A stretch of DNA of 34,851 bases from Gemmatimonadota bacterium (GTDB taxonomy: Bacteria; Gemmatimonadota; Gemmatimonadetes; Gemmatimonadales; Gemmatimonadaceae). The DNA lies in assembly GCA_031127225.1 (NCBI GenBank), contig JARIEV010000018.1, positions 1 through 34,851 on the forward strand. Reading direction: 5' to 3'. Numbering within the stretch: the first letter of the stretch is position 1; every line of letters begins with the position of its first letter. A program made the position numbers and the translations under genes. The notes beneath the pieces are model-generated. The model was given only the letters and a program-made list of their open reading frames with translations. It was not told the DNA's origin and ran no database searches. This document shows positions 1-34,851 of this stretch, one piece after another.

Positions 1-1339
1 AGTCCACATCGAGGCGCCGGCCGAAGCCGCCGCCCAGCAGGTGCTGATGCAGCGTGACCTGCCCATCGTCGAGCTCGAGGGCGTGCGCCGCGGCGGCGCG
101 CGCGTAGCCCGGGACCTGCGTGGAGGTCCAGAGCTCGGCCCGGTCGCCGGTAAAGAGCACCGTGGCGTTCATCGGCTCCATCGTCGCGTGGGCCACGTAG
201 GGCGCCTCGTACGTGGCGTCGAGCACGCGGGCGGCCGTGGTCAGCGTGTCCTTGGCGTCACCGATCCAGCGAAAGGGCACCCCGCCGTCGTCGAGGGCGG
301 CTGTGCGCAGCGATTGCATGATGGCCGGAGTGGACGTGGCCTCACTGGACGTGGCCTCACTGGATGCGGCCGGCGTGGGCAGAAGCCCGCGCAGCGCGAC
401 GACGGCTTTGCGCGCCTGCCACCAGGAATCGGCCACGACCGCCACCGCCGGCGGGTCGCCGTAGCGACTGCCGGCAAGGGTGATGAGTTCGCGCACGCCG
501 GGCATCGCACGTACCGTCCGCGCGGCCTCGGGGGACACGGTTGGGGCCGCGCGCGTCCCCATCGCGACCATGTGCACGGCGGCATAGCGCATCCCCGGCC
601 GCGACACGTCGATGCTGTAGGTGGCTGTTCCGTTGGACTTCGCTGCGGCGTCGAGACGCGGCATCGGCTTGCCCAGCAGCCTGAACGCCGTGGCCGCCTT
701 GAGTGTGACCGACGACGGGCGGTGGTCGACGGCCTTGGCCGCCAGTTCGCCGTAGCGCAGGGTGCGTCCATCGGGGGCCGTGACCACCCCGAGGGCGGTG
801 CGACAGCCCTCAGCCGGCACTCCCCACTGCTGAGCGGCGGCGGCGATGAGTGACGCCCGGGCCGACGCGCCGGCCTCGCGCATGGGGATCCAGCAGTCGC
901 GGAGGCTCGACGACCCGCCGGTCAGCATGACGCCCAGTTCGCGCGCGGTTTTCGCCATCATCCAGCGCACCGTGCGCTCGAGCGCGCCATCCGCCTCCGG
1001 TGGGAAGGGCATCCCCTCCACGAAGGTCGAGATGTTGCCGTAGATCGCGTCGATCGGGCTGTGCATCACGCGCACGCGCTGCCAGTCGCCGTCGAGCTCT
1101 TCGGCGATCAGCATCGCCAGCGCGGTGTGAATGCCCTGTCCCATCTCCGCCTTGGGGACGACCACCGTAATCGTGTCGTCGGGCGCGATGGTGAGCCAGC
1201 CATTGAGGGCCACCGCATCCCCGCCGGTGTCGGGCGGTGTGCGGCCGACGAGGCGCTGACGCGGCGGCAGCAGCGCCCACCCGAGAAACAGGGCGCCGCC
1301 GGTGCCGAGTCCGGCGAGCAGAAAGGTGCGACGTTTCAT
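1..1339 (-). CDS. Molybdopterin-binding large subunit, isoquinoline 1-oxidoreductase beta-like (partial)
   Basis: This is the 5' part of a gene whose 3' end lies beyond the left edge; about 446 residues are visible. The protein starts MKRRTFLLAGLG, a twin-arginine signal followed by a hydrophobic stretch, so it is probably exported folded by the Tat system. Next come a conserved early block (TITVVVPKAEMGQGIHTALA) and, near the visible end, LLGGGFGRR, the glycine-rich motif that contacts the molybdenum cofactor in the xanthine oxidase superfamily. Tat-targeted single-chain large subunits of this kind (IorB/CoxL-like) normally pair with a small 2Fe-2S subunit; none is visible in the window. The substrate cannot be told from sequence; the family oxidises N-heterocycles and aldehydes. 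A five-residue SSEAT repeat lies in a linker at about residues 325-336. The ATG at 1339 is the only start that gives the Tat signal. Confidence 0.88.
   Translation of the reverse strand, partial: MKRRTFLLAGLGTGGALFLGWALLPPRQRLVGRTPPDTGGDAVALNGWLTIAPDDTITVVVPKAEMGQGIHTALAMLIAEELDGDWQRVRVMHSPIDAIYGNISTFVEGMPFPPEADGALERTVRWMMAKTARELGVMLTGGSSSLRDCWIPMREAGASARASLIAAAAQQWGVPAEGCRTALGVVTAPDGRTLRYGELAAKAVDHRPSSVTLKAATAFRLLGKPMPRLDAAAKSNGTATYSIDVSRPGMRYAAVHMVAMGTRAAPTVSPEAARTVRAMPGVRELITLAGSRYGDPPAVAVVADSWWQARKAVVALRGLLPTPAASSEATSSEATSTPAIMQSLRTAALDDGGVPFRWIGDAKDTLTTAARVLDATYEAPYVAHATMEPMNATVLFTGDRAELWTSTQVPGYARAAAAHALELDDGQVTLHQHLLGGGFGRRLDVD
331..366. repeat. 15-bp tandem repeat, about 2.3 copies
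   Basis: The unit TGGACGTGGCCTCAC occurs twice in a row, followed by a partial third copy. It lies inside the molybdenum hydroxylase gene and, being a multiple of three, adds SSEAT units to a surface linker without breaking the frame. It is probably a slippage-derived length polymorphism. Confidence 0.8.
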
Positions 1340-1358
1340 ATTGTCACCGTCCGGCGGT

Positions 1359-1364
1359 CATATT
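1359..1364 (+). promoter_or_regulatory. Candidate -10 element CATATT
   Basis: CATATT ends 6 nt before an in-frame ATG at 1371 for the lipoprotein gene. The AT-rich hexamer stands out in GC-rich DNA. It could give a nearly leaderless transcript from 1371, or a 63-nt leader to the ATG at 1434. No convincing -35 is visible. Confidence 0.35.
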
Positions 1365-1433
1365 CTCACCATGGCGCAAGATGTCGCCGCACGCCGCGTT
1401 CGACCACTCCCCGCTTCCTTCGCCCCTCCGTTC

Positions 1434-1826
1434 ATGGCCCACCGTTCCCGGACACTCCTCACGTTCACGGCGCTCGCGGCGCTCGCGGCGTGCGAGAAAG
1501 CCGCCCCCGTTGCGCAGCCGCAGCAGCTGGGCCCGGAGGACGTACAGGTGTTGTCGCAGGATCGGGAGTTCGCGCTCGAACTGATCGGCGATTCGGTGCA
1601 TGTGTACATGCCCGGGAGCCGTGTGAGCGTCCCGTCCACCTCCATCGAAAATCTCCGCTACGCCGACGGCCGCCTGCGGTTTGACATCAAGGGACTCGGC
1701 GTGCGCATCTTCGATGTGGGTGACGGTTCGGAACAGGGGGCGGCGATCACGCAGGTGGAGGCGCTGATGTTCATTGCCAACGTGACGCGCAATCAGGCCA
1801 AGCTGCAGAACACCGTCGCGAAGTAA
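1434..1826 (+). CDS. Small hypothetical lipoprotein
   Basis: The 130-residue product begins MAHRSRTLLTFTALAALAAC, a near-ideal lipoprotein signal peptide. It has a basic start, a hydrophobic core and a LAAC lipobox, so Cys20 should be lipidated and the protein anchored in a membrane. The mature part (about 110 residues) has no motif I recognise; it is a mix of predicted strands and one C-terminal helix. An in-frame ATG at 1371 would add 21 residues and has a -10-like CATATT six bases before it, so the real start may be there. The gene diverges from the molybdenum hydroxylase gene, with under 100 bp between them, and converges on selO with a 21-bp gap. Function unknown. Confidence 0.7.
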   Translation: MAHRSRTLLTFTALAALAACEKAAPVAQPQQLGPEDVQVLSQDREFALELIGDSVHVYMPGSRVSVPSTSIENLRYADGRLRFDIKGLGVRIFDVGDGSEQGAAITQVEALMFIANVTRNQAKLQNTVAK

Positions 1827-1847
1827 GCAGGCCGTACCAGCCCGCGG

Positions 1848-3422
1848 TCAGGAGCTGCAGCTCAGCATCGAGCAGCCGGCCTTCACACGGGCCCACTCGG
1901 GGCGGCGCAGGGCAAAGGCATCACGGCCGGGCTGGTCGTCGTACGGGCGGCGCATCACGTCGAGCAGCGTGTGCACGAGCGACGGATCGCCGCCGGTGGC
2001 CGCGTCGATGGCCTGCTGCGCGAGGTAGTTGCGCAGCACGTAGCGCGGATTCACGGCGTGCATGGCGGCGCGGCGGGCGGCAAACGGGCGCCCCTGCGCG
2101 AGCACGGTGGCGTGCCAGCGCCGCAGCCACTGTTCCATCGCCTCGGCGGTGGCCGCGCGCCGCGCGTCGTCGTAGAACACGTCGCCCAGCAGCGGCAGCA
2201 GACCCTCTGGCGGCCGCTCGTCGGGGATTTCGCCCAGCGCCCGGAAGAACCGCGTGAAATCCACCTCGCCGTCGAAGAGCAGCGCGAACGCCTCCCGGGC
2301 GAGCGTCTGTTCCGCCTCACCGGCGTGCAAAAACCCGAACTTGGCGGCGTTCATCGCGGGATAGTCGGCGGCATACACGGCGGCGAAGCGTTCGATGCCG
2401 TCGTGCAGCGGCTGTTCGTCGTCGAACAGCGGGGCGAGCGATTCCGCGAGGCGCAGCAGGTTCCACTGGGCGACGGCCGGCTGCTGCCCGTACCGGTACC
2501 GCCGGCCGTGCGCATCGGTGGTGTTGGGCGTCCACTGCGGATCGAAGTTGTCGAGCCATCCGTACGGCCCATAGTCGATCGTGAGTCCCAGAATCGACAT
2601 GTTGTCGGTGTTCATCACGCCGTGCACGAAGCCCACACGCATCCAGTGCACGATCATCTGCGCGGTGCGCTCGCACACCTCGGCAAACCACGCGCCGCGC
2701 CGCGCCGTGGCATCAGCCAGCCTGGCCAGCTGCGGGAAGTCGCGCGCGATCGTGAAATCGACCAGCTGCGCGAGCAGGGCGTGCTCGCCGCGGGCGGCGA
2801 GGAGTTCGAAGTTGCCGAAGCGGATGAACGACGGGGCCACGCGACAGACGATGGCGCCCGGTTCCGGGGCGGCGTTGCCGTTGTAGAACATGTCGCGCAC
2901 CACGTCGTCGCCCGTGGTCACCAGCGACAGCGCTCGCGTGGTGGGCACCCCCAGATGGTGCATCGCTTCGCTGCACAAAAACTCGCGGATCGACGACCGC
3001 AGCACGGCGCGGCCGTCGGCGGTGCGCGAGTAGGGGGTGGGACCGGCCCCCTTGAGCTGCAGCTCCCACCGCTGACCCGCCGCGTTCACCACTTCGCCCA
3101 GCGAGATCGCCCGGCCGTCGCCGAGCTGGCCGGCCCAGTTGCCGAACTGATGCCCGCCGTAGCAGGCCGCGTACGGCGCCATCCCGGGGAGCAGGGCATT
3201 ACCGCCGAAGACGCGGGCGAAGTCGGGGGCCTGCACGTCGGTGTCCGTGAGGTCCAGCAGGGCCGCCACCTCGGGTGCGTGCGCGAGCAGGCGGGGGTCG
3301 GCCACCGGTGTGGGGGCGGCGGTGCTCCACGTGGCGCCGAGGACCTGCCGGCGCCGGTTCGACCGGTCCGGATCGCCCGGCAACGTGGTTACGAAGCGAT
3401 TGTCGAAGCGGAGATTGTGCAC
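1848..3422 (-). CDS. selO: Protein adenylyltransferase SelO (YdiU family)
   Basis: SelO is a kinase-fold enzyme that transfers AMP from ATP to Ser/Thr/Tyr of target proteins. In E. coli it modifies redox proteins under oxidative stress. The diagnostic blocks are all present: LRFDNRF at the N-terminus, [32 protein letters not shown] with the ATP-binding lysine, [10 protein letters not shown] with the catalytic Asp-Asn pair, and DYGPYGWLD, the metal-binding DFG equivalent. The C-terminus ends SCSS, the position where animal SelO carries selenocysteine; here it is cysteine. The start is uncertain. The open frame runs back to a GTG at 3488, but that leaves only 32 bp to the divergent msrB start. 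The GTG at 3422 has TATCTT six bases upstream and begins directly before the first conserved block. With the 3422 start the protein has 524 residues. Confidence 0.93.
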
Positions 3423-3428
3423 CGACGT

Positions 3429-3434
3429 AAGATA
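3429..3434 (-). promoter_or_regulatory. Candidate -10 element TATCTT for selO
   Basis: On the minus strand TATCTT ends 6 nt before the GTG at 3422. If used, the transcript would begin at or next to the start codon. This supports the short selO start over the GTG at 3488. No clear -35 is visible. Confidence 0.4.
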
Positions 3435-3507
3435 GGTTGGCACGGTGGCCGCGGGCACTCCTGTGATGGGCGCTCCCGCAGCGGGCACCGTGGCGCGCCG
3501 TTTTGTG

Positions 3508-3513
3508 TATATC
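3508..3513 (+). promoter_or_regulatory. Candidate -10 element TATATC for msrBA
   Basis: TATATC ends 7 nt before the msrB ATG at 3521, in the short divergent region shared with selO. This spacing implies a leaderless msrB mRNA. There is no Shine-Dalgarno sequence between it and the ATG. Confidence 0.4.
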
Positions 3514-3520
3514 CTGCACT

Positions 3521-3964
3521 ATGACCGACTATACCAAACCCTCGCTCGACGAACTCGCGCGCACGCTCACCCGCGAGCAGTTCAGCGTGACCCAGCAGTC
3601 GGGGACCGAGCCGCCGTTCCGCAACGCGTTTTGGGACCATCACGAGGACGGGCTCTACGTCGATATCGTGAGCGGTGAGCCGTTGTTCTCCTCGCGGGAC
3701 AAGTTCGACTCCGGCTGCGGCTGGCCCAGCTTCACCAAGCCGGTGGCGCCGCACGTGCGTGAACTGGAAGACCGCACGCATGGCATGCGCCGCGTGGAGG
3801 TGCGCTCCACCCACGCCGACTCGCATCTCGGGCATGTATTCCCCGACGGGCCGGCCGACGCGGGCGGACTGCGCTACTGCATCAACTCGGCGTCGCTGCG
3901 CTTCATTCCGGTGGACCGGCTCGAGGCGGAAGGGTACGGGGCCTTCCGGGCGCACTTCGCATGA
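3521..3964 (+). CDS. msrB: Peptide-methionine (R)-S-oxide reductase MsrB
   Basis: MsrB reduces the R epimer of methionine sulfoxide in proteins, using electrons from thioredoxin. The 147-residue protein is of normal length for a stand-alone MsrB. Visible motifs are SGCGWPSF with Cys66, [15 protein letters not shown], and [11 protein letters not shown] with the catalytic Cys120. The 54-residue spacing between Cys66 and Cys120 fits the resolving/catalytic pair of two-cysteine MsrB enzymes. The two CxxC zinc motifs of the zinc-bound subclass are absent. There is no signal peptide, so it is cytoplasmic. The stop overlaps the msrA start in an ATGA, so the two genes are translationally coupled. An upstream in-frame ATG at 3503 would add six residues but lies inside the likely promoter. 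Confidence 0.96.
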
Positions 3965-4452
3965 GCACGCCTGAGGTGGCAATTCTCGCCGGCGGCTGCT
4001 TCTGGGGGGTGGAGGAGATTCTGCGGGCCGTACCGGGGGTGCTCGATACCGACGTGGGCTACACCGGCGGCTGGCTGGAGCATCCGCGCTACGACGACAC
4101 GCACGACAGCGCCTCGGGGCATGCGGAGGCGGTGCGGATCGTGTTCGATCCCACGGTGCTCAGCTACGCGTCGCTGCTCGAGGATTGGTTTTTCCGCCTG
4201 CACGATCCGACCACGCTCAACCGGCAGGGGAACGACGTGGGCACGCAGTATCGTTCGGCAATTTTCTATACCACGCCGGCGCAGCGGGCCACCGCCGAGC
4301 AGGTCACGGCGCGCGTGGCGCAGTCGGGGCTCTGGAAGCGGCCCATCACCACCGAGATCGCACCGGAGGCCACCTGGTGGACCGCCGAGGGGATCCATCA
4401 GGACTACCTGCAGAAGAATCCCGGCGGGTACACCTGCCACTGGATGCGCTGA
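3961..4452 (+). CDS. msrA: Peptide-methionine (S)-S-oxide reductase MsrA
   Basis: MsrA reduces the S epimer of methionine sulfoxide and so complements MsrB encoded just upstream. The 163-residue protein has the catalytic GGCFWGVEE motif (Cys13) close to its N-terminus, followed by [12 protein letters not shown] and the conserved [17 protein letters not shown] segment. It ends GGYTCHWMR. Length and motif order match short cytoplasmic MsrA proteins. The start codon shares four bases (ATGA) with the msrB stop, so both enzymes should be made in a fixed ratio. The pair diverges from selO, another protein linked to redox stress. Confidence 0.97.
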
Positions 4453-4467
4453 CACCGCGCATCCGGT

Positions 4468-4503
4468 GGCGCCGACCGCGTGCGCCCAACGCGCTACGGC
4501 GCC
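4468..4503. terminator. Possible bidirectional terminator between msrA and the SRPBCC gene
   Basis: Two copies of GGCGCC (4468-4473 and 4498-4503) flank a CGCGT/ACGCG pair (4477-4481 and 4489-4493), giving an imperfect stem-loop between two convergent genes. There is no T-tract, and one arm overlaps the last codons of the minus-strand gene. Confidence 0.35.
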
Positions 4504-4955
4504 GTGGGCGGATGGAGGGCGGCCAGCCGGTCCAGCTGCGTGGTCCAGCGCTGACGGTGTAGCTCCGCGCACTCGGCGCGGCAGGACTCGGGGAGCGCCA
4601 GCCAGCCGCGGTGCTCCAGCAGCAGCTCGCACACCGGATGGCCGGCGTCAGTCCCGGGCCGCTCGCGCAGCTGCCACGACACGCCCGTGACGAGCGACCA
4701 GTCGTCGTCGGCCCAGGTGAAGGCGAGCACGTGCGGGGGCTGACAGACCACCACCCGACCCACGGTGCTGACCAGCCGTTCACCGTTGTGCCACTGCTCG
4801 TGCAGGGCGCCCCCCACGGCCACGTCCAGCGTGACGCCGTCCCCCCACCAGCGGGCGACGCCCGCCGGTGACGTGAGCGTCTGCCAGGCGTCGGCGACAG
4901 GGGAATGGAGCGTAACGGCCAGACGGAACAGATCGGGTTCGTGCAGCACCAGCAT
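4494..4955 (-). CDS. SRPBCC (START-like, AHSA1-type) domain protein
   Basis: The 153-residue product begins MLVLHEPDLFRLAVTLHSPV and contains segments typical of the SRPBCC helix-grip fold. These are an early strand with PVADAWQTLTSPAGVARWWG (the common 'W..lt....l..Ww' pattern), a glycine-rich VGGALHEQW strand, VVCQPPHVLAFTW and a long C-terminal amphipathic helix (LHRQRWTTQLDRLAAL). Such proteins bind hydrophobic ligands or regulate partners such as Hsp90; no specific role can be assigned. The ATG at 4955 was chosen because a GGAG lies 9 nt upstream. The open frame continues to 5039 but with no family-like sequence. It is convergent with msrA and divergent from the large BNR-repeat gene. 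Confidence 0.75.
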   Translation of the reverse strand: MLVLHEPDLFRLAVTLHSPVADAWQTLTSPAGVARWWGDGVTLDVAVGGALHEQWHNGERLVSTVGRVVVCQPPHVLAFTWADDDWSLVTGVSWQLRERPGTDAGHPVCELLLEHRGWLALPESCRAECAELHRQRWTTQLDRLAALHPPTAP

Positions 4956-5103
4956 CGTGTACGGCTCCGGACAGTGGGACCTCGTGGCGCGTCGTGGGGC
5001 ATGGACGGCGTGCGCGCTCAACGCCACGTTAGCGCACACGTATTCCGTTCGGCAACAACGGTGACGGCCTCAGCCGCGCCATTCGGTGACCGACCTCTAC
5101 CCC

Positions 5104-8100
5104 ATGCTGACCATGCCCATGCGTTCTTCCCGATCCGGGAATGACACCAGACGCGCCCTGTCCCGGGCGATTCTGCTGCTGGCTGCGCCGCTGCCGCTGT
5201 TGTCGGCGCGCGCGCAGGCCCAATCGATCGCCCCTGCTGCGGCGCCTGCTGTGGCGCAGGACTTCGACAAGCTGCACTTCCGGTCGATCGGTCCCGCCAC
5301 CATGTCGGGGCGCATCGCCGATCTCGCGATTTACGAGGCCAATCCGGCCATCTGGTACGTGGGGACCGCACACGGTGGTGTGTGGAAGACTACCAGCAAC
5401 GGCGCGCTGTTCACGCCCTTGTTTCAGGATCAGGGGCTGATCGCGATCGGTGATGTGGCGGTGTCGCAGATCAATCCGGATCTCGTGTGGGTGGGTACCG
5501 GCGAGTCGAACAACCGCCAGAGCACCTCGTGGGGGAGCGGCGTCTACAAGTCCACCGACGGGGGCAAGACGTTCGCGATGATGGGGCTGCCGCAGTCGAA
5601 GCACATCAATCGCATCGTGATTCATCCCACGAACAACGACGTGGTGTTGGTGGCGGCCACCGGTCCGCTGTTCGGCCCGGGCGGTGAGCGCGGCGTGTAC
5701 AAGACCACCGACGGCGGCAAGAGCTGGAAGCCGGTGCTCAAGGGTGACGACGACACGGGTGCGAACGATCTCGTGATGTCGGCGACCGATCCGAACATCC
5801 TGTTCGCGTCGATGTACCAGCGCCGTCGCACGGCCTGCTGCATGAACGGCGGTGGCCCCGGCAGCGCACTGTGGAAGTCGACCGATGGCGGCGACACGTG
5901 GACCAAGGTGACCGGCACCGGCTTCCCGACGGGCCCGTTGGGGCGCATTGCGGTGGACGTGTTCCGTCAGAGCCCGAACATCGTGTATGCCACGGTGGAA
6001 GGCCCGGCACCGACGGCGCAGCGCGCGGCGGCCGCGACGGAGAACATGAACCCGGCCCCAGCGGCGCGTGGTGTGGTGGCCGGTGTCTCAGGCCTCTACA
6101 AGTCGAACGATGGTGGCGCGACGTGGACCAAGCAGAGCAACACCAACGCGCGCCCGATGTACTTCAGCCAGCTGCGCATCGATCCGGTGAATCCCGATCG
6201 CATTTACATGGGCGGCGTTGGTCTGCACCTGTCGCTCGATGGCGGCCGCACCTTTGAAACCGATGCGGCGCTCGTGACGCATGACGACGTGCACGGCATC
6301 TGGATCAATCCGAAGAACCCGGATCATGTGATCATCGGCAACGACGGTGGTCTGGCCACGTCGTACGACATGAGCCGCACCTGGCAGTTCATCGAGAACG
6401 TGCCGGTGGGGTTGTTCTACCATGTGAGCTTCGACATGGAGACGCCGTACAACGTGTGCGGCGGGATGCAGGACAACTACGACTGGTGTGGACCCAGCGC
6501 GTCGCGCATGAACCGCGGCATCTTCAACTACGACTGGTTCCAGATCCTTGGCGGCGACGGCTTCGTGGCCATCCCCGACCTGCGTGACTCGCGCATCATT
6601 TACACCGAGTCGCAGGACGGCAACATGGTGCGTCGCAACAAGGTGACGGGTGAGTCGAAGTCGATCCGTCCCACGCCGCAGAATGTGGGGAATGCGACGG
6701 CCGGTGAAGCGTATCGGTTTCATTGGGATACGCCGCTCATGCTCTCGCCGAACGATCCCGGCGTACTGCTGGCAGCGGCCAATCGCGTGTTCCGCAGCAC
6801 TGATCGCGGCGACTCGTGGACGGCGATCAGCCCCGACCTGACCAAGAACGAAAAGCGCGACGACATCGTGACGATGGGGCTCAAGGGCAGCGACATCGCG
6901 ATCTCGCGCAACGACGGCATTTCGCAGTGGCCCACGATTGTGTCGCTGGCAGAGTCGCCCAAGCAGAAGGGGGTGTACTACACCGGCACCGACGACGGCA
7001 CGGTGAGCATGTCGAAGGACAACGGCGCGACGTGGCAGAACATCACCAAGAATCTGCCGGGCTTTCCAGCCGGTCATGCGTTCGTGTCGGAAGTGGTGCC
7101 GTCGCGCTTCGAGTCGGGCACGGTGTACATCACGGTCGCCAATTACCGACAGAACGACTACGCGCCGTATGTGTGGATGAGCACCGACTTTGGCGCGACG
7201 TTCCGCGCGATTACGGCGGGACTGGCCGGTGAAGTGGTGCGCACGCTCACCGAAGACACGCGCAATCCCGACGTACTGTATGTGGGCACCGAGACGGGCA
7301 TCTTCCTCACGCTCGATCGCGGCAAGTCGTGGAAGCGGCTCAAGGCCAACTTCCCGACGGTGCGCGTGGACGAGCTCACGATTCATCCGCGTGACAACGC
7401 GTTGCTGGTGGCCACGCATGGTCGCGCGCTGTGGATTCTCGATCATCTCGAGCCGATCCAGGAATTCAACGTGGCGCAGAAGGCCGATGCCACGCTGTTC
7501 ACGCCGGGCCAGTCATTGCAGTGGAAGGCCAAGGACGATCGCAACGACGAGTTCTGGGGACACCAGTTCTTCACCGGTGAAAACCCGCCCACCGAAACGG
7601 TGCTGCAACTGCACCTGAAGAAGGCGGTTACGAACCCGATGCTGCGCATCAGCGATGCGAGCGGCGCGGTGGTGCGTGAACTGGCGATTCCGGCGGCGAA
7701 GAATGTGGCCGGCATCCAGACGGTGTGCTGGGATCAGCGCGTGGAGCCGATCCGTGAGCCCTCGCCGGCTGGTGGACCTCCGGCTGGCGGCGCTCCGGCT
7801 GCTGGACCTGGTGGCGGGTTCGGTGGTGGACGCGGCGCGATTCCGGGTATGCCGGTGCCCCTGCCGACGATCGGCTATCTCCCGGAGAACCCGTGTGCGG
7901 CGGCGGGTGGTGCTGGTGGTGCCGGCGGCGGCGGGTTCGGTCGTGGCGGCGGCAACGCCGCGCAGGGGCCGCAGGTGCTGCCCGGCACGTACACGGTGGC
8001 GTTGGTGGTCGACGGCAAGACGGTGGAATCGAAGCCGCTCACCATCGTGATGGATCCGCTGGTGCAGCTCACGTCGGCGCAGCGCGTGGCGTACAACGCG

Positions 8101-8565
8101 CTCGCGACCGAGCTACACACTGCGCAGCAGGCGGGTGCGGTGGCAGCGGCCCCAATGACAGCGCTGCTGGCTGAAGTGCGGAAAGCAGCGACCAAGATGG
8201 ATTCCACCCCCACGCTGGCCGACAGCGTGAAGACGCAGTTCGCGGCGTTCCGGAAGGACTTCGACGCGGTGCGGGCGAAGCTGGGCGTGGGCGCCCCCGC
8301 GTTCGCGGCCGGCCCCGGCGGCGGTGGTGGCGGCGCGGGCTTCGGCGCCAACGATGCCAACGTGTTGGCGCGCTTGGGCGGCGTGAAGAGCGGCATGCTG
8401 GGGCTGTGGGAAACGCCGAGCGAGTCGGTCCAGAAACAGGCCGCCGCGGCCAAAGCGGCGGTGGAAGCAGCCGTGGCCGAGTCGAAGATGTTCATGGCGC
8501 GGGCCCGCACGATGAGCGCGCTGCTCGCGGCCAACGGCATTCCGATGACGGTGCCGGCCAACTAA
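5104..8565 (+). CDS. Large secreted BNR/Asp-box (VPS10/sortilin-like) beta-propeller protein
   Basis: The 1153-residue protein has an N-terminal signal (RRALSRAILLLAAPLPLLSARAQAQ) and so enters the periplasm or is secreted. About ten Asp-box motifs (S/T-x-D-G-G-x-T/S-W/F) are spread over the first 750 residues, for example YKSTDGGKTF, YKTTDGGKSW, WKSTDGGDTW and FRSTDRGDSW. These indicate stacked beta-propellers as in sortilin VPS10 and sialidase-like proteins, but I see no glycosidase catalytic set. Two glycine-rich linkers (about residues 890-950 and 1067-1081) flank a later beta-sandwich and helical C-terminus. Proteins of this architecture are numerous in Gemmatimonadota and Acidobacteriota and are usually annotated as glycosyl hydrolases without proof. 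The start may be the ATG at 5104, 5113 or 5119, or the GTG at 5086; no clear ribosome site decides this. Confidence 0.88.
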   Translation: MLTMPMRSSRSGNDTRRALSRAILLLAAPLPLLSARAQAQSIAPAAAPAVAQDFDKLHFRSIGPATMSGRIADLAIYEANPAIWYVGTAHGGVWKTTSNGALFTPLFQDQGLIAIGDVAVSQINPDLVWVGTGESNNRQSTSWGSGVYKSTDGGKTFAMMGLPQSKHINRIVIHPTNNDVVLVAATGPLFGPGGERGVYKTTDGGKSWKPVLKGDDDTGANDLVMSATDPNILFASMYQRRRTACCMNGGGPGSALWKSTDGGDTWTKVTGTGFPTGPLGRIAVDVFRQSPNIVYATVEGPAPTAQRAAAATENMNPAPAARGVVAGVSGLYKSNDGGATWTKQSNTNARPMYFSQLRIDPVNPDRIYMGGVGLHLSLDGGRTFETDAALVTHDDVHGIWINPKNPDHVIIGNDGGLATSYDMSRTWQFIENVPVGLFYHVSFDMETPYNVCGGMQDNYDWCGPSASRMNRGIFNYDWFQILGGDGFVAIPDLRDSRIIYTESQDGNMVRRNKVTGESKSIRPTPQNVGNATAGEAYRFHWDTPLMLSPNDPGVLLAAANRVFRSTDRGDSWTAISPDLTKNEKRDDIVTMGLKGSDIAISRNDGISQWPTIVSLAESPKQKGVYYTGTDDGTVSMSKDNGATWQNITKNLPGFPAGHAFVSEVVPSRFESGTVYITVANYRQNDYAPYVWMSTDFGATFRAITAGLAGEVVRTLTEDTRNPDVLYVGTETGIFLTLDRGKSWKRLKANFPTVRVDELTIHPRDNALLVATHGRALWILDHLEPIQEFNVAQKADATLFTPGQSLQWKAKDDRNDEFWGHQFFTGENPPTETVLQLHLKKAVTNPMLRISDASGAVVRELAIPAAKNVAGIQTVCWDQRVEPIREPSPAGGPPAGGAPAAGPGGGFGGGRGAIPGMPVPLPTIGYLPENPCAAAGGAGGAGGGGFGRGGGNAAQGPQVLPGTYTVALVVDGKTVESKPLTIVMDPLVQLTSAQRVAYNALATELHTAQQAGAVAAAPMTALLAEVRKAATKMDSTPTLADSVKTQFAAFRKDFDAVRAKLGVGAPAFAAGPGGGGGGAGFGANDANVLARLGGVKSGMLGLWETPSESVQKQAAAAKAAVEAAVAESKMFMARARTMSALLAANGIPMTVPAN

Positions 8566-8583
8566 CCGTTCGGCACCGAACGG
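8566..8583. terminator. Small hairpin after the BNR gene
   Basis: CCGTTCGG (8566-8573) and CCGAACGG (8576-8583) are exact inverted repeats, starting directly after the TAA stop. The loop is only two bases, so the top pair is open. It may act together with the larger hairpin that follows. Confidence 0.45.
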
Positions 8584-8603
8584 ATGGGCGTTGGGATGAT
8601 AGA

Positions 8604-8640
8604 CACGAGGGGCCGGTCCGCACTGGACCGGCCCCTCGTG
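8604..8640. terminator. Perfect 16-bp stem terminator between convergent genes
   Basis: CACGAGGGGCCGGTCC (8604-8619) and its exact reverse complement (8625-8640) enclose a five-base loop, GCACT. The stem lies between the convergent BNR-protein and ridA stops, so it probably ends transcription from both sides. No long T-tract follows on either strand. Confidence 0.8.
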
Positions 8641-8665
8641 GCGTAACCGCCGTCCAGCACGCGCG

Positions 8666-9049
8666 TTACGGGCGCTTGGCCACCAGCTCGATCTCCACCG
8701 ACGCATTCAACGGCAGGCCGGCCACCGCCACCGTGGTGCGGGCCGGGAACGGCGCCGTGAAGCGCGTGGTGTAGGCCGCGTTCATGGCGGCGAAGTTCGC
8801 CATGTCGGTGAGGTACACGTTGCACTTGATCACGTCGTCCATCGTCAGGCCGGCGTCTTCCACCACCGCCTGCAGGTTGTCGAATACGCGGTGCGTCTGG
8901 GCGGTCACGTCGCCGTCGATGAGCTGCGTCGTGGCCGGGTCGATGGGCGTCTGACCCGAGCAATACAGCAGATCGCCGGCCCAGACGGCATGCGAGTACG
9001 GGCCGATGGCGGCGGGGCCGCGCGGGCTGAAGGCAGCGGAACGGGGCAT
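8666..9049 (-). CDS. ridA: RidA family enamine/imine deaminase
   Basis: RidA (YjgF/YER057c family) hydrolyses reactive enamine and imine intermediates, such as 2-aminoacrylate made by PLP enzymes and imines made by amino-acid oxidases. The 127-residue product is of standard length. It shows AIGPYSHAV near the start, LYCSGQTPIDP, DVIKCNVYLTDMANFAAMN, and FPARTTVAVAGLPLNASVEIELVA at the end. This last block contains the conserved arginine that binds the substrate carboxylate and the glutamate of the active site. The frame stays open far upstream, but the ATG at 9049 is where homology begins. It diverges from the HDOD-GAF gene with 96 bp between, which contain a perfect palindrome. Elsewhere in the window (14018-15238) lies an amino-acid-oxidase-like gene whose products RidA could clear. 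Confidence 0.93.
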   Translation of the reverse strand: MPRSAAFSPRGPAAIGPYSHAVWAGDLLYCSGQTPIDPATTQLIDGDVTAQTHRVFDNLQAVVEDAGLTMDDVIKCNVYLTDMANFAAMNAAYTTRFTAPFPARTTVAVAGLPLNASVEIELVAKRP

Positions 9050-9091
9050 GAAGGATCGGGTGGAGGGAAACCGGGATCGTGCGTCTGACGT

Positions 9092-9107
9092 CGGATTGTA
9101 CAATCCG
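9092..9107. promoter_or_regulatory. Perfect 16-bp palindrome, possible symmetric bidirectional promoter or operator
   Basis: CGGATTGTACAATCCG is identical on both strands. It lies midway between the divergent ridA (start 9049) and HDOD-GAF (start 9146) genes. Each strand reads TACAAT, a five-of-six match to the -10 consensus, pointing at its own gene with room for a leader of roughly 35-40 nt. It could be a promoter with overlapping, oppositely directed -10 elements, a dimeric repressor site, or both. No good -35 is visible on either side. Confidence 0.55.
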
Positions 9108-9145
9108 GCGCAAGCGGCCACGACCAGCTGCCGATACCTCCACGT

Positions 9146-10885
9146 ATGACCGTTCCCGCCCTGCACCTGCCCGTCGCTGCTGACGCGCCCGACGACAATC
9201 CTGTCCGGGCGCGCCTCGGGCGCATTCTCGGGGGGAGCGATTTCCCGGCGTTGTCCAAGCAGATCATCGAGATGATCTCGTCGCTCGATGAGGATGGCAA
9301 TTCGCTGCAGCGGCTGGCCAATGTGGTGCTGCGCGAATACAGCCTCACGCTCAGTGTGGTCCGCACGGCTAACAGTGTGCACTACCGGCGGTCGGGGCGC
9401 GCCATTCAGAGCGCCACGCACGCCATGATGATGCTGGGCGCGAAAACCGTGCGGCAACTGGCCAGCAGCCTCCTGCTCTTCGAGAACTTTCACCGCCGCT
9501 CCCCGGCGCTGAAGGAGCTCATGCTGCTGTCGCTGCTCACGGCCAACCACGCGCGGGAAGTGGCCAATGTGCTGGGCCTGCAGGAGCCCGAGGAAGCGCA
9601 CCTCTGCGGCATGTTCCGCAACCTCGGCGAGGTCCTCATCGCCTGTCACTTCGCCGAGGACTACGCGCGGATCCAAGCGATGATGCGGGATGATGGCGCG
9701 ACGGAGTCGGGTGCCACCAAGGCGGTGCTGGGGTTTGCGTTCGGCGACCTCGGGGTGGAGGTCGCGAGCCAGTGGGGAATGCCGGAGTCCGTGGTGCAGG
9801 GGATTCGCGCGCGCGCGGCCTCGTCGGTGTCGCGGTCGGCGTCGATCACCGCCTTCAGTCACGATCTGACCTACGCGCTGTATCACCGGGAGCACGCGGG
9901 CAACGCCGGGGCGGCCGCCCTCGAGGTGGTGCTCGAGCAGCACGCGGCGCGCATCAAGCTCACCCGCGAGCAGCTCAGGGCGGTGGTCGCGGCCGCCTTG
10001 CACGAGACGCGCGAGATTTTCTCAAGCCCGCACATTCCCACTGATCGGCTGCGGTTCCGGCAGCTGAGCGACGGCGCCACGGCGGCCCTTGGCGGGGCGA
10101 CCCTCGCCACGGGCGAATGGCAGGCCACGGTGCAGGATGCGGGCGAGAGCGATGCCACTGACCTGCGGCACCGGCTCCGGCTGGAACTCGAGGGCGCGGC
10201 TGACGCCCTGTCCGGGACGTCGCTGAGCGACGTGCTCTTGCTGGGGCTCGAGGCAGCGCTACGCGGTGGCCCGTTCGATCGCGTGATGATGTGCGTGGTC
10301 GATGCCGATCGCGGCCGGCTGGTGGCCCGGTCGGGACTCGGCGAGGGGATCGACGCGCTGATGCCGCACTTCGACTTTCCGATGACGATGCGTGGGGGGC
10401 CGATCGTGCTGGCCACCCAGCAGCGTCACGCCCTCTACGTTCCGGCCGACCGGCCGATGAACGTGGCGGAGGCCCGCTGGGCGTCGTCGCTGGCGGTGGC
10501 CCAGTTCGGCGTGTTTCCCGTGGTCGCGGGCGGCAAGATCGTGGGGTGCCTGTACTGTGACCGCACGGTCGGATCGCCGCTGGCTGCCGTCTTACCCGAC
10601 CGCGCCACGCTGCGGTACCTGAAGTCGCTCACGGATCTGGTGGTCACGGCCATCGGGTCGCGCCGCCGGTTGCCGGCGGGTGCCGTCTCACCTGCCCAAG
10701 GTGTCCCGCTCGCCGTCGTGGCCGGGACCTTCAGTGCCGAAGAAAAAGCGGATCTCGTGGTCCGGCTGCTGCAGGGGGCGGCGCCGGAGGCGCTGTCACA
10801 GGAGCAGGGTGTTCCGGTGTCGGAGCTGGCGGCCTGGCGTGCCGACTTCCTGGCGGGGGCGATCGCCCGATTGGGGCAGTCGTAA
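9146..10885 (+). CDS. HDOD-GAF signalling protein with C-terminal HTH-like segment
   Basis: The 579-residue protein has three parts. Residues about 30-230 form a HDOD domain, an HD-related fold without the metal-binding HD pair. It is recognisable from FPALSKQIIEMISSL, the NVVLREYSLTLSVVRTANS block, AIQSATHAMMMLGAKTVRQLASS and HLCGMFRNLGEVLIA. Residues about 355-505 resemble a GAF sensor domain (VLLLGLEAALRGGPFDRVMMCVVD, later FGVFPVVAGGKIVGCLYCD). The last 50 residues (about 529-575), starting FSAEEKADLVVRLLQG and containing EALSQEQGVPVSELAAWRA, resemble the helix-turn-helix of transposase OrfA-type proteins. The protein is probably cytoplasmic. HDOD proteins usually act in signalling, often with cyclic-di-GMP or kinase pathways; the ligand here is unknown. 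A hybrid histidine kinase gene lies 760 bp downstream. Confidence 0.85.
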   Translation: MTVPALHLPVAADAPDDNPVRARLGRILGGSDFPALSKQIIEMISSLDEDGNSLQRLANVVLREYSLTLSVVRTANSVHYRRSGRAIQSATHAMMMLGAKTVRQLASSLLLFENFHRRSPALKELMLLSLLTANHAREVANVLGLQEPEEAHLCGMFRNLGEVLIACHFAEDYARIQAMMRDDGATESGATKAVLGFAFGDLGVEVASQWGMPESVVQGIRARAASSVSRSASITAFSHDLTYALYHREHAGNAGAAALEVVLEQHAARIKLTREQLRAVVAAALHETREIFSSPHIPTDRLRFRQLSDGATAALGGATLATGEWQATVQDAGESDATDLRHRLRLELEGAADALSGTSLSDVLLLGLEAALRGGPFDRVMMCVVDADRGRLVARSGLGEGIDALMPHFDFPMTMRGGPIVLATQQRHALYVPADRPMNVAEARWASSLAVAQFGVFPVVAGGKIVGCLYCDRTVGSPLAAVLPDRATLRYLKSLTDLVVTAIGSRRRLPAGAVSPAQGVPLAVVAGTFSAEEKADLVVRLLQGAAPEALSQEQGVPVSELAAWRADFLAGAIARLGQS

Positions 10886-10893
10886 CGACCGGG

Positions 10894-11478
10894 CTATCGC
10901 GCGCGATACCGCCGGGCGGCCAGTACACCGGCCACGAATCCCCCTAAGTGGGACTGCCAGCTGATCCCCGCCTGCCCCGGTGCGATGCCGAGGACCAGGC
11001 CGCCCCACACCGCCGCCACGAGGACGCTGAGCGCGATGCTCCCAATGCTGCGCGCGTACCAGCCGCCCAAGAGCAGAAAGCCGAAGTAGCCGAACACCAC
11101 GCCGCTGGCGCCGATGTGCACGGAGCCGGGCGCCCCCAGCAGCCACGCCGTGAGCCCTGAGCCCAGCATCGTGAGCAGGGTGACGGGGAGGAAGTGACGC
11201 CGATCGCGCACCATCACCAGCCAGCCCATCGCCAAGAACGGCACGGTGTTCGCCACGAGATGCGCCAGATTGGCGTGCAGAAACGGCGCAAACAGAATCC
11301 CACGCAGTCCAGACTGCGTGCGCGGTACCACGCCGTACGCCATCAGCGCCCCGCCGGTGACCCCGTTGACCGCGAATGTCGTCCACGTGGCACCGACGGT
11401 GCCAGCGAGCGTCGTCACCTGTGATCGGACGGTGCGGGTGAGGTGCCGCGCGCGGCGCGTGACCGGAGATGATGGCAT
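10894..11478 (-). CDS. Rhomboid family intramembrane serine protease
   Basis: Rhomboids cut transmembrane segments of other proteins inside the inner membrane. The 194-residue product shows the catalytic pair: Ser125 in HIGASGVVFGYFGF and His177 in SWQSHLGGFVAGVLA. It also has the conserved FLHANLAHLVANTVPF block, whose H-x-x-x-N residues shape the oxyanion site. About six hydrophobic segments are visible, so this is a minimal six-helix bacterial rhomboid. The ATG at 11478 follows the family pattern of a short cytoplasmic N-terminus. The frame is open to 11634, but the added sequence looks non-coding. The stop lies 8 bp from the end of the convergent HDOD gene, so the two 3' ends almost touch and no separate terminator fits between them. 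Substrate unknown. Confidence 0.92.
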   Translation of the reverse strand: MPSSPVTRRARHLTRTVRSQVTTLAGTVGATWTTFAVNGVTGGALMAYGVVPRTQSGLRGILFAPFLHANLAHLVANTVPFLAMGWLVMVRDRRHFLPVTLLTMLGSGLTAWLLGAPGSVHIGASGVVFGYFGFLLLGGWYARSIGSIALSVLVAAVWGGLVLGIAPGQAGISWQSHLGGFVAGVLAARRYRAR

Positions 11479-11646
11479 TCGTCGTTGTCGGCGTGCGAGT
11501 CGGAAACTCCAGACAGGAACTCTCCCTAGGAAATATGCGCCGGTGATGACCGATCGTTCATCGTCCGCGACTGGCGAAACGCCATCCGGCTCCCTAGACT
11601 CGCGCATTGTATGCCGTCGCGGCTTCTCGTTCATTGACCGGTCAGG

Positions 11647-13581
11647 ATGTCACTTCTCACTCGCTCCACGATCCACGCCCTCGCGCTCGAGAACGGCCTG
11701 CCGTTCGCCGTGCTCGTGGAGCGCGCCTCGGGCGAAGTGGTGCTGGTCAATGAGCCCTTCCGGACCCTCTTCGGGCTGGCCGACGACGCGCTGACCGACG
11801 ATCCGCTGCGGGCCGCGGCGGCCACCTTCGAGGATCCGGCCGCGTTTCTGGCTGGCAACGCCGACCCCACGGCCATGCGACGCGACCGGTTGCGGCAACG
11901 CAACGGCTGCACCATCGAGCGTCAGGTCCGCGCGGTGTTCGAGGATGGGCACATTGCCGGCTGGGTCTGGTCGTGCACCGATGTCACGGCTGACGAAGAC
12001 GCCCTCGCCCGCATCGCGCGGGTGACCGAGTTCTACCGAGTCGTGCTGGATGCGTTGCCGGCGAACCTGGCGGTGTTTTCGCCTGAGGGCATTTACGAAT
12101 ATGTCACGCCGAGTGCGATCGCCGATCCGGCGGTGCGCGAGTGGATTATCGGCAAGAACGACGAAGAGTATGGGGTGTTTCGTGGCTTGCCCCCCGCCGT
12201 GTCGCAGCAGCGGGTGCAGCGTATCCGCGACTGCACCGAACGCGCGGAATCGCGCACGTTCGAGGAATCGTTCACCTCGCGGACCGGCGAGCCGCGGCAT
12301 TTCCGGCGCTACGTGTCGCCCGTGATCGACACGAATGGTACCGTGCGGCACGTGCTGGGATACGGACTCGACATCACCGAGCAGCGTATCACGGAAGAGC
12401 AGCTGCGCCAATCGCAGAAAATGGACGCCGTCGGTCGCCTCGCCGGCGGCGTGGCGCACGATTTCAACAATCTCATCACGATCATCGCCGGGTACGCGGA
12501 TTGTCTGCGTGAAGAGATTGAGCTCACGGACGAGCGCCAGCAGCTGGTCGAAGGGATTCTCGATGCGGGCGAACGGGCGTCGGAGCTCACGCGTCAGCTG
12601 CTGTCGTTCAGTCGCCGTGCCGTCGTCGAACCACGCGTGATCAGCGTCAATGCGGTCGTGGAGGACACGATGCTGCTGCTGCGCCGACTGCTCGGGGAAA
12701 ACATCATCATGCAGCTCGCGCTGACCGCGTCACCGACGACCGTCCGCGCCGACGCCGGCCAGCTCAAGCAGGTGCTGATGAATCTGGCCGTCAACGCACG
12801 TGATGCGATGCCTTCAGGCGGGACGCTCACGCTCACGACCGTGCGTCGCCAGCTCGAGTCGCCGGCGGACGCCGCGGCGCTGCATCTCCCGGTCGGCGAC
12901 TACATCGAGTTGAAGGTCACCGACACCGGCGTCGGCATGTCGGAGGATGTGCGCTCGCATCTGTTCGAGCCGTTCTTCACCACGAAGCCGGTGGGGAAGG
13001 GCACGGGCCTTGGCCTCTCCATGGTGTACGGTATTGTGACGCAGGCCGGCGGGCAGCTGCAGGTGGACAGCACGGAGGGCGTGGGGTCGAGCTTTCGCGC
13101 GCTCTTGCCGGCGTTGCCGGAGGATGTGGTCCCCGTCGATGACACCACGGTCGTCCCTGCCCGCGCGCTCCATCACGGCACCGAAACATTGCTGGTGGCC
13201 GAGGACGAAGCCGGTGTGCGTGATTTCATCGCCCGCACGCTCACGCGACTTGGCTACACGGTGCTGGCAGCGGATTGCGGTGCCGCGGCCGTGCGCTTGG
13301 CGAGTGAGCACGCCGGGACGATCGATCTTTTGATCGCCGACGTGGTGATGCCCGATTTCGGCGGTCGTCCACTGTGGGATGCCTTGAGCGCCGCGCGTCC
13401 CGACTTGCGGGTGCTGTTCATCAGCGGCTATTCCGACGACAATACCATGGCGGGACTGACGTCGACGGCGGAAGCCTTCATGCACAAGCCGTTCGGTGTT
13501 GATGCGCTGGGCGCGCGGGTGCGTGCGCTGCTCGACGCGTCTGCGGAGCGCACGGCCGAGAGTCCGCTGACGCCACGCTGA
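11647..13581 (+). CDS. Hybrid sensor histidine kinase with PAS domains and C-terminal receiver
   Basis: The 644-residue protein has no transmembrane segment and no signal peptide, so it is a cytosolic sensor. Residues about 10-115 and 125-250 are PAS-like (the second ends GYGLDITEQRITEE). The dimerisation helix carries the phospho-acceptor His271 in GGVAHDFNNLITIIAGY. The ATPase domain has the N-box around Asn383 (NLAVNARDAM), DTGVGM, FEPFFTTK and GTGLGLSMVYG. A receiver domain at about 513-632 carries Asp565 (LLIADVVMPD) and Lys614 (MHKPFG). The HDFNN type H-box is typical of orphan hybrid kinases, where phosphate passes from His271 to the attached receiver. No partner regulator with an output domain is adjacent, unless the nearby HDOD-GAF-HTH protein serves. 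It diverges from the rhomboid gene across 168 bp. Confidence 0.96.
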   Translation: MSLLTRSTIHALALENGLPFAVLVERASGEVVLVNEPFRTLFGLADDALTDDPLRAAAATFEDPAAFLAGNADPTAMRRDRLRQRNGCTIERQVRAVFEDGHIAGWVWSCTDVTADEDALARIARVTEFYRVVLDALPANLAVFSPEGIYEYVTPSAIADPAVREWIIGKNDEEYGVFRGLPPAVSQQRVQRIRDCTERAESRTFEESFTSRTGEPRHFRRYVSPVIDTNGTVRHVLGYGLDITEQRITEEQLRQSQKMDAVGRLAGGVAHDFNNLITIIAGYADCLREEIELTDERQQLVEGILDAGERASELTRQLLSFSRRAVVEPRVISVNAVVEDTMLLLRRLLGENIIMQLALTASPTTVRADAGQLKQVLMNLAVNARDAMPSGGTLTLTTVRRQLESPADAAALHLPVGDYIELKVTDTGVGMSEDVRSHLFEPFFTTKPVGKGTGLGLSMVYGIVTQAGGQLQVDSTEGVGSSFRALLPALPEDVVPVDDTTVVPARALHHGTETLLVAEDEAGVRDFIARTLTRLGYTVLAADCGAAAVRLASEHAGTIDLLIADVVMPDFGGRPLWDALSAARPDLRVLFISGYSDDNTMAGLTSTAEAFMHKPFGVDALGARVRALLDASAERTAESPLTPR

Positions 13582-13603
13582 GTGGCGTGGCGCTGATCGC
13601 CAC
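13571..13603 (+). terminator. Two adjoining hairpins at the end of the kinase gene
   Basis: CGCCAC-GCTGA-GTGGCG (13571-13587) and GTGGCG-CTGAT-CGCCAC (13587-13603) are two 6-bp hairpins that share one base and contain the same arms in opposite order. The first includes the TGA stop. They may fold as tandem hairpins or as one alternative structure. No T-tract follows. Confidence 0.5.
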
Positions 13604-13900
13604 CGCGCGATCGGTGCGCGGCCAAGCCGTGCGGCGAGCATACCGAGCCCACCGAGGGCCACGATCGTGGACCCGAACACCAGCGGCGTGAGAGTTCGTG
13701 AATCCCAGCTCGTCGCGGGCATGCGCCCCGAGTGCATTGTGCGCGGTGAGCTCCATGGCCACGTGCCGCGCCGGTTGTGCGGCAGTAACGCCCACCACGA
13801 GACTACTGGTGGAAATCAGTCCATCGTTCGCACCGAGGACGGCCGCGCGCAACCAGCCGATGCTGCTGCTCTTGTGCGTTTCGGTATGGATGGCGGACAT
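13585..13900 (-). pseudogene. Remnant of a VIT/CCC1 family iron-manganese transporter gene
   Basis: Reading down from the ATG at 13900 gives SSSIGWLRAAVLGANDGLIS and TSSLVVGVTAA, the hallmark N-terminus of VIT1/CCC1/DUF125 transporters. It jumps directly to MELTAHNALGAHARDELGF, which in intact proteins lies roughly 80-100 residues later. After this the frame shifts: the other frame gives LTPLVFGSTIVALGGLGMLA ARLGRAPIA, the last membrane helix of the family. The gene therefore has at least one large internal deletion and one frame break, and its end runs into the hairpins behind the kinase gene. Intact members have about 230 residues and load iron or manganese across a membrane. This copy cannot make a working transporter. 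It fills most of the 436-bp space between the kinase and oxidase genes. Confidence 0.75.
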
Positions 13901-14017
13901 GGACGGACCGGAAATGGTCGAGGTGACGGCGACTGCAGTAACCAAAATGCCAGAACACGGATGACGCGGAGCCACTCGGAAACTACACGGATACGCCAAC
14001 GTCTCCGGTCATGACCG

Positions 14018-15238
14018 CTAGATCACGTTCCGCTCCACCAGCGGTGCGTTCGCCGCGATCCGTTCGAGTCCGAGCGGCGACACGTCCAGCGTGTGATACG
14101 ACCCCGTCGCGATCAACTCGGCCATGCCAAGCCCTACCGCCGGCGCCTGCTGCAGCCCATGACCGGAGAATCCGGCGGCGACGAATACGTTGTCGGTGCC
14201 GGGGAGCCGACCGACCAGTCCGTTCTGATCGAAGGTGTTGTATTCGTAGTACCCCGCCCACGAGCTCGTCACCCGTAACGCGTCGAACTGGGGTACGCGC
14301 TCGGCCAATCGCGGCCACAACCACTCCTCGAAGAGGCCGTGGTCCACCTGATCGAGCGGCGCATCGTCGATATCTTCGCCGCGCGGCGGTGCGCCACAGA
14401 GGAACTGCCCCGTGTCGCCGTCGGGACGGAACCAGAACCCGCTGGGGTCGATCACCAGCGGACAGCCCGGCAGCGGCCCGCCGGCTTGCAGGGCAAACAC
14501 ATCGCGCTTGCGGGCGCGGATGGGTAGGTCGAAGCCGAGCGCGGCCGCGACCGGCGAGGACCATGCGCCGGCGGCGATGAGCACCGCGTCGGCGGCGATG
14601 CGGTCGCCCTGTCGCGTGATGACCGAGTGTACCATGCCATCGTGCACCGTGAAATCGACGGCCTCCGCTTCCACGAAGCGTGCACCATGCGCGATGGCGT
14701 GCTGCCGGAACGCCTGGAGCGCGGAATAACCGTCGAACCAGCCTTCCCCGCTCGTGGCCGTTGAAAGCCCCAACGAGCTCAGCGTGATCTGTTCCGTGGA
14801 GAGCCATGGGAAGCGTGCCGCGAGGTCGTGTGGCGACAACAGGGCGACCGCGGCACCGCAGCGGGCTTGCAGCGCCTGATTCTCCTCCAGCACGCGGGCA
14901 CCGGCGTCGGTGGCGAGATACAGGTAGCCCGGTTCCACCAGGCCGATGCCCGGGCGATCAGCGCCCACGGCCAGCCGCTCGCCGATGTCGCGGTAGAAGG
15001 CCAGGCTCTGCTGCGAGATGCGAATGTTGATCTCGGTGGAGAACTGCTGCCGGATGGCACACACCGACAGCGCACTCGAGGCCTTCGCGTAGGAGGCATC
15101 GCGCTCGAGCACGGTGGCGCGCATACCGTACCGCGCGGCGAGAAATGAGGCGGTGGCGGCGCCCATCACCCCCCCACCGATGATCACGACGTGCACGGAT
15201 GGGTCCAGCTGCTGGTTCCGCATGGCGTCTCGGGACAT
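14018..15238 (-). CDS. FAD-dependent oxidoreductase, DAO family
   Basis: The 406-residue product begins with a dinucleotide-binding fold: HVVIIGGGVMGAATASFLA (GxGxxG) and ATVLERD with the acidic residue that binds the ribose. The central part (SGEGWFDGYSALQAFRQHA, AIAHGARFVEAEAVDF) and the C-terminal NVFVAAGFSGHGLQQAPAVG block are typical of the D-amino-acid oxidase/glycine oxidase/sarcosine oxidase superfamily, FOXRED1-like branch. The protein should oxidise a secondary amine or amino acid to an imine, passing electrons to oxygen or a quinone; the substrate cannot be read from sequence. There is no signal peptide, so it is cytoplasmic. The ATG at 15238 is taken because the FAD motif follows after about 15 residues; 15223 is an alternative. 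It diverges from a secreted D-aminoacylase-like gene, which suggests a common substrate path. Confidence 0.9.
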   Translation of the reverse strand: MSRDAMRNQQLDPSVHVVIIGGGVMGAATASFLAARYGMRATVLERDASYAKASSALSVCAIRQQFSTEINIRISQQSLAFYRDIGERLAVGADRPGIGLVEPGYLYLATDAGARVLEENQALQARCGAAVALLSPHDLAARFPWLSTEQITLSSLGLSTATSGEGWFDGYSALQAFRQHAIAHGARFVEAEAVDFTVHDGMVHSVITRQGDRIAADAVLIAAGAWSSPVAAALGFDLPIRARKRDVFALQAGGPLPGCPLVIDPSGFWFRPDGDTGQFLCGAPPRGEDIDDAPLDQVDHGLFEEWLWPRLAERVPQFDALRVTSSWAGYYEYNTFDQNGLVGRLPGTDNVFVAAGFSGHGLQQAPAVGLGMAELIATGSYHTLDVSPLGLERIAANAPLVERNVI

Positions 15239-15278
15239 AGAATCCCAAGATGCTGCCGTATCATTCCGTCGAACAGGC

Positions 15279-15306
15279 CCACGCGGCCCGGCCGTGGTCC
15301 ACGCGG
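15279..15306. promoter_or_regulatory. Direct repeat CCACGCGG with 20-bp period in a divergent promoter region
   Basis: CCACGCGG occurs at 15279-15286 and 15299-15306, exactly 20 bp apart (about two helical turns), in the 91-bp space between the divergent oxidase and amidohydrolase genes. Such spacing suits two regulator subunits bound on one face of the DNA. The repeat is short and GC-rich, so chance is possible. Confidence 0.3.
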
Positions 15307-15317
15307 GTGTCCACCCC

Positions 15318-15323
15318 CATACT
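15318..15323 (+). promoter_or_regulatory. Candidate -10 element CATACT for the amidohydrolase gene
   Basis: CATACT ends 6 nt before the ATG at 15330. That start is firmly supported by the signal peptide that follows. There is no Shine-Dalgarno sequence in between, so a leaderless message is likely if this hexamer is the -10. Confidence 0.4.
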
Positions 15324-15329
15324 CCAATC

Positions 15330-16913
15330 ATGACTCCGACCTCTTGGGCGCGTCGCGCCGTCCTGTTCGGCGTGTTGCTGGCGGCGCTCCCGCCCCGTGC
15401 TGTGCTGACGGCCCAGGGCGCCGTGGACGTGCTGATCACCGGCGCCATGGTCTACGACGGCACGGGGGCACCCGGGCGCGTCACGAATGTCGGCCTGCGC
15501 GGCGACCGCATCGCGTTCGTGGGGGACATTCCTGCGGGGACGACGGCGACGCGGCGCATCGATGCGACAGGGCTGATCGTGTCGCCGGGGTTCATCGATC
15601 CGCACACGCACGCCTACGAGGGATTGCCGCGCCTCAACGCGGAACGCCGACTGAGCGCGTCGTCACTGATGCAGGGCGTCACCACGGTCACCATCGGCCC
15701 CGACGGGCGTGGACCGTTCGATGTGCAGCGCATTCTCGACGAGTCGGAAAAGCTGGGACTCGGCACCAACGCGTATGCCACCGTGGGATTCGGCACCGTG
15801 CGCTCGCACGTGATGGGGGCGTCGTCGGCGCCGGCCACGACGGTACAGATCGACTCCATGCGCGCGCTGATCACCAAAGCGATGCGGGAGGGGGCGTTCG
15901 GCGTGGGCTCGGGGTTGTTCTACGCGCCGCAGAGCTACGCCAGCACCGATGAGGCCATCGCCGTGATCTCGGCGGCGAAGCCGTTCGGTGGCGTGTACGA
16001 CACGCATCAGCGTGACGAATCGTCGTACAGCATCGGCTTGCTCGCGTCGGTCCGCGAAACCATTCGCATCGGCTGCGAGTCGGGGCTCACGGCCAACGTG
16101 GGACACATCAAGACGCTGGGCGTCGATGTGTGGGGGAAGGCCGACAGCGTGCTGGGCATCATGCGCGAGGCGCGCGCCAAAGGCTGCGTGGTCACGGCCG
16201 ATCAGTATCCGTGGACCGCCAGCGGCACCGGGTTGAGCGCGGCGTTGCTGCCACGATGGGCGCAGGCGGGTGGCACCGATTCGCTCAAGCTGCGAATCGC
16301 CGATGCGGCACTGCGCGAAAAGATGCTGGTGGAGATGCGCGACAACCTGCGTCGTCGCGGTGGCGACAGCACGTTGCTGCTGACCGGCGGCAGTGCCGCG
16401 GCCAAGGCGTATATCGGCAAGACGCTCAAACAGGCGGCGGCCGAGCGGACCATGCCGGCGGTGGAAACGGCGCTCGCGATGATCAACGAAGGGCTCGACA
16501 TGAGTGTCGCGAGCTTCAACATGACCGAAGCCGACATCGAGACCTTCATGCAGGATCCGTACGTGATGACCAGTTCCGACGGATCGGGCGGGCACCCGCG
16601 GCTCTATGGTACGTACCCGCGCAAGATCCGCCGCTATGTGCTCGACAAGCCGGTGATCACGATGGAGCGGATGGTGCGCGCGTCATCGGGGCAGGTGGCG
16701 GAGACGTATCGCATTCCCGATCGTGGCGTGCTGCGCGCCGGCGCGTTTGCCGATGTGATCGTGTTCGATCCCAAGATGATTCGCGACGAGGCGACGTACG
16801 TGGAGCCGACGCGCCTGTCTACGGGCATGGTGTGGGTGTTCGTGAACGGGCAGGCAGCGGTGCAGGATGGGAAGATGGCGAACGTGTTGGCGGGGCGGGC
16901 GCTGCGTCGGTAG
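15330..16913 (+). CDS. Secreted N-acyl-D-amino-acid deacylase-like amidohydrolase
   Basis: Members of this amidohydrolase branch remove the acyl group from N-acyl-D-amino acids, using one or two metal ions. The 527-residue protein has a signal peptide (residues 1-28), so it acts outside the cytoplasm. Next come the small beta-sandwich (DVLITGAMVYDGTGAPG) and the metal motif IDPHTHAYEG with His92 and His94. Further family blocks are GAFGVGSGLFYAPQSYAS, ANVGHIKTLGVDVWGKA with a conserved His, ADQYPWTASGT and VMTSSDGSGGHPR with the catalytic Asp region. It ends in a second sandwich strand (ADVIVFDPKMIRD). The length matches D-aminoacylases (480-550 residues). It could also act on dipeptides or other amides. 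It diverges from a cytoplasmic amino-acid-oxidase-like gene. Confidence 0.9.
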   Translation: MTPTSWARRAVLFGVLLAALPPRAVLTAQGAVDVLITGAMVYDGTGAPGRVTNVGLRGDRIAFVGDIPAGTTATRRIDATGLIVSPGFIDPHTHAYEGLPRLNAERRLSASSLMQGVTTVTIGPDGRGPFDVQRILDESEKLGLGTNAYATVGFGTVRSHVMGASSAPATTVQIDSMRALITKAMREGAFGVGSGLFYAPQSYASTDEAIAVISAAKPFGGVYDTHQRDESSYSIGLLASVRETIRIGCESGLTANVGHIKTLGVDVWGKADSVLGIMREARAKGCVVTADQYPWTASGTGLSAALLPRWAQAGGTDSLKLRIADAALREKMLVEMRDNLRRRGGDSTLLLTGGSAAAKAYIGKTLKQAAAERTMPAVETALAMINEGLDMSVASFNMTEADIETFMQDPYVMTSSDGSGGHPRLYGTYPRKIRRYVLDKPVITMERMVRASSGQVAETYRIPDRGVLRAGAFADVIVFDPKMIRDEATYVEPTRLSTGMVWVFVNGQAAVQDGKMANVLAGRALRR

Positions 16914-16929
16914 TCGTTTGTATGAACTG

Positions 16930-17017
16930 ATCACGCCGAGACGTAGAGGGCGCAGGGCTCGCAGAGAAAAAGTTCTCTCTGCGTGCTCTGCGCCCTCTGT
17001 ATTTCTCTCTGCGTGAT
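16930..17017. repeat. Long imperfect hairpin of GCAGAG-type repeats between convergent genes
   Basis: An 88-nt stretch folds on itself. AGAGGGCGCAG-GC-CGCAGAGA (16945-16968) pairs with 16973-16998 with two mismatches and a 2-nt bulge. An outer ATCACGC (16930-16936) pairs with GCGTGAT (17011-17017). The right half contains TTCTCTCTGCGTG twice. It lies between the 3' ends of the amidohydrolase and transketolase genes and could stop transcription from both. The repetitive make-up (GCAGAG and CTCTGCG units) looks like a dispersed intergenic repeat rather than a simple terminator. I see no second copy in this window. Confidence 0.7.
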
Positions 17018-17060
17018 TGTGGCGCCGACGAAAGCCAGCAGATGTGTCAGGCGGAACTGA

Positions 17061-19079
17061 CTACGCGCCCAGCAGCTGAGTCACAGTGGCCGCCACGTTG
17101 TCGGCGGAAATGCCATACTTCTCGTACAGCGTGGGGGCCGGGGCGCTGGCACCGAAGGTGGAGATGCCGACAATCGCACCCGTGTCACCCACCCACTGGT
17201 GCCACGACATCGGATGCGCCGCTTCCACCGCCACGCGGGGGACGCCGGCGGGCAGAATGCTGGCGCGATACGCCGCATCCTGCTGCGCGAACAGCTCTAG
17301 GCTGGGGCAGCTCACCACGCGCGCGCTCACGCCGTTAGCGGCAAGCTTCTCGCGGGCGGCCAGGGCGATTTCGACTTCCGAACCGCTCGCCATCAGCACC
17401 ACGTTCGGCACGCCGTTCGTGTCGGCCACCACATACGCGCCGCGCGGCACACCAGCTCGCGCGCGCGCCGGCTCGTTGTAGTACGACAGCTTCTGACGCG
17501 TGAGCACGATGGCCGACGGTCCCGTGCGATGCGCGATCGCCACGCGCCACGCTTCACTCACTTCGTCGGCATCGGCCGGACGCAGCACCAGCAGGTTCGG
17601 GATGCACCGCAGCGCCGTGAGATGTTCGACCGGCTGGTGCGTGGGGCCGTCCTCGCCGAGTCCGATGGAATCGTGCGTGAACACATAGATCGCCTGCACA
17701 CCCATGAGGGCGGCCAGACGAATCGCCGGACGCATGTAGTCGCTGAACACCAGGAACGTGCCGCCGTACGGGATGATGCCGCCGTGCAGTCCCATGCCGT
17801 TCATGATCGCGCCCATGGCGTGTTCGCGAATGCCGAAATGGAAGTTGCGACCGGCGGCGGCGGTGGGGGCGTAGTACGTCGCGCCCTTCACGTTGGTGAG
17901 GTTCGAGCCCGTGAGATCGGCACTGCCGCCCACCAGCTCGGGTGCGGCCGAGGCGATCGCGTTGATCACCACGCCACTCGCCGCACGACTCGCCACGTTG
18001 CCGCCCTTGGCGTCGAACACCGGGAACGCGCTGTCGAGGGCGGCCGTGACCGTACCGGCGTTGCGACGCAGCAACTCGGCGGCCAGTTCGGGATGCGCCG
18101 CCTGATACGCCGCCCACTTCGTCTTCCACTCCGTATGCCACGCGGCCCGCGTGGCCACGCGCTCCGTCCAATGCGCGCGCGCGGCATCGGGCACGAAGAA
18201 CGGCTCGGTGCTCGGCCAGCCATACGCCGTTTTCGTGAGCGCAATCTCGGCCGCACCCAACGGCTCACCGTGCGCCTTCGCGGTGTCCTGCTTGTTGGGC
18301 GCCCCGAAGCCGATATGCGTCTTCGTGATGATCATCGTGGGACGCTGCGTGTCGGCCTTTGCGGCAGCGATGGCGGCGTCGATGGCGGCGAGATCGTTCA
18401 CATCGTTCACGTGCAGCACCTGCCAGCCGTAGGCCGCGAAACGCTGCTCGGCGTTGTCGCTGCATGACAGATCCGTGCTGCCGTCGATCGTGATGCCGTT
18501 GTCGTCGAAGAAGCCGATCAGCTTGCCCAGCTTGAAGTGACCGGCGTAGCTGGCCGCTTCGTGCGAGATGCCTTCCATGAGGCAGCCGTCGCCGGCCACG
18601 AAGTACGTGTAGTGATCGACGATGTCGTGGCCGGGGCGGTTGAACGTCGCGGCCAGATGCGACTCGGCCACGGCGAAACCGACCGCGTTGGCGACGCCCT
18701 GTCCGAGCGGACCGGTGGTCGTTTCCACGCCCGGCGTGTGATGCACCTCGGGGTGCCCCGGCGTGAGGCTCTGCCACTGCCGGAACCGCTTGATCTCGGC
18801 TAGCGGCAGGTCGTACCCCGCCATGTGCAACGCGCCGTACAGCAGCATGGACGCATGGCCCACCGACAGCACGAACCGGTCGCGGTCGGCCCACAGCGGC
18901 GCCGACGGGTCGTGCCGCAGGTGCCGTGTGTACAGCGCGTAGGCCAGCGGCGCGAGCGCCATCGGGGTGCCGGGGTGGCCGGACTCGGCCGTCTGCACGG
19001 CATCCATGGCGAGGGTGCGGATCGTATCGATCGCGAGACGTTCGGTCTCGGGGAGGGCGGCGGAAGGCACAGCGGACAC
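17061..19079 (-). CDS. tkt: Transketolase
   Basis: Transketolase moves two-carbon units between sugar phosphates in the pentose phosphate pathway, using thiamine diphosphate. The protein has 672 residues, the normal length. The N-terminal pyrophosphate-binding domain has TAESGHPGTPMALAPLAYAL, GPLGQGVANAVGFA, and GDGCLMEGISHEAASYAGH followed by the metal-binding region DDNGITIDGSTDL. The pyrimidine-binding domain has ELVGGSADLTGSN, NFHFGIREHAMGAIMNG with the catalytic glutamate, and HDSIGLGEDGPTHQPVEHL. The C-terminal domain follows. The frame is open from a TTG at 19085, but the GTG at 19079 has GGAG (19088-19091) 8 nt upstream, an ideal distance, so I take 19079. It seems to be a single-gene unit, bounded downstream by the repeat hairpin. 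Confidence 0.97.
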   Translation of the reverse strand: MSAVPSAALPETERLAIDTIRTLAMDAVQTAESGHPGTPMALAPLAYALYTRHLRHDPSAPLWADRDRFVLSVGHASMLLYGALHMAGYDLPLAEIKRFRQWQSLTPGHPEVHHTPGVETTTGPLGQGVANAVGFAVAESHLAATFNRPGHDIVDHYTYFVAGDGCLMEGISHEAASYAGHFKLGKLIGFFDDNGITIDGSTDLSCSDNAEQRFAAYGWQVLHVNDVNDLAAIDAAIAAAKADTQRPTMIITKTHIGFGAPNKQDTAKAHGEPLGAAEIALTKTAYGWPSTEPFFVPDAARAHWTERVATRAAWHTEWKTKWAAYQAAHPELAAELLRRNAGTVTAALDSAFPVFDAKGGNVASRAASGVVINAIASAAPELVGGSADLTGSNLTNVKGATYYAPTAAAGRNFHFGIREHAMGAIMNGMGLHGGIIPYGGTFLVFSDYMRPAIRLAALMGVQAIYVFTHDSIGLGEDGPTHQPVEHLTALRCIPNLLVLRPADADEVSEAWRVAIAHRTGPSAIVLTRQKLSYYNEPARARAGVPRGAYVVADTNGVPNVVLMASGSEVEIALAAREKLAANGVSARVVSCPSLELFAQQDAAYRASILPAGVPRVAVEAAHPMSWHQWVGDTGAIVGISTFGASAPAPTLYEKYGISADNVAATVTQLLGA

Positions 19080-19189
19080 GGACAACGCTCCGGTAGCTCG
19101 GTCAGGGTGGGCGCTCCCGTGGAGTGGGCGCCACAGCCGTGCAATCTAGCCAATCCGGAGCCCGTTGACCTACCGACCTCAGCAACAGA

Positions 19190-19732
19190 TCAGTCGGTGA
19201 GGTAGCGGTCCCGGATCAGGGCGAGGTGGTGCGCGCAGTGCCCGGCCATCATCCACGCCAGCGCCCGCGGGGAGATCGGATGGCCGCTGGCCACCCCGAT
19301 GCGCCCCCATGCGGTGTCGTCCAGCGACCGCAGCAACGCCAAGGTCGCCGCCCGGGTCGCGTCAAATTCGGTCAAAATGTCTGATAGTGCACGGTTCGCG
19401 GAGCGACTTTCCGGCACCCAGGCGTCGTGATCAAACCCCGGCAGTGGCGTCACGTCCCCCCGCGCCACCCGCATGGCGCGGTAGCTGAACACGCGCTCCG
19501 TATCGGCCACGTGCACCAGCGATTCGGCCAGCGTCCATTTGCCCGGGGCGTAGGCGTACGCGCCGCGGTCGGGTCCCGCGGGCGCCAGCAATGCCCGCAG
19601 CGCGGCGGGTTGCCCCGCGAGCAGGGCGCCCAGGTCGTCGGAGCCGGCCGCTTCAAGCGCGCGCGCGGTCGCGTCGATGTAGGCGGCGGCGAAGGGGGCG
19701 TGTTCGGACGGCGACGGACGCGTGATGTGCAT
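19190..19732 (-). CDS. DinB family protein
   Basis: DinB-like proteins are four-helix bundles with a three-histidine metal site. Many are thiol-dependent S-transferases or enzymes of unknown role. The 180-residue product has GKWTLAESLVHVADTERVFSYRAMR, with His74 in the typical 'W....l..H..d.e' pattern, and AWMMAGHCAHHLALIRDRYL, with His165 and His169; together these form the triad. There is no signal peptide. The ATG at 19732 has GGAG 8 nt upstream and lies 22 bp after the stop of the outer-membrane protein gene, so both are probably co-transcribed with alaX. No specific thiol cofactor or substrate can be assigned. Confidence 0.85.
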   Translation of the reverse strand: MHITRPSPSEHAPFAAAYIDATARALEAAGSDDLGALLAGQPAALRALLAPAGPDRGAYAYAPGKWTLAESLVHVADTERVFSYRAMRVARGDVTPLPGFDHDAWVPESRSANRALSDILTEFDATRAATLALLRSLDDTAWGRIGVASGHPISPRALAWMMAGHCAHHLALIRDRYLTD

Positions 19733-19754
19733 GCAGGGGACTCCGGGCGATGGG

Positions 19755-20447
19755 TTAAAAGCCGAGTCCGAACAGAATCGCCAGGCCGGCGTGCTTTGGC
19801 GAGAGCGGCGCCTCGGCATCGGGGCTGATTGTGCGGACACTGCGGGCGTAGCGCAGTTGGGCGTACAGGCGACGTCGTCCGAGCGGGCCGGTCACGCCGA
19901 GTCCGGCCACGCCGGCCACCTCGGTGCGGGTGAACGGGGTGTCGATGGTGAACAGGGTGGCGTCGGGTGCCGCGCAGCGCGACGAGAACGTGGAACCGCC
20001 GGTGGCGAGGTCGGTCTGGCAGCGCACGCGGATGCCCAGTTGCGGGCCCGCGACCAGGAACGGATGCCAGGGGCGATTCCGCGCGGCATCGAGGCGCACG
20101 AGTACCGGGATTTCGACATAGTCGACGCCGATATCGATGGTGGCCGGCCCGCCGTCCACCGGCGCGAACGACGTCTCCACCCGTACCCCTTTCTGCGTGT
20201 AATTCACCTCGGGTTGGAGCGACCAGTCATTACGCATGTGTAGCGTGGCGAAGACACCGGCCTGCGCACCAATGCGATCGGCGCGACTGAAGGGAAACCC
20301 GCCGAACGCCCGCGTCGGATCGAGTTCCGTGATGCGGGCGAACGTGAGTCCGCCGTGTGACCCGAAGCGGACCCGCTGTGCGCCGGCCCCCGTGGACAGC
20401 GAAACCGCCGCCGCGATCAGCAGCAGCCCCCGATGACGCCATGCCAT
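19755..20447 (-). CDS. Outer-membrane beta-barrel protein (PorT-like)
   Basis: The 230-residue protein starts with a signal peptide (MAWRHRGLLLIAAAVSLSTGAGA, cut near residue 23). It continues as alternating amphipathic strands separated by short turns. Segments such as RFGSHGGLTFARI, GAQAGVFATLHMRNDWSLQPEVNYTQKG, DYVEIPVLVRL and WHPFLVAGPQLGIRV match the pattern of small 8- to 10-stranded barrels of the PorT/outer-membrane-protein beta-barrel group. It ends in a terminal aromatic residue (LFGLGF), as expected for insertion by the BAM complex. Two cysteines (in VRCQTDL and SSRCAAP) could form a loop disulfide. A GGAG lies 5 nt before the ATG. It lies 34 bp after alaX and 22 bp before the DinB gene. 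Ligand or role unknown. Confidence 0.85.
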   Translation of the reverse strand: MAWRHRGLLLIAAAVSLSTGAGAQRVRFGSHGGLTFARITELDPTRAFGGFPFSRADRIGAQAGVFATLHMRNDWSLQPEVNYTQKGVRVETSFAPVDGGPATIDIGVDYVEIPVLVRLDAARNRPWHPFLVAGPQLGIRVRCQTDLATGGSTFSSRCAAPDATLFTIDTPFTRTEVAGVAGLGVTGPLGRRRLYAQLRYARSVRTISPDAEAPLSPKHAGLAILFGLGF

Positions 20448-20481
20448 GTTCGCTCCCCCGTCAGACGTATTCCCGGCACGG

Positions 20482-21672
20482 TCAATGCGCCGGCAGGGCC
20501 CCCGCGAAGCCGAGGGACTCGAGCACGAGCATCACCCCATCCGGATCAGAGACTGATCCCTGCGCCATGCGGGGAGAGCCGCCACCCCGCCCACCCACCG
20601 CCTGCAGCGCCGTGCGCAGCCGCTGCCCCGCGTCGATCCCGGTGTCCTCGGCCGCCGCCAGTAGTACGGCGCCAAGCGTGGCGTTGGTCACCACGACCGC
20701 ACAGAAACCGAGCGCGATCAGCTGCTGCGCCAGCGGCTCGGCTTCTTTCACCGGCGCCGTGGTGGACACTACGATGCGGCGTACTCCGTCGCTGTCAGGG
20801 ATACTCGCCGTCCAGAGCGCGGCCGCCTCGTAGCGTGCCAGCTCGGCGCCCATGCGCTTCCGCTCGCGTTCGCCGTCGGCAATCCGCTGGGTTTGCTGTT
20901 CCACCAGCCCGGGCAGATCGTGCGGGGCGGCTGACAGCGCGCGTGCAGCGCGCGTGAGGAGATCGGCGTCGGCGCGCGCGCGCGTGACCGCCCGGTGGCC
21001 GCACACGAATTCGAGGCGCGTGTGTCCCTTGGTCTTCTCGGCGCGGCGCAGCAACAGCGCCCCGATCTCTCCGGTGCTGACCACGTGGGTCCCGCCGCAG
21101 GCGCTGCGGTCGATCCCCTCGATGGTCACGATGCGCAGCTCGCCGTTGCGATCGCTTGGCTTCCGGAGCCCCGTGGCCGCTGCGGCGTCTTCGAACGACA
21201 CCGTGACTGGCCGGTTCTGCACGATGAGTGCGTTGGCCCGGCGCTCGAGGTCGGCGAGTGACGCCGGATCAAGATCCTCGGCGGCCACGTCCACGGTGTT
21301 GGTGTCGTCACCGAAGTGTACGCTGAGCGTGGGCCAGCCGTAGTGGTCGGTGAGCATCGCCGAGAGGAGATGCTGGCCGGTGTGCTGCTGCATGTGATCG
21401 ACGCGCCGTGTCATGTCGATCTGTCCCACGAGCATGGCGCCGATGGGGACCCCGATGGACTCCGCAAGGCAGTGCGCGATCCGCTTGTCTTCGTCGATGA
21501 CATCGACCACCGCGATGCCGCCCAGCGTGCCCAGATCGTGGAGCTGTCCGCCCGACGTGGGATAGAACGCGGTGCGGTCCAGATACACGCGGCGGCCCTC
21601 GTCGGCGATGTCGAGGACCGCAGCCGTGAAGCGGTCGAGGCGCGCGTCGGTGTAGTACAGGCGGTCGGTCAT
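20482..21672 (-). CDS. Alanyl-tRNA editing protein AlaX-L with DHHA1 domain
   Basis: Free-standing AlaX proteins hydrolyse tRNA-Ala that was wrongly charged with serine or glycine. The 396-residue product is the long type. The N-terminal domain resembles the AlaRS editing linker (RTAFYPTSGGQLHDLG). The zinc site is complete: His97 and His101 in QQHTGQHLLSA, and Cys192 and His196 in RSACGGTHV. The C-terminal 160 residues form a coiled region and a DHHA1 domain ending VGGRGGGSPRMAQGS, as in alanyl-tRNA synthetase. There is no aminoacylation domain, so it is an editing protein and not an AlaRS fragment. The ATG at 21672 begins the conserved sequence; no clear ribosome site precedes it. It heads a likely three-gene operon with the beta-barrel and DinB genes, although their functions do not obviously connect. 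Confidence 0.93.
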   Translation of the reverse strand: MTDRLYYTDARLDRFTAAVLDIADEGRRVYLDRTAFYPTSGGQLHDLGTLGGIAVVDVIDEDKRIAHCLAESIGVPIGAMLVGQIDMTRRVDHMQQHTGQHLLSAMLTDHYGWPTLSVHFGDDTNTVDVAAEDLDPASLADLERRANALIVQNRPVTVSFEDAAAATGLRKPSDRNGELRIVTIEGIDRSACGGTHVVSTGEIGALLLRRAEKTKGHTRLEFVCGHRAVTRARADADLLTRAARALSAAPHDLPGLVEQQTQRIADGERERKRMGAELARYEAAALWTASIPDSDGVRRIVVSTTAPVKEAEPLAQQLIALGFCAVVVTNATLGAVLLAAAEDTGIDAGQRLRTALQAVGGRGGGSPRMAQGSVSDPDGVMLVLESLGFAGALPAH

Positions 21673-21726
21673 GCGGGGGCAGGGGCGTCGAGGGGAGCGT
21701 CGCGGAGCGGGGACGGGTGCCGATGG

Positions 21727-21732
21727 TATCTT
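21727..21732 (+). promoter_or_regulatory. Candidate -10 element TATCTT for the S41-like lipoprotein gene
   Basis: TATCTT ends 8 nt before the ATG at 21741. The same hexamer precedes selO and the flippase gene at similar distances. The ATG at 21780 is an alternative start, in which case the mRNA would have a leader of about 40 nt. Confidence 0.35.
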
Positions 21733-21740
21733 CCTACGAT

Positions 21741-24236
21741 ATGCTGACGCGCAATATGCTGATTCCGCTGTCGACCGGGATGTTCCGGCGTGTCACCACC
21801 GGCGCCGTGCTGGCGCTGGTCGCGGCCGGGAGCACCGCGTGCAACAGCCGGTTCTTCCGGCTGACGCCGGAGCGTGCCGCGCCTCCGACCATCGTCCCCG
21901 CCGCGCCCCAGGTGGCGCCGGCGGTGGTGGAGTCCCCGGAGCCCGAGCCGATCCCCGCGCCCTCTGATTCAGCGGGCGTCGCGCGCTTGCAGCAGCTGCT
22001 GCAGGTGTGGCATCTGGTGTCGCTGTATCACCCGGCCGTGGTCGAACGCGGCGCCCCGTGGGATTCCGCGTTCATCCGCGCGGCGACGGTGGTGCGGTCG
22101 GCCAATGCTACACCACAATTGGCGGGTGCCTACCGTCGCCTGCTGTCGGTGCTGCAGGACCCACTCACACGGGTGGAGCTGACTGATACCACCCGCGTAA
22201 CGGAGGCGACCTCAGCGCAGCCGACCTTTGCGTTCAGCAGCGAGCGCACGCGCGATAGCGTGCTGATCGTGCGCGTCCCGTTGGGTGCGGCGCAGCACGC
22301 GCTCTTCACCGACAGTGCCGCCGCGATGGTGCGCGAGGTGCTGGCGACGGCGCCCACGCGCGTTGTGCTGGACGTGCGCGGGTCGGGTGCGCTCACCGGT
22401 CCCGCCGCGGATTCCCTCAGCGCCACGGTGGATCGGTTCGCGGCGCACGCGGGACTGGTGACGCAGTTGAACAGCACCATCATCGTGGCGAGCACGGAAC
22501 GGATGCGGCGCGTGGGTGGTGCGCGGGTGGCCGACGGCCAGTGGTCGCCCGACGACGTCTGGATGACGCGCTCGGGTGCGCCGGTATTCGCCGCGTCGTC
22601 GGCGCCGCGTCGGGTCATGGTGCTGGCCAATCGCGCCACGGTGCTGCCGCGCGCGCTGTTGTCGCTGGTGGCCGTTGGTCGTGCCACGCTGCTGGCCGAG
22701 GAGGGGGTAGACGACACGCCGCTCGTGTCGAGCGTGGTGCTACCGATTGCCGATGGGCTCACGGTGCGGGTGCGCACGGGTGAGCTGGTGCACGCCGACG
22801 GCAGCACCGGGTTGGTGGCTGACTCCGTGCTGCCGCGCGCCGCCTTGCCGGCGGACAGTGCGCCGGTGCTGCGTGCGGCGCTCTCGCTGCTGCGCACCGG
22901 CCGTGCGGTACGCGGCCACGGCAGCGCGTCGCGCCTGCCGGTGCGGCGTCTCCCGGCGGTGCTGCCGGCCTACTACGACAGCGATCCGTATCCCTTCATG
23001 GGGGCCCGTCTGCTGGCGGCGGCGCGTCTGTGGAGCGCCATCCGGGTGCGGCATGTCCATCGCGATCTGTATGACGACGACATGGACGCGGTACTGGCGC
23101 GCACGATTCCCGCGCTCGAGGCGGCCCGCACGGCCACGGAGTATGCGGCAGCGCTGCTCCCCATGGTGTCGGCGCTCGACGACACGCCGACGAATCTGCG
23201 CGGCGCGTCGGTCGATTCCGTGCGCGGCATGGCGTCGGTGCCATTCCGCGTGCGCTGGATCGAGGATCGTGTGATCATCACCGATGTGGTGCGCGACTCC
23301 GTCACGACCGCCCTCGGCATCGACACCGGCATGGAGGTCACCGCCGCTGATGGCTTTCCCGTGCCGGCGTGGATCATCGATCATCGCACGGCGGTGTCGG
23401 CGCCGAACACGTGGTCACGGCTGCGCACGCTGATGCCGCTGCTGGCCCGCGGCCCCGCGGGCGGCGCACTGTTCCGGCTGCGTGATCTGGCCAACCGTGA
23501 GCGACAGCTGAACGTGCCGCGCCGCGACGGATATCTCGCGCCGCTCGCTTTGGTGGAACGTCCCACGATGGGTGCGGTGCGCACGTTGCCCGGCGACATT
23601 GTGTATCTCGACGTAGAACGGCTCTCGGCCGATTCGATCACGGCACTGCTGGCGCGTTCGCGTGGTGCCCGCGCGTGGATGCTGGATTTGCGCGGCACCC
23701 TCGGTGACGGGCAGGCCGACGCCGTGCTGGCGGCGGTGCGCGCGGTGCCGGCGGCCGTGACGGCCCGCGAGGTGCGGCGGTACGACGGTGATCCCTGTGT
23801 GATGCCCACGCTGCGCGAAGCACGCGAGCGCTGTCCGACCACGCGCGAGACGCGCGCGCGGGTGAGCGTGGGTGATACCACCGGTCACTACACCGGCGCG
23901 ATCGTCGCGTTGATCGATGAGCGGACCACCGGCGCGATGGAACGGCTGGCCGTTGCCCTCGATGCCGTTGCGCGCGTGACGTTCATCGGGTCTTCCAGCG
24001 CGGGGGCACCGGGTGAGGTGATGACGGTGGGGTTGCCCGGAGGGCTGACGGTGGCGTTGCCCATCGTCGAGCTGCGTCGCGCCGACGATGTGCAACTGCA
24101 GCGGGTGGGGATCACGCCGAGTGTGGAGGCGCGGCTCACGGTGCGCGGCGTGCGCAGCGGTTTCGACGATGTGACCGAGCGGGCGCAGCAGTGGCTCGGG
24201 CAGCAGCTCGATCCGCCATCGCGCCGTCGTCGATAG
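21741..24236 (+). CDS. Tandem S41-peptidase-like lipoprotein, both halves apparently inactive
   Basis: This 831-residue lipoprotein has a lipobox-like STAC (Cys34, or Cys21 from the ATG at 21780). It seems to contain two S41 (C-terminal-processing/tricorn-type) units. Unit 1 starts ARLQQLLQVWHLVSLYHP; unit 2 starts AARLWSAIRVRHVHRDLYDD. Both resemble the S41 N-terminal helical pattern 'L..LW..v.y.HP...WD.a...aip......t..Ya..l...l..L.D'. Unit 2 then has a PDZ-like part (VVRDSVTTALGIDTGMEVTAADG) and the S41 core (DIVYLDVERLSAD, ARAWMLDLRGTLGDG, IVALIDERTTGAMERLA, IGSSSAGAPGEVMTVGLPGGLTV, QLQRVGITPSVEA). Where active enzymes carry the nucleophilic serine (T-x-S-A-x-E) this protein has T-T-G-A-M-E, glycine at 23931-23933. 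The equivalent segment of unit 1 (RATVLPRALLS) also lacks it. It may be a binding or scaffold protein. The hrpB frame follows after 3 bp. Confidence 0.75.
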   Translation: MLTRNMLIPLSTGMFRRVTTGAVLALVAAGSTACNSRFFRLTPERAAPPTIVPAAPQVAPAVVESPEPEPIPAPSDSAGVARLQQLLQVWHLVSLYHPAVVERGAPWDSAFIRAATVVRSANATPQLAGAYRRLLSVLQDPLTRVELTDTTRVTEATSAQPTFAFSSERTRDSVLIVRVPLGAAQHALFTDSAAAMVREVLATAPTRVVLDVRGSGALTGPAADSLSATVDRFAAHAGLVTQLNSTIIVASTERMRRVGGARVADGQWSPDDVWMTRSGAPVFAASSAPRRVMVLANRATVLPRALLSLVAVGRATLLAEEGVDDTPLVSSVVLPIADGLTVRVRTGELVHADGSTGLVADSVLPRAALPADSAPVLRAALSLLRTGRAVRGHGSASRLPVRRLPAVLPAYYDSDPYPFMGARLLAAARLWSAIRVRHVHRDLYDDDMDAVLARTIPALEAARTATEYAAALLPMVSALDDTPTNLRGASVDSVRGMASVPFRVRWIEDRVIITDVVRDSVTTALGIDTGMEVTAADGFPVPAWIIDHRTAVSAPNTWSRLRTLMPLLARGPAGGALFRLRDLANRERQLNVPRRDGYLAPLALVERPTMGAVRTLPGDIVYLDVERLSADSITALLARSRGARAWMLDLRGTLGDGQADAVLAAVRAVPAAVTAREVRRYDGDPCVMPTLREARERCPTTRETRARVSVGDTTGHYTGAIVALIDERTTGAMERLAVALDAVARVTFIGSSSAGAPGEVMTVGLPGGLTVALPIVELRRADDVQLQRVGITPSVEARLTVRGVRSGFDDVTERAQQWLGQQLDPPSRRRR

Positions 24237-24239
24237 CGA

Positions 24240-26801
24240 TTGGCTGTGCACACCACCACCACGACCCTGCCGATCGACGAGATTCTGCCGTCATTACGCG
24301 CCGCGCTGGCGGAGCGCATGGTGGCCGTGCTCGAAGCGCCGCCGGGTGCCGGCAAGACCACGCGGGTGCCCCTCGCGCTGGTCGATGAGCCATGGTTGGC
24401 GGGCGCCAAGGTGGTGATGCTGGAGCCGCGGCGGCTCGCGGCCCGTGCCGCGGCGTCGTACATGGCCTCGACGCTGGGCGAAGAGGTGGGGCAGACGGTG
24501 GGCTACCGCGTGCGCGGCGAGACGCGCATCTCGAAGCGTACGCGCATTGAAGTGGTCACCGAGGGCGTGCTGGCGCGCATGCTCAGCAGTGATGCCGCGC
24601 TCGAGGACATCGGACTCGTGATCTTCGACGAATTTCACGAGCGGTCGCTGCACGCCGACCTTGGGTTGGCGCTGGTGCTCGAAACGCAGCGCCATCTGCG
24701 CGATGAGCTGCGGGTGCTGGTCATGTCGGCTACGCTCGATGGGGTGGCGGTGTCGGCGTTGCTGGCCGACGAGGGCGGGCTGGCGCCGGTGCTGCGCAGC
24801 GAGGGGCGCATGTTTCCCATCGAGACGCACTATCGCGCCCCACGTCGCGATGAACGTATTGAGGCGACGACGGCGCGTGTGGTTCGCGAAGCGCTCGACG
24901 CCACCGAGGGTGATGTGCTGGTGTTCCTGCCGGGCGCGGGTGAACAGCGTCGCGTGGCGGAACGTCTCACCGGCGACGCGATGACCGGCGTGTGGGTGCA
25001 CACGCTGCACGGCAGCATGCCACTGGCCGAGCAGGACGCCGCGCTCGCGCCCGCGCGGCCGGGTACGCGCAAAGTGGTGCTGAGTACGAGTGTGGCGGAA
25101 ACGAGTCTCACCGTGGCCGGCGTGCGCGTGGTGATCGACTGTGGATTGTCGCGCGTGCCGCGCTACGATGCGTCGGCGGGACTGACGCGACTGCACACGG
25201 TGCGCGTGAGCCGCGCGTCGGCCGATCAGCGTCGTGGTCGTGCGGGACGCACGGCGCCCGGTGTGAGCTACCGGCTGTGGGATCAGCACGAGGATCACAC
25301 GTTGCTGCCCAGCACGCGTCCGGAGATTGTGGACGCCGATCTGTCGTCGTTGGCGCTCGAGCTGGCCGATGCCGGCATCAGCGATCCAACGATGCTGCGA
25401 TGGCTCGACGTGCCGCGGGCGGGGCCGTTTGCGCAGGCGCGCGGGTTGTTGTCGCAGCTGGGTGCACTCGACAGCACCGGGCGCATCACGCCGCACGGAC
25501 GTCGCATGGCGGCGTTGCCGTTGCAGCCGCGCTTGGCGCATCTCGCGATCATCGCAGCCGAGCGTGGCGCGTTGCCGCTCGGTGCGGCGATCGCGGCGTT
25601 GCTGGAGGAGCGCGACATCGTGCGCTACGACGGCCTGCCGCCGCAGTCGGATCTGCGGCTGCGCACGGAGCTGTTGCGCCGTGATGGCGCACAGGGGGCC
25701 GCTGGCGTGGCGGTGGATCGCGATGGCGTGCGTCGCGTGCGACAGACGGCCGATGATCTCGCGCGTCGGATGGCGGGCGGAGGCCAGAGTGCGGCGTCGT
25801 CGCGCGCGTCGTGGGACGACGCCGACACGGGTGCACTGTTGGCGTTGGCCTATCCCGACCGCGTGGCGCAGCGTCGCAGCGGCGCCGAGCCGCGGTACCT
25901 GCTGCGCAACGGGAGCGGCGCGGTGCTGGCGAAGCACGATGCGCTGCACGACTCGCCGTATCTGGCGATTGCCGATCTCGAAGGCACGTCGCCTGAGGCG
26001 CGCATTGTACGCGCGGCACCGATCACGCTCGAGGAGCTGCGCGAGGATTTCGGCGAACAGTTCGTGCGCGTGCAGCTGGTGGAGTGGGATGAGCGCACGA
26101 AGGCCGTGCGCGCGCGGAAGCGCACGATGTTCGGCGCGATCGTGATCGACGACGTGGTGTGGACCGACGCCGATCCGGCGGTGGTGCTGGGGGCGGTCGT
26201 CGGTGCGATCCGCGCGCAGCTGGCGCGCAGTGGCATCGAGGCGTTGCCCCTCTCACAGGCGGCGGCTCGCTTGCGCGAGCGAATGGCATTCGCGCACGCA
26301 CACGACGCGAGCTGGCCCGATGTGTCGGTGGCGGCGTTGTCGGCGTCGCTGGAGGAATGGGCGGGCCCGTATCTCGACGGGGTGCGCACGTGGGGGCAGC
26401 TGGCGTCGGTGGATTGGCACGACGCCCTGCAGTCGCTGATGCCGTGGGCGCAGCGGTCGGCGTTGGAGCGGGTAGCACCCACGCATCTGGAAGTGCCCAG
26501 CGGGTCGCGGATTGCGCTGGACTACAGTGAGCCAACGGCCCCGGTCTTGGCCGTGAAGCTGCAGGAAGTGTTCGGGTGGACGAGCACGCCGATGCTGATG
26601 GATGGGCGGGTGTCGCTCACGCTGCAGCTGCTGTCGCCGGCGCAGCGGCCGGTGCAAGTGACGCGCGATCTCGCCGGTTTCTGGCGCAGCTCGTACTTCG
26701 AGGTGCGGAAAGAGCTGCGCGGGCGATATCCGCGGCACCCATGGCCGGAGGATCCGCTCACGGCGGAGGCGACGAGGAGAGCGAAGCCGCGTGGGACGTG
26801 A
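24240..26801 (+). CDS. hrpB: ATP-dependent helicase HrpB
   Basis: HrpB is a DEAH-box helicase-like protein of the DEAH/RHA family; its biological role is poorly known. The 853-residue length matches the family. Motifs appear in order: APPGAGKTTRVP (Walker A, Lys39), MLEPRRLAARAAA (Ia), VVTEGVLARML (Ib), IFDEFHERSLHADL (II, here DEFH), MSATLDG (III), VFLPGAGEQRRV (IV), VLSTSVAETSLTV (V) and SADQRRGRAGRTAPG (VI). A HA2-like region and the HrpB-specific C-terminal domain follow, ending WPEDPLTAEATRRAKPRGT. The frame opens with TTG at 24240, then GTG at 24246. Neither has a Shine-Dalgarno site, and the preceding gene stops at 24236, so translation is probably coupled. No motif appears missing. 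Confidence 0.95.
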   Translation: MAVHTTTTTLPIDEILPSLRAALAERMVAVLEAPPGAGKTTRVPLALVDEPWLAGAKVVMLEPRRLAARAAASYMASTLGEEVGQTVGYRVRGETRISKRTRIEVVTEGVLARMLSSDAALEDIGLVIFDEFHERSLHADLGLALVLETQRHLRDELRVLVMSATLDGVAVSALLADEGGLAPVLRSEGRMFPIETHYRAPRRDERIEATTARVVREALDATEGDVLVFLPGAGEQRRVAERLTGDAMTGVWVHTLHGSMPLAEQDAALAPARPGTRKVVLSTSVAETSLTVAGVRVVIDCGLSRVPRYDASAGLTRLHTVRVSRASADQRRGRAGRTAPGVSYRLWDQHEDHTLLPSTRPEIVDADLSSLALELADAGISDPTMLRWLDVPRAGPFAQARGLLSQLGALDSTGRITPHGRRMAALPLQPRLAHLAIIAAERGALPLGAAIAALLEERDIVRYDGLPPQSDLRLRTELLRRDGAQGAAGVAVDRDGVRRVRQTADDLARRMAGGGQSAASSRASWDDADTGALLALAYPDRVAQRRSGAEPRYLLRNGSGAVLAKHDALHDSPYLAIADLEGTSPEARIVRAAPITLEELREDFGEQFVRVQLVEWDERTKAVRARKRTMFGAIVIDDVVWTDADPAVVLGAVVGAIRAQLARSGIEALPLSQAAARLRERMAFAHAHDASWPDVSVAALSASLEEWAGPYLDGVRTWGQLASVDWHDALQSLMPWAQRSALERVAPTHLEVPSGSRIALDYSEPTAPVLAVKLQEVFGWTSTPMLMDGRVSLTLQLLSPAQRPVQVTRDLAGFWRSSYFEVRKELRGRYPRHPWPEDPLTAEATRRAKPRGT

Positions 26802-27050
26802 ACAACGAACAGCTGTGCCGCGGATTGGCGCGGATGTTCGCGGACGTCGAGCAGCAGTTGAATGCGTCGTCGCGTGCACGGGCCGACGTCGCACCACGGG
26901 TAATCCGTGTGGTCATTCGCGTGGGTCCGCGGTGAAGCTGTTTGGCCGTCACGTCGCTCGCTGCGTTCGAAAGCTGGTGCCGGCGCATTGGCGGTGAGTA
27001 CGCTCGGTGGCAGTTGCACCAAGATGTGCGCGCCTCAACTAGGAGCAATC
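26802..27050. other. Intergenic stretch without a recognisable gene
   Basis: These 249 bp separate hrpB from the GxxExxY gene. Short open frames cross it, but none has a ribosome site or a familiar sequence. ACCACGG (26893-26899) and CCGTGTGGT (26905-26913) form a weak bulged hairpin that might end hrpB transcription. AGGAG at 27041-27045 is the ribosome site of the next gene. Confidence 0.4.
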
Positions 27051-27557
27051 ATGAGCGACACACCGCGGAAAGCACTGTTGCACCAAGAACTCAGTAGCCA
27101 GATCATCAGCGCGTTCTACGAGGTGTACAACACCATGGTCCGCGGCCTACTCGAAGGGTGCTATCAGAACGCACTTTATATCGAGCTGCTGGAGCGTGGC
27201 GTCCCAGTTGACCGCGAAGTGCCATTCAGCGTCCGCTACAAGGAGCGCATCGTCGGCCAGTATCGCGTGGACCTGCTCGTCGATCGAAAAGTGATTATCG
27301 AATGCAAGACCGCCGACACGTTGCATGCACAGCATGAAGCTCAGATGCTGCACTACCTCAAAGCCACAGACACGAATCTTGGCCTGTTGATGTACTTCGG
27401 CTCGAAGCCGCTCTTTCGGCGATTCGTGCACACCAACGGATCGGCGGCCTCCCCCGGTCATGGCGAGGAGGAAGCCGCCGGTATTGCAGGTGTTACGCCA
27501 GTGCCTGCGGCAGCAGCGCCACAAACTGCTTCATCTCGTCCGGTGTCCCGATGCTGA
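27051..27557 (+). CDS. GxxExxY family protein
   Basis: The family is named for a short motif, seen here as GLLEGCYQNALYIELLERG. It is followed by the typical pattern of a basic strand (VPFSVRYKERIVGQYRVDLLVDRKVIIECKTADTL) and HEAQMLHYLKATDTNLGLLMYFG. The D-x-x-x-D...I-x-E-x-K arrangement (DLLVDRKVIIECK) resembles a PD-(D/E)xK nuclease core, but the family's function is unknown to me. An AGGAG lies 5 nt before the ATG. Family members usually have about 125-135 residues; this one has 168. The last 40 residues (from TNGSAASPGHGEEEAAG) look unlike coding sequence of the family and overlap the convergent aminotransferase gene by 65 bp. Sampled lines show about 53 percent GC against about 70 percent next door, so the gene is probably a recent import. 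Confidence 0.85.
   Translation: MSDTPRKALLHQELSSQIISAFYEVYNTMVRGLLEGCYQNALYIELLERGVPVDREVPFSVRYKERIVGQYRVDLLVDRKVIIECKTADTLHAQHEAQMLHYLKATDTNLGLLMYFGSKPLFRRFVHTNGSAASPGHGEEEAAGIAGVTPVPAAAAPQTASSRPVSRC
27442..27480. terminator. Hairpin inside the 3' tail of the GxxExxY gene
   Basis: CGGCGGCCTCC (27442-27452) pairs with GGAGGAAGCCGCCG (27467-27480) apart from a small bulge. It lies just before the 3' end of the convergent aminotransferase gene (stop at 27493), so it is well placed as the terminator of that minus-strand gene. It is also translated as part of the odd tail of the GxxExxY protein. Confidence 0.55.
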
Positions 27558-28677
27558 CGCGGCACCAGTCATTGAACGGCTGGAAGGCGCGGCCCACGCG
27601 GAAGCCTTTGTCCATGAAATGCTTCTGGAGCTGCTCCACCGGCCGTCCGGCGTGGAAGAACACGAAGTTCGTGTGCGACGCGGCCACGCGGCGGCCGGCC
27701 TTGGTGAGGGCGGCGGTGAGCAGTGCGCGTCCTTCGAGGTTTTTCGCCTTCACGAAGGCCTGATACTCCGTATCCTGCACCGAGGCGATCGCGGCGCGCA
27801 TCCCAAACGTGTTCGGATTGCCCGTGGAGAACTCGGCCATCTTCTTCAGGACGTCGGGATGGGCGATCGCGAATCCGATGCGCAGTCCGGCGAGGGAGTG
27901 GATCTTGGAGGCCGTGCGTGACACGATGATGTTGTGGCCGGCCGTGACGAGGTCCGTCATCGAGCGATAGCTCGGGTCGTCGACGAAATCATGGTATGCC
28001 TCGTCCACCACGACCACACACTTCTTGGCCGTGCTGATCACGAAGTCGCGCATCTTCTGCTGGCCGTCCAGGATGCCGGTGGGGTTGTTCGGATTGCACA
28101 CGAACACGACCTTGGTTTTGCCATTGATCTTGGCTTCCATGGCACTGAAGTCGTGGTGCAGATCGGCGTCCAGCGGCACCTTGTGGACGGTCAGCCCCAT
28201 GGAGATGGCGTACTCCGGCAGCTGCTCGTACGTGGGCCACGGCAGCACCACCTCACCGCCCTGCATGCCGAATGCGAGGGCCGCCAGCGATAGCACTTCG
28301 CTCGAGCCCTGCGTGATCAGCACCTGGTTCGGTTCCACACCGAGGTACCGCGCGTAGCTGCTGGTGAGCTCCTTCATGGCCGGCGGGTCGTAGTGCGGAT
28401 GCTCGCTCCACGCGCCCATGATCGCTTCCTTGGCCTTGGGCGACATGCCGAACGGATTCTCGTTGAAGCAGAGGCGGATCGGTCCCGCGGCGCGGCGATG
28501 CGTGGTGATGTCGCGTTCGAGCTGGTCGAGCACCGCCGCGTAGGACACACCACCGAGGGCGCGTGATGCTTCGAGCGCCGGGAGCAATCCGGGCAGGGCG
28601 ACACTCGCGCCGACGCCGACGCCAACCCCGACACCGGTCTTGATCAGCCATTGACGACGGGAGACGGTCTCGGACAT
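27493..28677 (-). CDS. Tat-targeted PLP aminotransferase, histidinol-phosphate aminotransferase-like
   Basis: The 394-residue protein is a fold-type I aminotransferase of the HisC branch. It shows IRLCFNENPFGMSPKAKEAI, VLITQGSSEVLSLAALAF (cofactor phosphate loop), FVCNPNNPTG (Asn contacting the ring), VVVVDEAYHDF (Asp225 and Tyr228), and SRTASKIHSLAGLRIGF with the PLP lysine Lys258. Unlike cytoplasmic HisC it begins with a Tat signal: VSRRQWLIKTG followed by a GVGVGVGVGAS hydrophobic run. It is therefore probably exported after folding with PLP. No other histidine-pathway gene is nearby, so a role in histidine synthesis is unlikely; the substrate is open. A GAGG lies 5 nt before the ATG at 28677. 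The start diverges from the flippase gene with 94 bp between. Confidence 0.9.
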   Translation of the reverse strand: MSETVSRRQWLIKTGVGVGVGVGASVALPGLLPALEASRALGGVSYAAVLDQLERDITTHRRAAGPIRLCFNENPFGMSPKAKEAIMGAWSEHPHYDPPAMKELTSSYARYLGVEPNQVLITQGSSEVLSLAALAFGMQGGEVVLPWPTYEQLPEYAISMGLTVHKVPLDADLHHDFSAMEAKINGKTKVVFVCNPNNPTGILDGQQKMRDFVISTAKKCVVVVDEAYHDFVDDPSYRSMTDLVTAGHNIIVSRTASKIHSLAGLRIGFAIAHPDVLKKMAEFSTGNPNTFGMRAAIASVQDTEYQAFVKAKNLEGRALLTAALTKAGRRVAASHTNFVFFHAGRPVEQLQKHFMDKGFRVGRAFQPFNDWCRVSIGTPDEMKQFVALLPQALA

Positions 28678-28759
28678 GGGAACCTCGTGGGACGCAGGTG
28701 GACGGAGAGCAACGGAAGCGCGGCGTGGCATGCCGACGGGACTACGATACGGTCCAGAC

Positions 28760-28765
28760 TATCTT
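28760..28765 (+). promoter_or_regulatory. Candidate -10 element TATCTT for the flippase operon
   Basis: TATCTT ends 6 nt before the ATG at 28772, in the 94-bp divergent region shared with the aminotransferase gene. Hexamer and spacing are the same as at selO. There is no ribosome site between it and the ATG. Confidence 0.45.
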
Positions 28766-28771
28766 TCCGCG

Positions 28772-29770
28772 ATGTCTGCCCCCCGTTGGCTTCTCACCGC
28801 GCTGTCTTTCGCCGCCATGCTGGGCGTGTCCGCCTGGGTGGTGGGGTCGCACTGGCCGGCGGACGGCATGCCGTGGCTGGCGTGGCCGGTGCATGCAGCG
28901 GCGCTGGCCACCGTCACGGTCGAGATCGTGACCCGCGCCCTCAAGATTCAGGCGTCGGCGCGCGCCTGCGGGATTCCGCTGCGCTTCGGCACGGCGCTCC
29001 GGGTGTGTCTTGCGGGCGACTTTGCGGCGGCGGTGACCCCTGCCCGGTCGGGGGCGGAGCCGGCGCGATTTCTGGTGCTGGCCGAGGGTGGAACCGGGGC
29101 GGCGGCCCGCGTCTTGATTCTGTTTCTCGAGCTGTTTCTTGAGATGTGGTCGCTGGTGCTGGTGTGCGGGGTGTTGGCGGTGCTGTTCGCCGGGCGTGGT
29201 GCGTCGGTGGGTGGGCTGCTGGGGGTGGTAGGTGGCTATGCCAGCGGGGTGTTGGGGGCGGGGGCGGTCGCGGTGCTGCTGGCACGGCGCAATGCGCACG
29301 GTCCGCCACCCGGATGGGCTCGCCGCGTGGGACTGCATGCGGGGCGCTGGCGTGCGGTGCAGCGCACCCTGCGGGCGCTGCGGGGCTCGGTGGCGTCGCT
29401 GCGCCGGGCGGATCCCGCGCTGATGCTGCTCGCGCTGGGCGGCTCGGTCGTGCACGTGCTGTGCAAGGTGGCCACGCTCCCTATTCTGGTCTATCTGGGC
29501 GACCCGACCTTCCCGCTCACGATGGACACGTTGGCGCCGCTGGTGCTCTGGCCGCTGGCGCTGTTCTACGGGGGCGTGGTGGTGCCGGCCCCCGGCGGTG
29601 GCGGCGTGATCGAGGGCGCGTTTGCGGCGACCCTTAGCACGGCCATTCCGGTCAGTCTGTTCGCGGCGTCGCTGCTCTGGTGGCGGTTCTACACCTTCTA
29701 TCTCTACATCCTCGTCGGCGGGGCAGCGGCGGGCGATGCGGCCCTGCGCGCCCTGCGGCGTTCCACCTGA
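28772..29770 (+). CDS. YbhN-type integral membrane protein (lysylphosphatidylglycerol synthase flippase-like)
   Basis: The 332-residue product has about eight hydrophobic segments. It carries the family signature around CLAGDFAAAVTPARSGAEPARFLVL, where the usual pattern is a glycine, a proline-glycine or proline-x-R turn and a GxEPAR stretch. It also has a late PAPGGGGVIEGAF segment, conserved in UPF0104/YbhN proteins and in the flippase domain of MprF. MprF-like flippases move modified lipids across the inner membrane, but stand-alone members have mostly unknown substrates. No aminoacyl-transferase domain is attached. The ATG at 28772 is the first methionine before the first membrane segment. 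The gene is followed after 4 bp by an EamA permease gene, so they form an operon. Confidence 0.85.
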   Translation: MSAPRWLLTALSFAAMLGVSAWVVGSHWPADGMPWLAWPVHAAALATVTVEIVTRALKIQASARACGIPLRFGTALRVCLAGDFAAAVTPARSGAEPARFLVLAEGGTGAAARVLILFLELFLEMWSLVLVCGVLAVLFAGRGASVGGLLGVVGGYASGVLGAGAVAVLLARRNAHGPPPGWARRVGLHAGRWRAVQRTLRALRGSVASLRRADPALMLLALGGSVVHVLCKVATLPILVYLGDPTFPLTMDTLAPLVLWPLALFYGGVVVPAPGGGGVIEGAFAATLSTAIPVSLFAASLLWWRFYTFYLYILVGGAAAGDAALRALRRST

Positions 29771-29774
29771 CCTG

Positions 29775-30776
29775 ATGACCTCCACGAACGCTCCGATCCC
29801 GACCGCGCTGGATGGCCTCGACGGCCGCACTGACGCGACCGTGCGGGCATCGACCCCGCCGGCGCTGGCCACCCGCTGGCAGCTGGTGGCCGGGTTTCTG
29901 GTGATCTACCTCGTGTGGGGATCGACGTACCTCGCGATCCGCTGGGGGGTGGCGACGATTCCGCCGTTTGGGATGGGTGCGGCCCGTTTTCTGCTGGCTG
30001 GCGCGAGTTTGTTTGTGTGGTGTCGCGTACGTGGCGCTGAAAAGCCCACCAAAGCGCAGTGGAAAGCGTCGGCCATCATTGGCGCCATGCTGCTGTTCGT
30101 GGGCAACGGGGCCGTGTCGTGGGCCAGCCAGCGCGTCTCGTCGGGGCTCACCTCGGTGCTCGTGGCGACCGTGCCGCTCTGGCTCGTGTTGTGCGAGCTC
30201 TGGCAGGGGATCCGCCCCGACGTGGTGAAGGTGGTCGGTGTACTGATCGGATTGGGCGGCGTGGCCATGCTCGTGATGCCGACCGGCGGCGCCACGGCCA
30301 CCGTCGATCCGCTCGGCGCCGTCGTGCTGGCGATCGGCTCCCTCTCGTGGACCATCGGCTCGCTCTATTCGCGGTCGGCGCGTCAGGCGCCGTCACCGGC
30401 GTTAGCCATTGCCATGCAAATGCTCGTGGGCGGCTCGCTCCTGCTGCTGTTGTCGCTGGCCGTGGGCGAGTGGTCCACGATGCCGCACGTATCGCTGCGC
30501 TCGGCCGCTTCGCTGCTGTATCTGATCGTGTTCGGCTCCCTGATCGGATTCAGCACGTACATGTGGCTGCTGCGCGTGGCGAGCCCGGCCGCCGTAGGGA
30601 CGTACGCCTACGTGAATCCGGCGGTGGCGGTGTTGCTGGGTGTTGTGCTTGGTGGCGAGCGGCTGCCGGCGCAGGCGGTCGCCGCGATGTCGGTGATCAT
30701 CGGCGGTGTCGCGATGGTCAGCCTGGCGGGTGGACGCGCGCAACGCCTGATCATGGCGCTCCGGCGTTCGCGCTGA
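29775..30776 (+). CDS. EamA family (DMT superfamily) transporter
   Basis: The 333-residue protein has ten predicted transmembrane helices in two repeated EamA units. Landmarks of the DMT superfamily are LVIYLVWGSTYLAIRWGVATIPPFGMGAARFLLAG in the first unit and GTYAYVNPAVAVLLGVVLGGE in the second. Homologues such as YedA and RhtA export amino acids or metabolites; the substrate here is not predictable. The start codon lies 4 bp after the flippase stop and there is no own ribosome site, so translation is probably coupled. An N-terminal hydrophilic stretch of about 35 residues (rich in Thr, Pro and Ala) precedes the first helix and is somewhat longer than usual. The small membrane protein gene follows after 71 bp. 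Confidence 0.92.
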   Translation: MTSTNAPIPTALDGLDGRTDATVRASTPPALATRWQLVAGFLVIYLVWGSTYLAIRWGVATIPPFGMGAARFLLAGASLFVWCRVRGAEKPTKAQWKASAIIGAMLLFVGNGAVSWASQRVSSGLTSVLVATVPLWLVLCELWQGIRPDVVKVVGVLIGLGGVAMLVMPTGGATATVDPLGAVVLAIGSLSWTIGSLYSRSARQAPSPALAIAMQMLVGGSLLLLLSLAVGEWSTMPHVSLRSAASLLYLIVFGSLIGFSTYMWLLRVASPAAVGTYAYVNPAVAVLLGVVLGGERLPAQAVAAMSVIIGGVAMVSLAGGRAQRLIMALRRSR

Positions 30777-30847
30777 ATCCTGCGGACCGCGCGTGGCGTA
30801 CGGGATGGGGCACCCATGATGATGTACCCATTGCCCCGGAGCCGCCT

Positions 30848-31210
30848 GTGCGTACCCACGTCAAAGTCGTCGGTCTCGTCAATCTGCTGTACAGTGCGCT
30901 CGGGCTGCTTGGTGCGGCCGGCGTCCTGATCGGTGGCATCTTCGGTTCGCTGGCCACGCTCAATCCGGTGGTGTGGATCGTCGGCACCGTGACCAGTGCG
31001 CTGATCGCCGTCGTGATCGGCGCCGTCAGTCTCTTCGGCCTCATCGCCGGCTTCGCGCTGCTCAACTACCAGCCGTGGGCCCGTGTCGTGCTCCTGTTTG
31101 TGTCAGCGCTGCGGCTGTTCCGGTGGCCGTGGGGGACCGCCTTTGGCGGCTACTCGCTGTGGGTGCTGACGCATGATGACACCCGCCGTCTGTTCCACGT
31201 GGGCGTGTAA
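30848..31210 (+). CDS. Small membrane protein of unknown function
   Basis: The 120-residue product has three hydrophobic regions: about residues 8-32 (VGLVNLLYSALGLLGAAGVL), 42-72 and 78-106. The last contains a Trp- and Arg-rich ALRLFRWPWGTAFGGYSLWVL that ends in a short cytoplasmic tail. I do not recognise the family. No ATG lies in frame. The GTG at 30848 is chosen because GGAG occurs 6 nt upstream and the first helix starts soon after. It lies 71 bp after the EamA gene on the same strand and may be the third gene of that operon. Confidence 0.75.
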   Translation: MRTHVKVVGLVNLLYSALGLLGAAGVLIGGIFGSLATLNPVVWIVGTVTSALIAVVIGAVSLFGLIAGFALLNYQPWARVVLLFVSALRLFRWPWGTAFGGYSLWVLTHDDTRRLFHVGV

Positions 31211-31236
31211 GGCGCGCTGGGCGCACGGTGGCCGTC

Positions 31237-31264
31237 GTTGGCGCGGCTTCCGGGACGCGCCAAC
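31237..31264. terminator. Bidirectional terminator between convergent genes
   Basis: GTTGGCGCG (31237-31245) and CGCGCCAAC (31256-31264) form an exact 9-bp stem with a 10-nt loop. It lies in the 70-bp gap between the small membrane protein stop and the Big-2 lipoprotein stop. There is no T-tract. Confidence 0.65.
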
Positions 31265-31280
31265 AACTCCGGTATTCCGA

Positions 31281-32819
31281 TCAGGGGGTAACGGCGGTCC
31301 CGCGCGAAACGCTCAGCGTGTACGTGAATACGGGCTGAATCCAGGCACCCGTAAAGTTGGCGTTCTGGAAGCCCCCCGAGCCGACCTCGAGGAAGTAGTA
31401 CGCGGTGGAGGGCGGGGTGATCGTCATCGTGCGGCCGCTGCCGGTGCTCAGGTCTTGCGCGGCCACTCCGGGGGTCCCCGATCGGAACGCCGTGAGTGAT
31501 GACTGGGGCGCGAAGCCGGTGCCCGTAATGGTGTACTGCTGCCCGCCCAACAGACGCACGGGGTAGTAGTGCACCAGCAGCGGCTTGCCGATGGCGGCGG
31601 GGTAGGCACTAAACTGGATCTGTACTTCGCAACTGTTCGCGATCGCCATGGTGCCGCGCATGACCGTCCCTGGCATGAGCGCGATGTAGCTCTTGCCGTT
31701 GGAGCTTGTCACGCACTCGTGGGCCACCGTTTGTGTGGTGCCCCCCGTGCGCGTAAAGCTGTAGTTCCCGAGCTTGGTCGAGTCGCGCCCGCTTACGAAC
31801 AGCTGCAGCGGGTCGCCGTTGCTGAGCAGCCGTAGCTCACTCGTGATGGTGGCATTCGAGAACCACACCGTCCCCACGGCGGGATCGGTGGTCGCCTCCT
31901 TGATCCCGAAGAGGCCGTCGAGCGGTCCGCTCCCGCGCAGGATGAGGACTTCGCCATTCGACGGGCGCAGGCTGTAGTAGTCCGACCGCCGCCCAGCCGA
32001 GGCGAAAAGGCAGTCCTCGCTGGAGATCTGCCCCGAGATGGTTCCCGTGCCACCGGCGAACGGAAGGCAGGGGTCACGCACCACACCATAGCTCGAGAAC
32101 GACCGCGTTGCGGCGCGCACGGTGTTGGTGGCGCTGTCCACGACCACCGACTCGGTGAGTGGCACCCACTTCCCGTTCGTGAGACGCGCCACGCGGAGCG
32201 CTGCCTTGTCGGTGTAGGCAGGGAGCCTGGTGGTATCGTACTTGATCGCGATGGTCACCGGCTGCGCGAAGGTCGTCCCGCTGGGTCCGAAAAGATACGC
32301 CGGCCCCACGGTGTGCTCGGTGCGGAGCGTGTCAGGCTTCGGGGTGACCGTGATGGGCGTGCTCCCGGCCACGGCGCCGGCCGGCAATTGCAGGGTGACG
32401 GCACCGGCGGCCGCCGTCACGGTGCCCCCGCTGCTCCCCACGATCCCACCTGGGTTGACCTGCACGTTGGCGGTGCCGCTGATTGCGCCTGAGGTGGCGG
32501 TAATGGTGCTGGTCCCAGCGCCGACGGCGGTCACCAGCCCGGTCGTGGACACGGTCGTGATGGTCGTTGCCGACGAACTCCAGCTGATGGCGGCTGAGGC
32601 CACCTCGGCGCCGGCCGCCGTGAGCGCCCTCGCCGACAGCTGTACGGTGCCGCCGGGGAGCAGCGGCGTGGTGCTGGCAGCGGTCACCGATACCGTGGCC
32701 ACTGCGGGAGGCGGGGGTGTGGGCGGCGTGGTGGTACCACCGTCGCCGCCGCCACCACAGGCTGTCAAACACAACAAAGCAACGAACGCGCGTAGCACGG
32801 GCTGTCTGGGAGCAGGCAT
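31281..32819 (-). CDS. Lipoprotein with bacterial Ig-like (Big-2) and ZU5-like domains
   Basis: The 512-residue protein starts with a lipoprotein signal (MPAPRQPVLRAFVALLCLTAC, lipobox LTAC) followed by a low-complexity linker (GGGGDGGTTTPPTPPPP). A Big-2 domain comes next (about residues 40-120: VSVTAASTTPLLPGGTVQL, later ISWSSSATTITTVSTTGLVT and AVGAGTSTITATSG). After it comes a ZU5-like segment (about 128-215: GGTVTAAAGAVTLQLPAGAV, then KPDTLRTEHTVGPAYLFGPS), a type found in surface-exposed bacterial lipoproteins. The remaining 300 residues are beta-rich with two or three Cys pairs and no motif I know. It probably sits on the outer membrane or in the periplasm in adhesion or binding. It converges on the small membrane protein gene and diverges from the SEC-C gene. 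Confidence 0.85.
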   Translation of the reverse strand: MPAPRQPVLRAFVALLCLTACGGGGDGGTTTPPTPPPPAVATVSVTAASTTPLLPGGTVQLSARALTAAGAEVASAAISWSSSATTITTVSTTGLVTAVGAGTSTITATSGAISGTANVQVNPGGIVGSSGGTVTAAAGAVTLQLPAGAVAGSTPITVTPKPDTLRTEHTVGPAYLFGPSGTTFAQPVTIAIKYDTTRLPAYTDKAALRVARLTNGKWVPLTESVVVDSATNTVRAATRSFSSYGVVRDPCLPFAGGTGTISGQISSEDCLFASAGRRSDYYSLRPSNGEVLILRGSGPLDGLFGIKEATTDPAVGTVWFSNATITSELRLLSNGDPLQLFVSGRDSTKLGNYSFTRTGGTTQTVAHECVTSSNGKSYIALMPGTVMRGTMAIANSCEVQIQFSAYPAAIGKPLLVHYYPVRLLGGQQYTITGTGFAPQSSLTAFRSGTPGVAAQDLSTGSGRTMTITPPSTAYYFLEVGSGGFQNANFTGAWIQPVFTYTLSVSRGTAVTP

Positions 32820-33090
32820 CACGGCCCCTGAGAGGGTGGAGGGATTGGCACAATGCATTGGCTCACGGAGCTCGAGCCGCTTAGCCGAACCACTGCGACG
32901 ATAAAGCACGTGTTGCGAGGGTGGCAAGACCGTGGCCGTTGCGTGGTGGGACGTCGGCGCCCGTCACCCGCGGGAGAGGGTCCAGAAACCTGCGCCACCC
33001 TTCCCGCACACCGAGGCAGTGTCTGGCATATTCGAGGGGTCTTCCCGAGGCGGCGCACCCGACGCGGCCCACCCCGAATGTCCTCTCAGC

Positions 33091-33096
33091 GATTAT
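33091..33096 (+). promoter_or_regulatory. Candidate -10 element GATTAT for the SEC-C gene
   Basis: GATTAT ends 6 nt before the ATG at 33103, a start fixed by the SEC-C motif. It matches the -10 consensus at four of six positions. No ribosome site is present, so a leaderless mRNA is plausible. Confidence 0.35.
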
Positions 33097-33102
33097 CCCC
33101 GT

Positions 33103-33897
33103 ATGGACCGCAACGCCCCGTGCCCCTGTGGCTCCGGCCGCAAATTCAAGAAGTGCCACGGCGGCGCCGTGCCCCCCGAGGCGGCCACCCTCCCGCACGC
33201 CGTGCGCGCCAGCGTGCTGCGCGCCGAGGCGGTGATGCAGCGCTCCCAGCGCATCACGCAGGAGATCGTGGACTGGGCCGACCGTCGGCTCACCCCCGAG
33301 TGGATGAACACGGCCTACGACGCGTGGGGGCTCGGCGCGCACGACGAGCTCCCCGCCGAAGAGGGCGATCTGTTCACCACGTGGGCGGTGTACCACTTTG
33401 CCGCGCGCGACGCCGACGGCCCCGTGGCCGCCCAGTGGCTGGCCGCGCAGCAGGCCCGCCACGGCGCGCGCACCGACGCCGATACCGTGGCACTGGTCCA
33501 CGCGCAGCGCGCCGGCATCCTCGGCGTGTGGGAGGTGGTCGATGCTGAACCGGGCGTCGGTGTGTCGGTGCGCAATCGACTCCCGCTCGCTGCGGACCTC
33601 TCCCCGGACGACCGCGAACCGTACGTGTACGAAAGCGACGCCAGCCACGATCTCGCCCCCGGCCGCTGCGTGCTCGCGTATCTCCTCCATCTCGACGACG
33701 TGCACGTGTTCGGCGGGCTGCACGATGTGCCGCTCGAACGGCCTGAACTGGACGAGGTGCTCAGCGCGGTCGCGGTGGGCGACACCGTGTTGAGGGTGCG
33801 CGCGCACTGGTCTAAGGAGGTGGCACACTATTTCGACCGGCTCGACGCCGAAGAGCCGGCGGATGGCGAGGAATTTCTGGCGGAGGAGCCGTCGTGA
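33103..33897 (+). CDS. Protein with N-terminal SEC-C zinc motif
   Basis: The 264-residue product begins MDRNAPCPCGSGRKFKKCHG, the SEC-C motif (CxC...CH) that binds one zinc ion and is found at the end of SecA and in many small proteins. The remaining 240 residues are acidic and mostly helical at first (SVLRAEAVMQRSQRITQEIV, WADRRLTPEWMNTAYDAWG), then mixed. They contain no known enzyme motif. In SecA the motif contacts SecB and ribosomes; in stand-alone proteins the role is unclear. There is no signal peptide, so it is cytoplasmic. The gene is 283 bp away from the divergent Big-2 lipoprotein gene, a stretch in which I see only the -10-like element and short GC-rich sequence. A strong hairpin follows the stop. 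Confidence 0.85.
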   Translation: MDRNAPCPCGSGRKFKKCHGGAVPPEAATLPHAVRASVLRAEAVMQRSQRITQEIVDWADRRLTPEWMNTAYDAWGLGAHDELPAEEGDLFTTWAVYHFAARDADGPVAAQWLAAQQARHGARTDADTVALVHAQRAGILGVWEVVDAEPGVGVSVRNRLPLAADLSPDDREPYVYESDASHDLAPGRCVLAYLLHLDDVHVFGGLHDVPLERPELDEVLSAVAVGDTVLRVRAHWSKEVAHYFDRLDAEEPADGEEFLAEEPS

Positions 33898-33930
33898 GCG
33901 GGAGCGCCTGACCTGCACGCTCGTCGGCGT

Positions 33931-33952
33931 CCACCCGCTGGCGAGCGGGTGG
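33931..33952 (+). terminator. Terminator hairpin after the SEC-C gene
   Basis: CCACCCGCT (33931-33939) and AGCGGGTGG (33944-33952) form an exact 9-bp stem with a GGCG loop. An outer GCACGC/GCGTGC pair (33915-33920 and 33954-33959) may extend it. It separates the SEC-C gene from the oxidoreductase gene on the same strand. Confidence 0.65.
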
Positions 33953-33974
33953 TGCGTGCGGTAGCGTGCACCCC

Positions 33975-34851
33975 GTGACCGCCGCGCCTTCCGATCTCCG
34001 CACGCCACCACGCGTTGTCCTGCCACTGCTCACGCCGTCGCAGCGCGCCGCCCTGGAGGCGCTCATCCCCTGCGTCCTCGAGGGCGCGCCCCGTGGGGCC
34101 GACGTGGCCGCCGGCTCGCGCGCCGACTTTGTGGCGCGGTGCGACGCGCGGCTGGAGGGGCTGCCGCCGCACCGCCGCGCCCAGCTGGGGCTGGCGCTCG
34201 ATGTGCTCGCGGGACGTATCGCGGTGGCGCTGGCCACCGGTGTGCCCCGTCGCTTTGCGTCGCTCACCCTCGCGCAGCAGCGCCGGTGCTTTGGCCGCTG
34301 GCTCGACTCGCCGCTGGCCCCGCTGCGCTCGGCATCGCACTCCGTGCGGCGCCTGATGCTGGCCGTGCACTACGCCCAGCCCGAGGTGGCTGAGGCGGTC
34401 GGTTATGCCGGCCCGCTGCAGTCGCGCACCCCGCGCGTGCCGTGGGAGGGCCCCCTGCCGGCGGCTGAGCCCGGCTCGCCCCCGGTGGTGGAACCGGTGG
34501 CCCGCGGCCCCGTCGTGCTGCCCACGGTCATTGCCCCCGATCCGCTGCCGCGGGGGGTGGTACCGGCGGTGGCCATGCGCGACGACCTGCACAGCACCGC
34601 GGACGTGGTCGTGATCGGCACCGGCGCCGGCGGTGCGGTGACCGCGGCGCGGCTGGCGGAGGCGGGATTCCGCGTGGTCGTGCTCGAGTCGGGGGCGTAT
34701 CGCTCGCGCGCGGATTTCAACGAGCGTGAGGCGGAGCTCACCGATCAGCTGTACGCGGATGGCGCGCTGCGCACGACCGACGACGCCTCGGTGGCGCTGG
34801 TGCAGGGGAACACCGTGGGCGGGTCGACCACGGTGAATTGGATGATCATGC
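33975..34851 (+). CDS. GMC family oxidoreductase, long-chain alcohol oxidase-like (partial)
   Basis: This gene runs off the right edge; 292 codons are visible. The first 200 residues form a helical region (LPLLTPSQRAALEALIPCVL, RRFASLTLAQQRRCFGRWLD) like the N-terminal extension of long-chain alcohol oxidases and some bacterial GMC enzymes. The FAD-binding fold follows: ADVVVIGTGAGGAVTAARLA with Gly215-x-Gly217-x-x-Gly220, then FRVVVLESG. Next is the GMC-type segment YADGALRTTDDASVALVQGN and TVGGSTTVNW, whose glycine and serine residues wrap around the flavin. It should oxidise an alcohol or sterol to an aldehyde or ketone; the substrate is unknown and the catalytic His lies beyond the window. 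GTG at 33975 or 33966 is the start; no ATG or clear ribosome site exists. No signal peptide is visible. Confidence 0.88.
   Translation, partial: MTAAPSDLRTPPRVVLPLLTPSQRAALEALIPCVLEGAPRGADVAAGSRADFVARCDARLEGLPPHRRAQLGLALDVLAGRIAVALATGVPRRFASLTLAQQRRCFGRWLDSPLAPLRSASHSVRRLMLAVHYAQPEVAEAVGYAGPLQSRTPRVPWEGPLPAAEPGSPPVVEPVARGPVVLPTVIAPDPLPRGVVPAVAMRDDLHSTADVVVIGTGAGGAVTAARLAEAGFRVVVLESGAYRSRADFNEREAELTDQLYADGALRTTDDASVALVQGNTVGGSTTVNWMIM

Follow-up and report, generated by a model that had tools for sequence, protein, structure and literature searches.

A tandem S41-type protein without catalytic Ser or His, conserved at one locus in two related bacterial genera, is a candidate envelope-anchored binding protein

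The gene studied here lies at positions 21741–24236 on the forward strand of the window (the whole stretch of 34,851 nucleotides that was analysed), and encodes a tandem S41-type pseudoprotease of 831 residues, predicted to be a lipoprotein. Translation showed no stop within this frame, and 27 further orthologues were found in the window's genus (termed g1). The divergent upstream neighbour (20482–21672, reverse strand) encodes an AlaX-type alanyl-tRNA editing protein (PF07973), and the downstream neighbour (24240–26801, forward strand) encodes the helicase HrpB (PF08482, HrpB_C); synteny is conserved on both sides. The hrpB frame, as listed mechanically, opens with a TTG start 3 bp past the stop of the tandem gene, and the real start may be further on. 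The tandem gene and hrpB probably form one operon. A scan for promoters and terminators detected no signal exceeding chance. The tandem gene is present in the window's genome as a single copy. Beside it, this genome encodes three more S41 proteins, of which two have an intact Ser/Lys motif of the CtpA type.

According to the sequence-only reading, two S41-like units lie in this frame, and profile comparison bore this out. Unit 2 is composed of a helical N-terminal domain (residues 405–495, 22953–23225), a PDZ-like domain (residues 497–600, 23229–23540) and an S41 core (residues 601–820, 23541–24200), all on the forward strand, as are the other features within the gene. This unit belongs to the S41 family by its match to PF03572 over residues 622–796 (E 1.2e-10; 41.7 bits against a cut-off of 24), and NCBIfam models for CPAF and CTP proteases matched weakly at about residues 710–820. 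The PDZ-like domain was assigned from profile matches to PDZ domains in the PDB, and Pfam PDZ was matched in several orthologues. Unit 1 has a helical N-terminal domain (residues 78–151, 21972–22193) and an S41-type core (residues 152–395, 22194–22925), and is too short to contain a PDZ domain.

The two units were compared with hhalign, using profiles built from about 30 tandem proteins. The helical domain of unit 1 matched that of unit 2 with an E-value of 4.6e-11, and in separate comparisons of the helical part, with unit 2 and with active S41 relatives, the value was about 1e-10. The core of unit 1 matched the core of unit 2 (E 1.4e-6) and active S41 relatives (E 5.4e-5), while the whole of unit 1 (residues 78–395) gave a full-length alignment to unit 2 (E 3.8e-8) and, with S41 units taken from active relatives that are not part of the tandem set, an E-value of 5.7e-9. 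In each of six comparisons, 0 of 60 column-shuffled controls scored as high as the real alignment: the highest score from a shuffle was 22.5, and those observed were 41–71. Since these profile-profile scores far exceed those of the shuffles, unit 1 was identified as a second S41-type unit, and by sequence comparison the protein is made of two such units, unequal in make-up.

A different reading of the same region would be that there is one true S41 unit only, unit 1 being a region of helices and beta structure with no relation to it. It could draw on the Pfam S41 models, which gave no match to unit 1 in the 28 sequences scanned, and on the matches of unit 1 to PDB sequences, which were marginal; however, all but one of the latter were S41 proteases, and the profile of unit 1 matched both unit 2 and the active relatives at scores that none of the 60 shuffles reached. 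A single-sequence phmmer search against the PDB gave a chance match only. AlphaFold2 was run on an alignment of seven sequences, too shallow to give more than a low mean pLDDT (33.5 for the full protein and 34.3 for unit 1), and the models were unusable as structures. The low-confidence secondary structure predicted from them had the same order in both units, also at odds with the one-unit reading: helices, then strand-strand-helix-strand-helix, and later helix-strand-strand-strand. This order agrees with the S41 pattern, but as a model prediction counts for little. Taken together, a single S41 unit is considered highly improbable.

In unit 2, the place of the catalytic Ser is occupied by Gly731 (GGC, 23931–23933), inside the motif T-T-G-A-M-E. 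Gly was found here in 20 of 21 g1 rows and Asp in one, and the active relatives have Ser, always encoded by AGC or AGT, so that GGC is one transition away from a Ser codon, as had been pointed out from the sequence. The place of the catalytic His is Pro483 (23187–23189); it is occupied by Gln, Pro, Ala or Ser in g1, and by His in all active relatives. In unit 1 the His place is Leu142 (22164–22166), where QDPLTR aligns with HDTHAN of the active proteins, and the Ser place is Leu302 (22644–22646; ATVLPRALL), assigned from a gap-free alignment by eye, whereas hhalign opens a two-column gap at this position. The T-x-S-A-x-E motif of active S41 enzymes is therefore without its Ser in both units (Gly731, Leu302), and no base was found at either Ala756 or Pro483. 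Both Ser and His were absent in all 26 g1 sequences with a full unit 2 and in all four sequences of a second, related genus (g10). The earlier proposal that both active sites have been lost is thus well founded, but not the assumption of Ser/Lys chemistry for this branch. The column of the S41A Lys (residue 756) has Ala in the window's protein, Ala or Ser in the dead proteins, and Ala in the close active relatives; as the latter keep His and Ser, they look like Ser/His enzymes. We take their site to be of the CPAF/tricorn kind. At the column of the acidic residue (Q787), Gln is present in close active and dead proteins alike.

A signal peptide is predicted from Met14 to the lipobox Cys34 (STAC; 21780–21842), which, as a pattern in the sequence, is what defines a bacterial lipoprotein. 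The lipobox Cys is present in all g1 orthologues with a captured N-terminus, and most of their lipoboxes (LAAC, LASC, LLAC, LGGC, LAGC and others) are stronger than that of the window's protein. The earlier description as a lipoprotein therefore needs some qualification: STAC is weak by itself, but membrane anchoring of the tandem protein is likely, mainly because the orthologues carry good lipoboxes. Of the active tandem relatives described below, one (L058) has a plain signal peptide and another (L057) is ambiguous.

The tandem gene was detected in 28 of 30 g1 genomes, including the window's own. Many of the genomes compared are draft metagenome assemblies. In one of the two genomes without the gene (G071) the contig ends at the AlaX gene and no hrpB was detected; in the other (G047), which is 59% complete, both neighbours are missing. 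True gene loss in these genomes is unsupported, as there are assembly breaks or gaps at the locus. Two orthologues (L023 and L028) are partial at contig ends, and L028 also has Gly at the Ser place and no His. L023 (genome G050) stops near residue 725, a few bases before the end of its contig; hrpB opens another contig, which makes an assembly fault more likely than a broken gene.

The tandem gene was located between the divergent AlaX-type gene and hrpB in 26 sequences of g1 and four of g10, and in three more sequences the one neighbour that the contig holds is present. In genera g20 (G103, G104) and g27 (G112), AlaX and hrpB adjoin directly, with about 50–75 bp between them and no tandem gene (L105, L110, L122), which means either that the g1/g10 line acquired the gene by insertion or that the other lines lost it. 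Among 395 sampled genomes of the phylum, none outside the order yielded a full tandem protein.

The unit 2 tree, calculated from 60 rows with the catalytic columns masked, had one dead clade (support 100/98) nested inside active S41 proteins. Its sister, with moderate support (90/81), was a clade (99/96) in which Ser and His are intact. Three members of this clade (L037, L057 and L058) are complete tandem proteins in which unit 1 is dead and unit 2 has Ser and His; two others (L039 and L041) have, of unit 1, the extra helical domain only. The sequence-only reading had raised the question of whether every homologue lacks Ser. This is so for the whole of one clade, but not for the related clade, in which unit 2 has retained both Ser and His. 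As they are retained in that unit only, unit 1 probably died first and unit 2 later, this being the simplest order. Active paralogues of about 600 residues (L043–L049) were found to have an extra N-terminal helical copy and no first core, so that the duplication, or a partial one, predates the tandem clade. In the L039 and L041 proteins, both of genome G009, the C-terminus is also extended by about 200 residues.

The tree requires that Ser and His were lost at least twice, once in the tandem clade and once in a lineage of single-unit proteins from family f2. A single origin of all dead S41 proteins found is ruled out by the separate loss in this lineage. Its proteins (L061–L065 and L068, from the f2 genomes G190, G193, G179, G237, G181 and G183) are about 436 residues long and come from several genera; Gln, Glu or Arg has replaced His and Gly has replaced Ser, and they form an independent pseudoprotease lineage. 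For the tandem gene, the course of events proposed from the tree starts with an active secreted S41 enzyme to which a second unit was added, inactive from the outset or inactivated later; the remaining active site would then have been lost in the g1/g10 ancestor, with the gene kept between AlaX and hrpB.

Selection was estimated by the Nei-Gojobori method from pairs within g1, for some of which dS is near saturation. In unit 1, dN/dS was 0.14–0.21 for the core and 0.04–0.25 for the helical domain; in unit 2 it was 0.03–0.10 for the helical domain, 0.06–0.33 for the PDZ-like domain and 0.11–0.17 for the core. Higher values (0.46–0.73) were obtained for the N-terminal tail and linker. The frames of the g1 orthologues are intact at about 44–89% identity. 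These results agree with the earlier view of an old tandem duplication kept as an intact frame, and the low dN/dS of both units points to purifying selection. Among 15-residue stretches of the protein, conservation is highest at 417–431, in the helical domain of unit 2, and second highest at 723–737, which is the former Ser loop.

Two features are newly conserved. The pair Cys686-Cys698 (23796–23834), gained in g1 and located shortly before the former Ser loop, was present in 21 of 21 g1 rows and in none of 14 others, and possibly forms a disulfide gained after the loss of the active site. The C-terminus is basic (RRRR, 24222–24233), and RRR or RRRR was found at or next to the end in nearly all members of the dead clade and was absent from the active related clade; no other long frame within the window ends in this way. 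The low dN/dS, the conserved Ser loop, the Cys pair and the RRR(R) tail suggest a function that was kept and further evolved, rather than decay. The loss of one active site and then of the other could also be taken for a gene decaying along with its function, but such decay is contradicted by dN/dS values far below 1 in both units, by intact frames over this range of identity, by the conserved synteny and by the two new features, and is extremely improbable.

Conservation of the former Ser loop could also be read as a sign that enzymatic activity persists, at a non-canonical site involving, for example, Thr729, Glu734 or Gln787. Thr729 and Glu734 are invariant in g1, and the retention of both leaves a theoretical possibility of unusual chemistry. 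However, Glu734 is no less invariant in the active relatives and is thus conserved for structural or ancestral reasons, and the variation at the His place (Gln, Pro, Ala or Ser) speaks against a conserved base there. A non-canonical enzyme is therefore considered improbable.

The best PDB matches of the profile were RBP3/IRBP, the interphotoreceptor retinoid-binding protein of the vertebrate eye (E 4.6e-21, summed over modules), 4ghn and CPAF. Since the RBP3 score is a sum of modules, and its single domains scored no better than CPAF or 4ghn, it reflects a shared fold and not closeness. IRBP consists of tandem S41 modules of bacterial S41 peptidase origin, which have lost their catalytic residues and bind ligands, namely retinoids and fatty acids (PMC11750400, PMC10450429). 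The tandem protein resembles this vertebrate protein in having at least two S41-type modules per chain, all without catalytic residues, and in the helical domain (domain A of IRBP). In contrast, IRBP is eukaryotic, has four modules and binds retinoids and fatty acids, whereas the Gemmatimonas protein has two unequal units, a predicted lipid anchor and a PDZ-like domain. In the tree, which was built without IRBP, the dead clade nests among S41 proteins of the Gemmatimonadales, with active relatives from the same order; this argues against a dead state shared with IRBP by descent.

Among active enzymes, chlamydial CPAF (3dja) and tricorn, of the S41B type, resemble this group in the Ser/His site of the active relatives and in the PDZ-like domain that precedes the core (E about 1e-12), but the tandem protein is without Ser and His and has a second dead unit. 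CtpA and Prc (S41A, tail-specific) likewise have an S41 core and a PDZ domain (E 1e-7 to 1e-8) but use Ser/Lys, and at the Lys place the dead tandem proteins have Ala or Ser. L037, L057 and L058, from other genera of the Gemmatimonadales, are alike in the dead unit 1 and the PDZ-containing unit 2, and differ in that Ser and His are kept in unit 2, the genomic place is another, the RRRR tail is missing and the lipobox is absent or doubtful.

What the sequence comparison supports is a protein of two S41-type units which is without catalytic Ser and His and is maintained by selection at one locus. That two genera keep a dead protein at the same chromosomal place suggests that it probably binds now instead of cutting. 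We consider it reasonably probable that the tandem protein is a maintained non-catalytic S41 pseudoprotease, lipid-anchored at the envelope, and by analogy with known proteins of this fold we infer that the PDZ-like domain and the former cleft would do the binding. The sequence-only reading had suggested that substrate-binding parts were kept, and the PDZ-like domain and the former active-site loop are indeed retained and conserved. Its proposed roles of periplasmic peptide receptor, decoy or scaffold are hypothetical. In the proposed mechanism, the PDZ-like domain of unit 2 and the former cleft, with Gly in place of Ser, would hold a ligand uncut. Candidate ligands are a peptide or protein C-terminus or, by comparison with IRBP, a small hydrophobic compound, and unit 1 could serve as a structural or second binding half.

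The main rival explanation is that the protein serves the active S41 proteases of the cell as an adaptor or regulator; it would dock on a CtpA-type enzyme and deliver or withhold substrates in the manner of LbcA. The two S41 proteins with intact CtpA-type motifs in the same genome would be possible partners, CTP proteases have known lipoprotein partners, such as LbcA for CtpA of P. aeruginosa (PMC8764530), and pseudoenzymes sometimes regulate active relatives (PMC11266112). LbcA, however, is a TPR protein and no S41 homologue, the active enzymes of this genome are distant CtpA-type proteins and not close paralogues, and no genomic linkage was seen, so that an adaptor function appears rather unlikely. 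Returning to the binding protein, we suggest tentatively, and again by analogy, that a bacterial lineage may have independently evolved the IRBP design, i.e. a tandem S41 protein with all sites lost, acting as an envelope-anchored ligand binder and fixed in two genera, with active tandem relatives recording the intermediate step.

One bacterial order has the stages side by side, from active S41 proteins, through tandem proteins with one dead unit, to tandem proteins with both units dead, so that a switch from cutting to binding could be tested by comparing them directly. To our knowledge, the tandem dead S41 protein known so far is IRBP, whose route from protease to binder is inferred across a horizontal transfer that took place more than 500 million years ago. 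A limited literature search found no paper on bacterial inactive S41 proteins, which does not disprove the existence of one. The analysis also puts a name to a conserved, predicted envelope protein of Gemmatimonas.

A single-unit dead S41 lipoprotein with an RRR end was observed in a further genus (L040, L130:474-9286, genome G111, genus g26), about 6 kb from the AlaX gene, and hrpB of this genome is on another contig than L040. This site is possibly the same locus in rearranged form, in which unit 1 was lost or never gained.
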